From Heliocybe sulcata (lineage: Eukaryota; Basidiomycota; Agaricomycetes; Gloeophyllales; Gloeophyllaceae): a DNA stretch of 64,000 nucleotides. Position numbers and translations under genes: made by a program. Shown here in pieces: positions 1-64,000 of this stretch (within the stretch, counting starts at the first letter, position 1; every line of letters begins with the position of its first letter). The notes below the pieces were generated by a model. The model saw nothing but the letters and a program-made list of their open reading frames with translations. It had not been told where the DNA came from and searched no databases. The stretch lies in NCBI GenBank assembly GCA_004369045.1, contig ML213505.1:1423849-1487848 (forward strand). Reading direction: 5' to 3'.

Positions 1-835
1 GGAGCCTTATCCGGACAGCACTGTCCTCTGCGGGCTTGACTTCGCTGGACTCCATAGTCCTCTTCGGAGGTGTGTATTACTCCGTTCTGTATTCTCACCG
101 TTAGCGATTTTACGAGCATAACTTCTAAATTCAGAGAACGCTGCGCTGCCACATGGATCAGGGACCGACCGGGTGTTGAACAAGTCCGACTTCGTTCTCA
201 TTGATTGTGGGGGAGCGCTGCATGGCTATTCCAGCGATGTCACTCGAGTAAGGATGTCGAGCTTATGGTCCATCAACACATGATCCTCACCATAAACTTT
301 GTAGACATTCGCCTTGAACAATTCGGAAATCACGCACGATCAACTATCCTTATGGACTCTCGTGCAATCGGCTCAGTCAGCAGCACTGTCAGCAGTTCAC
401 GATGGTGCAATAACGAAGACGATCGACTCAGCTGCTCGAACCGTCATCTCGAATGCGGGGTACGGCAAGTATTTCACGCACCGCCTTGGCCACGGTCAGT
501 TCTTCCAAGTCTCTCGTGGTTTTGAGTGCGGCTAAACCTACAGTACCCTCTTCAGGCATTGGTCTAGAAGTACACGAGTCTCCTTACCTTCGCGGGGGCA
601 GCGATGATGTAATACGCTCGGGTCATACCTTCTCAGATGAACCAGGGATCTATATCGAAGGCAAGGTAGGACCACTTAGACTGCATACACTCGAAGCAGG
701 GACGATCCTGATATTTTCATGCATCTGTAGGTGGGTGTCCGCCTGGAGGACTGTTTCTACGTGAGGGAAACTGGAGATGCGGAGTTCCTCACAGCAGGCG
801 TTGGAGGCCAGGCAAGGTCGCCTTGGGACCTATAG
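1..835 (+). CDS. Xaa-Pro dipeptidase-like metallopeptidase (M24B), 5' end outside the window
   Basis: C-terminal part of a pita-bread-fold metallopeptidase that would cleave dipeptides or peptides with Pro at the second position. Exons 3-69, 135-247, 305-494, 556-665 and 731-835 join in one frame through four GT-AG introns of 57-65 nt. All five metal ligands of the family are visible in order: Asp in VLIDCGG, Asp in YSSDVTR, His in RLGHGIG, Glu in DEPGIY and Glu in VRLED. The text NAALPHGSG just before the first ligand resembles the bacterial and fungal Xaa-Pro dipeptidase type. The protein ends ARSPWDL. The metal centre looks intact, so the enzyme is probably active. The start codon and N-terminal domain cannot be seen. 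Exact substrate is inferred from family only. Confidence 0.88.
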
Positions 836-1375
836 AAGTGTAATTCTTTCCAGCATTGCGGCGTCAAATAACCTCTACAATGAGCTGTTTTGCTGCAATG
901 TAATCGGGCTGAACTCAGGGACGACTTTATGCTTGCTATGCTAGCCGCATTCACTCGAGATGCACGAACGGAGGGCCATGGCAGTCACCGCAATCAGCTC
1001 CCTCGCCGGCTGCTCCTCCATCAGCCGTTTAACTGGTCTCTTGTCTGCCACCTTCCTGATCCACGAGACGGCATCAGAACGTTTGTCCAATAGTGAACAA
1101 CATATTATACACATATCCTCCATGAACGGGTATACTACTTGCCAACCAGATGCCCAAGTACGTACAGGATCCATATAAGACGACGTGGAGGGGAATAGGT
1201 TACTGAAAGAAGGGGGATAGAAGCCGGCGGGTCATATTTTACACTACAAGAAAGGAGATATGGGATACAGAAGAGCCAATGGAAAGAGTTAATGCAGTGA
1301 AGCAGCAAATGGGGTAATATAGTAATGAGGTGTGAATGGGTAGACGGACTTCATGTGCGGCGTTCGTGTCCGAGC
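836..1375. other. Gap between convergent genes, no gene seen
   Basis: About 540 bases between the stop codon of the M24 peptidase and the stop codon of the next gene on the other strand. Short open frames overlap each other on both strands, but none has splice or family support. I see no RNA gene or repeat here. Confidence 0.5.
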
Positions 1376-2191
1376 TTAAACTTCTAGCTCAGTGGGAGTA
1401 GGAGAAGGAAGAGGCACACGTGCCGGAGACATAGGATGACCGGCTTCAGTGGAGGCAACCTCGTACGAAGCATGACGCTGGAAAGGGTTGCGCGTCTGGA
1501 AGCGCGAGACAGGTGACGCTTTGATGCAAGAGTCAGAATTACGTGGAAGGAAGACAGCGAGGCTACTCACAGAGAACGCTCGGGTGGAAAGCACCAGGCT
1601 CCAAGGTCTCGTGCGCCGTGTTAACATTCTCCTTGTCCCTCAGAAGTTTATGCGGAGTCTTGCGACCGCTGACAATGCGGTCAATCTCTCCCAACATGAC
1701 AGGGCTAGGAGAGTTGCTGAGATTGTGAAGCGCATGCATTTGCGGGGACCGCTCGGCCAAAGCGGGCCTCAAGAGCGTTGGCCCATGACGAGCTCGAAAG
1801 AGCGGCGAAGATGGTGAAAAGAGTGACGACGGTCTCAGTATAGACAAAAACTCCTCCAATGCCTCGGAGGGAAGACCGGACCTGCAAGCAAGGAGTCAGA
1901 TAATCTGGCGTTGCCGTCTCGCTGGTTAAGCGCCTGGATGGTAACTGACCGCGACGGTGCCCGAGGAGAAGCAGAGTCCCGCCCCAGGAATGCTGCAGAA
2001 TCAAGGAAGACATCAAGCTTAGAATCTCCTACGACGAACGTCTCGTGGTGATCAGCCACGGGGACATCCTCGCTGTGGTCCGCAGAGGGTGCTAGATGCT
2101 TGGGACGACTGAGCGGGAAATGAGAACCAGCAGGCAGCCGCACCGGGCGAGGCGCTACCAGCACAAGATTATCTTGACCATTGAAGTTCAT
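1376..2191 (-). CDS. Unknown 231-aa protein, low complexity
   Basis: I do not recognise this gene. Three exons, 2191-1950, 1881-1571 and 1518-1376, join in one frame with consensus GT-AG introns of 69 and 52 nt and give 231 residues from the ATG at 2191. The N-terminal third is polar with Asp/His-rich text (ADHSEDVPVADHHE). The middle holds a Lys/Arg-rich stretch around SGRKTPHKLLRDKEN. The C-terminus is rich in Ser/Thr/Pro (VPLPSPTPTELEV). There is no signal peptide, membrane segment or cysteine motif. Consistent phase over three exons argues that it is a real gene, but no family could be named. It is divergent from the MFS gene, with about 530 bases between start codons. An alternative frame in 1881-1705 looks hydrophobic but ends without a usable splice site. 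Confidence 0.5.
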
Positions 2192-2724
2192 TATGAAGAC
2201 AAAATAGAACTAGGAAATGTGAATGACCCGGTATACCAGCCAGTGTGAACCAGAGAATATGACCGCAAGCTAACAGGTCCTGTAGCAAGCAGGCCGTATC
2301 GGAGTTAACTTGCTGCGTTATTGATGCTTGTTTACTCTTGTAGGTGCAGTATTGATGGCCGGTAAATAACCCGGCAACCGGAGAAACTGCTTGCTGTTGG
2401 TTCGCTGGAAAGTGGGATATGTGTGGCAGTAACCCGTTGCCACAATTTCTGGCTTACCGCTGTCATCGAAAACACATATTTCTGGTTTGGAGTAGAATAT
2501 TGCAGTTGTAGCTTTGCATAGATATCTCGAGTTTGCCCCTCTTCCAAACCTCGATCTTCTTCGGAAAATTCTAATTTCCAGATCCTTCCAAGTCTGTTTA
2601 ATGAAGCCTAGCCGAACTTGCTCCCGACGCTTCCGAAGTATATAGGCTGCTGACGCGTGACGGCTCGGTTTCCTGTTGTGTTCCTCCCTCTCAGTTGTTG
2701 CTTGCCCCGCCAGCACATCCTACC

Positions 2725-4623
2725 ATGGCGATTGAACCCCACCGCCCTACTGACGATAATACCCCGATTTACGACGAGACATCCCCGCTGCTCCAGAATG
2801 AACATATACCAGAATCTTGCCGCCTGCCCCGGACGAACGGTGCCCCTCTCAAGAAGTTACAGCTCGCCGTCTTGTGTGCAGTCAGACTGGTCGACCCGAT
2901 TGCTTTCACCCAAATATTCCCCTACATCAACGAGATGATGGAAACTATGCATGTTACCGATGATCCGTCGCGGATCGGATTCTATAGTGGGCTGGTGGAG
3001 AGTGTGTTCGCCGTCGCCCAGTTAATTTCGATTTACCAGTGGGCACGTTTGTCGGGTGAGCAAACTAGGACTGTAGCCGGGATTATTGCATACTGATGAT
3101 TTCTGTGGTTTAGACGTCATCGGAAGACGTCCGGTCATAATACTTGGTACAGTTGGCATAGCCTTTACATCTCTCATATTTGGTCTCTCGAAAAGTCTAG
3201 TCGGCGTCCTGGTAGCCCGAGGTCTCGGTGAGTCTGAACCTCGTCACTAGCTTTGAAGCTGCTTCTGATTTCACGTACGTAGCCGGCATTTTCTGCGGCA
3301 ATATATCTGTTATTCAGTCTGTCCTGGCTGAGATAACTGATTCATCCAATCAAGCAGTTGCTTACCCGATATACGGTCTAATGTGGCCTCTCGGTGTGAT
3401 CATTGGGCGAGTTCGATTATTTTGGTCAACATATCGTCGCTAAGGATCCTGATATCGCAGACCCCTGCTTGGAGGTGCACTTGCCAAACCATCGCGCTAT
3501 AGCTTCTTCAGCAATGCATTTTTCCAGACGTACCCGTACTTCCTCCCTTGCGCGGCAGCATCATGTATCTGTCTCACTGGCGCGTGTCTCGCATTGGTCT
3601 ACCTAGAAGAGGTGAGCACTAGTACCGTTTCCAGAATAAACATGCACCAAAAGCCCCCAGACTCTGCCCAGGCCGAGCAAGCTGTTACAACGGGAATGCT
3701 CGTATTCCTCCGATGTCACCCTATATGAGGACGATAAAGACGCTAGTGCTTTGAGCACCCAGGCTATTTTGTCTATCCCAATAATCCGCGCGATATGCAC
3801 GTCAGGGTTCGCATTGAGCTTCGTCGAAACAGCTTTTGGCGTGGTGTTTGTCCTCGTCTGCTATTCGCCCATCTCTTCAGGAGGATTAGAATTTTCTGTG
3901 AGTCAATCTCCTATTTCATTCGGTTTGGATAGGCTTACCTGTATGCCATACTAGCCTTCAGAGATTGGATTCTCCCTTGCGACGAGCGGCGTTTTAGCTG
4001 CTTTCGTTCAACTCTTCCTCCTGCCCATAGTCCTAAAACGGTGTGACACCTGTAAAGTATATACATTCTGCATGAGCCTGTGGGCATACGTCTTCATGCT
4101 CTTGCCCCTGCTTAATGTTATTGCGAGGTCGGGCGTACAGCGGACGGACGAAGTGCTGGATGCCAGGGCAAAAGCACTGGTCTGGGTCGGCCTCGGTATT
4201 ATGCTGGCACTCTCGCGCCTAGGCTGCCTTGCTTTCTCGTGAGTCAGCGAACTGTACCCGCTCCATTGATGATGCTGACATCAGTCATTCCAGGCTGAAT
4301 ATGATATTGGTGAAAGAGCATGCCCCGAGTCCGGCTGCGCTCGGCGTCACTAACGGTATAGCAACTTTATCGCAATGCTTCGCGCGTGCTATCAGCCCCG
4401 CTGTGATCAGGTCGGTCCAGACAGTTCATCCTGAACAGTATAATGGTACTGACCGGCCGCTTTTAGTTCTTTGTTTGCCTTGTCTTTGGAGAGACAGCTA
4501 CTGCGAGGCTATTTGTGGGTCGCAGTGATGGTAGCCACCTCCATCTACGGCTGTCTCTTGTCTAGGAAAATCGCGGAGGGGCGGCAGACTATGAACGATA
4601 ATGCCAGCAAGTCGGCGCCGTAG
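2725..4623 (+). CDS. Major facilitator superfamily transporter, 504 aa
   Basis: Polytopic plasma-membrane or vacuolar MFS carrier, of the fungal group often annotated as general-substrate or peptide-like transporters. Eight exons: 2725-3055, 3114-3227, 3283-3406, 3461-3611, 3661-3897, 3955-4238, 4294-4410 and 4467-4623, 504 residues. The family signature between helices 2 and 3 is visible as ARLSDVIGRRPVIILG, and a later helix carries GVIIGPLLGG. About twelve hydrophobic segments can be counted, with an acidic cytosolic loop (TLYEDDKDAS) in the middle. The N-terminus is a soluble tail with a dileucine-like ETSPLL. The intron at 3407-3460 has a GC donor: only GC-AG splicing gives the conserved IGPLLGG. 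Substrate cannot be inferred. Intact and probably functional. Confidence 0.9.
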
Positions 4624-7131
4624 GTGCGCATGGGACAGCGGATCTCTTTTCCTCCAACCGTTGTGTGTATAAATATATGCCATGCCATCTCAGCACATGT
4701 CAGTCGATACCTGCAATAAATTATTTCATGACGAGAAGGCGTACAGACTGAGCATATGTGCAGGAACAACAGCATTCCTGCGGATTGAGCGGCATCCCGT
4801 AAACTGTTACTGATAAAAGACCGGGGCATTTGACTTGGCACGGCATCCCCGCTGAATTCTACGCTATGTGGTGAAATTGGCCGCCGCGACATTGGTGCAG
4901 CCATTCCGTCATCGCGTCGAAATTACTTCTGACTATAGATAGTCTAAGAGCATGGGTACACGGCAGTATTGTAGTCCTTGTAGCCATCAGAATCAAGGCT
5001 GTCAGCCCTGCATTACGGTCCATCAAGAGCTTCAACATCGTGGAATCAGTCATGCCATCTACTCAGGACCCATAACTGCGAGCTCACCGCGCCATTGATT
5101 GTTCAGTTAATGGTGACATGGTCACCGATGCGGACACTAAATCTGACGCGCTTGCCATCTGTGCAATGAGATATCAGACCGACCGTTGGAATGCTAAACT
5201 TGTATCGGCCATACTAATGTGAAGGTAAAGAAACCGGGGTATGATGGTAATGGTTTTGTGATCTAGACAGCAGTCAATGAGCGAAGTAACAGGGTCTCCG
5301 TTCGCACGACTACCCACATGTCCAGGGCATAGGTGCGAGCTTGTGGGTGCCGCTGACTGGAAGTGTTACCAGTCGATGGCAGGCACTTTGGCCTTTAGTC
5401 GACGGGGTGAACATTGAGCCATCAGCATGACGTCAGGTCCGCCTCTTTGGGAGGCTCTGTAATATCCTGTCAGAACCAAATTGAGACCGAGACATTTTTA
5501 CAGACAGTAGTCTGTAATATCACAGACGTGCCACTTTCACTTAGACTCGTTATTTGTAAAGCATCGCGTTCTAATGGGGCCGTATCGCGAGGTGAGCCGT
5601 AAAGGTAGACATGATGCAGAATTCCTTGCAGCGACAACCCTTAAGTCGGTGTTGAACAAGTGGCGACGTCCTTGGTGGAGACATAGAGCTCCGCAGAATA
5701 GAAAATAAGACTCGGACTCTCGATTGCTATGCGATCCTATCGATTATTTTAGTCTAATTCTCCGGCATCCACAACCCAAATTACTGCGGGAGATCGCCTG
5801 GAGTCTGGTCAGTGCGGTGGTATCGTGAGCGGTGCAACCCAAGGTCCGATGATTCTTTCAAGTGGATCAAGACAAGGGAAGTGATTCCCTAGCAGCAGAG
5901 CGACAGAGAAGCAGCATTCGAGCTTACTAGTTGAGGATTCATAATGGCCTACAGAAGATGCCATCGCGGGGATTATTCCAGCAGCACGGGAAGTAGGGCA
6001 GCCATTCGGCTAACCTTGACAGGATACTTTGAAGGCTCCGGATTACTCCAGCATCGCTAGTCAGGAAGCACCTAGACTCGGTAGCGAACAACCAGACGTG
6101 GGCCAGAAGACTTGACTATTTTGCGGAATCTGCCCATTAAGAGGTGGTAACATGATCACAGCTTGCAGTCAAAGTCGCTGTTGAACGGTGACCGACCGGC
6201 AGTGAACTGGAACACATGTTCTGAACTCTGGGCTGGAAGCCTGACAAAGCTTGGACAAAGCTCTAAGATGTGCATCTCCGTATTAAAGTGGTATATACAT
6301 CAATTAGAAAGGCTTGTCCGATGCAGGTGTGTCGTCCTCGTAGTATCGGCCGAGCTGTTGAACACCTGTGAGGAACTATTCGGGGCAGAGCAATGTCCTG
6401 AAACTCACTACCGGCACCTTCACTAATAGCCTGTTCTTGACAATGGGGGTGACGGAGAGCAGCTAGACATACGAAAATCAGTACACAGTATGACTCCTTT
6501 AGCACCTCTAAATTACGAGTGCGGAATGGTTTCAGGATACGCCAAAGCCGACCCGCAGACGTTCAGAAGTTCGAGAAGAAAACGACAAGACTCACGTAGA
6601 GTACTGCAATGCCTGCGCCAGCTCCCCAAATTACCCCCGAAGTACTCCACATTCTCGCCATCCTCTGCAGAAATTCCAACCAAGCGTTAACATCAACCTT
6701 CAGACAACCCTATTTATCCCGATGCCAGCGACCACTCACAGGCAGAGAGTAGGAGCCGAGGCGCTGGTAGGACGGGACCTGGTGCAGGTTAAGCTTCTGC
6801 GCGTTGGCCATTTCTAACGGTCTATTAGGCAAAGATAGGCTGCCTAGAGTATGAAGCGCAAGGTACTGTATGTAGACGAGACGAAGTGTTGTCGGAATGC
6901 GTTACGGAAATGGAATGTCGGGCGGAGTCCGAAAAATCACTGTACTTGGTCTCTCATTGGCTTGTTCCGAACTTGATACAACTTGCTTGTTTACAGTCGA
7001 CGTCGTCTGCTTGACCAACTCTACTCCAGAGACCTTCCGTGCTTCGCTTAGATTGTCTGGAACTTGTCTTGACTGCTACCTCTAAAGCTCTGTGTCGGTC
7101 CGTTCTTGGAGCACTTACTTGACCGGAAAAC
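4624..7131. other. 2.5-kb gene-free stretch
   Basis: No open frame here joins to another by splice sites or matches a family I know. Composition is less GC-rich than the flanking genes, and stop codons are frequent in all six frames. It could hold a decayed gene, a long upstream region for NOP16, or a non-coding RNA. I see no terminal repeats, target-site duplications or transposase-like text, so I do not call a mobile element. Confidence 0.45.
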
Positions 7132-8762
7132 ATGGCAAATCCCAGGCAGCGTCGCAAGAGTCGGTCTAGCTCGCATAAGGCTGTACATCATTCTCGCCGG
7201 GCCAAACAGCTTTTGAAGAAACAACCACGTACGTACTCAAGCTCGCTATGCATTTGAACTCTTGGCAGGCGGGAGTCCCGTGGCGTTGCTGCGTTCCCCA
7301 CACTGCCCGCGGATTTCCACGCATTCGTTCACCTTGGCCTGCTTCATATTCTAAAATGCCAACGCCTAGCGATCCGAGGCCCAAAGGCTCTTCAGGAGGC
7401 ATGGGATAAAACAAAGACTGTCCGACAAAAGTACGTCCCTGTCCTTAATCAGGTTCCTGGCGCACAGCATCCGGCGCCCCCCTGCTTTTGTATCGCCAAT
7501 GCGTTGGATTACTCCGAACTGATCTCGACCGTCTGTCCCTTTGTAATACGAACAGTTACGAGGCCCTAGGCCTTGTGCACTCCCTGAATCCAACACTGTC
7601 CGGAGGCATCGAGGTGCCTATAGGAACGGACTCTTCAGCATCCGCGTCTACATCTACCGCAACTTCGGTCTCCGCTGTTTCCGCACAGCCCGAACGGAGT
7701 GGGACACCTTCAAGGAATGGAAAGGAGAAAGGCGCGGCTGGAGGCGTGCCCAAGGGTCGTGGTCGTATCGTCAGGGACGAAAACGGCAACATCGTGGACG
7801 TCCAGCTTGCGGAGGACGAAGACGAGATGGGAGTGGTTGAGGAAGATGAGGCTCTAATAGAGGAGAAGGCCTGGAAAGAAGCACCTAGGGCCGATGCCGG
7901 ACGCTGGGTTAAGATTGGCGCGGAGGAGACGCATCGACCCACGGGTGTCGTGAAAGGTGAGTGGGATCCACGATGTAGCATGCCGTTACCATGTTTCCTG
8001 TGCGGACTCCCGCCCGTCCGTGAGGAACTTGAGCAGTCTCCATTTTACCGTCGAGCATGCGTTGTCATGTATAACAAGCCCGCAGGAGGTCACGCCCTTC
8101 CGTCCGGCGTCTTGGATAATTCGCAGCTGACGTCCGAGGGCGGGATGATATCAGCGGCGTTGGACAGGCAATCCGTCCGGTCACTTGGAAGTCCAGGTGC
8201 GACATATGGGATCTGAGGAAGTTGGACAGATTACATAGGCGATGGGACCGCTGATGTGCAGTGCCAGCGATGCCAGCTGCGAAAACGACGCATCAGAAAG
8301 CTTCAGGCCTGATTGACAGGAAGTACGGCCGGATCGCCGTGGCGGGCAGGCGTGTCTGAGATCGCTCAATGTCCCGGACGTCAGTCTCGGGTATTGATGT
8401 CGACCAGAGGTTCTCGATTCTTCTGACCTCCAGCTTGAAGAACGCCAAATGCTTCCGCGTTTCGTTCTATGTTTGCGGCCATATTTACTTTCGCCTCGCA
8501 CGTTTCAAGCGCACCTTTTTGTTTATAGAAACTCATTATTTCCTGTTTAGTGCTAGAAGAACTGTCAAGCAGCGGAACGCGCCCTATACGCCATAGTTCA
8601 TCATCGGAAGTTGGGTACCTCCAGCGCCTAGTAAACAAGCACGGGATGGACGTCGAAGCTATGGCGAGAGATAGAAAACTTAACGTGGATCAAAGAACAG
8701 CTGGGGAACTTGCACGCGCCATCAAGAAGGCTGGAGGATTTGAGAAATTGGTCGGAGGGTAA
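7132..8762 (+). CDS. NOP16: Ribosome biogenesis protein NOP16
   Basis: Nucleolar protein needed for 60S ribosomal subunit maturation. Exons 7132-7228, 7370-7430, 7556-7956 and 8551-8762 join in frame. The basic N-terminus MANPRQRRKSRSSSHKAVHH is typical of NOP16, followed by IRGPKALQEAWDKTKTVRQN, then ALGLVHSLNP. The C-terminal block is also diagnostic: LQRLVNKHGMDVEAMARDRK, then the Ala/Lys-rich end KKAGGFEKLVGG. The centre carries a Ser/Thr-rich stretch and an acidic run (AEDEDEMGVVEEDEALIEE) that varies among fungi. The third intron is 594 nt, about ten times the local norm, yet its GT and AG ends and phase are exact. Start choice is fixed by homology. Confidence 0.93.
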
Positions 8763-9722
8763 ACAGCTGCGATGGAGCAGGTTGGTGGCGATACTTGGTA
8801 GTGTTCCTCGTATTATTAGTTCCCATGTGAACGGTGGGGAGTACAGGCATGGTGGGGGGCAGGTCGGCAAACACCAGAGGACTCGGGCGCCTTGACACCG
8901 AAATAGGTGTGATTGTCCATCATTAGCGAAATAATCCGTGCTAATGAACAAATTTCCGGTGGTTCGGCAATTTGTGATGAAATGCGGACAAATGGTGATC
9001 AAAAAAGCTCTTACTTTCCGTGACAGGGCATGCCAGCATACGTTGTAGGTTTCTGCCTGGTCAGCATGGCTGTGAGAACAAGATGGCAGTCGGTAAGTAT
9101 GGCACTTGCCGGTGGACCGGAGAAAGAGCCAAGGGAGAGGCTGTGCTATTTGCGTGGGAAGAAAGCAGCTTCTCGCCATCTGGGACCATATCGAGCTAGA
9201 AGACGCACAGGTGGGCTAACGTGTACAGCATCGCACTGCCATTGGTCAACAGGAATCCAGAGACAAGTCGAGTACTACGGAAGTGGGATCTTGTCATCGC
9301 GGCTGACGGCGGCAAGAGACCGGAGGGAGTTGGACGCGAGAAGAGCAGACAGATATGGAAGAATGTCATCAGGGAAACACATGGAGTTGGTGCCGATGTC
9401 GGTAAGATATGCAAAAGCTGAATACTAACGAGTGGCCGAGGATGGATGAATGAAGAAAAGCTCGCGCAGATATTGCCGTGACCGTCGTCTGGATTATTTT
9501 CTGGGCTCTGGCGACGGCAGGGCCGCGGGAGGCAGAAGAGGGTAGATTGAGCTGAAATTGTGCTGGGACGGAGCCTGCGTGCGGGGACCAATGAGAGCGG
9601 GGCGGGGCCAAAATCGGCAAGGGGATCGGGCAGATCTGGTAATTAAGGAACTCGCAGCGGATCTCGAAATTGACCGAGACGGGAAAGGAATGTGGACTTG
9701 GGGGAGGGGACGGAGGAGGCCA

Positions 9723-9736
9723 GTCACTCGAGTGAC
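9723..9736. promoter_or_regulatory. 14-bp perfect palindrome, possible operator
   Basis: GTCACTCGAGTGAC reads the same on both strands. It lies about 180 bases before the start codon of the Zn2Cys6 regulator, a plausible place for a dimeric factor or for self-regulation. Function is inferred only from symmetry and position. Confidence 0.35.
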
Positions 9737-9837
9737 ACTGGACGATCAGTCGCTGTACATGATATGTTTCGTGTCCTGCTTCTTCCGATGTTTTCGTCCT
9801 CCCGTGTCTTCCCTGCTGTCTCTTCCTCCGCTCGTTC

Positions 9838-9844
9838 TATATAA
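9838..9844 (+). promoter_or_regulatory. TATA-like box of the Zn2Cys6 regulator gene
   Basis: TATATAA, 69 bases before the ATG at 9913, followed by a pyrimidine-rich stretch of the kind found around fungal transcription starts. Confidence 0.5.
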
Positions 9845-9912
9845 CTAGCCGCCCTCTCTCTTTCCTCCCACATTCCCTTTCCTGGTCTTCTCCTTACCCC
9901 GCCTTTCTCCCA

Positions 9913-12900
9913 ATGTCCCCCAAGTCCGACGCCTCCTCCTCCTCGCGTCGTGCCTCGTCCGCCAGCCCGCCCTACCCCCCACACCCTGCTCGCCGTGCCT
10001 CTAATAAACCCAAATCAGCCAGGCAGCAGTTCTCGGCCTGCGGCGCCTGTCGTATGCGGAGGTGAGTTCGGATCACAATTTCTCGTCCCTCATTATTTTC
10101 TGAAACAACTACTACCCTCACCGCTTTGTCGGTCTGACGTGCTTCCAATAACAGAGTCAGATGTGACCTCAAGGATCTACAGGTCGCTGGCCTCGAGGGA
10201 CAGCATACAGCGTGCTCCAACTGCAGAGAACGGGGTCTCAAATGCGTGTACGTTCATAGCTTCGTCTTCATTCTACGCGAACACATTCAAACTCCGGTTC
10301 TCCCTTCTTATCTTGGTTCATCTCTCCCGCTCCTTCAATTCATTCATGTCTACCCTCTCCCGTTCCAGAGATGAGTTTGCGCAAGTCAAGGCAGTCAAGC
10401 TCCTCCGCAGAGGCAGGCGTTTACAGCAGGTGGAGTGCGCGACAGACAGCAATGGCCCTTCCCGCATGCCCTCATTTCACTTGATTGCAGGGCTGTCTAC
10501 GGCAAGGTGCAGCAAGGCGACTCGCAGGATATGAATCTGCTAGCAGGGTCCTCAATCGCCGTCTCGCACACGCCGCTCTGCTATATTCCCAAGTTGAAGC
10601 CCGAGTTCTTCAGCTCCCGCTTTTTCAGAGCATTCAGCGTACAGCGTGAGTGAATTTTAATTATCGCCATCTCCGAGGCGCTCGCCGCATTACCACATGC
10701 TCTACGTAAACGTTCTCTCTCAGCGTCCTCGAGCCTTTCTTCGTGGTCTATTTGCGTTCTCACGGCATTGTTCCGACTACTCGGGCCGCTGTCATTGCCT
10801 TAACAGCTTGATGGCATTTCCTAAGCATCGAACCCAACGCTGACCTTGTGCTACTATAGGACCCATTCTAGACCCCACTGAATTCACTTCCCGCTATTTC
10901 GAGTACACCAAAGGTAATCCAGATGCATTGGGCGCAGCTGGCCAAATCATTGCCATGGTCCTCGTGGTCTGGGCAGCTAGCTTTGGTATTGACGAAGCCG
11001 GCAACCCAACAGAATCCGAGAGTCCCTTGTCCACTGGCCCCCCTTCCGGCTCCAGCACGGCCCTGACGTCTGGCCACGCATCTGACCGCTCGTCAGCCTC
11101 GCCGGAGCGCGCCAGCGGTTCTGGGTACCATGATCCCAGTGTGGACGATAACCCCGTTGCTCATAGTACGGAACAGCGGTACGAGAGCATCCGACGAAGG
11201 AAGGGCAAGACGAACGAGATGCTGCGCGAAATCCTCAGGCTAATAGACGTCTGTGGGATTCTTCGCAAGCCCACATGGGATGGAGTCAGAGTATTGCTGT
11301 TGGTCCTGCCTTTAACAGCCGGTAAGCAGGTGGTCACGCCCAGTAATCGGGTGTATACTTACTTCTCGGCGTCATTGGGTCCCGGGTACAGACATGCAGC
11401 CTCTCATGGAACGGTTGGTGAGTAAGATGGCGTGTATGCGCCCCATTGTTGATTGCTCATGTCCTCCTCCAACAGACGATGTATGAATCAACTCTCAGCC
11501 AGATCTATACTCTATGCAGTCTGTCGTCGACCACATCCGCGCAGACCGGTCAGGGCGAGTACATCGACGCTCTAGTCCGAGCTCGAATATTCTGGTACGC
11601 GTATGCGCATGAAGGCATTACGACGGGCCTGAAGGGCGGGCGATTGTACCTGTAAGTACAGCCTCATTTATTTTATGGTGCCTGTCCCTCGCAGGTCTTG
11701 GCGCATATAGTCCCCGTACTAATGTACCTGGTGGCCGCCACAGGTCCGAGGATGACCTAAACGCATTTCAAGCGACCCTCCCGCCGTTGCCCCTGCCGCC
11801 TCACTCGCCTTCATCGGCCCCTCATTCGCCAACTATGCCCTCACCGCCTCCACTTACGCGTCCGTCCCTGACCTACTCTGTCCACTATCATTACGGTGCT
11901 ATACCTTTGCGTGTCTCTGGCGCATGCAGACTGGTGCATGCAGCATTGACAGGGCCTAGGGCCCGTCAGCGGGGAGATATCGACGAGATTCGTCTCAAAG
12001 AGGCTTGGGACACGCTTGACAGTGCTTACGAGGAGCTCGAGAGTCTCAAGTCGCCGACTACCACCATGGGCGTCATGAGTAGAGATGAGGTTCTCAGATT
12101 CGTGTACGGTTGGCAGGTACGTCACCCAGGGCTTCTAAGCTCAACGTATGTAACGTCGTAACAATTCTCTAGATACATATTTTCGAGATTCGTGCGTATT
12201 TGTCTAGATGTCTGTAGCTGCGCGAAGTCTGACTCTTCCTTTTCGACAGACAATGTGATACGTGAAGCATTGAAGCAACGTCTTGTATCGCTATCCTCTT
12301 CATCTCCCGGCAGCAGGCACCCCGGGTACCCGTCTCCTTCGTCTCTGCAATACGAGAGGGCTGTCCGCCTTCATCCTATGGCGACCCAAAAATGTCATGT
12401 CCTCGTGCGGACCATCGTCCAGATCATACGGAACAATCTTGGAACATCGTTCTTCGAGTATGATGCCGGGATCGTCCGCGACGGTTGCTTCTTCGCTGGG
12501 TTCATGATGGCTGGAGAAGGCGTTGGATCCGATGAGGATGTCGGTGTATGCTTGCGCGCCCTCGAGGAGATGCAATGGGGGCTATGCAAAAGCGAGGAGA
12601 GGGAGCAGAACGTTAGATTGGTCTGGGAAGGCAGGGCTAGGACTGGTGGGCTCCCCTCAGCCCAGCAGCTGTTCGACTCATCGCGCGTCGCTTACGGATC
12701 TCCACCTCAATCCTCGTATGGAAGCCCGCCCTTCGCCGCATACGGTTCAGGGTTAGCTGCATTGCCTGGCATACAAGAGATGTCTTCCATGCCTCTGTCA
12801 CCCGGGCATCGACTTCGGCAGTCTTCTGCTACAAGTGCTGACGGCAGCTGGCCTATTCCACCTTCGACTCGCAGCGAAACGTCTTCGCCCCGGCCTGGCT

Positions 12901-13292
12901 CTTCGCATTCGGCGTTCTTATCGTCATCGAGTGCAGCGCTGGGTGGCCCGCCCGTCAGCTTGCAGGACGGGTCGTCTATGTCTATCCCGCGCTCGACGTC
13001 GTACTATTCGAGATCTGGCGACATTACTGGCCAGGGTCATCAACTGTATTATGGTTCGAATGACATGAATCAGTACAGTTATGCGGCTTCCTCGAGTTCC
13101 TCGACACTTCTCTCGGCGCGTTCTCTGACTAGCCATCAAGCTTCTGTTCTTGCGAGCTCGGCTAGCAGCGCACCTGCAACCTCGTCTGGACCACTGTCTG
13201 CTGGGGTGTACCAGACCCAAAGCAGATATTTCGACCCAGCCAGCGCGTACTCTAGCTCTGGCACGAGCTACCCTTCGGAGACGTGGCAGTAA
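9913..13292 (+). CDS. Zn2Cys6 transcription factor, 853 aa
   Basis: Fungal-specific nuclear regulator. Ten exons: 9913-10061, 10155-10247, 10369-10434, 10491-10645, 10860-11321, 11392-11417, 11476-11651, 11744-12116, 12173-12191 and 12250-13292. They sum to 2562 nt in frame. The binuclear zinc cluster spans the first two exons: CGACRMRRVRC, a 16-residue loop, then CSNCRERGLKC, giving the spacing CX2CX6CX16CX2CX6C. A basic linker (KLLRRGRRLQQ) follows. The middle region resembles the fungal transcription-factor regulatory domain (WAASFGIDEAGNP, RARIFWYAYAHEG). The C-terminal 200 residues are Ser/Pro/Tyr/Gly-rich, as in activation regions. Two exons are only 26 and 19 nt. The target pathway cannot be read from the sequence. 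The next gene is convergent, so no pathway partner is implied. Confidence 0.9.
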
Positions 13293-14825
13293 AGTCGCCC
13301 ATGAATATGCGCTCATCTGCAACAATCTTCTCATATCTCTGTACCAATATTCGTATGCTGCTTTCCAGCTTTCGTCAAGATATATCCCATACTTCGCCAT
13401 TCGAAGTCGACCCCCTATCATAATTGCATGCGCCACGCAAACACGGCATCTATCTTGGGGTTACCTTATTATATCCGTATCTGATAGTTGTCTCGTATAT
13501 TCTGGTCTTGCTTTCGCTATATCCTAGTTTGCTGCGGCCCGGCATAACGGACGCTTGTATTGTATCACAATGTACCTGTCTCCTGGCAAAGTTTTCTCTC
13601 CATCTGTAGAGCTGTCATAGTAATATGTAATTATAGGTATAGTACATAATAGCGATATCATGAGTCATACGGTGATGCTGACGAGGTAATGTGCTCAGGA
13701 TTTGGGCAAGGCCTGTGGTGGACATGGAAGATGTCGTGGTGATTGTGCCGGCCCGATCCGTGGCGTCAGTTGTTGTAGGCCGGGTTCTCGTGGATGCATC
13801 GGACTGATGAGAAGCACATGCCGAAGGCTAAGAAGGCGAGGCAAATTAAACCTTTTGCGCTTTGTAGATATCGCGATACGTGTGACAATGGAAGTCCCGA
13901 GAAGAGGGCTAGAAGCATCGGCCTCGAGGCAGCCAATCAGCGTACTTGCCCGCCCATCCCGACGTCGGGCACGCATCTGCATCGGGCGATTCAAAGCAGC
14001 CTCCCGATTAGGCTTCGAGGATTCGTCGCCATGTCCCTGCAACGCAGTCCGAGAACGGGCTATCATGTTTCAAGGCATGATGACCCTGGAACAAATACAT
14101 CACTGCCCGCTGCGTGCGTGCAAGTCATCGTGGCGGGCGACTGAGAACAATGAGCGCGCTATTCTCGGGTGCGCCCACGGCTAACGCGCTGCATGTGTCA
14201 ACCGCGGGAGGACGCGCAAGTATGGAAGAGACTCCAGGCGGTGGATCGGTCGTTTTAGCTGGTCGAGAACCGCATTGTACCCGGCCAGGTCGAGGAGCGG
14301 ACTGCCTCCGTCGTTGACGAAGCCTACAGTGTAGCAATGCCCTCACAATCAGGTCTCAGGCTGTACTTGCATCATAATTGGTCAGCGTCATCAGCTAGGG
14401 CACCTCGACTTACTCCTGAATTAGTATACTTTGGACGACAAGGATGGTCTCGCTGCTGAGGCCTGAGGCGGAGCTCCTGCATGTCTCCGCTCTTCTGTGG
14501 TGTGAAAATAGTAGCAGCACGCCAGACTGAATCAGAAGTTTGGTACGTGCCGACAGATTTCGCTGAGGGACCGTCCTTAAGTGGCATAGGTGTCTTCGGG
14601 ACGCCTGATGACAGTGCGGGAACATAAGCCGTTCGGCAACTGAACGCACAATGGCATTGATCTGGAGCTAATTGCAATGTTGCTCTCTCAATCCTGCCTC
14701 CGCAGCGGAAGAACATCAGTATCAATCAGGAGATCAGCAAAGGAAAATCAATCTTGAACCTAGTAGTACAAAAGGATCCCGTCCTCTATCCATCCTGGGG
14801 TGCTGAGTGCGGCAAGCTCCTAGAA
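13293..14825. other. Gap between convergent genes, with possible unrecognised minus-strand coding pieces
   Basis: Most of this 1.5 kb is unassigned. On the minus strand, 14323-14172 encodes protein-like text (VGFVNDGGSPLLDLAGYNAV, then LDQLKRPIHRLESLPYL), and 14630-14400 also reads smoothly (SASGLSSETILVVQSILIQE before a GT donor). I could not join them into a gene with a start codon or name a family. This may be a small gene of unknown type or the remains of one. The 13293-13690 part has nothing I can support. Confidence 0.3.
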
Positions 14826-16210
14826 TCAGAGCTTCGAAATAGAGGCCGCGCCATCCGTTAGGCCTATACCTAACATGACTTCAAGCTTCTTTAGTGCCGA
14901 CAGAGAGCCGCCAATAGACACGCCTGACGGATAGATAAACGTCATGATACCACACGAGGCCAGCTGGGGAAGACAAACGGAGCGATGCGGAATGGGATCT
15001 ATTACTTACGTATTGTCTGCATTCCCAGGTCTCTGGCAGTCTTGAGGTTTCTGGACGGGAACCGCCGTTAAAGAAGGGACGACAATACTATGGGAGAACG
15101 CACGCTCCGATGTCATCCAAGAATACAGCATCTTCTGGGGCGATTTCGTTTCTTTGGCAAGCCAGAAGATAGAAGGCAGGGTCTGGCTTGCTATTTGCGT
15201 AGATGGAATCGGTCAGAGCCGACGTGCGACGTGCTGCGACCAGCGTACCGCATGCCCAGGGTGCTCGAATCGCAGAAGTCGTCAAATAGAGACCTCAGGC
15301 TTGGTGGCACCGGTCCTCCCTTATCCCAGCCTAAGAATGCTAGCTCCGTGGCGGGCAGGCCAGTAGCAGCCGATAACGGCGTGACGTGGGACCCGGACGT
15401 CCCAGAGGCTTGAGGTGAATCAAATTTGCTGAAATTGTTTGTCAGCGCGATGACGCGCCATCTTCGACTCTCTGATGACCGGGTATTGAGTTAAGCATTA
15501 AAACAGTCGATAAGAGATGGATGCTTGGCGAACCTCTAATCCGCCGGATTGCATTGACCACGAGTTCGTCGTACTCGGAACTCTCCCGCATCATGCGACC
15601 AAAGAGCTGCATTTCACGTCCTATAATTGTCACTCAAGCAAATGGCGAAGTCAGAACATACCTCGCGTCCATCTATCGCTAGTTTCTCAGGGAGTGCCGG
15701 GCATCCTGCACCAGAATCAGTGAATAGTCAGGCTTCTGAATCTATAGTGAGACACTGCGTACGCATGCCTTTCCTTCTGCTGTATTCGGTATACCAAATG
15801 TTACCATTACGGGTATCTGACAGTTCATCTCCGAAGCTCTTGTAGAAGTCGTATAATGGCATTTCTCCGCGCTCGAACTTCTGCCAGGCGCCGCTATCTC
15901 CACGTCTTGTGCTAAATGGTGGTCATAGTAGTGCGTCAGGGTGTGGCGTGACCAGAAGTTTAACATGAGATATGATGCTCGCAAGTTGCGGCACCTACAT
16001 GGAGACATTAATATAGTTGTCAGGAAGGTTATGTTCCTGCTCGTAGGCAGCAATGGCCAGGAAGGGACTCTTGAGTACGACGCCCCCAATCTAGGTGCAT
16101 GAAAGGAGATACGTCAGTATCTCTGGCCCTGAGTGAATGGACACATCAAGGCATATGAATCGGCGGGGACTCACATCGAAAATGACAGCCTTGAGATTGG
16201 GACAAGTCAT
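14826..16210 (-). CDS. HAD-superfamily hydrolase with peroxisomal SKL ending, 280 aa
   Basis: Haloacid-dehalogenase-like phosphatase related to the N-terminal domains of soluble epoxide hydrolase and ACAD10. Nine exons: 16210-16175, 16090-15999, 15911-15763, 15705-15662, 15606-15534, 15471-15249, 15190-15104, 15050-15010 and 14923-14826, 280 residues. HAD motifs appear in order: AVIFDIGGVV (motif I), IALTNNF (motif II), GMRKPDP (motif III Lys) and VFLDDIG (motif IV). Motif I has Asp-Ile-Gly where classical phosphatases have DxD, so the second acid is missing. That is also usual in this fungal subfamily as I know it, and general-acid catalysis may differ. The last residues are ISKL, a textbook PTS1 signal for import into peroxisomes. 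Substrate unknown. Divergent from the EF-hand gene. Confidence 0.9.
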
Positions 16211-16352
16211 GCCCGCTGAGTTGTCCGGGAGTCCAAATTTGTCGCGGAGATGCTATGTCACCGGTTAGTTATATGGTCAAATGAGATCAGTTTGTCTTAA
16301 CCTTGGTTTGCAACAGAACGGTATGTAATCTAACGACTGCACTTGAACGCAA

Positions 16353-16438
16353 ACCAATCGGGAAGGGTGCTCACGGAGCAACCAATCGGGTGACATACTT
16401 CTTCTCATTGGTTAGAATTGACCGGTCCTCACCACGTG
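16353..16438. promoter_or_regulatory. CCAAT and CACGTG cluster in a divergent promoter
   Basis: The decamer ACCAATCGGG occurs twice (16353-16362 and 16381-16390). An inverted CCAAT (CATTGGTT, 16406-16413) and CACGTG (16433-16438) follow. The cluster sits in the 650 bp shared by the HAD hydrolase (minus) and the EF-hand gene (plus). CCAAT is the binding core of the HAP complex and CACGTG of bHLH factors. Use by either gene is inferred. Confidence 0.5.
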
Positions 16439-16860
16439 ACCGGCGATTACGTACTTAGGTTTTCTTGGGCGTCCCGCTCCGTGGGTGTGGCGATACACGC
16501 AGGCGGTAATATGCACGCAACTGTTCCCAATATACACCTGCACTTATTGTTTCTCGTCATGGTAGGCCAGAACTTGAATTCAGGGCTTCGAAGCGACTGA
16601 TGCAGAGTATGTCTTTGCCATGCTTTTCGCTATTCCAATGCATCTCTGTCTCCTCCGCTGGTCAACAGAATATATCCGTCGGAACAAGGCGCTTACGGAG
16701 GTGACTCACGTCCATGTCATGAGGCTATGGGCGTACCGCCCAACCCCAACTGAACATATAAAGACAATGTCAGATAGCATCATGCGGCAGTTCCCACGAC
16801 TATCTCTTGCTTTACACCACTATACCCTTGAACAACTGACGCCCCTTCGTACTGCGCCCA

Positions 16861-18032
16861 ATGTATTCTCATCCCAGTCAATACAGCCAGCATGGCCGCC
16901 CCAGCCATCACCACTCGGTATCCTCTCGGCATAGCCATCGTGACTCCAGATACGCTCAAGCGCCAGCAGGCGGGCACGGCAGCTATGGAGGTTATGGCCC
17001 GCCCCCTAACGCCGACCCTCAATTATGGCACTGGTTTTCGACTGTCGACGCGGACCGCTCGGGACAGATATCTCTTAATGAATTGCAAGCTGCCCTCGTC
17101 AATGGTGAATGGCCTTTGGGACTTGTGTGCTATGACCGAGTTGACATGTGGTTATCGTATGACCAGGAAATTGGACTAGTGAGTCCTGTTTATATCGTGA
17201 ACGCCACTCGATGGGTCCTGCCTGTCGCAGAATCTCCCAGCTACTCCTATATGGCCCGAGGGCCAGCCGGCCAAGGGGGAGACCATCTGCTTCGGTATTT
17301 CGGAGGTATTATCTTGATCAGGGTGTTCTAAACGTTGTCTGACAGAATTCGACCTGGACACGGTCAAGATGCTTATGAACATGTTTGTATGTCGGCGTTT
17401 ATACTTCGCGGTAATTTCAAGACCTGACATTTGATACTAGGATACGGATCGGAGTGGCAGCATCGGCTTCAACGGTACAGCTAGTTGCACCGCTCGTATT
17501 ACTTCCGGAGCTTACGCATGTGGAAGAGTTTGCCGGGCTATGGAAGTACATTGCTGATTGGCAGAACGTCTTCCGGCACTTTGATAGAGACAACTCAGGC
17601 TCCATCGAAGGCCACGAACTCGCCGAGGCGCTTCGGAGCTTCGGGTACAATCTGTCGCCCAGGCTGCTACAGTTGATTGAGCTGAAATACGGTGCGCACA
17701 ATCACGCCGGCGGATGATTTGCCTCGCTAATCTCCGGGATTTACAGCTACCGGACCTGCTTCGGGCTATGTTCCCTCGGCAGGTATCTCTTTCGACCGTT
17801 TCGTCAGAGCGTGCGTTGTCGTCAAATCGTTGACGGAAGCCTTCCAACAGTGAGCAATTCATCTCGGCCCCGCTCTTCCGCTGTGGAAACTGAAGACCTA
17901 ATATCAGACTCGATGGGGATCGGGATGGGTGGATTCAAGTCTCCTATCAGCAGTTCATGGAGGTGAGATCGGAGTCATTATCCCAAACATAGCCGTCCTG
18001 AAGTCTTGCAGATGTTCTTGAGGTCGCCATGA
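16861..18032 (+). CDS. PEF1: Penta-EF-hand calcium-binding protein (PEF1/ALG-2 type)
   Basis: Small calcium sensor of the penta-EF-hand family, cytosolic and recruited to membranes on calcium binding. Seven exons: 16861-17104, 17346-17386, 17441-17474, 17527-17691, 17747-17849, 17908-17962 and 18012-18032, 220 residues. The N-terminus is His/Ser/Gly/Tyr-rich as in the family. EF loops are visible as [24 protein letters not shown] and [12 protein letters not shown], and a late DGDRDGWIQ loop. The first intron (17105-17345) is 241 nt. The bases just after its donor would continue in frame as Gly-Glu-Trp, residues that relatives have at this place, so this donor could be wrong or the linker may be shorter here. 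The chosen model is the only one that keeps phase. Most likely functional. Confidence 0.88.
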
Positions 18033-18285
18033 AATCACGAGGTGGACCTACAACAAGACAAATACCATCATTCTCACTTTGTCCTCGTCGCTGTTTTGTA
18101 ATATGCTAATGCTTTGTACGTATACGGCTTTGTACTGTACTTGGATATCGCCTCCCTTGTTTTAATCGCACTCGGCAACTGTATAACTTGGTAAGCACAA
18201 GAATGATAGGTGTGTACGTACTAAGTGAATGCGATCGACGGGATGTTCTGTCAATGTACGGCGCTTCGCACTGTGCTTGTACGTT

Positions 18286-18501
18286 TCATGACTCTCTTTC
18301 GTGCGCTCTGAAGGTGCAATGTCGCTCTCTGGGCACCATTTTGAGCTGTCTCCGCTGCTCCGCTGCTACGAATGCATCGGCGTCCATTGATGCAATCACG
18401 TGTAATGCCTCAGTCTCTGGGGCACCGGTAATGTCGCCAGCCGCGGGTAATATCCATTGCATTAAACGTTGCATGACCCCTCTGTCTACCTTAACTTCCA
18501 C
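18286..18501 (-). CDS. Possible small 71-aa open frame
   Basis: An uninterrupted minus-strand frame with ATG at 18501. It reads like a compact acidic helix-rich peptide (WILPAAGDITGAPETEALHV) followed by a basic tail. No family is recognised. Its start codon is only 31 bases from the start codon of the acyl-CoA synthetase on the other strand, so both genes could hardly have separate promoters. It may be chance. I keep it because its composition is unlike the neighbouring non-coding DNA. Confidence 0.2.
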   Translation of the reverse strand: MEVKVDRGVMQRLMQWILPAAGDITGAPETEALHVIASMDADAFVAAEQRRQLKMVPRERHCTFRAHERES

Positions 18502-18532
18502 CTGCGAGCGGTAGACTCAACCCACCACTGCG

Positions 18533-21479
18533 ATGTCGTTGAACAAGCAGATCCCCTTCCCCCCGGATTTGGACTTGAAACGCCAATCTGTAGAAGTCCC
18601 AGGGACTAAGAAGCCAGGGCAAACTGGTCTGTCTTTCCGAGTCCTAGGCGTTTGGATTGGCACAGGCTAACCACAGGTTTGGCGCTCGCTACGAACAGGT
18701 CATTACCGCAATGGTGTGTAATGGATTACCGACGTCGGGCCAAGGATTTGCTGATTTAAAGCTTCTCTGACGCCGCGTAGGATACTGGGGCCTTATCCCC
18801 GTTGGTGCTGAACCCAACCGGCTCAGCACTCTCTTAGATATATACAACAATGGCTACGCGCTCTCTAAGGACCTTCCTTTCCTCGGATACCGACCGAAGA
18901 TCTCGGAGAATGACTTCGCAAAGCAGTTCGTCTGGCAGACATATGGCGAGGTGGACGTTAGGAGGCGGGCTATAGGAAGTGCACTCCATGCCCTGTTTCA
19001 GAAGGGCGTTTTGGGCGGCGGTGACATGGAGACGGTCGGGATATGGAGTCAGAACAGACCTGGTACGTTGAATGCGTCTGGAGCAATGTGATGATGTGCT
19101 CATGGCTATGTGCGAAGAATGGCAAATCATCGACCTTGCACTGCACGCATACAAAAAAGTAGGGGTCAGTTTGTACGATACGCTGGGTCGGGACTCCGTC
19201 GGTACGTGATCCTGCTAAGCGTTCGGAGCTTCACCTAACAATCCCACCAGAATACATGTATGTATGCGGGACCGTTCATCTGCTACAGACCATTAATCCG
19301 CCTCTAGCATCCGCCACGCCCATCTCTCTGTCGTCTTTGCGACGTGGCAGCATATACCCACTCTCCTCAAGCTTGCACCCGGCCTTTCAGATGTTCTGAA
19401 ACTGATCGTCTGCATTGACGACGTACCTCCAAAGGCGAAGTTTATCTTGTCTTCTTGGGCTGAGCTCCAGAAGGTGCAAATCAAGGAACTTCACGAACGT
19501 AAGTATCATATAAATGATGTTCTGCCCCGTGGATTCACATATCGCCATGCCTCTCAGTCGAAGCGGAAGGCAGGGCAAATCTGATGGAACCTCTCTCTGT
19601 AACTCCGGACGACATCGCTTCTTTGTGTTACACTTCTGTAAGCTTTTGGGGCTCCGCATCACATGGCACACTGAAGTCAAGGATGTCTTAGGGCACGACA
19701 AGTACTCCCAAGGGTTAGTTGAACGTGCATCATATCTATGCATTGACTTCATACAACACTCTAGGTGTTGTCCTGACCCATGCGAACCTCACAAGTGCTG
19801 TCGACTCGTGTCTGCACGGAAGCGACTTCGATAACCGGGGCGTCCTCCTTTCATATCTCCCCCTCGCGCACATCTATGAGGTAAAGCGTGGCTCATAACG
19901 GGTTGGCTCTTGTCCTGACGAAACTACTCAGAGAATCTCCGAGCTGCTCGTCATCACCATTGGAGGCAGCATAGGCTACTTTACTGGTGACCCTCTGAGA
20001 CTACTGGAAGACGCTCAGATCCTGAAGCCAAATTACTTCCCCTCGGTTCCACGAGTGCTAAACAGAGTATACCAATCGGCCATGGTCGCTGGCAGCGCTC
20101 CGGGGTTGAAAGGCACGCTCTTCAAGAAGGCTGTTGAGGCCAAGCTTCATCGACTCAGAACGACTGGCATTAATACGCATGCGTTCTGGGACCGGCTTGT
20201 CTTCAGGAAGGTGAGACTTTACGAAAGGTGTCGTCTTGCTTCGTTGAGCTCATTTGGCAATTCAGGTTGTTGCAGCATTGGGTGGTAATCTGAAGATGGT
20301 CACTTGCGGGTCAGCGCCCATATCTCCTGACGTGATGGACTTCTTGAAGATTGCCCTCGCGTGTGATGTTGTCGAAGGTATTTTTGTCTCATTGTTTCAC
20401 AATACACTCCGATACTGACGGATGGTGCAGGGTATGATACTTGCCTATGGAAAAGAAATTGTGTGGTACTGAAACACAATTCACAGGTACGGCATGACGG
20501 AGAATGGTGCGACATGTAGCCGTGTATGGCCGAACGACCCGACTTCGAGCAGCACCGTCGGGCCTCCTCAGCCATGCAACGAGGTCAAGCTCGTTGATGT
20601 AGCTGCTATGGGGTACAGCTCAGAGGATAAGCCCTACCCACGGGGTGAACTTTGCGTGCGGGGTCCTAACTGCTTCTCCGGGTATTACAAGGGTATGCAC
20701 CTGTACAACTGAAGGAGATTTGTACATTGACACGGCAGGAGCAGATGAAAAGAACACAAAAGAGGCCCTGGATGATGAAGGGTGGCTGCATACCGGTGAT
20801 GTCGCTGCTATCGACGAGTGTGGTCGGATCAAGTTAATTGACCGTGTCAAGGTTCGTCTCTCTGATACGGCGTATAACCAAGTAATAATGGTTTGTGCAG
20901 AACATCATGAAGCTCGCACAAGGCGAATATGTGGCTCTAGAGAAGATTGAAAACCTTTACTCTGCATGCCCTCAGGTCGCTCAAGTATATGTGCATGGCG
21001 ATTCCTTGCAGTCGTACCTGGTCGGGGTAATTGTGCCCGATCCAGTACAGCTTGCCTCGCTTGCTTCGAGTGTTACCGGAAAGAAGCTGTCTCCAGAAGA
21101 CCAAGTGGCTCTAAGCATCGCTGCTAAAGATGAGCGAGTCATCTCCGCTCTCCTGAAGTCGCTGGATGTCGAGGCTCAACGGAATGATCTAAAAGGGTAA
21201 GGGAACCTGGTAAAATGTTCGGAGGTAGGCTAATATCAGTTTGGTAGATTTGAGTGCTTGAAGCGCATTCACGTCACTCTGGACCCCTTCTCGGTGGAAG
21301 ACGGCACCATGACTCCAACATTCAAGATTAAGCGGTTAGTCCTTTGTTGAATACATGATATCTCATCCTGAAACCGCTCTGTCATATCCAGGAAGGACGC
21401 ATACAACAAATTCAAGCGCGAGCTTGACGCGTTATATGCCTTGGGCGAGCCCGTTTCAGGACGAGTTTCAAAACTATAG
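18533..21479 (+). CDS. Long-chain acyl-CoA synthetase, peroxisomal (SKL ending), 688 aa
   Basis: Activates fatty acids to acyl-CoA with ATP, probably for peroxisomal beta-oxidation. Seventeen exons: 18533-18626, 18699-18713, 18781-19062, 19118-19201, 19251-19257, 19308-19498, 19558-19637, 19692-19713, 19765-19880, 19932-20210, 20266-20377, 20431, 20487-20692, 20745-20851, 20901-21196, 21248-21334 and 21392-21479. They total 2067 nt. The ATP loop CYTSGTTSTPKGVVLTH, the adenylate motif EGYGMTENGA and WLHTGD are all present, and the family length is normal. The protein ends RVSKL, a PTS1 signal. Exons of 15, 7, 22 and 1 nt are needed: the 7-nt exon restores VEYIIRHA, and the single G at 20431, between two introns of 53 and 55 nt, restores EGYGMTE. 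Catalytic residues look intact. Confidence 0.93.
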
Positions 21480-22190
21480 ATGCCTTTATGTTAAGGCTCG
21501 CCGGATGCACCGAGACCTGGCGGCTTTTGCGCTGCTGTTGTCTCATGCTTTTTCGCCGATATGGTAATAGCGCTGTAATCTGTACTCTGTGTTGACTGCC
21601 AGGACTTGGACGATATTGACCGACGTGTCCCCCGTTCGACCCTGAGTACCTCCGCTGCCGCCCCTATTGAGGTTCTCTTCCTTACCAACGCGTCACGTAA
21701 ACTCTACCTTAATTTTGATCATGACCGACGGCCGCCTGAGGGAAGGGCTTCCACTATATGAATGGCCTTCTGCGGTTAGCACGGAAGCGCGACAAATCGA
21801 TGCTACTCAATAAGTTGTCTTTTGCTTCTTGTTGCCATTTCAGACGAGCATGGACATCATGCACGCTGCTGCGGGACTCAAGCATCCTGTTCTTGGAGAT
21901 GCTGACCTTCTCAATCTGATGGACGTGTAAAGGAAGTTGCAATGGCTGCGGACGGTCCATGCTTCGCTGGAACCACGGAGGCCGTTCTCGCTGCACTGCC
22001 CATCCACTGCAATGGACGACGCTCTATCATGCGTGAATTCTCTGCTGGCAGATCTGCCTTGTCGAAATGTTTTACCGATACAGTTTAACTTTGTGCTACA
22101 CACATCTATATAAGTCAGCCCGGCCGATCAGTGAGGACTCCGTGTGTTTCAAAGTGGATTGACGTACTTGTTAATTCTTTCGTTGTTAAC
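21480..22190. other. Gap between convergent genes, no gene seen
   Basis: About 710 bases between the stop codons of the acyl-CoA synthetase and PDX1. Only short overlapping frames, no splice-supported coding text and no repeat seen. Confidence 0.5.
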
Positions 22191-23810
22191 TTACCATCCC
22201 CTGTTGGCCATACGGCCACCTTTCATGTCGGGCTCGCTGGAAAGATGACGGTGTTATCAGTCAGGTGTGTTCCATAATCATGGACTTCGTCACTCACATA
22301 TTCAAGCCAACCATTGCCTCTCCAAGATCTCCAGAAATCTATCGCAACAGAAATTGAGCGAGGCAGTGTATGGCGATACGATGTCTAATTACCTCAGCAA
22401 GTGTTTTAGGGTTGTTGTAGTGAGTGACCTGCGGAGAATGAATGATAGCACAGGAAACGACTAAGGACACGCACAGCTTGTACGATCGCCTTGGCTCGTT
22501 TCGCGGGATCCCCGGACTGCGCGCCGTCGGTCAGTATCTTATCTTCGCAGTCTGACGTGGCAAGGCACTTGCCTTGAAAATACCCGAGCCGACGAAGACT
22601 GCGGGGCCCACCACGTATGTATATGCGCAGCTTATTGAAAATAATCATAGTTGCTTACCACCGTCACATCCGAGCTGCATCATTAAAGCAGCGTCCGCTG
22701 TGTGTCCCTTCATAAGTCTGCTGATGAATTGAGAAATGTGAATGGGCCTTACCGGGCGTAGCAATACCCCCAGCGGCGAAATTCACAACCGGCAAGCGCT
22801 TCAGGCGCGAGGTCTCCTTAAGCAAGTGGTATGGAGCGCCGATTTCCTTGGCGAAGAGGTATAGTTCCTCTTCGCTCATCACACTAGCCTGCCTGATTGC
22901 GCTCTGGACGGCGCGCGTGTGGCGCACCGCCTCGACAACGTTCCCTGTCCCTGCCTCTCCCTTGGTGCGCACGAAGGCAGCACCCTCAGAGATACGGCGA
23001 AGCGCCTCGCCTAGATTACGCGCGCCACATACAAAAGGCACCTTAAAGGCGTGCTTGTTTATGTGGTGTTCCTCGTCCGCAGGCGTGAGGACTTCGGATT
23101 CGTCGATGTAATCGACTCCCACAGCTTGGAGGATCTGCGCAGCAATGACGACATCTAATCGTAGCACGAGAGAAAGATGGCTATAAGACGGACCTGGGCC
23201 TCGACGAAGTGGCCGATGCGCACTTTCGCCATGACCGGTATCGTGACCGCGTCGATGATCTCTTTGATCATGGCAGGGTCACTCTATTTAGATAAGAGGT
23301 TAGTGTAGGAGCGGAGAAACCTAATCATTGAGATACCATTCGTGCAACCCCTCCCTCGGCCCGTATATCAGCGGGCACGCGCTCTAATGCCATTACAGCA
23401 CAAGCTCCGGCCTCCTCAGCTATCCGGGCCTTGACGCGCCCTATCCATCAAAAGCATGCACAGATACAAGATTTAGGGACACGCACTTGCTCAGGGTTGA
23501 CGACATCCATGATCACCCCACCCTAGGACCAAGGTCATTCATTCGCAAGGCCTCCACCGCAATTGACTCACCTTCAACATCTGGGCAAGACCGGACTTGA
23601 CCTATTGCGCAACACGGATATGTCATGTGAGCGCTCTGCGGAGCAAATGAATGAAAGACGAACGCCAAAAGTGCCCGAGGCGCTGCTTCCGCCATCTCTA
23701 GGTTCCTTGGACCGGGACGGCGCCACGGACGACGAGGACACGTTTCCGACGCCATGAGGCACGGTCGGCGTTGAAAGAGAGGGAGTGTTGGCGCCTGTCG
23801 GCGTAGTCAT
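22191..23810 (-). CDS. PDX1: Pyridoxal 5'-phosphate synthase, PdxS/SNZ subunit
   Basis: Synthase subunit of the two-protein vitamin B6 pathway. It makes PLP from ribose 5-phosphate, glyceraldehyde 3-phosphate and ammonia supplied by the PDX2/SNO glutaminase, which I do not find in this window. Twelve exons: 23810-23664, 23601-23572, 23522-23487, 23429-23337, 23283-23194, 23134-22753, 22697-22659, 22598-22573, 22516-22475, 22428-22393, 22338-22298 and 22236-22191, 335 residues. Both catalytic lysines are in place, in [10 protein letters not shown] and [19 protein letters not shown]. The C-terminus ends GGRMANRGW. The intron 22572-22517 has a GC donor (AAG before GCAAGT). It is not a multiple of three, so splicing is required. 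Start chosen by the family boundary. A frame open for another 73 codons lies upstream. Confidence 0.95.
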
Positions 23811-24708
23811 CGTCGCGGTCGTAGGAGAACAGCACTGGAGGTTGCTTGATAATTTGGCTTGACTCAGGTGAAGACGCTCTTTCATTGAACCAATCATATC
23901 GAGATCTGGTGCCCGGATCTCGCCGAAGTCGAAGCCTGTTCCCGTACCGGTTCCGGATGAGCCTGCTGATCCTGTGGCTGGAGTGGCTGAGCCCAGTGGC
24001 GCGCCGATCTCTCGCTGCAAACACTGCACTCGCTTCTCATCGACTGCTCTTCGTAACGAGGGCGTATGGTACTATGCACCCGCCCAGTGTGGAGGGCACG
24101 CAGTACAACAAGCCTCAGCGTTGTCCCGCAGCACACCACCGTGTGGCTAATGTGGAGTTTCCTTCGCTAAAGATGGACCGCGGCGAAGACATCAACGACT
24201 TCTGGACAATCTGGCGGAAGAGGGGAGCACTCAGGAGGGCGACCTAGCGCATGCACGACGTGTCTGATAGCCTATATCTGTAGGGAGTCTGGTACAGCAG
24301 CCGTAACCGCGCACCCACACCCACAACTGCCATGGTGCTATCATGCATCTTATCCGGAGATCATGGCGCAGTCGCGACCCGACGGATGGATGATGACGGT
24401 ACTTACGCTAATTTATATCGAGTCAATTCATTCAAAAAAAGACAGTAGGTGCCGGCTGTCGCAGGGACTCTAAGGCCGCCCGCGGTGAGGGTGACGGCCT
24501 AGCATACGTACCTTACACAGGGCGGTTGATCTTGCCAGCGGACGAAGGGAACTTCGGAGAAACAGCCAAATTGTGCCCAGGGATATATTACACGGATCCA
24601 GAGCCGCATGAGGATACATATCGTCACAGCGGGCCAATTATGCTTTGCACTGGCCACCTACGGGGCGTCTTGTGGCCGGCCCGTGTCATGCATGGAGCTA
24701 TTACCATG
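23811..24708. other. Intergenic region upstream of PDX1
   Basis: 900 bases between two minus-strand genes. The PDX1 frame stays open upstream to another ATG at 24029, adding text such as GEIRAPDLDMIGSMKERLHL that PDX1 proteins do not have. It is probably 5' leader rather than protein. Nothing else is supported. Confidence 0.4.
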
Positions 24709-25171
24709 CTAGAAGCCTTTTTGCTGCAACCATTCGACGACTCTCTGTTTTGACCGGCAACCGGTAACGATCAGATGCTTCGAAGACTTGACTTGGACGT
24801 GGAGTCTCTGGCCCTCCGGCGCATCTGGTGGAAGCAGTGATTTCCTGATGTCACGTGCTAGCGCCTATACAGCCATCATGGATAGCACAAGGTGAACGGA
24901 GTGAACAGAGCAGACATCAATGCGGTATTAAACGCGAACTCACGTTCACGTCGCCCTCTACGTTCCGAATCAGTATCAGAAATCTCCCACCGGCATTGCG
25001 GACATCTGTATACACAGGAATGGATCCCCGAGAGTTTCTTGGTATAAAATACGGGTATTGCACTGCCATCGGAGCATGCTGCGCGGAAGGCGTTCCTTGA
25101 ACGGCCTGCGAGTAGCAACGTGCCTGCGCCAACGGCAAAACAAGCCGCTTGAAGGACACGATACGCAGCAT
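24709..25171 (-). CDS. IMG2: Mitochondrial large-subunit ribosomal protein mL49
   Basis: Structural protein of the mitochondrial ribosome (mL49, yeast Img2). Two exons, 25171-24944 and 24864-24709, joined through a 79-nt GT-AG intron, encode 127 residues. The N-terminus is a basic amphipathic presequence (MLRIVSFKRLVLPLAQARCY). The mL49 core follows: YPYFIPRNSRGSIPVYTDVR, then ALARDIRKSLLPPDAPEGQR and VKSSKHLIVTGCRSKQRVVE. The end VEWLQQKGF matches the usual C-terminus. Length is normal for the family and no residue appears lost. The gene lies upstream of PDX1 in the same direction but 900 bases away, so the two are not co-transcribed in any obvious way. Confidence 0.92.
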
Positions 25172-25793
25172 CTGGGCAAGCTTGGTGAGGAGCGATCTGG
25201 CAAAATTAGTCCCGATATTTCATGGGCAAATCAGCGTTCCTGGATGATAACTGACCCTAGGTTTGGGAGAGCGGAGAGGCGAAGCCGGGGCTAGGTAATG
25301 GGCTATGTATGAAATATGAGTCGGGCCTGAGCAGCTGACGGCGGTTGTCGCCAGAAGCAATAATTGCGGAGAGGAATCCTTAGACGTACAGGAGAAGGAG
25401 GGATCGGAGTATGAATATTGTTAATAGTGTGGCGGGGTTGCGCGGGTGAATGATTGCTTTCTCACCGCTCCTGATTCTTTGCATGGTTCTGTCTCATCCC
25501 ATCGTTTCGCAACGTTCCTAGCTGATTCATGTTTCTCGGCCCTCGCCTGGCCTACGGATGCTGTGATATCCGGTTATGGTGGCGCTGACCCTTAGAAACC
25601 CCATATAGGGCCTGCTTCCATGCATTTCTGCCGATATCCATGCGGCGGGGAGCGCGGCGTCGGATGAAATACATGCAACGACTGTTACGTAGCTAGGGGC
25701 GAGCAATTCATCTTCTTATCCGATCTCGCCGAGGCCATCCCACTTCTCCTTATAAACCCTCTTGCATCGTTTCTTCGACCCTCCCAGTCGACA
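25172..25793. promoter_or_regulatory. Divergent upstream region with a TATA box at 25751-25756
   Basis: 620 bases between mL49 (minus) and the unknown basic protein (plus). TATAAA at 25751 lies 43 bases before the ATG at 25794, close to the usual fungal spacing. No other gene seen. Confidence 0.5.
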
Positions 25794-26523
25794 ATGCACT
25801 GCTACATCTCTGGCGCTGGCAGCCACTCAACTCTTGTTAGTCCCCTGGCCGGTCTCAACCTCGACGCGTTCCACCCTTCTCGCACCACCTATGCTCTTGG
25901 TCCGTACGCGTCGCGTTTCTACCAGCACCCACAGTACCTCTCCAATCCCTACCAGTATGCCTGGCCAGGTCCTTCGCAACCCAAGGCGCCACAGCCCGTC
26001 TTTAGCCATGTATCGAATTGGAGTTGGCCATGGGCACCATCAATGAATTCATACACCGATCCATTACCGCAATTAACGTACAACCCGTTTGCTATTCCGC
26101 AATGTAATTATGCGGACATGAGCTGTACGTCGGCGCCATAATTAGCTCACTCGCCTCTCATTAACAGCCATACCAGCTCCCTCATCGCCCACGGTGACGT
26201 CCGCCTCCGGCTCGCCATCACTAGCCTCCCAGCGCGTGCCTCTACTCGCTCCGAAACCCCTCCCATATCATTCCCCCAAATTCCTCCAATTCGAACTGCC
26301 AGACGAAGACGAGGACCTGTCGCACCCGCCTTACATCCGGCCGACCAAGCGAAAGCGGGGCGAGGACGACGAAGGACGGCCCGAGGAGGGCCCCACGAAG
26401 CGACGGGCTTCGGAGAGTGCGTCCGCGGTCCCGTCATGGTCTGATCAGGGCGCGTCGCGCCATCTCGCGTCCAGACGGCCGTCCATGCCAAGTTTAGTCC
26501 CGAGTACACGACGTCGCCGCTGA
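25794..26523 (+). CDS. Unknown 228-aa protein with basic, NLS-like centre
   Basis: I do not recognise this gene. Exons 25794-26124 and 26168-26523 join in frame across a very short 43-nt GT-AG intron. The N-terminal half is rich in Tyr, Pro, Ser and aromatic residues (PQYLSNPYQYAWPGP). The second half carries an acidic patch (ELPDEDEDL), then a nuclear-localisation-like cluster TKRKRGEDDE and PTKRRASES. The protein ends in Arg-Arg-Arg-Arg. There are no cysteine pairs or membrane segments. A TATA box sits just upstream, which suggests an inducible gene. Nuclear location is inferred from the basic clusters only. The consistent frame across the intron supports a real gene. Confidence 0.65.
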
Positions 26524-27779
26524 CGATTAACCGGACCTCGAGCCGTCCGATGCTCCGCATCAGCTTATCTGTAATATCTGTATTGTAAGTTCCATCCCAC
26601 ATGAGCCGTGTTTAAGGTTCTAACTGCGTCGTGATCAGCAGGTGCTATCAGCCCTGCACTTCCAGTACATTCCTAATGGGTTGTTCTGGGTCTCCGGCAC
26701 GGTTGGAGACTCGGCGCGTCATTTGCACGAATGCTGACGCTGGGATATCTCGTGAAGCCACGGACGGCCGTCAGCGTGTGGCGTTGTAGCTCCGGTGGTA
26801 ATACATGGGACGTGCAACGCCAGGGGATGAGAGGGTCGGGCTTGGGAGCCCGATCAGCCAGGGCTTCGTGCCTGTATTACTAGCATCCAGCCAAGACTGC
26901 AAGGCGGGCATGTCGATCAAAAGGCTTTACATTGACTTTGAAGGGACTTCCGGGACGCAAATGAGCATAGTGTATTTGTAGCATCAGTATCATATTGAAC
27001 AGTATTAATTGCTTCGCTCTCCTGATTCATATGCGACTGGCACGGTTTCCTGTCCACAATGCTGCGGACTGTATGTTATATCTAGATTCAGGTACGTGTC
27101 TGATGCCTGAAGCTTAAGTCTGAAGTGTACCGTCTGTCAAATAATATCTGGACACACTCGGCAGAAACGTATCGCATCCAGCTGCGCTGCGCACATCAGA
27201 TCACCTCATCTCAGCCTCAGATGCCACCAGCCGCACAGAAGAACGAAGATATCGTGGAGTCGAGACTCCATATTATTGGAAACGCGACATTAGCCCATGA
27301 TTGTACGGTCAATACCACCTCGTGTAAAAGTCATGACCGTGAAACAATTGTTACAGCCGGATGACTGAATCGATAGCGACCTCATCTGCACCAGGTTGCA
27401 ACGACGTTTCACATGAAGCGTCGTTAGCTCACAATCCCAAACGCTTCGCGGTCTGTCGCTGAGATTGCGCCGAAGCCTGGGGATCCAGCGACGTATGGTC
27501 CCGAAGGGTTCGCATACCAGCGGGAAGCGAAGCTATCCGACGGAAAGAGTCCCGTGTACTCTTTTATCACCGTGCGAAGGCTCATCAGGAGAACACACTA
27601 AAATATATTGAAAGTAAGGGAAAACGAGAGCAGTCCAACGAGTAGCAAGAGCTGTAAGTAGGAAAAGTCAAGGCGCGTGTAGTGAGGTAGCCATACCACC
27701 TCGTACCCTAATATACTAAGAACCGGACCGGCGCTTCGGCTTGTAAGGAGACATTACGCATATAGCAGGCGGAGGGAGT
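26524..27779. other. 1.26-kb gap between convergent genes
   Basis: No gene seen. Short frames on both strands lack splice partners and family text. It probably holds the 3' ends of the two flanking genes. Confidence 0.5.
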
Positions 27780-28920
27780 TCAGCAGCATCCACCAGAGGA
27801 CTGCGGCTGCACACTCTGGCCGGGCGTGATCGTCGATGACTTGCCGGTGGCTGGTGCGGAAGTAGAACCCATACTGCAAAGCATCGTTCGGTGACAAATA
27901 TAGAACAAAAAGGAGTGAAGAACGTACCGGTCCTTGATCTGCTTAGCCATGGTCAAGAAAGCCTGCTCAACGTTCGTCGCATTCTTGGCCGATGTCTCGA
28001 GGAATGGAATGGACAGCTGGTCGGCGAATTCCTGAACACGAGGGATTGTGCGAAATGAAATAGCAGTGCTGCGCAGTCGAAAAGAGACGTACCTTGGCAA
28101 CGCTGTATTCCACGACCTTCTTGCTCGTCAAATCGGACTTGTTGCCAACCAGGAGCTTGTTCACACCCTCCGAAGCATAGCGATCGATCTCTTGCAACCA
28201 CTGCTTGACGTTCGTGAACGTGTCTGACCGGCCGGGTAATGATCTCAGTAACGTTATAACATGACGAGTTTCACAACATTACCGTTATCCGTAACATCGT
28301 AGACGACAATGATACCGTGGGCGCCCCGGTAGTATGACGAAGTGATCGTGCGGAAACGCTCCTGACCTATACGCCGCAGTCTTAAAGATTGTACTTCGCG
28401 TATGCAGTAGCTAATACTCACCTGCGGTATCCCACTGCGCAGTGGCAAAAGGGAGATGTCAACAAGCCGTTCCATGATCTCACGAGCCAACCTCATGTCG
28501 TGCCAACAACCTCCGGCACGACCGAACGCAGCGCCGCGTGCATGCGGTGTTCCCAGCTCGCAAAGTGCGAATAATTCCAGTAGCCAGCGTACGCGTCCCC
28601 GGCGGATCGAGCAACATGAAAGAAATGAGATAGCAGACTCACGATTTGCAACTTGACAGTCTTGCCCTCGAGCTCAATAGTCCGGATCTTGAAGTCGACA
28701 CCAATGGTACTGATGTAACTCTCGGTGTACGTGTCATCAGCGAACCGCAACAGCAGACATGACTGCAAATCAGAAGGTGCGCGAACGCATGCGCGTTAAG
28801 CGAGTCGCCAGGTCAGCTACCAAGCACGCGGCGAACACAATAGCGAAAGCATACTTTGCCGACGCCGGAGTCGCCGATGAGGAGCAGCTTGAAGAGATAG
28901 TCGTACTCGGAGGTGTGCAT
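27780..28920 (-). CDS. YPT1: Rab1-type GTPase (YPT1), ER-Golgi transport
   Basis: Small GTPase that controls vesicle tethering between ER and Golgi and early autophagy. Seven exons: 28920-28855, 28762-28643, 28434-28422, 28366-28283, 28223-28093, 28031-27928 and 27873-27780, 203 residues. G-box motifs are all present: GDSGVGKS, the effector loop [28 protein letters not shown] and ETSAK. The protein ends in GGCC, the double-cysteine geranylgeranylation site. Effector-loop text matches Rab1 rather than Rab8 or Rab5. The third exon is only 13 nt (it encodes WDTA plus one base) and is preceded by a 208-nt intron. No key residue is missing. An essential gene in yeast. Confidence 0.97.
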
Positions 28921-29439
28921 GGTGGACGGCGGGAGGGAAGTGCGTTACAGGGGTGTTTGCGCACGCAGGAGTTGAATGGAAGAGGACAAGCAAGCGAGGC
29001 GGTGATGTGACGCGCGGCGTTCTCCGTTGCACCGGCCGGACACGAGGCCGCCATTTCGCCACACTTGGGCCTCCTCGGCCTCTCTCCCTCCTCCGTCTGC
29101 AGAGGCAATGCTCGTAGTCCTGGCCAACAGACCGTGTACACGTTCAAGCGGTGTAGAATCATATTCCCTGCGTCCGATGCTTGCCATGCGCAGATGGAGA
29201 GCATCGGAATTAGGGACTATGATAATGCATCTCGGACACGGCATACCTGACACGTTCCGGTTATGACAATCAAAGCGCTTTAGCGTTTATATCGTACGTC
29301 AATACAACTGGCACATACATATTTTGTCTGGCCTGAAACGAGGGTGAGCGGCAGTCAGCCATGGTCCGTGTTAGAATGACCACTTCATACTCCCTGCACT
29401 GGTCTCCCGCTGGAGTCGTGCTGCTCGGACACGTCGGCC
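28921..29439. other. Divergent promoter region of YPT1 and the aspartic protease
   Basis: 520 bases between two start codons on opposite strands. Short open frames here do not join to either gene. No clear TATA box. Confidence 0.45.
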
Positions 29440-31235
29440 ATGATACCCCTTCTCTCCTTGGCCGTCTTTCTGGTGCTATGTTCGTCTATTCGGTGCGAGG
29501 AGGGTTTCAAGCTGCCCTTACGCCGCGTCTCAAGGCCGGGAAGGCAGTCGGGGGTCCCCGGGAGTCTGCTTAGCAGTGAAGTCTCCATCCGTGATAGTCA
29601 AGAATAGTACGAACAATTCCGTGTAATAACTGCTGGTACTGCTGTTCTAATAGCTTGACTTCTTAGCGCATATGTTGCTGAAATCAAGTACGTTGTAATT
29701 TATTGAACACCAGCTGGGCGTATAACGTCTGACATGTCGTTGATAGCATCGGTGGGCAAGAGTTCCCTGTCCTCTTAGACACAGGATCCTCAGACCTAGT
29801 ATGTCTGCACCAACTCTATCTTCAGAGTCTAACACTGAATCTTCCTAGTGGGTCATCTCCGCGGACTGTACAGAACCTGACTGCCTAGGTCTTTCAATGT
29901 ACAAACCGACACCGACGCTCTCTATCACAGACACCCCCTTCGCGCTCGACTACCTGATGGGTTCGGTATCAGGCACTGTAGGATACGACACAGTTACACT
30001 GGGCAACTACCAAATCTGCTCCCAAGTCTTTGGTATGTACCCCTGTGAGTGGTAATAATATCTGCAAGCATGCTGACGGAAGCCTCCAGCTATAGCAGAG
30101 GACGCTGCAGACCTTTCCCTGTCGGCCACGGGCTACAGCGGGATTATGGGCCTCTCCTTCCCAGCTGCCGCTGCCATCGCCACAACCTCCGGCATCGGCT
30201 TGTTGGAGAATCTGTTCTCTGCTTTCCAGAACGACTCGAACCGATACTTTGCGTACAAATTGGGTCGGGACGACGACCCTGCGCAGGACGTTTCTTCGTT
30301 TACTATCGGCCAGGTCGACACGGACGTTCTCAGCGCGTTCCATGCAGAAGACGTCGAATTCGATGAGATTCCAGTGGTGTCAAGGCCAGACGGGACGTAC
30401 GACTACTGGAAAGTCCCTCTTGTCTCCATAACCATTGACTCACAACCCCTTCAACTTTCCCCGTCCCGTATCGCCGGCCAGTCTGACCCGCTTGCAGTCC
30501 TGGACACGGGTACAACATTGATCCTTGGCCCTACGCGCGACGTCGAGGACTTCTGGGGGTCTTTCGGCGGCGAGAGTACGAGAAAGAATGCATGGGGGCA
30601 GTGGGAGGTCAAGTGCGAGCGCGCGGTAAGGGTCGGATTCCTGCTGGGTTCGGAGGAGGGGAAGGGGAGCGAGTATGTGGTTGATCCGAGTGATGTTAGT
30701 TGGTCTGCCGGAGGGAAGAGTGATGGGTGGTGTCTGGGCGGGGTGCAGGCGAACGACGGGGTAAGTCCGATTGCACGCCGTTGACTGGAAGGAGATAGAG
30801 TACAATTAGGAGGGCCGCAGCTGACTTTATGATTCCACGCTAGGTTAACTCGGCAGATTGGATCCTCGGAGACGTCTTTCTTCGGGTGAGGAGCTTTCTT
30901 CCATACGCGGCCCGCGGCTTCCTGAACACTGACGCTGATATGCTCAGAATGTTTACGTCAAGCATCAAGTCCCGACGCCTTCCCAGCCTGCCACTGTCGG
31001 TCTCTTACAGATAACCGATGCTGACTCTGCAATGTCTCGCTTCAAGGAGCAGAGGGGGCAGGATACCGCGCCGCCTGTTCAAGTGCGCTCGAAGATGCAG
31101 CGGCGCCGCTCGCTGAAGCTTACGCCTGCTGTGCTTTTTACGACTACCTGGATTATTGGCTTCGTTGGGGGAGGCGTAGGGAGAGCGGTCATTTACAGGA
31201 TGAAGAATAGTCTGCGTGTCAATCGCAAACGATAA
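29440..31235 (+). CDS. Secreted pepsin-like aspartic protease with C-terminal membrane segment, 474 aa
   Basis: A1-family protease, directed to the secretory pathway and probably held at the cell surface. Seven exons: 29440-29606, 29667-29687, 29747-29798, 29849-30032, 30090-30760, 30844-30885 and 30948-31235. The N-terminus is a signal peptide (MIPLLSLAVFLVLCSSIRC), followed by a short basic pro-region. The two catalytic aspartates are in LLDTGSSDLWV and AVLDTGTTLILGP. The flap region and the late DWILGDVFLRNVYV block are as in pepsins. After the catalytic domain comes a basic linker, then the hydrophobic LTPAVLFTTTWIIGFVGGGV and a short basic tail. This is type I membrane topology, as in yapsins though not GPI-like. 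The second exon is 21 nt. Confidence 0.92.
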
Positions 31236-31364
31236 ACGAAAAAGTGGGGTGTGGCTCTGACATGATGAGGAAAATGCATGCTCGTATAATATCGTACAAA
31301 TGAAGCACTATGATGTTACAGTATAGAAGACTGCGGTTCATGATGACGCTGATGGAGTGGCACG

Positions 31365-31978
31365 TCAATTGTGCTTGCCAGGCTGCTGTCCTCCGGGGTA
31401 ACCTGGCTGACCAGGATACCCAGGCTGGTAACCTGGAGCATATCCTCCACCAGGAGGACCCTGCCAGCCCTGCGGCGGTCCTGAATTGTGATGATACTGT
31501 CCGCCGCCCATCGCAGCCGGTTCCCAACTGTGTGACAGGGGTTTGTAAGCAAGTGCAGGCAGAGAAAGGAGCACGAATGAAGACTCACTTCTGTTGCTTG
31601 GGCACGTTCCATTGACAGATGCTACACATCCAAATGTGCTTCGAGTTCATGGGGACGAGGGGTACCCAGCAGAGCTCGAACCATGTGCGGGACTTCGCTG
31701 CAAAAACGGAGGCTGGATGTGCTGTTGAGCTGTGGGTTGCATCGAGGCAGACGAGCAGGACGCACCGTTATGACATCTGGGGCAGATACGAGTGTTCGGG
31801 TCACCCTCGGGCTCGATCTTGGTAGGGCAGCCGACTGTGCAAAATACGGTCAGTGTTAACGCCCACGGGCGTACTCCATCGAAACTCGCGACATACATAT
31901 AATGGGGATACAAACTGCATTGCATCGTCAGCGCGGAACACAGACGAGGCGTCTGGGATACTCACAGAGGAAATCCAT
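31365..31978 (-). CDS. Zinc-ribbon protein with Gly/Pro/Gln-rich tail, 128 aa
   Basis: Small fungal zinc-ribbon protein of unknown role. Five exons: 31978-31966, 31914-31897, 31834-31766, 31712-31589 and 31527-31365. The first two exons, 13 and 18 nt, give the hydrophobic start MDFLFCIPIIFGCPTK that characterises the family. Two CX2C pairs follow, CPRCHNAS and CSICQW, enough for one zinc ribbon. Between them is the conserved SRTWFELCWVPLVPMNSKH. The C-terminal tail repeats Gly-Tyr-Pro-Gly-Gln units (GYQPGYPGQPGYPGGQQPG) and is probably disordered. Orthologues are common in basidiomycetes and some ascomycetes, usually annotated only as zinc-ribbon or rhodopsin-family proteins. Divergent from the CX9C gene, with 238 bases between start codons. 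Confidence 0.85.
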
Positions 31979-32216
31979 GGTAGTTTGCTAGTAATGTCAC
32001 TACGTTCGAGGATGGTGAGAGTAAGAATACAAGAGCGAATGCTTGGCCTGTGCCATGCTTTAAGCCGACACAGCAGTCGGAGCGGCCGATCGCGCGCTTA
32101 CCCCAGACCCGTTACATAACACTTTTCCTACGTCATCGCCCGGCTCGGCCGCACTGCGTTCGACGTCTCTTGCGCACAAACTGTAACTGCTCTGTCGCAT
32201 ACCTCGGACAAAAAAT

Positions 32217-32640
32217 ATGTTCGGCTGGGGATCAAGCTCAAATCCAGAGGCTCAAAAAGCAAAAACGGAGAAGAAGGTGGAAGAGATTGTTAGGGAGTTT
32301 GTGCAGGTGCGTGAGCGTCAAGTTCACGCTCGGGACTACTGCTGAGCGTCCGATATAGAAACAACCCAATACAATTTATACGTTCGACAGCGAAAGGGGA
32401 GCACCGCAGTCCACGCTATGCAGAGAGAACGGGCCGCAGAGAAAGGAATGCATCCAGGTGCAGATGTACGCGACAAAGTTGTTTGAAGCCATGCAGGTGC
32501 GTCGCCCACTGTCCTGGGTGTCGTCGAAGGAACGCTCAAGATCCCCGATTACTCGTCGACAGGCAAATGGTTTCTACTGCGCGCTACCCTCGGACCCTAC
32601 GCAGACACATATGGAGTGTAAACCCATGCCGAAGGCATGA
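32217..32640 (+). CDS. Unknown 101-aa protein with a CX9C cysteine pair
   Basis: Exons 32217-32306, 32359-32496 and 32563-32640 join in phase 0 through two short introns. The N-terminus MFGWGSSSNPEAQKAKTEKK is helical and charged. The centre has Cys in TLCRENG and Cys in RKECIQ, exactly nine residues apart. A second pair, in GFYCALP and HMECKP, is twelve apart. Twin CX9C proteins live in the mitochondrial intermembrane space, folded by Mia40. The second pair here is wider than usual, so membership is an inference. The start codon is the first ATG and keeps the helix. I know of no assigned function. Confidence 0.72.
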
Positions 32641-32820
32641 TCTTGGTACGCCAAGGGCGGTCAGACTGCTTGTATATTATAATTAGTGCAGTGTAATATC
32701 CACCTCATCACTCTAACCCAAAGGCACACTTGAGCCTAGCTCTCAAGCCTTCCTTTGCAGCGGACAGCCTCCAATCGCGAGCCTACTAGCGCAAATCCCA
32801 CGACCATCCCGGAGCTAACC

Positions 32821-34837
32821 CTACGCTTTCTCCACATCCTTCACCTCTTTCACATACTCAATCCCCAACTGCCCAGCCCTCGCCTTCTCCAACTGCGAAT
32901 CCGCCACCTTCCGCCTCTCCTCCGCAAGCCTCAAATCAATCGTCGCAAGCTCCCACTCGTGCACCGCCCGCTTCGCCGCCCGGCTCTTCTCCACGTACTC
33001 CTTCTGCAGAAACGCCAGGCGCTTCGTGTGCGAGAAGAACTACACAACAGTTGATCAGTCAGTACGGCATGCATCGTAGAACGCAGGAAGAGCAGAAGCG
33101 CACGGGTACCGATGCCAGCTGCCACTCCTTCACCAGTGGCGCTGGCCATTCATTCTGATTGTATTTATCGAATGCCGGCAGGCCGACCTCCTCGGGCGTA
33201 TCAGGTCCCTGCCCACTCTTCCTTGGACCCCCGGCCCGACCCTTCGTCTCCACTCTCTCACTCCTCATGGATGAAGGTAAACTCGGCGGGCCCTGCACAG
33301 CCGGCGACGACGCGTTCGGGTTCGGCGAGGGCGCGTGCTTCACGGATGAAGGCAGACTGGATGGCACAGGCATCAGTGGGGAGGCGGTCTCCCTTGCCGG
33401 TGACGGCGGCACAGTTAAGCTTGGTGTAGAAGGTTTTATAGGACTCGGCGACGGCGCGATGGGCTGGCTGGGCGTGGTCAGTGTGGGCATGTATGGGGCC
33501 GAACTGCGCGGGCCGGTGGGGGGCACCCGTGTGCTGCGAGGGCCGGTGGGGATGTTGCTGTCTTCGATGATTGCTTTTGCCTTGCCCTTGTCCATCGTAG
33601 GAGGGAGAGGCGCTTCGGTCTTGACTGGGCTGGGTGCAGCTACTGGGATTTGCTCCTCAGTCAACTCGGTCTTGACAGCAGGAGAGCCGGGGACTGGTAC
33701 GACGGTGGAGGTAGGCTCTTCTTGTTTAACGACGTCGACGTCCATGGCTGGTTCTACTGCCTCGGGTTTTGGTGTGGTAGGTTTGTCCTGTCGCTTGGGC
33801 GGCGAGCGTGAATGCGAACGTTTTGGCAACCTCTCCCTGCTCCTACTTGGGCTTCGACTGTCCCGCTTCTCTTTCTCCCTGACAGGGCTGCGAGATCTAC
33901 CTCGACTCCTGCTGCGAGGTGCACGGCTGCGCTCGCGAGAGCGGCTCCTCGCCCTTTTACGAGCTCTTTGCTCAGAGTCGGAGTCGTAGTCGCGTTCGCG
34001 ACGCTGGTGGGCATTAGGCGCGATGGCATCCCCGCCTGGTGACGGCGGTGACTCTGCGCGTCGCGAGCGAGCTGGTGTGCGGCGAGGGGAGGGAGAGCGG
34101 GTGCGCCGGGAACGGGCTGAGGAGACGGCGCGTCGGGGTGGGGAGCGCGGGGGATATCGGCTGGGTTGCCAGGAGTCTGAGAGGATGGCATTGTGAGTAC
34201 TGTAGATTAGACTACGACGGTTGGCACACGCACCTACTGTACGTCGCGGTAATGGAGAGGGACGTCTTCTACGGTCTGGCTCGTAGGTATCCCTGGCATA
34301 GACGCGCTCATCCTCTCTGCGAGGTTCTCTTGTGTAGTCGTAGCGTCGCTCGTAGTCCTGCCTCGGCTCCCAAGTGCGAGCCGGTTCCCTGTCAGGTTCG
34401 CGTCGAGTGGCCTCCCACCTTCGCCTGTCGTCTTCTCTCCGTCTTTCTTCGAATTCCCTGCCATATCTCTCCCAGTCAGCACGACCCCGCTCTCGGTCGT
34501 CGTACTCTCGCGGATAGCGTTCTGGTTCCCGCGCATAAGAGTCGTAGTGCCTCCGATATGCATCGTCGCGGTACCGCTCGTCGTCTCTTCTCCGACCATC
34601 GTAGGCTGCAGACGCAACATACGAATCCGCCATGGCCCGGGGCTCCCTTGGGCGCTCGTAGCGCGCATCGCGGTATCTTTCTGAACTCATAGGTGGCGCG
34701 GCTGCTCTGCGAGGTGGTGTGGGGGTACGATAGGGCGGGCGATGGTCGCGCTCATCGGGGTAGCGCGCGCGCGAGGACGACGGTGAGGGCGGCGGGTAGT
34801 TGGGGTCGAAAGAGGGCTTTTGTGGGAGCCCGGCCAT
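32821..34837 (-). CDS. Arg/Ser-rich (RS-like) protein, 629 aa
   Basis: Large low-complexity nuclear protein, probably linked to RNA processing. Exons 34837-34234, 34176-33110 and 33039-32821. The N-terminal third is Arg/Glu/Asp/Tyr-rich with repeats of the RYERPREPR kind. The middle is a dense RS domain (ARSRSRERSRAPRSRSRGRS). A Pro/Ser/Thr-rich stretch follows, with Lys sites in VKQEE and VKTEL that look like SUMO motifs. The last exon is a charged coiled coil (KRLAFLQKEYVEKSRAAKRA). No RRM or zinc finger is visible. The first intron is 57 nt, a multiple of three, and reading through it would insert an atypical 19-residue segment, so retention could make an isoform. It shares a 162-bp promoter with the cyclin gene. 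Confidence 0.8.
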
Positions 34838-34999
34838 GTTTTTGTAGAGGCGCGATAGGCGCTGGCCTGTGACTGCAGGCTAGTGCAGAAGGTGAAGATG
34901 CACAGATCACCTGGGTGTGGCCGTAGCGAAGCGGAGTGGGAAGTGCACTGCCACAGATACCCCGAGATCTGAATCTGCGTTTGCTTCAAGTCCGCGCTC
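34838..34999. promoter_or_regulatory. Short divergent promoter for the RS-rich and cyclin genes
   Basis: Only 162 bases separate the two start codons, so transcription factors bound here must act on both genes or the 5' leaders overlap. No TATA box is evident. Confidence 0.5.
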
Positions 35000-36007
35000 A
35001 TGTCTCGAGCGCTGTATCCTTTGGCCTCCCTTGAACAAGTCGAAAAGTCTCCTTCCCGTGAAGATGGCATACCTGCAGACCTCGAAGAGGATTTGCGCGC
35101 GTACGGCTGCAAACTGATCCACCAAGCAGGCATCCTCCTCAAGCAGTATGTCCTCTAGCTTCCTAGTCTGTGAAGTGCAACTGAGGCTGCGAACAACCGA
35201 GAACAGGAAACAGGTCGCCGTCGCTACCGCCCAAATTCTCTTCCAGCGCTTCTGGTTCGTCACATCCATGAAACAATTCGGCATAGGCGTACGTTCTCTC
35301 TCCCCGTTCCGCCTCCCTCGCATCCCCAAACCTCCCCCAGGACGTCGGCATGGGCGCGCTCTACCTCGCCTCCAAGCTCGAAGAGTGCCCCCTGCGCATG
35401 CGCGACCTGATCAACGTCTACGATCTTCTCCTCCAGCGCGCCGCGCACGCCCCGCCCAGCGGCGACTTCCGATACGCGCCTATGTCGTACTTCGGCAACG
35501 CGTTCTACGACCTGAAGGACGCGCTGGTGGTGGCGGAGATGCAGGTGCTGAAGCGGCTGGGGTTTGACGTGCACGTGGTGCTGCCGTACGGGACGTTGGT
35601 GAATTATATGCGGTTGTTGGATTTGACGGGGAGGGAGGACGCGGTGTCGCGGGCGTGGGGGTACTTGAACGATGCGTAAGCTCCATCCTCTCTCTCTCTC
35701 TCTCCCCTCTCCAATCCAAGCAAATTCCCCTAGCTTGCAAACCCCCGTCTACGCCCTCTACCCCGTCCCCACCATCGTCAGCGCTGCCATCCTCCTCGCC
35801 ACGCGTCACCTGCACATCGCCCTCCCCTCGACCCCGCCCAATTGCTGGTGGGAGCTCTTCGACGCGGAGTGGGACGACGTCTGGTCAGTGTGCGGGTATG
35901 TCATGCGGTTGTACCGCACGCGGAGTGCGGAGGATGAGGAGAGGGTAAAGGGCATGCTGACAAAGAAGGACGTGAGGAGGTGGCTGGAGGAGCATGGGGA
36001 TAGGTAG
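35000..36007 (+). CDS. Cyclin L-like transcription/splicing cyclin, 278 aa
   Basis: Regulatory subunit for a CDK of the transcription and splicing group (cyclin L with CDK11 in animals). Exons 35000-35145, 35207-35288, 35341-35675 and 35734-36007. The cyclin box is clear: VAVATAQILFQRFWFVTSMK, then GIGDVGMGALYLASKLEECP and RMRDLINVYDLLLQRA. A second cyclin fold follows, with YPVPTIVSAAILLATRHLHI. The protein ends soon after (RRWLEEHGDR) without the RS domain found in animal cyclin L. The RS-rich protein next door is divergently transcribed, an arrangement that fits shared work in splicing but does not prove it. Intron 3 contains a CT repeat. Confidence 0.9.
35688..35704 (+). repeat. CT dinucleotide repeat
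   Basis: Eight CT units plus one base inside the third intron of the cyclin gene, close to its 3' splice site, where it may act as an extended polypyrimidine tract. Confidence 0.8.
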
Positions 36008-36631
36008 CGGGTCTTGAGGTATGTTGTGCATGGACAGGGCCCACGTTTCCATGCTGTGCGTTATTGAACGCTCCCTGCCCTAGGACCCGCCTGTAACCTT
36101 TTTTTTGGCTCACTCTGTGTGCTGTCAATGCATCTTGTATGTCCACTGATCATAATTCGTATTATGGATCGCGTACGGTTCAACCGTCCATGCCCTGCCT
36201 GTCGCCATTCAGCGACACCTTCACCTCTGTCCGCAAAGTGTCGGTGAGTGCAAATGTACCCAAAGCAATGATGGGTTCTTCATACCATCCTCAATCAACA
36301 AATAGCGATTCACCCCAGGTATACAATTCACCGCCGAGTTCCAAGATACATCATACATGCAAGCAGTAATACCACATTCTGTATGCTATCCTCACAGCAA
36401 TAAATTATCTCACACAAACGCAAAAGCAAATGGTAGAATAGTGGAACTGAGAAACGAAAAGGTTAGGGGAAGGAGAAGAAGACAGAAGAATAGTCTATCC
36501 GCCAAAAAGGTAGCCGATACGCGTATACTCGTACATTACATAGAAGGGCAAAAATGGGGCACAGAGGAGATGGAGAGGGTCATAGGGCATAGCGCATCCC
36601 AAGGGACTGGGACTACATAGCTCAACACCCC
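36008..36631. other. Gap between convergent genes, no gene seen
   Basis: 620 bases, AT-richer than the flanking exons, between the stop codons of the cyclin gene and the first H1 gene. Short frames only. Confidence 0.5.
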
Positions 36632-37973
36632 TCATGCCTTCTTAGCGCGCGCGGACTATGAGGCCTCCACGTCAGATGTCAGAACGGACGTCCGGTGAAG
36701 AAGCCTTACCTTCTGGCGCGCAGTACCCCCCGTGGAGTTCCCAGTGGTCCTCTTAGCGGGGGCCTTCTTGGTAGTAGCAGTGGAAGTAGTGGCACCCGTA
36801 ACAGCCTGCCACGAAAACACCAATCAGCACTTGGAAACAGCTCAACTTTCTCGTGACAGCTCGCCTTCTTAGCAGTCCCTCGCCTCGAGGACGTCGCAGC
36901 CTTCTTCTCCACAGGCGCCTTCTTACCAGCGAGCTTCTTCTTTGGCTCTGCCTTCTTCGCGGGGGCAGGCTTCGGAGCGGGCTTCTTGGCGACGGCAGTC
37001 TTGGACGCAACAGACTTCGCAGTGGGTTTCTTGGCAGTGGCAGACCTCGCGGTGCTGGACTTGGCCGTGCTGGCAGCAGCACCTTTCGCGGCGGCGGGCT
37101 TCTTCGCAGTCGCCGCTGGCTTTTTGGCGGTGGCAGCCTTGGCAGCGGGCTTCCTAGTGGTGGTAGTCTTCGGAGCAGGCTTAGCGGCGGGCTTCGCGGC
37201 GGGCTTGGTGGCAGGCTTGTTCTACAAGCAATGAAGTATGTGTATAGCTCATGACGTCACGCGCAACAGCGGGGACTGACCTCCTTGGTGTCAGAGGTGT
37301 CCGGCTTAGTCTTCGGAGCGAGCTTAACCCTCCCAGAGGGACCTAAAAGCAGAGGAGGTCGGTCACGAGGCATGGAAATGCAGTGAGATAAATATAGACC
37401 TTTGGGCAGGACGAAGTCGCCCTTCTCGACCCCGCTGGCGATGGCCTTGCTGAGCTGGGTGTTCTGGGCGTTGCCAATCTCGAGCTTCCACTTCTCCTCG
37501 ACGTAGCTGCAGAGCGTTATCAGCTTAGACGATGTGCCTGATCGCGAATCCTAGCTTACGTCTTGATCTGAGGGCGCGAGACGCCTTGCCGGGCATCCGC
37601 CGGATTTTCGACGATGCAGAGCTAAAGACAAAGTGGCACAGTGAGCAAACGTCACGTCAAACGAAAGCAGCATGCTCTTCAGAGTGTAGGCTACGGCGAG
37701 GAAGCAACGGGGCGGCAGGCGTCGATGAACCCCGCCGCGCGGCGTCCCCGTGCCCTGGACCCTACCCCTTTTGGATACCGCTCGTTATCGCCGTCGACAA
37801 TGGCAGAAGCAGCTTGAGGGGGGTCCAAGCAGGCTAGAAGCACATAGATCGAGTCGACAGGGACTTACTTTGATCATTTCGATCCATGTCGGGTGCCCCG
37901 GAGTGGGCTTGGGGACCTTCTTCGCAGCAGCGGGCTTCTTGGCGGTCGTGCTCCTCTTGGACGTCGCAGCCAT
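36632..37973 (-). CDS. Linker histone H1, copy A, 270 aa
   Basis: Chromatin linker histone. Seven exons: 37973-37869, 37621-37560, 37506-37400, 37342-37281, 37221-36865, 36805-36710 and 36655-36632. The globular winged-helix domain starts at GHPTWIEMIK and runs through ENPADARQGVSRPQIKT and AIASGVEKGDFVLPKGPSGR. Then comes a long Lys/Ala/Pro tail with KKPAA-type repeats. The fifth intron (36864-36806) starts with GC: AAG before GCGAGC is the only donor that keeps frame, and the H1 copies B and C have GT at this same place. The first intron is 247 nt. It differs from the other copies by Leu for Glu in LCIVENP. CACGTG lies 153 bases before the ATG. Confidence 0.95.
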
Positions 37974-38125
37974 CTTATATATGCTTTAGAGGAACCTGTC
38001 GGGTGTTTGAGATGAGCTAGAGGCAGGGGAGGGCAGTCGGATGCTGCGCGGACGAGGGTAGATGGGGGTTGGGAAGAGAGATGAGTTTGAAACTCCGAGG
38101 CGCGTTCGGTCAACCAACGCGTGGT

Positions 38126-38131
38126 CACGTG
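38126..38131. promoter_or_regulatory. CACGTG box upstream of H1 copy A
   Basis: CACGTG inside GGTCACGTGAG, 153 bases before the H1-A start codon. A CCAATC element lies about 30 bases further upstream. The same hexamer stands at a similar distance before the other two H1 genes. Confidence 0.5.
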
Positions 38132-38569
38132 AGTTAAATTGAGGGTAACGGCGTCTCCAGCCAATCGCAGCCTCTGGAAAGCACTGTGTATCGAGAACAT
38201 GGAGGGAATCTAACAATGAGGGTGCTGGGAGGCCAGGGTGATGCACAGATAGATAAACTAGGCAGTACTTCTCGATTGCTGAGCGATCCGAAAATCGCTG
38301 ATTTTTGGGTCTTGCAATGCATTTTAACGAAGCATACAATAAGCCAAAGACGTGCACAGCAGAGCCCTCTGATATAGTAAAGTAATCCATTTTATCTGGA
38401 TGCCCTGTGTGTCCCATTGCGCTCGCAAAGTCATGGTCAAGAGCAGAGTTCAGCGCCACCGACGCGTTTCGACGATCGGACAGAACGCGTCTCGAGCACG
38501 TGTTGACTTACGTCAGCGATCGGTTATGATTTCCTTTGGGCAGCGTCCAGCGCTCTTCCCGAGTCCGGC

Positions 38570-39743
38570 ATGTCTGTTCCACCCCCTCTCCAGGCAGCTG
38601 CGCGTTCGGCGTACAGGTCCCTATGGAGGGCGTCTGCAGTTACATTTTCAGGTGAAGTGTACCCACAGCCTCCTGGACATCGCGACTGACTTTGCCATTC
38701 GAAGGTGATGCGCCTGTGTTGCAGGGTACTACAGTCTCTAGGCGTCCTTGCCGTCGTCGACATTGACTTCTGCTTTTGAAGCTTTCAGGGTGAAGATGAA
38801 GACAGAGTACGTTCAAGGCCGCTCGCAGACGGACTCGAAGCTTTACGAGGAGAAGGTCCAGCTGGCCAAGGAAGTCGCCGACATGCTACGACGCAACCTC
38901 GTGCAGGCTCGGAAAGTTGGTCATACCGAGGAGAGTGACAAGGAAGTGTGGCGTAAGTAAACCCGTATTGCTGTCCCTAACCTGAAATGACCTTCGGCTC
39001 TAGGTGTACGGCTGACAGAGCACTCCGAGCTCGGAGACAACGAGACCATGCTCGGCAAACCCGAGCCGCCAGACCACGTCCCCTCAGACCGGCCATCTAG
39101 GAAGTGCTGCAGCGAAACCCCGTGAGCGCGTCTCCTTACTTCACCCGCCCTGCATTAATCCCGCTCCGAACTAGGAACTGACATCTTCCCAGTTCCTCTC
39201 CACCGCCTCCCCCACTTTCCCCCTCTTCCTCAAACGGATCTATCCCTCCACGCTTAAATTACTCCCAACTTAAAAAGGCCTACAAAGACCGCATCATCCC
39301 CGAGCTGAAGGAAAGCGACCTCGAAGAATCCTTTGTGAAGGGTGAGCACTCGCCTCCATTCTGTCAGCCCCATTCCGCTCAACTTGTGGTCCCAGGTAGC
39401 GGCCCCGGCGGGCAATCTATCAATAAGACCAATAATAACGTCCAGCTCCTCCATAAACCGACTGGTTTCCGTATATCGTGCCAGGAAACGCGCTCTTTAG
39501 AACAGAATCGCAAAATCGCCCGGAAAAGACTATTGAACAAGGTGTGTACCTGCAGTTGTTCAAGGCTTGCAGTCGTTCGCTGATGATGTTGCCGTGAAGT
39601 TGGACGAACTCTATAACCCTGGACTGGCGAGGATCGACTTGGGCAAGGCAAAACAAAACGAGCGTGATCGTAGACGGCGGAAGAAGGCGAAGAAGAAGGC
39701 GGGGAAGCATGCTGCTGAGCACGAAGAGGACGACCAGACATGA
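38570..39743 (+). CDS. Predicted fusion: Mzm1-like LYR protein with mitochondrial GGQ release factor, 276 aa
   Basis: Exons 38570-38651, 38705-38725, 38782-38952, 39004-39121, 39193-39341, 39396-39541 and 39600-39743 sum to 831 nt in frame. Residues 1-115 match Mzm1/LYRM7, the matrix chaperone of the Rieske protein in complex III assembly (SAYRSLWRASAVTFSG, RRNLVQARKVGHTE, RLTEHSELGDNE). Residues 150-276 match the short release-factor family of MTRFR/C12orf65, which rescues stalled mitochondrial ribosomes (GSGPGGQSINKTNNNVQLLH and a Lys/Arg-rich tail). Reading past the donor at 39122 gives a stop at 39123, ending a free 131-aa Mzm1. No ATG exists between 39126 and 39341, so the release-factor exons must splice from upstream; the donor GTGAGC does this in phase. 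Both products through alternative splicing are possible. Confidence 0.75.
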
Positions 39744-39991
39744 TTGTCTTTCGCTGTTGTTTGTATTCACTCTACTGTGATCACACCACGCCCACATTGC
39801 TCTTCTTTGTCTCGTACTGCCGTGGCTGACGTTCGCGCCATGAGGTTGTCCGAGATGAAGCGCTGATTGAAGCTAATAATACAACAGCAACGCGAAGGAA
39901 CATTACAAGCAATAAAGATACTACCACGGAAACCAATGTATAAGGAGGAAAGAAACAGAACGCAGAATGGGAAGAGGTCTAGAGATGTCGA

Positions 39992-41138
39992 TCAAGCAGC
40001 AGCCACCTAAAGAGCATAGTCAGTGACTGGACAACATTCGACAGGCATGACACCTGCCTTCTTCGAAGCTGGCTTCGTCGATGCCTTTGAAGTTGGCTTG
40101 GCACCAGCCTTCTTGGACGTAGGCTTTGTCGCCGCCTTCTTCGCTGCAACCTGAATAGCAATACGTCAGTCCGTGACCAAAAGAATACAAGTCGGAGCAG
40201 GCGTACCTTCTTAACCTCAGTCTTCTTGCTCGACGTCTTCTTAGCAGGGGCAGGCTTGGAGACGGCGGTCTTCTTGCCAGCAGCGGCAGGCTTCTTAACG
40301 GTTGTGGCCTTCTTCGCAGGCGCCGCCTTCTTGGGAGCAGCAGCCTTGGCCGTCGTAGCCTTCTTCTCGACGATAACGGGCTTCCTGGCGGTTTTCGGGG
40401 CAGCGGCCTTCTTCTCGGTGGTAGCAGGCTTCTTCTTAAGTGCCTCGCTCGACGCCTTTTTCTTCAGGGACTGTGAGGATGCCTTCTTCTTCGGGCCCTC
40501 CGTGGTAGCCTTCTTGGTAGGAGCAGGCTTAGCGTTCTGCATGGTCATCATCAGGTTAGACTTCATATCGCATGAGGCCGAAGACGACGAACCTCCTTTG
40601 CCTCGACAGGCTTGTTCTTGGGCGCGAGCTTGACCTTGCCCGAGGGACCTTTGGGCAAGACAAACTCATTCTTCTCCGCGCCCGAGGCGATGGCGCGGTT
40701 GAGCTGATACACGTTGTTGCCGACGTTCATGTCGAGACTGTACTTCTCCTCGGCAAACTATGAAGAGTGCGTCAGACCGAGTCAGATGGATGTAACAGAT
40801 CTCCTACCTTCTTAATAGTCGCGCGAGACACACCAGTGCGGGCATCCTCGCGATTCTCAGCGATACATTCCTATGATGGGATACGTGAGTGCAGGCCACA
40901 GCATGAATCCGACACAAACACATACCTTGATGATCTCCTTCCACGAGGGGCGACCCGCGTCAGACTGGGCATCACCCTTGGTTGACGCCTTCTTAATAGT
41001 AGCCTTGGGCGCAGCTTTCTTAGCGGCAGGCTTCGTCGCCTTCTTAGCAGCCCTAGTGGGCTTGGTCTCCTCAACGGGGACTTCAGCAGGAGAGATGACC
41101 TCGCGTTCGACGGAAGCAGAGCTAGCAGCGTCAGACAT
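39992..41138 (-). CDS. Linker histone H1, copy B, 292 aa
   Basis: Second H1 gene. Six exons: 41138-40926, 40870-40808, 40757-40593, 40536-40207, 40150-40058 and 40006-39992. The globular domain runs from GRPSWKEIIKECIAENREDA through ARTGVSRATIKKFAEEKY to VLPKGPSGKVKLAPK. The N-terminal arm is longer and more acidic than in A and C (EREVISPAEVPVEETK). Intron positions match A and C, except that the intron after LPKG is absent here. The last intron (40057-40007) starts AAG before GCAGGT, a GC donor. A GT three codons later would shift the frame. The final exon encodes only VAAA and the stop. CACGTG lies 132 bases before the ATG. Confidence 0.95.
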
Positions 41139-41839
41139 ATCGACAGAGGACAGTGGAGTAAGGGCTAGGGTTAGAGGTGGGAGGGGATAGAAGCTGAAGG
41201 TGGTCGGGGCAAAGGTTAGAACCTCAACAAAGGCAAGGCAGGCCGTATTTATTTCGGGACGCAATGCGTCACGTGCATAAACCTTGTTGATCGACAAACC
41301 TTATTTCGCGATAATTCAGCACAGCCACCATCACCGTAGGGATCGCGCGTCGCGTCGACGCGTCGTGACAGACGCGTCATTGATGTCACGAGATCGTTTG
41401 CGTTCACTGGTCCACCTGCACGTACATAGTATCGCAGCTGAACTGTGTGCTACGAGCCAAAGACATTAATATTAATGTAACTAGACAGGTATATGCCGGT
41501 CATCATCATGTCTACTCCTCAGATGAGATCTTTTATCCTCCTTCAACCCCTTCTGTGACAGCGAATATATATTGCGTTCGCTGTAGGTCAAAGTGTAAGG
41601 CTTATCAAGACTGACTTTCTGGCAATGAAAGAAGTACAACGGCAGCGTAAACCAAACAGGAACTCTGGCTTGAATTCGTCCAATAAACGCGTGAGCCAGG
41701 GCATGCAATCGAACAACCGAGCATAGATATCAAGTACTTATTCCGCATAGCAGCAAATGTAGAGTCCACTTTTCAGCAAGACGTACGCAAGGCAATAATA
41801 CACATTTTCCTCTATATCGCAGCACCAACCCAACCCTGT
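41139..41839. promoter_or_regulatory. H1-B upstream region with CACGTG at 41270-41275
   Basis: 700 bases between the H1-B start codon and the stop codon of the next minus-strand gene. CACGTG inside GCGTCACGTGCAT is at 132 bases from the ATG. No gene seen in the remainder. Confidence 0.5.
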
Positions 41840-44057
41840 TCAAGCAACAACGACTTTGAACGTGCCATTGCTCACCACCTTCCCTCTCACGCCAGTCGCC
41901 ACCCACCCCTCTTCGTCTCCATTCACCTGCTCCCACGAGTCCTCGCCAAACACAAGCTCCTTGCCCACACTTGGGCCGCGCACGAACAGCGCGCCTTCCG
42001 GGTCCCCGCCCGCCTCAACAACATCATCCTTCACGCCCAGCAGCTTCGCCTCGACGTTGATGCTGGGCGGGCCGCAGTGGTAGTGCTGTGCGAAGGGGTC
42101 GGAGGAAGCCTCTCCTGGAACCGGGAAGGATTGCAGGTCGAGCGGATGCGATGCGAGAACGGGACCGGGAACCAAGGGGTTGGTAAAGGCATTTACGATC
42201 GGGACGGAGAGGGCGACTCTGGCAGCAGGAAGAGCAGCGGCCTCCAGAGGGCCTAAGTCAATCCACTATGAGTCAGAAGGAACGCGACGCAACAAATTAG
42301 AGATACACTAACCGCCGCTAACAACAACACCCCTGACCGTCCCAGCGCCAACACCAACGACGGTCTGTCTCGCCCCTTCAAACACAATCCTATCCCACAA
42401 GCTATCCTTGGTCAGGAATCCTTCAGCCAGACCAGACAGCTTATGTCTCCAAGCAGTCTGGAACAAAAGCCTGGAAGACTGCTTCGCGCGCTCCAGTATG
42501 CTCGTTGTCAGCGAGTGCACGTGCCCTGGCTTCAAGAAAGCAATAGTAGGGAACGGAATCGGCAAATTCGAGACGTTCGTCAAGTCCGAGGTGTCCTCCG
42601 CCGTTGCTGAGAGTCGAGTATTAGTTGCATGTACACACAGATCCAAACTTAATACGCACCTTCTGCTCCGGCGAATATCTTCGTGCTGTCCAGCGTAGCG
42701 AAACTGGTCCCTTCATACACCGCCATGTACGCGATAGACCGACCATAGGCAGTGTTCATAGAATGCGCAGAAACAATCGTGTCCAATGGAGAAATGGCCG
42801 AGGAAAGCGGGAGCAGGACACGCGCGGCAGCCACGCCCGCCGTCAGATTTTGGTGGGTGAGCTGGGCACCCCGGAGTTCGCCAGGCCGCGACGAGAAGAA
42901 AGAGACAGTGAAGATGTCGTTGGGGTCTACAACCTGTCAGGAACCTCCAACCCACTGCAAAGGGCTCGTGCAACTCACCTGGAGCAGGGCTGATAATCTT
43001 CTCGGTCTGCTTTCCATTCTTCTCGACGTCGTCCCACTTCAGCACCCGCACACCAGCAAGCGTCAATGGTCCATCCGGTGACTCGCCGACGACGATAATG
43101 GTGTGATGGCCAGTCTCGGCTGAGTCGTATATAAGCTCCATTAATTGGGGGAGGAAGGACGCGTGGCAGATGATTGCATCAGGCGGGTGTCTTTCGAGGA
43201 CAGGGGAGAGGAGGTCGAGGGAGGTCAGCGTGAAGGATGCGATGGAGTGTGAGGCCAGGGCGAGGTCCGCGAGCAGGAACTCTGAGTAACGAAGGCTTTA
43301 GCGCTAATGGTCGGATGGCATGTGTACAGAACCTACCAATAGAGTCGTCCAGAAGGACGAGGACGTTGGATTCCTTTGCAGTGAGGTTGGTGAGACGGAT
43401 GAGCCCGGTGCCGAAGTTCATGAAGCGCTCCCTAAGCTCCGGGTTGGTGATCTGTGCGTAGATGAAAGACCGAGGTCAGCATATTGAATGAGAGATTCGA
43501 CGGAGGATTAGCAGGTCATGGGTGAACAGGAGGCAGAGGCATCACCCTGTCTACCTCAGAGAGACGATCATACTGCGGCGCTCAAACGGCGTTTGGGCTG
43601 CTCTCTCGGGCGTGTCCACGTCGATCACCTGCAGTGTAGCCTCGTATGCCTCGGAGGCAACCCTATATACATTTCGCTCACTGTAAAACTGGGGACATAC
43701 CTTCGTAGACCATAGTGTCCGTGGGGCGTCAAAGTCCACCTTAACCAAGTCCGTGAGGAGATTGATGTCTTTCGCCGGCCTCACCGGTAGCTACAACAAG
43801 ACGATCAGCATCTCACCGCACCACGCATACACTATCGCACTCACCCTTCCCATCATTCCCGTACCATAGTTCCTGTAGACGGCGCTTTGCCCAGGGTTTC
43901 TAACTCTCGCTACATCACTCTGTCTGCCGAGTAGTATGGGGTGCACGAGCGGTTGCGGCTTGTAGAGGTTCGAGAGTAGGAAAAGCGACGCTGCGATCAA
44001 GCAGAGGAGGATGGTGAGGTCGTCCGTGACCAGGTAGTCCGAGAGTTGGAAGGCCAT
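41840..44057 (-). CDS. Acyl-CoA-synthetase-like protein with degenerate catalytic motifs, 564 aa
   Basis: Member of the adenylate-forming (ANL) fold, anchored by an N-terminal hydrophobic segment (LTILLCLIAASLFLLSNLYK), so probably on ER or lipid droplets. Seven exons: 44057-43845, 43790-43701, 43451-43337, 43281-42979, 42926-42660, 42606-42313 and 42252-41840. The N-terminal text NPGQSAVYRNYGTG and TDLVKVDFDAPRTLW resembles long-chain acyl-CoA synthetases. The ATP loop, normally YTSGTTGxPKG, reads FFSSRPGELRGAQLTH. No YGMTE-like motif is present, and the TGD motif reads WVATGVRGK. These residues bind ATP, so the protein is probably inactive as a ligase and may act as a scaffold or regulator. 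The gene is otherwise intact with perfect phase, so it is not a pseudogene. Confidence 0.82.
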
Positions 44058-44886
44058 GATGGTAATGCGCGTCAGGCTGCTGCGGGCGCCTGAACTGCAA
44101 GTTCAAGGGACACGAGAGCAGGTCTCCCAAGGAGACTCAGAGAACCGGTATCGATACTCGACTTGGAGTATTACTGAACAGTCGAAGAGAAGAAAAACGA
44201 AACAACTTGGCCACTGTGCAGAGCTGAACGTCGCTGGCGCTGTAGTGCGACCGCTCTCAACGCATTTCGCTTCGGGGATCGTTGCCGCTTCGGCTCCGTC
44301 GAAAGTCCGGCAACTTGGCTTGGCGCCGCCGGCGTCTATCCTCTTTGTCACTTCACGGTCTACGACTGCGGTCCTGCTCGCTGTGTACTCCGCACTATTG
44401 CAGCCTTCACTTTTGCAATGACTTGCAATGACTCTCAACTGGACATCTCTGCATATGGTCTGTGCCTGAGTCTCCCGGCCTCTCTACCGCCATTTAAATT
44501 ACTCCCGCCTTTTCTGGGTACCTGCGACCCGTGCGCAACGTCCTCGAGGGAACGAAACTCGCTGTGTGGATTCGCACCTTCAATTCACTCGACGTGGGCG
44601 CAGAGCCTGCGAGCCTCGTCCAGGCCTCCCCTCCGCCATCTTTTATCAGCGTGCCCAGCCTTATCTTCCCCGCGTTGTCTTTCGCGAGCCAATCAGCGAT
44701 GGCGTTGAACGGTTAACCGTGGGATTAGTCACGTGACTAATATGCGTATAGAGGGTGTCTCGGAACTCCAACCCAGCCTTTCAACCCAACTTGCCCCGCA
44801 CCCTCATCTGCCCCCGCGTCCCCCTCCCGTCGAACTTGTGCCCCTCGCCTCTGTCATATCTCAGCTTCCTGTAACCGTGAGATACG
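44058..44886. other. Divergent region upstream of H1 copy C
   Basis: 830 bases between the start codons of the ACSL-like gene and H1-C. It contains a CCAAT element at about 44689 and two perfect palindromes further on. Short open frames have no family support. Confidence 0.45.
44709..44741. promoter_or_regulatory. Paired perfect palindromes with CACGTG, upstream of H1 copy C
   Basis: ACGGTTAACCGT at 44709-44720 is a perfect 12-bp palindrome. Three bases later ATTAGTCACGTGACTAAT at 44724-44741 is a perfect 18-bp palindrome centred on CACGTG. They lie about 150-180 bases before the H1-C start codon. Symmetric sites of this length suggest bHLH and Myb- or GATC-type dimer binding. The factors are not known. 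Confidence 0.6.
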
Positions 44887-46293
44887 ATGCCTACGTCTAC
44901 TAGGAGAGCGTCTACGACCACCCGTGCCAAGCCTGCCGCTGCTGCTCCGGTGAAGGAGAAGAAGAGCACTGCACCGAAGAAGGCTGCTGCCAAGGATGTG
45001 AAGGATAAGGCGGCAGTACACCCTAGCTGGCAAGAGATGATCAAGGTCAGTGTCGATGTGTTCTCCGTTGTGCAACGTTTTGGGGTGCTAGTGCATGTGG
45101 CACGGGTGCCGTTGCCGCGTGAGGGGGGCGGTCACATACCGGGGTTTCTCGCCCTTGCCCTCTCATCTATCCCGTCTCGGACTGATTACTGATGTTCCCG
45201 TATCTTGTTTGGCATACAGGAATGCATTATTGATCATCCGCAAGAGGCTCGTGCCGGTGTGTCGAGGCCTACCATCAAGAAGGTACGTGATCGTCGCATT
45301 CCCGTCTAAGACCATGTTCACTCATTCTATCGCTCTTTCCATCTTATACAGTATGTAGAGGACAAGTACAAGCTTGAGATCAACGCTGCTGCTGCCAGCC
45401 AGCTGAACCGCGCCATCGCCCACGGCGCTGAGAAGGGTATCTTTGCTCTGCCCAAAGGTATGGTCCTTTGTTTTAAGTTGTGCGTTAACAAGACGAAGTC
45501 ACGTACAGGGCCCTCTGGCAAAGTGAAACTCGCTCCCAAGATCAAGACTGAACATGCAGCGAAGGAGGTGAGATCACTGTCGGCTCTGGGACTACACCCC
45601 TTACTAATCTATGTTCCTTCCTGTGGTCGCACATGACCTCTTGTCCGCGGATATTCTCTTCTCATAATCAGAATGCTCGACCTGTAGCAAAGAAATCTGC
45701 TGCGTCGACGACCACGGCCAAGAAGCCCGCCGCAACGAAGGCGTCCACCAGCAAGGCTAAAGCACCGGCAACTAAGGCTGCTACTGCGAAGAAGCCTCTG
45801 GGCAAGTCGACTGATGCTGCTGCCCCGGCAAAGTCAAGCACCACTACCGCTAAGAAGCCTGCGGCCACAAAGGCGAAGGCGACGAAGGCAAAGGCTCCTG
45901 CGCCCGCGAAGAAGGCCACTCCGGCGAAGAAGACCACTGGAAGTAGTGCTGCTGCTCAAAAGAAGGCGCCTGCTGAAGGGGCCAAGAAGTCTTCCACTAG
46001 GAAGGGAGTTGCGAAGAAGGTGGGGTGTAGCACACGATCCAAAATGAAGAACCAGCTGCTGACCGGCACCCGTTTCTTTAGGCTGTGACCGGCGAGTCGA
46101 AACCAAAGGCTTCTGCTAAGCCACGGTCGACGAAGGCTGCTGCGACGAAGAAGGAGAAGGCTGCTACAAAGCCTGCGTCCAAGGCGAAGCCTGCGAGCAA
46201 GGCGTCTGCGAAGCCCGCTTCTGTGAAAGTGAGGGATTTCGCTGATGAGTAGGGACTAGTGTGACTGACAGTCGTGGACTGTTGCAGGCATAA
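44887..46293 (+). CDS. Linker histone H1, copy C, 295 aa
   Basis: Third H1 gene. Seven exons: 44887-45045, 45220-45282, 45352-45457, 45509-45567, 45672-46019, 46082-46228 and 46288-46293. The globular domain is VHPSWQEMIKECIIDHPQEA followed by GVSRPTIKKYVEDKYKLEIN and ALPKGPSGKVKLAPK. The tail is Ala/Lys/Thr-rich with many AKKPAATK-type repeats. All introns use GT and sit at the same places as in copy A. The last coding exon is just six bases, one Ala codon and the stop. The first intron is 174 nt, and the fourth (45568-45671) is 104 nt. It is transcribed away from copies A and B. CACGTG lies 152 bases before the ATG. Confidence 0.95.
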
Positions 46294-46704
46294 GTGTTGT
46301 CCTCTTCTTGGTTGTGGACGGTCGTGTTTTTATTCCCGCAAGCGGTCGTTGTGTTGACCTTGCTGGAGTTGTATGTATATTATATATTCGTGCATCTTGG
46401 TTACTGTTATTTCTTGTCTCGTTCCTCCCTTGTTCTTTCTATTTCCGAGGCATGTTTGGTATATACGCTCTATCTGTACGAGTATGCGGATTTGTGTTAC
46501 TGGAAGGGGTATCTCGGTTGCCCATTGCAGGTTTGTCGCCGAAAATGATCGAGATCTTGCTACTGTACCGGATCTGCGCCGAACTCGCGCTAGGGTTATG
46601 GTTCTGAATCTTAGCGACATGTTTGCCACTCGAGACAAAGGCTGTCGGCGGTACTTTGTCTCTGCAGATGTCGTGAACCCGCGAAGAAACTTCCTTTGGC
46701 AAAT
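46294..46704. other. Gap between H1 copy C and TEL2
   Basis: 410 bases between two plus-strand genes, T-rich, holding the H1-C 3' end and the TEL2 promoter. No gene seen. Confidence 0.5.
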
Positions 46705-49700
46705 ATGTCTGCGGAATATCTCGATGGGACGCTGAATCAAGTCCAACAGCATATTTCCCGCCTACAGCACCCCATCTCGTCCTCGCGTGAACTTGTCTCT
46801 TTGCTCTATGCGCCGCTCTGTGCTTTGGGTCTCGTTCGAGAGGATCGCAGATATGACGAAGTCAATGCTGTGTCTCTGCCTTCCGATGCTCTTCAGCCTG
46901 CCAAACACATTCCATCGCTACAGAGGGTACTGCTAGAGCATGTCATTCCGAGGTGGTGGGACGCGTTAAACGATGAGGGGAACTTGCATCTTCTTGAGCG
47001 ATACTTCTACCCCTTCAGCGATGTCAGAGCGCGAGAAAGCGTGCTCAGGGAAGTAGTGTGCTCAGCGTACTCCACTCTGCTCTCCGTTCCGCTGAACGCT
47101 TATTCGCTGAGGCTGGTCGTAGAGCTTGTTAAAAGGTGCCCAGTGGAACGCGTGCATCATATTATCTTAGACGATGCTGAGGGTGGGGGCCGACAGAAAA
47201 AATCGGTGTTGTGGGAGGACTATATCAAAAGTATGGTTGCTTTGCCGGGGAAGGTGGCGAATGCCCTGTTGACAGGCAAGGCCAAGGCCAAGGCGGTGAA
47301 TGAACTTGGGGCGGAGGAGATCCCGCCCGAGCTGGAGTATGGATCATATTTTGCGGACGTCTGTGCTGGATGCGAGGATCTCGTCGCAGGGACGGCCTCG
47401 AAGAAATTGGGGGAGAAGAAAGGTGTGTGAGTCGCCTTCGATCTCTACATATGCTACTATACCTGAACGTGCTGTCTACGGATAGAAACGCTTCACTCCA
47501 CATCCTACCTCCTAACCAAACTCCTCACACTCGGTCTCTTCCCCGCCGTTCGTCCGTCCACCCCCTCTCAGCCCTCTTTCTTCGCTAGGACACTGCCCAC
47601 AATACGGAAACGCCTGTCCTCCGCAGTGGAGACAGAAGAGATAGCTCGATATTCTGAGACATGGCAGACCCTCGTGCAGTCCTTCCCCACTTCACACAAC
47701 CTGCGTGCCTTTCTTGCCTCCCTTCTAGGCCACCTCGACCTCGACCGCCCTCTTGACACCTCGTCTGTGTCTTTTCCAGGGTTATCCACTGACCACAGCG
47801 TCCGCTCGCACGTCAAGCGCGAGGCATTACTCCTCCGCCAGCTGGTCGGTGCGCTCGATGAAAAGGACGAGTCAGAGAAGGATACGGACGAGCTGTGGGA
47901 GAGCCTCAGCGCCGTCGTGCTTGGTGGGAAGGTATGGGGCGCTGTGGGAGAGAGAGTGGTCGTGTGCTGGGTTGCCGGCGCTGGCGAACCGGGTCAGGAC
48001 GTAGACGTCGTAGGTGAGTGGGGTCCATATATGCGTGAATTGCCGTTGAATATCGGGCTCTTCGGGCAGCATTGCAGAGATTCCTTGATAGAGTGGTGGA
48101 TGTGTGGACGTCGACAGAGCATATTAAGCACTCGCTGCTGTCCTTCCATAGATGTGGGAGTACTTCCATTTTCCCTGCATCTTGCTCCAAATTAACTTCT
48201 TCATTGTTCGCGCAGACATGACTCTCCTCATGCTCCTAACCCTCTCCCACCTCCCTCCGCCCAACACCCCCGGAGATATTACCTCCCCGCTCTCCGCCCC
48301 CACAACCGAACTTGCGTTCTCCCCACCTTTCATCAAGTCCATATCGCAGTACATATCACATCTTAACTATGGCGTGCGCGAGTGCGGGATGATTGTTGCC
48401 GAGAGCGTGGCGAAGCGCGTGGGGAAGAAGATCGGGTTTGAGGTTAAGAGTCAGGATGGGTGGGCGCGGGCGGTGGAGGAGTTGGCACATGGGAGGGATG
48501 TGGACGCGGTGCTTGAGTTGGAGCATGTGGAGGTGACAGAGGAAGAAGCGAAGGTCATGGATGAATTCCTGTCCTACACAGAAAATGCTACCGAAGAATC
48601 GTCTCCACGAGATGGTAAAAGGTCGTCTACTCCGGACTCGGACGACGACTCCCTCCTCGCCTACGCCTCCTCGCGCTCGTCCTCCCCCACGCCTTCCATC
48701 ATCAGCGATATCGAGAAGGATCCTACCCTCCTCGGGACGAACAATCGCCCCGTACCCAAGCCGGTGTATCTCCTGCAGCTCGGGGAGATGCTCAGAGGAG
48801 GCGCCGGGAAGGGGTTAGGCGGGATTGGGGCTGTCGCGGCGGTGAGTGGGGAGGAGACGGCGGAGGGGAAGGTCGAGGGAGCGGAGGAAGCGGGAAGGGT
48901 GGAGGTTGCGCTGGGCGTCGCGGAGGAGCTGGTGAGGAGGAGAGCTGGCTTTGGGATGGAGTTGGGTGAGTGTTCTGGTTTCTCTTGTGAGTCTGCGCCG
49001 CTGATAGTGATGGGCGGCGTGTGGACAGAGGAGAATGCGGTGAACCTTGTGCATGTGCTGGTTGGGTTGCAGGATAATTATGACTTGGAGGGCTTCGATG
49101 TGAAGAGGCAGGCGGCGCTGAATGCGCTGGTAGCTTGTTGTCCAAAGAAAGCTGCGCCGTAAGTTGCCTCAGAGGCTGCCTCGTGTGCTATATGTGCTCA
49201 CAACGTGTCTAGGGCCGTGATCGAGCAGTTCTTCATCAACCAGTACTCGACTGACCAACGCTTCGCGATGCTAAATGCACTGGCCATGGGCGCGCGAGAG
49301 CTGGCATCCCTGCCCATGCCCTCAGCAGCAGCAGTTCAGCCGCTCACGGGCGATCGCGTCTCCTTCCCGAGCAAGAAATTACCGCCGGCGCTGCATCGCA
49401 AATATATGGAAGCTGCGGGACAGGTGACAGGCGACGGCAACCCCGTGCAGAAGCTGCTGATGGATATCAGCAAGAATGCTGTTGACAAGACGAAGGAGCC
49501 AGTGAGCGAGAAAGTACCGGAGCTCGTGAGGGAACGGAGGCTCAGGGTCAGGCAGCCTACGAAAGTCACTGAAGTCAAGCCCGGTTCTTCGGCCCTTGCT
49601 AGGTCATCTCTGTCGTCTGCACAAGAGCAAGCAGTGGCGTTCACGGAGGTGGCAGCGGAGTACTTCATTTGTCCTTTGATCAACCGGTTCTGGCTGTTCC

Positions 49701-50293
49701 TCCGAGATGAGCAGGCGAGAGAGGAGCGCACCTCTTACTCTCAGGACCGGATGTGGCAGTACCGCGGTGCCGGGTCGGGGCTGATCCTCAACCCCGTGGT
49801 GCTCTCGCATTTTATAGCGACTGTCGCGGTGCTCGTGCATGCTGCGAGGAATGCGAAGGAGTGGCTCGCGGTGATTGCGCCGGATGCGCTGGAGCTCGCT
49901 GTGACGCTGGGGACGCGGCCGATGTCCAGATTGGAAGATGAGGATGAGGAGGGGGTGCATGTCAAACTGGGGCCGGGCGAGGGTGATCCCGAGGAAGGTG
50001 GCGGGAGGAAGACGGAGGCAGCAGTGCTCAGCACGACGTTGGAGCTGGCGCTGGTGGTGCTTGACGGGTGCTTGGATCTCGATGGGGGTCGGAGTTTGGG
50101 GTTGGAACATACGGCGCTGCTCCTCGGAGCGGGTGAATGGGCGGGGAAGGTTTTCGCGTTGCTGGATAAAGGGTTCAAGGTGGGCGGTGGCGGCGGGGTC
50201 CAGGAGGCGCGGCTGAAGAGAGCTGCTGCTGGCGTTCTACTGAAGGTCGACGAGCTCAGCTCGAAGTGGAGAAGATCCATGATCAATCTGTAG
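46705..50293 (+). CDS. TEL2: Telomere length regulation protein TEL2 (TTT complex), 1096 aa
   Basis: Helical-repeat scaffold of the Tel2-Tti1-Tti2 complex, which with Hsp90 and R2TP matures PI3K-like kinases (TOR, ATM, ATR). Exons 46705-47422, 47486-48013, 48070-48153, 48216-48965, 49029-49158 and 49213-50293. The family's conserved middle region is visible: SQYISHLNYGVRECGMIVAE, then KPVYLLQLGEMLRG, and in the later exons VLVGLQDNYDLEGFDVKRQA with LNALVACCPKKA. The C-terminal domain has AEYFICPLINRFWLFLRDE and LSHFIATVAVLVHAARN. A Ser/Asp-rich linker (SSTPDSDDDSLLAYASSRSS) lies where yeast Tel2 carries CK2 sites that recruit the R2TP complex. Length is as expected. Intact. Confidence 0.9.
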
Positions 50294-50560
50294 CAATATC
50301 GATAACAATTCCTTCCGGACCATGCTCTCGTCTTCATATACTGTACTTACATGTTCACTCTCGAGGCTCTCCGAGTCCCGACCATACAGAATTCTCCCAC
50401 GCCACGAAATTCTAGGTCGCATGGAGCGCGTCAGGCGTCAGGCTCCGCCATCAAGAACGCACGTGACCGTTATAAATGAAAGGTCGCTCGCATCCTCTGC
50501 CACATTCTGTCCTTCTAACCATCCCACTGTTCTCCGTTGCATATAATCAGACTTTCCAAG
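50294..50560. promoter_or_regulatory. Short intergenic region, TEL2 to the next gene
   Basis: 267 bases, both genes on the plus strand. A CACGTG lies at about 50460. Nothing else seen. Confidence 0.4.
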
Positions 50561-51366
50561 ATGGTCAGCACGGATATTGAAATGCAGTCACCTACTCGGC
50601 GCTCGAAGCCTATGAAGCGAATGCGCACACCGGACTCGGACGAACCCTACGATCGACCGAATGTACGCGCCCAACCTGGCTTGTCCTGACGCATTCTGTA
50701 TGTTTACGGATTTACCTGTGTCTATGATAGAAAAGGGTATCTACCGGCACTACCGAGTCATCGCCAACTCCTGTGGCCCGAGCGTGGCCGGTCGCAGATT
50801 CTAACTCGCGGCATCCTACGGACGAATGGGTGGCACAGGCGAGAGCTCTCAGACTGAACAGCCCCAGTGTCCCTTGCACTCCCGTTGAAGGTCCAAGGGA
50901 CGGCGATGTTCCTTTTCGAGGGCAGGCAGGGCAGGACGAGAGCATGGTGCGTTGTGCTTTCGACTTTGTTCAGCGTTTTTATTCATCGTTTCTTATATAG
51001 TTCGTCGATACGGAGGAAAACCGTCGGTCTTTATTATCAAAGGGTACTCAATCTGAGAGCCACGATCCTCCACTGCCCAGTCAACCGTGCCTGCCACCTT
51101 CCAATAATCCCGCACCACGTCCTTCACAACAGTACCAGCAACCTCTGCCCTCTCTGAGCGTAGTATCCCAAATGGACCCAATATTTGCCGCGATTGACCA
51201 ACAAATATTCGTCGAAAGCCAACAGATGTACGGCTCCCATGCTCGATCGATACCAAGCGCGGACGCTTTAGCCCACAGCAAGCGACAACGGTTTACAATG
51301 GGTCCCCGTGCTGACTGCGAAAAATGCCGACTTGGAGTCAAGGGGCACTCCGTTCACTTTGACTAG
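50561..51366 (+). CDS. Unknown 227-aa protein with C-terminal Cys/His motif
   Basis: Exons 50561-50662, 50731-50946 and 51001-51366 join in phase 0. The N-terminus is basic with an NLS-like SKPMKRMR. The middle is disordered and Pro/Ser/Gln-rich. The last 25 residues read as a compact conserved-looking block: TMGPRADCEKCRLGVKGH followed by SVHFD. This gives a CX2CX6HX2H arrangement that could bind one zinc ion. I recall similar endings in other Agaricomycete hypothetical proteins but no function. A helical stretch (DPIFAAIDQQIFVESQQMYG) lies just before. Nuclear role is an inference from the basic N-terminus and the zinc-like motif. Confidence 0.68.
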
Positions 51367-51707
51367 GCTCCCCCTCTATGTCCGCTGCATGGACGCCCAC
51401 AGACAAAATCAAGGCTTATGCACATGTCCATTATATCGCATCAACTGCTTTATACCCCACACGCATTTCTCGTTGTATTGCGCTGTATTGATTTATGTAC
51501 TCGCCGACCTCTGCTGCTCTTCACATACCTTCACAAGTTCTCTTATTATTGCATATTTACCCTTCAATCCCCTCATCGCATCCTACCGTACCTCTGTATA
51601 ATCATCTGTATGCGCACACATCGCTGTACACATCCCAGGTCTGTCCCTTAGCCAAATCAGATGCCAGGTATGCGGAGAGTAATCTATGTGCACGTCAAAC
51701 CAAACAG
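51367..51707. other. Gap between convergent genes, no gene seen
   Basis: 340 bases between the stop codons of the Cys/His protein and amidase 1. AT-rich, short frames only. Confidence 0.5.
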
Positions 51708-53891
51708 CTATGGTCTGCCGATAATGTCTTCCAGCTGCGTGGTAGGTATCGCTGCAGCGTATGCCTTCCTCTGCAACCTCGTCATAGTCCTCTGCTCATA
51801 CGCATACGCGTACCCAATGAGGCTGTACTCGCTATAGGCCGTACCGATGAACGAGAGTCCGAAGGGTACCCCAGGAGCAGGGTAGAAAGTAACTGGTCCG
51901 GTAGGCACGGCGGTGGTGTTGTCGGGATAGAAGCCGAGAGGGACTGGGGAGAGCGAGCGAGGATCAGTAAGGACAATAGGGCGCTGTATCTGGAGATACT
52001 CACCTGTGACAATCGGATACCCGGCTAGGGCTAATATGAAGGTCGTGCTTATGCTGCTAGAGTTAGCCGACCCGTCGACACTCACCTGCAGGTGTAGTGA
52101 CATATCCAGCAGTGGGAAGAACCAGAGCATCCAGGTCGTGCTCCTTGAGAGCAGCGTCTATCCCGCGGGTTCTTCCGAGTTCGTAGTTGTACGCAAGGGC
52201 CTGGTAGTAGGTGGTATTGAAGCCTTCCGTGAGCTCCGCCTTTATCAACCTGTATAGAGTCCTCAGTATTCTAGCTTTGATATACTTCGCACATGAACCA
52301 GATGCAGCTCACGTCGACTGATCAGTGTAGTTTATGGGCTTTTCTAATTCCGGATGCGCATCGTTGAAAGCGATAAGGTCCGCCATACTACGGACTCCTG
52401 AAGGGTTTGCAAGTAGGGATTCGAACCACGCGTTCAGTCCTGCCTATGAGGACGGTAGCTCTTCGAGGCTATGTACGATTGTATACCTCGCGGATGGCTT
52501 ACCTTGAAGTCGGTCCTTGCTACAATCAACTCGTCCTTGGATGCCACAATTTCCTGAGCGGAAGGCAAGTCCGCTGGATCCACGATGGTCGCCCCGAGGC
52601 TTTTCAAAGTCTCCAGGGCTGCAGCGTAAGCATCAAGGACGGTGTCATCGATTTTGTAGTATGATGGATCCAGAAACACGGTCCTCGGGACACCAAGCCT
52701 GGCTCCTTGAAGTGCGCTGGCATTGAGGGCCTCCAGATAGCTGGGAACAACGCTGGGCTGGGCCAATGTATAATTGTCGTTCGGGTCTGGGCCGGAAATG
52801 ACGGACAGAACGGCTGCTGCATCGGAGACGGACCTAGTTAAAGGGCCGACTGTATCTTGATGGGCGGTGATTGGGATAACTAAGAAAATATATACATCAG
52901 AAAAGCAGTATGCCCCGCCCGATGGGATGAACTCGCCTCCTGCTCTGGATGTCAAACCCACCGTCGGTTTGATTCCAACAACATTATTTTGACTAGCCGG
53001 ACAAGTGATGCTGCCGTCTGTCTCCGTTCCAAGGGTCACAGCAGCAAGTCCTATGGAAGCAGCGACGCCAGACCCCGAAGAGGAACCACAAGGGTTCGCT
53101 CCGGGGTAATAAGCAGCTGTGCACTGGCCGCCCCGCCCGGACCACCCGCTCGCCAGATCACCTCTTGCGTGAGAGAACTCAGACAAGTTGGCTTTTCCTG
53201 AGCAAGTAGTAAGCTCAGGCGTGTAACAAAGCTTAGAGACGGGAGGACCTCACCCAGGATAATAGCACCAGCGGCTCGCAAGCGCTTGACGACACCAGCA
53301 TCCCTTGGCACAATGGACCCTTCGAGGCTGAACGAACCAGCGGTGGTATTCATGCCTATAAGCGAATCCAGAGGCACGAGATCAGCCTATGCTACTATCG
53401 CGAGTTAGACATAGTACCTTCCGACACGAGGGTGGCAATGTTGTCTTTGACAAGAATCGGAATACCATGCAGTATGCTCCTAGGGCCGAGAAGTCTACGC
53501 TCTGCATCCAGGGCAGCTGCTTCGACTAAAGCGGATGGATTTTTCTCAATGACTGCTCGTAAAGTTGGTCCTTGTAGATTGACTTCATCAATCCGCGCAT
53601 AATATGCCTGTGTATCATATTCGATGCGATCGTGACCAGGCTTGATTCAAAGGGCAGCTTCAACGGAATAAAGAGCATCCTCACCTTGATAAGGTCCACG
53701 CTGGTGAAAGTGCCTGCATTCAGACCACCTCCTAGCTCCGCAACGCTTGCCTCGTACAGATCTGGTAATGAAGATACCGAAGCTACCAGCGGCCATTGTT
53801 GCCAGGTTTCAGAGGTTGCGCGACCATGACTACCTATGAAGAAGGTCGCGAGGAAGAATAGCTGTAGGTGATTCAGAATCCACCCAGTCAT
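51708..53891 (-). CDS. Secreted amidase (amidase signature family), copy 1, 564 aa
   Basis: Hydrolyses amide bonds of an unknown secreted or cell-wall substrate. Nine exons: 53891-53685, 53607-53418, 53355-53254, 53197-52937, 52879-52503, 52443-52313, 52249-52086, 52030-52004 and 51943-51708. The N-terminus is a signal peptide (LNHLQLFFLATFFIGSHG). The Ser-cisSer-Lys triad is present: Lys in ILVKDNIAT, Ser in [12 protein letters not shown] and the nucleophile in [10 protein letters not shown]. The C-terminal block GVPFGLSFIGTAYSEYSLIG is as in fungal amidases. The intron 52936-52880 has a GC donor. Copies 2 and 3 have GT at the same place, which fixes the model. An exon of 27 nt (ALAGYPIVT) is shared by all three copies. 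Confidence 0.93.
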
Positions 53892-54350
53892 AGCGTCCTC
53901 AGCAAACAGTACTTGGGGTGGTCTTGCCCAGCCTGCTTCATCATATACACATGCACTGCGGTTCAGGTCAGGACCTTATCGCCACGACTGCGGAATCAAA
54001 TCTCTTCTTATCTTCCTTTCAGGTCGAAGATTGTCGTCGAGCCTGAGAGTCACTTAGCCTAGCTGCCACTCAATTTAGGGGCAACCAAAATTATCGGACC
54101 TTTGAGACGGACGACAAATCTCCGAAGGAACGAGTTGCAGCTTGCATCCCATACTAGCCGACGCACCCGCGGCGACTGCCGTAAGATAGGCGTCGGGATT
54201 AAGTACTAAGTACTAAGTGACGGTCGACTTTGGCTGCAGGAATGTTCATTTAGAGATCAAGCCACCGTCTGTCTTGCATCTCACCCCACACTATAATGAT
54301 GAGCGCGCATACGATTATCTTTCCCCACATGATGTCACGATCGTACCAAA
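53892..54350. other. Intergenic region between amidase 1 and amidase 2
   Basis: 460 bases that should hold the amidase 1 promoter and the amidase 2 3' end. No gene seen. The short heptamer AGTACTA is tandemly repeated at about 54200. Confidence 0.45.
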
Positions 54351-56505
54351 CTAGTTCGAGGATGCAAGGATATCCGACAGCTGCGTAGTCGGAATGGCCG
54401 CAGAATACGCTTTCCTCGCCAGACGCGTCTGGGTCTTCTGCTCGTAGGCGTACGCGTACCCTATCAGGTTGTATTCACTGTAGGCGGTACCGAGGAAGGA
54501 CAGCCCGAACGGAGCGCCTGGGGCCGGATAGACAGTGACGGGACCTGCGCTCTGGGTTGTTGTGTTGTCGGGATAGAAACCAAGAGGGACTACGCGATTA
54601 TCGTTGAGCGTACAATCGGTAAGTGGTTGATCGCTACGACGTACCAGTGACGATAGGATAGCCAGCAATGGCTGTAACGAGATACGACACGAATGAGTGA
54701 TATCCAGGCTACGAACAGTCCTCGTACCTGCTGGAACAGTTGTGAGGCCCCCAGCCGGAAGCACCAAGGCGTCCAAGTTGTACTGTTGAAGAGCAGCATC
54801 TATACCACGTGTCCTTCCCATGTCATAGTCGGCGGCAAGAGCGCTGCAGTAGGTCGCATTGTAACCAGTAGTAGCCTCAGATGCGACCAGACTGGAAGAC
54901 AACCACGATTAATGGTCACTGTATTCGTCACAATACGGGTGATTCACTCACATAGACTGATCAGTGTAGTTAGCCGGCTCCTCGAGTGACGGATTGGTAT
55001 TGTCGAACGCGATGAGCTGTTCCAGACTACGTACACCTGAAGGGTTGGTGTAGAGTGACTGGTACCATGCGTCAATTTGAACCTAGATGCCAATTCAGCG
55101 CTGTTCCGCATGATCGTCGTAATGAAGACTGATATTCACCTTGAAGTCCACGCTAAGCACTATAGTCTCATTGTTGGATGCCGCAATATCATACGCAGAA
55201 GGTAAGTCAGCGGGATCGACGAGCGTGGCGCCCAGGCTCTGGAGCGTCTGCAATGCAGTAGCATATGCAGAAAGGACAGTCTCATCGAGACCGGTGTAAG
55301 TGGGGTCCAGGAACACAGCTCTGGGAACTCCAATTCTGGCACCTTGCAACGCATTGGTATTCAACGCCCTTGTGTACTGGGGCACACGGTTGGGTTGAGC
55401 GAGAGTAAAGTTGTCGTTGGGATCAGGCCCGGCAATGATGGAAAGCACGATGGCCGCATCAGAGATGGAACGAGTTAATGGTCCGACAGTGTCTTGATGC
55501 TCCGAAATAGGTATGACTACAAGATGCAGGCGGTGAGTCGCAATCGCATATTAGCAAGAGGATGTGCGAACCTCCAGCGCGAGATGTCAATCCGACAGTG
55601 GGTTTTATACCAGCAATATTATTCTGACTGGCAGGGCACGTGATACTCCCGTCGGTTTCCGATCCTAGAGTAACAGCAGCCAATCCAATAGAAGCAGAGA
55701 CCCCAGAGCCGGATGAGGAACCGCAAGGATCCTGACCAGGGTAGTATGCTGCTGTACACTGCCCTCCACGACCAGACCAACCGGAAGCAAGGTTACCCCG
55801 GTAATGGGCGAACTCAGAGAGATTGGCTTTGCCTGGATATGAACGCTTTATCTATCTCAGCAACCTTATTGTCAGAAAAGTGACTTACCTAGTACGATAG
55901 CACCAGCTGCTCTGAGCCTTTTGACAACTCCAGCATCTCCAGGGACGATCGATCCGAGCATACTGAATGATCCAGCCGTGGTATTCATTCCTTCATACAC
56001 GTTTGACTAAAGAACTCTCTGCAGGTACGCGGGACATTACTTACCTTCGCTAGCAGTGGTGGCAATGTTGTCTTTCAGCAAGATTGGGATGCCGTGAAGG
56101 AGACTCCGAGGGCCCAATAGCTTGCGTTCGGCATCGAGGGCTGCAGCCTCGGCCAAAGCAGATGGATTCGTCTCGATGACAGCTCGGAGTGCCGGACCTT
56201 GCAAATTCACTTCACTAATCCGCGCAAAGTACGCCTGATTGGACAATTCATGTTAGCCTTTCTCCAGACGTGCAAAGCCCATCACTCGCCTTGACAAGAT
56301 CAACACTGGTGAATTCTCCCGCGTTCAAGCCTGCCTGTAACTCAGTCACAGTTGCCTCATAGAGATCAGGCAGCGCTGCAACCCTCTTCGTAAGGGACGA
56401 TGCAGTGTCCGAGTAGGCCTTCGCGAGAGTGGTGCTGGCGAACTGCACGACAACAATCACGACAAGCAAGGCGCGCGCCAGGTGCATCATAGCCCGGGGA
56501 TACAT
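54351..56505 (-). CDS. Secreted amidase (amidase signature family), copy 2, 568 aa
   Basis: Paralogue of the flanking amidases. Nine exons: 56505-56290, 56234-56045, 55990-55889, 55832-55572, 55516-55140, 55082-54952, 54891-54728, 54671-54645 and 54589-54351. The signal peptide is [20 protein letters not shown]. The catalytic Lys ([10 protein letters not shown]), Ser ([12 protein letters not shown]) and nucleophilic Ser ([10 protein letters not shown]) are all present. The first intron (56289-56235) starts AAG before GCGAGT. The other two copies have GT there, so this is a GC-AG intron. Two start codons are possible within the signal peptide; I took the first ATG (56505). Closer to copy 3 than to copy 1 by eye, for example in VPQYTRALN compared with VPQYERALS. 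It should be active. Confidence 0.93.
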
Positions 56506-56970
56506 CCTCAAGGAAGTTGGCCGATGGACACTGCTGGACGTCGAGCACGGCGCGTCAAGATCATTAAAGGGATCGCCTGGTATTTAAGGCGGTCGACTGA
56601 GAATGTTCCTCATGGTCGCTGATACGAGCAGTCGTAAATAGGCCGAAGACAGCTTGATTTTGGGGCCCTTATCTCTCTGTTATAGAACACAGCGAGCAGG
56701 TATACGTTGGTTTTGCCCAGGCATGTAAGGCGGAATATCGACGGATGAATGAAGTCGTAACGAAGTTCTCAGTACTGTTCCTGGGTTGGGTCACATGATA
56801 GAGACCGATAAGATATGGGGCAGATGTTTTCCCCAGAGTTCCTGTCAACGATGCATAAACTGCGCATACGCCTTTATATGAGGAGGAATTGAGATCAGCA
56901 AGTACGGCAATTGTCGCAATATCCCAGAGGAAAGAAACATAAGACTATCGCAAGTCATTTCAGTATTTGC
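56506..56970. other. Intergenic region between amidase 2 and amidase 3
   Basis: 465 bases with the amidase 2 promoter. No gene or clear TATA box seen. Confidence 0.45.
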
Positions 56971-59056
56971 CTATGGGGAAATGATATCCGCCAGCTGCGT
57001 GGCGGGGATTGCAGCCGGGTATGCCCTGCGAGCCAATCTTGTCATGGTCTTCTGCTCGTATGCGTAAGCAAAGCCGATAAGGTTGTACTCGCTGTATGCA
57101 GTCCCAAGGAAAGATAGGCCAAAGGGCACACCGGGAGCTGGGTAGACGGTGTTTGGTCCTGCGCTCTCCGTAGTCGTATTGTCAGGATAGAACCCCAGAG
57201 GGACTGGAAGCATTTTCACACATAAGAATATACCACCGAGTCAAGTGGCGACACGAACCTGTTACGATGGGATAGCCAGCGATCGCTGCATAATCAAGTA
57301 TATTCAGGATAAACTCTTATACCGGGGGTACACTTCATACCTGCGGGAGTCGTAGTTCGTCCGTTAGCGGGCAAGACTAGGGCATCCAGGTTGTATTGCT
57401 GGAGAGCGGCATCGATACCATTGGTACGTCCAAGCTGGTAGTCGGCAGCCAGTGCTTGATAGAAAGTGGCATTGTATCCGCTGGTAGCCTCGGCTGCGAT
57501 CAGACTGTAGAAGGTGAGTTCTAGGGCCCACAGATAAGTAGTCTAACTAAGAGGACATACGTCGACTGCGATGTATATCCTGTTGGCTCTTCGAGAGTAG
57601 GATTCGCGTCATCAAACGCGATCAACTCTGCAAGACTACGAACGCCAGAAGGATTCGTATACAAGGATTGGTACCACGCATTGATTTGGACCTAATGGCA
57701 AATTCAGACTTCGCTGCCCGTCTTCGCACTAGTACTGCACACACCTTAAAGTCAACAGCATTGACTATACTCTCATTGCGCGACGCATATATCTGGTACG
57801 CAGACGGGAGATCGGCAGGGTCCACAATCGTAGCACCAAGGCTCTCAAGGGTCTGTAATGCCGTCCCAAACGCAGACATCACGGTATCATCAAGCCCCGA
57901 GTATGCCGGCTCGAGGAACATGGCCCGAGGCACTCCTATCCTCGCACCTTGAAGTGCATTTGCGCTGAGAGCTCTCTCGTACTGGGGTACACGGTTCGGC
58001 TGGGCAAGCGTGAAGTTGTCGTTCGGGTCCGGTCCTGCAATGATGGACAGAACTATAGCTGCATCTGATACAGAGCGTGTCAGAGGCCCAACCGTGTCTT
58101 GATGTTCGGAAATCGGGATTACTGAGAACCCGTACAGTATACCCTGAGCTGATAGCAATTAATCAAGGTAAGTAAATCTTACCTCCAGCTCGCGAAGTCA
58201 GTCCCACAGTCGGCTTGATACCAGCCAAATTGTTATGGCTTGCAGGGCAGGTGATACTCCCGTCGGTCTCGGTCCCGAGAGTAACAGCGGCAAGCCCAAT
58301 CGAAGCTGCCACGCCGGAGCCCGCGGAGGATCCACATGGATCCGATCCTGGATAATAAGCAGCTGTACACTGTCCTCCGCGACCCGACCACCCTGAAGCG
58401 AGGTTCCCCCGGTAGTGAGCGAACTCCGAGAGATTCGCTTTGCCTGGGACAACAAAGCTTAGATCGTTTCATGACACCCGTGCCTGTCGCGAGAGCATGC
58501 GTACCAAGAATAATCGCCCCTGCCGCCCGTAAGCGCTTCACAACTCCGGCATCACCAGGGACAATGGACCCTAACATACTGTAGGATCCGGCCGTGGTGT
58601 TCATACCTTCTGATGCTGTCGTTGCGATATTGTCCTTCAACAATACGGGGATACCGTGCAGCAGGCTCCTGGGACCCAACAGTTGCCTCTCAGCATCAAG
58701 CGCGGCAGCCTCCGCGAGTGCGGATGGGTTAGTCTCAATGACAGCGCGTAGCGCTGGTCCCTGCAGGTTCACTTCGCTGATCCTAGCAAAGTAAGCCTGT
58801 CGCACCTCAGTGTCTGGATAGCCACAACTGCAAATTGCGGACAAACCTTAAGAAGATCCACGCTCGTAAAGTCCCCCGCGTTCAGACCCGTCTGTAACTC
58901 GATTACGCTGGCCTCGTATAGATCGGGCAAGGCCCATCTCTTGGTAAGAGAAGACTTGACCTCAGCTCTAACGACCGCCCCATAGGCTGCCTGCGCCAAC
59001 AGCGCAAGAACGAGCCCGAAACCGAACAGAAAGAGTCGCAGCGTGCGTGAAAGCAT
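56971..59056 (-). CDS. Secreted amidase (amidase signature family), copy 3, 564 aa
   Basis: Third tandem paralogue. Eight exons: 59056-58847, 58796-58505, 58443-58183, 58121-57745, 57691-57561, 57504-57341, 57285-57259 and 57203-56971. The signal peptide is LRLFLFGFGLVLALLAQAAY. The triad is complete: [22 protein letters not shown] and [10 protein letters not shown]. One Ser of the glycine/serine loop is Ala here, at a variable position. The second intron of copies 1 and 2 is missing: [10 protein letters not shown] is continuous, a clean intron loss. All remaining introns use GT-AG. The protein is otherwise co-linear with copy 2. Tandem copies of secreted hydrolases are often regulated together, but I see no shared promoter motif. 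Confidence 0.93.
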
Positions 59057-62000
59057 CTTGCGTCCGAGCAGCTACCTCCGACGCTCAATGACTCTCAGAT
59101 AAATACCAGCACAACCGGGAACTATCGGATGGCCTTATGCGCGGAAGCAGAGATAGGATGGGAAGAGACAGATATATACTCCTTATCTTGCGTCGAGACC
59201 GTCGTCGAAGTCGAGAAGTAATCTAGCATTACGACCTTTATTGACCGCCTTGCTGGCGCGGAATGGGGGCGGAGGGTACGGCAGGACCAGGTGCTCTGAA
59301 GATGGAACCTATCGAGAGGCGGCAAGGGGAAGTGGCAAGATAGTGCGGCGTCCAAGGGATAAGATAAGATGACATTGACGCAAGCTGGGACGGATATTGC
59401 CGGTGGAATCGGAATGACAAACGTATGAGCAGAAAGCGGTGTAGACAAGTTATGTCGACCCAGGAGAGCCACCTGACTCAGAACGGTACCGACAGGGATA
59501 TGACCGGCGCATGTTCCGAGCACTGAGACACGAAAAGCAGGAGCGGTAAGGGTTCTCTCGTACCTCAGAATCACATAGAATAGCACAGAATCGAACACAT
59601 CGGTGCAAACGGACCGCCTAATAAAGAAGACCAGCGCAGAATCTCGGAACGACTCCGGCAAGAAGGGGAGCATGACACCGCCCATACATCCCTGGCAGAA
59701 GTCGTCAGAATAGGGCAAAGATCGACCAGGTCACGAGCGCAGTCTGAGAGAACACGAATGTACAGCCTGAGAGAATCGACGCAACCACTCAAATCAGGCA
59801 GGATTGGCGGTTATTCGGTTCATCGTGATAAGTGGGTCTTCAACATGAAAAGTATCCGAGACATATGAGCACATAGAGGTGACGTGTTGTTGACGACAAT
59901 GTCGTCTACGCAGGAAGAACGAGAAGCGCCGCTTTCCCAGAGTTGAAGTACCTCCAGACAAAGGCCACCGGGATGGACATAAGCAGTGATTTCGCCGGAT
60001 CCCAAAGATCGATAAATCACAGACAAACGCAAGATCCGTAGAGTTTCGCAAGCACGATTGTATGCTCCACTCGGGTTGAGAGGACGATTCAGGTAACTGA
60101 TCTGGACAGATCCCTACGGCATCCCAGCTGGATAGATATCTGACACACTGGGCAACCGATTGACCGTTGAAGGCGACCCGCATAACGAGATGCACGCATG
60201 GTCCTGCGTTGATCTTTACGAGCATCGTGGCCGGAGCTTGCAGAGGACGTGTAGTGAGTACGCCCTGAAGGTGAGTTCTGGCTTCATGCCGATTCAACAG
60301 GATATGGCAATGGCATCCCAAGGAGTTGAACAACCTCTATTAGCTTGAGCAAGTGACGTAAAAGTATGGCACACTTACCTAGGGATCGAGAAGATCCGGC
60401 GTTCAACTCTCGTCGCAGAAGGCAAGAGCTGACCGAAGCCTTATACGTCGCAGGATCGTCAAACAGTGAGGCAACATTCCCATGTCGTATCATGAGCGCG
60501 TTGACGTGGCCAACGAGCGTCAACATCACGGCGACACTAAAAACGTCAAAGGGATGCTACAATACTGCCAATCGCGTTCAGTGAAAATGGTGAAAATGAG
60601 CAGAACGTAATAAACACACCCGATTCAGACTGAGGGTTCCTGTCAACAGCGAAGGGGATCGCACGGAGTACGCGGGGAAAGCGTTCAGTAAACCTTTTGA
60701 TGCATTACTCCACATTCCTGGGGAAAGGGTCCTGATGTGCGGTGGCGCTGCCTCTTTCATCATGCCCGTCCCAAGCAGCTGGCGCGACAGGGCGACTAAT
60801 CCGGCAGCGCACTGAAATAATCAACGGGGGCGTACGGGGGTATTCTCATCGACGTTCAGAGAGAAGATGAGATAGGAACATATCCGAGCGCCAGCAATCA
60901 TTGAGTCAAAGCGTGATTTGGCCGCCCCCGCATAGAAGACGCGATTCCTAATTTCCCCGCGCCAATGCTGTAAATGCTTAACATAATGGGGAAGGATCCG
61001 AGCCCTTTGGTTCTGTGACTGCTGGACGCACTGTCTCGTACATAACTTTGCCGCCAAATGGGCAGTCGCTATGTAAAGTATGGATCGACAGGATAACCAC
61101 CGAATGCGCTGTCCCCTGCAAGGATCATATGCTGTCGCTCCGACTACGGCCGTCGTCCTCCATAATAAGATCTCAAAGAGCATGTGCAAGGGCGCGAAAC
61201 CACTCTCGACGGGTAACACGCGTAAACGACCCATGAGAAAATCAACCGAAAGGCGAGTCGTTATGGCAGCGGGGGGGTCACAAGGTGTGGAGGCCATCAG
61301 CGTTCAATAGAGCGTACTCGTTGCCGAGCAAGCAGAACCCCGCCGGCCTTCAAACCGAGGCGTGCCGTGGGAAGAAACAGGAGGGTCACGGACCTCCCCT
61401 GATTGGAAGGTTGCTTCCGAGGACGCGCTCCGGGCCACGTGGCGCTGCAACTCCGTGTCTTCATCGGCTGTTTGCGTGCAGCCCACCGCGGTCTCGTTGG
61501 GAGGATCTGGTGCCTTTACCCCTGCTTTCGACCGTGTTGTGCGCGACCCATGACCGCGCAAAGGTACGTACAACGTCCGCGCTCATTCGCTGCAGGCACT
61601 CCGAAGACCAGTTCTGAAAATGTGGGCCGTTGCATTGGCGGAGCTCCGGTTTCTTCAGTGGCCGGGCGGTTTGTCGAGCTTGCTTACTCGTCACCGCGGT
61701 ATTGAGTTTGAGGGTCTCTGGCCTATATGTTTTGGCCGCCTGCGGCGCGCGGACGCTGGCCAGGACGACGACGAGGGTGATCAGAGCCGGACCTTCTGGC
61801 TTAGCTCTGGCGGACCGGAGGGCTGCACCTGCCACGATCACTGTCTGGATTTCATATACAATAGCTCGCCGGAGCGAAACCTAACGCGACGCGTGTTATG
61901 GGAACGTAAAGCAATTGGCCGCTGTATTGTGAGTGATCACAACTATATGCGCCCTTCATTCTATCGCAACTTGGGACAATTGTAGATGAGACCCTGGGGA

Positions 62001-62819
62001 AACGTTGTTTCTGGTAGGCTGACTTCGCGTTAGGTTTCGGCTCTGGACCGCGAAAGTCCCGATACGTTCGGTCCTTCATACACCCCGTCAATCCAGCTGG
62101 TCGTACGATGTCTGTTGCGGGATGTATGTTTGCTAAGCTCGGAACGAATCAAGTGGGACGGGAGTCCGACATACCTGATACGCCACCAGAAATACGCGCA
62201 TCTCTCACATTCCTATTCGTGCATGTGGGTGTTTCCGGGGAAATCACGGACCCCTGCGTGCACGCAACTTGATCTGTGCACTGCGTCAAGGAAGAACCCG
62301 AGGCCACGTTGAGTCTGTTTCTCCTATCTCAAGACGGGCTTCCTTATGAATTGGCACAGAAGCCTAAAGCGTCCTCGTCGGATCTTGTAGGCTGGAAAGC
62401 GTTCGAAGCTATACTTGTTCTGTGTGGCCTGTGACTTCGAGGGTGCGAGCGATGGAGACTTGTGATGAACAGGGCAGTGAATGTTGTTGAATGCTCCACA
62501 GCACTTGACCGTAGAGATAGAATTAAGCCTTCTGTGCCTGCCTGATGCGGGGTAGATTGTCGACCGCCATAGAGATGTGGCTCCTGCGTGGCGTGTACCC
62601 TATACGTGTTGCGGAGTCCGGGTAGTCAGTGCCACCCGGAGTGGGATTTAATGTTGGGTTAAGCGAGGGTGATTAAAAGAGGATGTTATGTAAGGATCTG
62701 TGGCCGAGGGACGAATCTCCGATACTGCTGTAATTGGGTTTCACCTTCCAACAAACCCCAATTCGTGCCTTCCGCGGCCGTTTCCCGGCATAACTCTTCT
62801 TGAGCTCGCCATGGCAGAC
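59057..62819. other. 3.8-kb stretch without a convincing gene
   Basis: Many open frames of 60-200 codons occur on both strands but none resembles a family I know or joins by splice sites. Minus-strand frames at 59122-59718 and 60284-60529 contain hydrophobic stretches (FDSVLFYVILR, MMLTLVGHVNALM) that recall fungal multi-pass membrane proteins, possibly a decayed gene. I see no terminal repeats or transposase text. Confidence 0.4.
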
Positions 62820-62825
62820 TATAAA
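62820..62825 (+). promoter_or_regulatory. TATA box of the small Pro/Ser-rich gene
   Basis: TATAAA, 81 bases before the ATG at 62901. Confidence 0.5.
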
Positions 62826-62900
62826 GAGCGGACTTGCTGTCTCCAAGAAACATAGCCCTTCGCACCACACCAGCCTCTCATCGCACCTCCTCGCATCACA

Positions 62901-63308
62901 ATGTCCAACCCCGTCCTCGCATCCTTCGACCCCTTCGCGGTCCACCCATTCACCAGCAACAAGGGTCTCGCTCCCAAACCACCCCAGCCCACCGGCTTCC
63001 CTGCACCCATCCCCAACTCCATGCTCAACCACTCCGCGGCAGCACCCGCCTCCCCCTCCTCCTCGCCGCCCTCCTCGTCCTCCCAGACCCCCATCCACGC
63101 GCCCAGGCCGCGCCGCGCCAACAGCCCAGGGTCACCTCCCGCGCGCCCCCAGGCCCACGGCGTCTTCGTCCCCTTCCGCCCGGAGCAGTCGTCGCCAGAC
63201 CTCCCAGACATACTTCTCAAGAAGAAGCCAGCCTACGGCTTCAGCTTTGGCTCGGAGCCCTCGACGCCGCCGACGGGGAAGAGCAGGGACGGGAGGTCCA
63301 AGCATTGA
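62901..63308 (+). CDS. Unknown 135-aa Pro/Ser-rich protein
   Basis: Single exon, 135 residues, not recognised. It opens with MSNPVLASFDPFAVHPFTSN, has a Pro/Ser/Ala-rich middle (APASPSSSPPSSSSQTP) and a more conserved-looking block FVPFRPEQSSPDLPDILLKK before YGFSFGSEPSTPPTGKS. No signal peptide, membrane segment or cysteine. Probably disordered. The upstream TATA box and strong C-in-third-position codon use (many GCC, CCC, TCC) argue that it is a real and perhaps well-expressed gene. The other two plus-strand frames are also open here because the region is GC-rich, so the frame choice rests on the ATG and TATA spacing. Confidence 0.6.
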   Translation: MSNPVLASFDPFAVHPFTSNKGLAPKPPQPTGFPAPIPNSMLNHSAAAPASPSSSPPSSSSQTPIHAPRPRRANSPGSPPARPQAHGVFVPFRPEQSSPDLPDILLKKKPAYGFSFGSEPSTPPTGKSRDGRSKH

Positions 63309-63749
63309 TTTCCATGTTCGCATGTGATTGTATACCCTGGCGATGACATAGTGCGTACCGACTATTGTCCATCACTTCTTCCATAGAACTAACTTGTCCT
63401 TTCAGAGCCATCACCACCGTCTCGTGCCGCCGGAGATGGGGCTTTCATGATCTTCTATGCTCCAACATGGAGTATCAGAGTTTTAGTCTCAATATGCGGG
63501 GGAGGCGGGGTTCCGAAGGAGAGAAGATAAGCCAAAATGAACTCAGTTCTACTGAGGAAGCAGTGGTCAAAATTTGTACTTGTATGCCATCTGGATTCTG
63601 ATCTTGGGACTTTCGGCTGCATGGTTTCGTCGCATACCTTACTTCATCGTCATTGCTTTCCATTCCTACCACATCCTTGCCATTTCCTTACTAGCATAAT
63701 CGTCGCATCTTTACCCTGTACCATCATATCGTTCCATCGTCGCTGTAAT
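63309..63749. other. Intergenic region upstream of NTAQ1
   Basis: 440 bases. Short frames only, no RNA gene or repeat seen. Confidence 0.45.
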
Positions 63750-64000
63750 ATGCATTCGCCTCCACTACCCGATCGCGTTGCCCCTATCCCACCGCAAGTG
63801 CCTCCTGATAGCGTGTATACGCGCTGCTACTGCGAAGAAAACATCTACCTTTTAGCAACAGAGTTTGAAGCGCGCAGGGATATCAAAGATAGATGGGAAG
63901 TCTGCGTCGCATTCATTTCTAACGCAGGGAAGACAGTAAGTTCGTCCCTCCGTGCGACCGCAGATAGGCCTTGCCCTAAGCCCCTGCCATCCGATAGGTA
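63750..64000 (+). CDS. NTAQ1: Protein N-terminal glutamine amidohydrolase, 5' part only
   Basis: Converts N-terminal Gln of proteins to Glu, the first step of the Gln branch of the N-degron pathway. The first exon 63750-63935 encodes 62 residues with the family's start block YTRCYCEENIYLLATEF, in which the first Cys is the catalytic one, then WEVCVAFISNAGKT. The intron 63936-63997 is GT-AG, and the last three bases GTA would give the Val of the conserved KTVALW. The rest lies beyond the window, including the catalytic His and Asp. The start codon is the first ATG and fits the family length upstream of the Cys. Confidence 0.85.
   Translation, partial: MHSPPLPDRVAPIPPQVPPDSVYTRCYCEENIYLLATEFEARRDIKDRWEVCVAFISNAGKTVSSSLRATADRPCPKPLPSDR

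Follow-up and report, generated by a model that had tools for sequence, protein, structure and literature searches.

Exons of a single base have been found in print in a handful of cases. Documented one-nucleotide coding exons occur in the plant genes APC11 (PMC4674806) and VPS55 (PMC8831610), and the closest described system is the one-nucleotide exon of Fusarium CYP621A (Nelson and Syed, 2026; PMC12940212). In its accessible text, the 2026 paper ranks the CYP621A exon as the second of its kind and the first to come from a fungal gene. Earlier papers bear on this claim of priority, at least in the portions that are available: single-base exons of Candida were described in 2016, in non-coding hosts (PMC5033589), and VPS55 was put forward in 2022 as a second plant gene (PMC8831610). 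Group II introns in fungal mitochondria are also described as separated by one-base exons (PMC12308204). Among basidiomycetes, the P450 genes of Phanerochaete chrysosporium are described as rich in micro-exons, the shortest given being 6 bp (PMC1184071). Keyword searches of open-access papers turned up no basidiomycete nuclear gene with a coding exon of one base.

A candidate for such an exon lies in Heliocybe sulcata, in a 64,000-nt stretch of DNA (hereafter the window; contig ML213505.1, 1423849-1487848) from a genome of 31.6 Mb in 51 contigs. Short, dense introns and 28 matched stretches of DUF6533, a family typical of Agaricomycetes, agree with an Agaricomycete genome; none of 14 control genomes gave a DUF6533 signal. 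The gene concerned, which we take to be Faa2-like, encodes an acyl-CoA synthetase whose CDS comprises 2067 nt including the stop codon and specifies 688 aa (Table 1). An earlier note on this DNA had counted 17 exons totalling 2067 nt and closing in frame, and this count was reproduced when the gene was aligned, with splicing allowed for, to a paralogue that the genome also carries. The AMP-binding Pfam domain PF00501 matches the product with an E-value of 2e-74, and the protein carries both this domain and the GxAP...[ED]GYGxTE core; the name Faa2 and the family features ascribed to this AMP-binding protein are our presumption. The three PDB alignments displayed, of carboxylic-acid-reductase type, have DGYGSTE at the site. 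All sixteen introns are GT-AG and there are no internal stops; judged by its letters, the gene is not evidently a pseudogene.

Table 1. Positions, within the window, of the acyl-CoA synthetase gene, its exons, the two introns of interest and the single-intron alternatives.
Feature	Position	Strand	Description
Faa2-like acyl-CoA synthetase gene	18533-21479	+	ATG to TAG, 17 exons; splice-aware alignment to paralogue
Exons 1-6	18533-18626, 18699-18713, 18781-19062, 19118-19201, 19251-19257, 19308-19498	+	Splice-aware alignment
Exons 7-10	19558-19637, 19692-19713, 19765-19880, 19932-20210	+	Splice-aware alignment
Exon 11	20266-20377	+	Terminates GAA G, base 1 of the Gly428 codon
Intron I1	20378-20430	+	53 nt, phase 1, GT-AG; branch-like CTGAC, 12 nt after its A
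Exon 12 (putative)	20431	+	Single G, middle base of the Gly428 codon (G/G/G)
Intron I2	20432-20486	+	55 nt, phase 2, GT-AG; branch-like CTGAA, 14 nt after the first A
Exon 13	20487-20692	+	Base 3 of the Gly428 codon, then TAC GGC ATG ACG GAG (YGMTE)
Exons 14-17	20745-20851, 20901-21196, 21248-21334, 21392-21479	+	Splice-aware alignment
Single-intron alternative	20361-20486	+	GT-AG; loses CDVVEG
Single-intron alternative	20394-20486	+	GT-AG; inserts IFVSL
Single-intron alternative	20380-20484	+	AT-AC; gives EGRYGMTE

Small exons also occur elsewhere in the gene. Exon 5 has 7 nt (AATACAT, with AGTACAT as its counterpart in the paralogue) and is flanked by introns of 49 and 50 nt; exon 2, which encodes HYRN, has 15 nt in both genes; and exon 8 has 22 nt, with a paralogue counterpart of equal length. 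The intron at 20693-20744 ends in a tandem acceptor (CAG GAG CAG), and its in-frame acceptors at 20741 and 20744 give products of 689 and 688 aa, respectively.

At the adenylation core, the letters run G at 20377, gtattt...ggtgcag, G at 20431, gtatga...ttcacag and GTACGGC from 20487, so that AGGGT at 20429-20433 leaves one base between two complete introns (...AG and GT...). Joining exon 11, the G and exon 13 yields VVEGYGMTENG, and leaving out the G yields VVEGTA*; base 20431 is thus needed to stay in frame and to keep the conserved peptide. The earlier note had held that exactly one base must be gained between the flanking exons and had read it as a single G between two GT-AG introns, one of 53 nt and one of 55 nt. 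The first point is borne out by the translation, and the positions, lengths and terminal letters of the second agree with the sequence throughout.

The alternative parses of this region were tested in three ways. The splice-aware dynamic-programming aligner was run with codons split by two introns either allowed or forbidden. With the one-base exon allowed, alignment to the paralogue scored 2030 with 17 exons and no frameshift, and with it forbidden the score was 2005: the best alignment then used the donor at 20386, took in two additional codons and shifted frame at 20487. Elsewhere in the 2067-nt CDS the frame runs unbroken. The interval 20266-20692 was then scanned for single introns of 30 nt or more with GT-AG, GC-AG or AT-AC ends; 85 of them, including 26 with GT-AG ends, stay in frame and free of stops, and none of the 85 keeps EGYGMTE. 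The earlier statement that any single intron here shifts the frame or leaves a stop is consequently too broad as worded, and it stands once retention of the motif is included. Finally, any two successive excisions with GT/GC-AG ends and at least 30 nt were enumerated, nested ones included. Among 139,375 ordered two-step excisions, 32,280 are in frame without a stop and two keep EGYGMTE, both of which consist of 20378-20430 and 20432-20486, removed in either order. Among the GT-AG and GC-AG excisions tested, the proposed one-base exon therefore appears as the sole motif-restoring solution, flanked by what look like ordinary introns.

The ordinariness of the two introns was assessed against 33 reference introns, namely 14 other introns of the target, all 15 of the paralogue and four of the six called in a further relative (C18), from which two introns called in poorly aligned stretches were dropped. 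Reference splice sites were scored leave-one-out and those of I1 and I2 with the full set. Reference lengths span 47-81 nt, a range that includes both I1 and I2. The donors score 6.09 for I1, whose GTATTT is below average, and 6.82 for I2. For I1, nine of the 33 reference donors and all 33 acceptors score no higher; for I2, the corresponding counts are 11 and 27. The I1 acceptor thus lies above the reference range, and the I1 donor and both sites of I2 lie within it. By these measures, I1 and I2 look like ordinary introns.

The arrangement can be compared with the described systems as far as their accessible texts allow. Like Fusarium CYP621A, it concerns a fungal nuclear coding gene in which the G within AGGGT stands second in a glycine codon, one that belongs to a conserved motif, and in both cases phase-one and phase-two boundaries would be mismatched without the base (PMC12940212). 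The gene family is a different one and so, by inference, is the phylum; moreover, the CYP621A exon is backed by 20 orthologues (24 genes in the discussion of that paper) and by RNA reads in two species, whereas the Heliocybe case is known from one genome sequence (PMC12940212). With plant APC11 and VPS55 it shares a frame-essential coding base between two introns, although those are plant genes and the base in Arabidopsis APC11 is A; reporter-construct tests exist for APC11, and RNA-seq or RT-PCR sequencing for both plant genes (PMC4674806; PMC8831610). The snoRNA hosts of the Candida parapsilosis group likewise have fungal nuclear introns one base apart, with splicing pathways traced by RNA-seq, but their transcripts are non-coding and have no reading frame at stake (PMC5033589). 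The adjoining introns and their consecutive removal recall the [D1,2] stwintrons of ascomycetes, in which one intron interrupts the splice signal of the other, whereas each intron here is complete (PMC12403724; PMC9024468; PMC5639578). The Heliocybe case joins an already known, very rare class of one-base exons.

The reading favoured here is that the gene has a constitutive one-nucleotide exon flanked by two independent U2-type introns that are both removed, to which we assign, from the genomic letters, a probability of roughly 85%. Under this reading, the spliceosome would remove the 53- and 55-nt introns one after the other by intron definition, and the leftover G would be ligated as the middle base of the EGYG glycine codon (GAA G/G/G TAC). 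The order of removal may be free. The I2 donor context, AGG/GTATGA, would be identical before and after I1 removal because exon 11 ends in AAG and the exon base is G; if I2 were removed first, the I1 acceptor would still read CAG/G. With one base between them, acceptor and donor are probably not engaged simultaneously, which suggests sequential removal. In translation, skipping the base gives a product of 430 aa, retaining I1 gives 440, retaining I2 gives 456 and retaining both gives 440. Every incomplete product stops early, and therefore the full-length enzyme would need complete two-step splicing. The earlier note had offered stepwise splicing of abutting introns as an alternative to a one-base exon. 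Stepwise removal amounts to the same gene structure, since both introns have complete signals in the primary transcript and either order leads to the same mRNA; a nested twin intron was not found among the GT/GC-AG excisions tested.

The main competitor to the one-base exon is a missing base. An assembly or sequencing error, or a recent and real one-base deletion in a dying allele, could have removed a G at the acceptor border of one 109-nt intron spanning 20378-20486, and one-base loss beside such an intron would look similar to what is seen. The border is a short G run (CACAGG/TAC), at which indel errors are plausible, and the acceptor at this border is a good one. A very recent lesion would also be traceless, as synonymous sites (dS) are saturated between the target and the paralogue, a saturation that also makes dN/dS unusable. 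We nevertheless consider this explanation unlikely. An intron of 109 nt would exceed even the longest of the 33 reference introns (81 nt), a second frame break is absent from the 2067-nt CDS, and the missing-base account needs a chance AGGGT that splits the intron into two that both pass. A control for this coincidence counted 109-mers in which AGGGT separates two introns that pass length, donor, acceptor and branch-site thresholds; with thresholds set after the case was seen, and with the shuffles leaving the first 4 and last 14 bases in place, such splits arose in 102 of 20,000 dinucleotide shuffles of the span, in 2 of the 494 GT...AG 109-mers on both strands of the window and in 347 of all 127,782 window 109-mers. 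Identity to the paralogue is higher downstream of the G (179/255) than upstream (248/421), reaching 46/60 in the next 60 codons, and therefore the downstream frame has been under constraint.

A single intron at another site, with the altered motif tolerated, is very improbable, although three such introns (Table 1) remain in frame without a stop. The donors of the two GT alternatives, at 20361 and 20394, score 1.86 and -5.14, respectively, against the values for I1 and I2 given above, and the ATTTTT that begins the AT-AC alternative presumably lacks the U12 donor consensus. All three would also change the length from GSAP through YGxTE, which is 29 residues in the proposed product, to 23 (20361-20486), 34 (20394-20486) or 30 (20380-20484). 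The motif was found in 77 of 81 relatives, all 77 with a spacing of 28 or 29. This set came from a search for fungal orthologues, which yielded 80 loci (the best of 560) whose titles mark them as prokaryotic and one locus of a viral collection; it was selected partly by EGYGMTEN, which biases the count. Least probable of the three, with hardly any weight, is a stwintron, in which an internal intron would interrupt a splice signal of an external one that becomes spliceable after the first step. The near contact of the two introns, and the need to remove them one after the other, do fit this picture, and stwintrons have repeatedly been described in ascomycetes, as the accessible parts of two papers indicate (PMC12403724; PMC9024468). 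The two-step search, in contrast, yielded two complete and independent introns alone; a stwintron with GT/GC-AG sites is excluded because, in both motif-keeping solutions, every splice site used is already there before the first excision. Two further candidates were rejected. Recursive splicing through a zero-length exon does not match the letters, in which one G separates AG and GT, and removal of the whole 20378-20486 span gives EGTA*. A ribosomal -1 shift at GAA-GGT was set aside as no slippery heptamer is seen there by eye.

The history of the proposed one-base exon was considered by comparison with relatives within the same genome, where six other places match and three of these were modelled. 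The paralogue (L004:1075-3969) has 16 exons and 2052 nt. All 15 of its introns share position and phase with introns of the target, and I2 is the only extra intron of the target. A single phase-1 intron of 50 nt interrupts the Gly codon in the paralogue (GAG G/gtgagc...ctcaag/GT TAC). The paralogue intron after exon 12 (L004 3162-3219) is GC-AG (AAAG/gcgtgt), and the target has GT there. A 54-nt phase-1 intron lies at the same Gly codon, here of a QGYG motif, in the C18 relative (L017, reverse strand), which we take to be a more distant synthetase. The C11 relative (L018, reverse strand), presumably a 4-coumarate-ligase-like gene, has a 49-nt phase-1 intron at the same Gly codon, also in QGYG; eight introns were called in this gene, of which the motif intron alone was considered, as the alignment is good only near the motif and weak in its remainder. 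In the C8 relative (L015), an open frame without an intron runs through the site with Ser in place of Gly (LPSYGMTE), and therefore at least one member of the superfamily lacks both the intron and the glycine. The Gly site is not included in the matches of C7 and C12.

A phase-1 intron is common to the paralogue and the C18 and C11 relatives, which places the origin of the I1 position before the paralogue split at the latest, and probably further back. I2, one base downstream, is probably an intron gain in the target, a direction that is favoured because loss of I2 alone from the paralogue, at a distance of one base from I1, would be less simple. A duplication of I1 was considered as the source of I2 and gained no support, as the two show no resemblance beyond shuffles (324 of 1000 shuffles reach the observed local score and 121 of 1000 the global one). 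An introner-like origin was probed by a genome search with the 109-nt span, in which the best candidates were scored and I2 alone (55 nt) is below the 60-base minimum; among those candidates, only the span itself was returned at E ≤ 10. The accessible text of the CYP621A paper shows its authors suggesting loss of a base followed by rescue, whereas intron lengths and the paralogue point here to gain of a second intron (PMC12940212). An alternative origin of the CYP621A kind, in which a base was lost and a cryptic AGGGT exon then rescued the frame, would presuppose an ancestral intron roughly double the size of those at this site in the three relatives. On balance, we favour an origin of the one-base exon by gain, in which a new 55-nt intron entered the exon just one base beyond an old phase-1 intron on its downstream side. 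This would be a different route from that suggested for CYP621A, and the exon would be the first coding one-base exon to be reported in a basidiomycete.

Each one-base exon demonstrates that recognition of two introns is possible when a lone base separates the acceptor of one from the donor of the next, and therefore exon definition is not needed. In H. sulcata, the paralogue, which has a single normal intron at this codon, and the target form a clean matched pair for splicing tests. The case also suggests that automatic annotation may misread the adenylation core of this acyl-CoA synthetase gene and of similar genes in fungi rich in introns. If true, intron gain would be a path to a one-base exon that is distinct from the base loss and rescue proposed for CYP621A.
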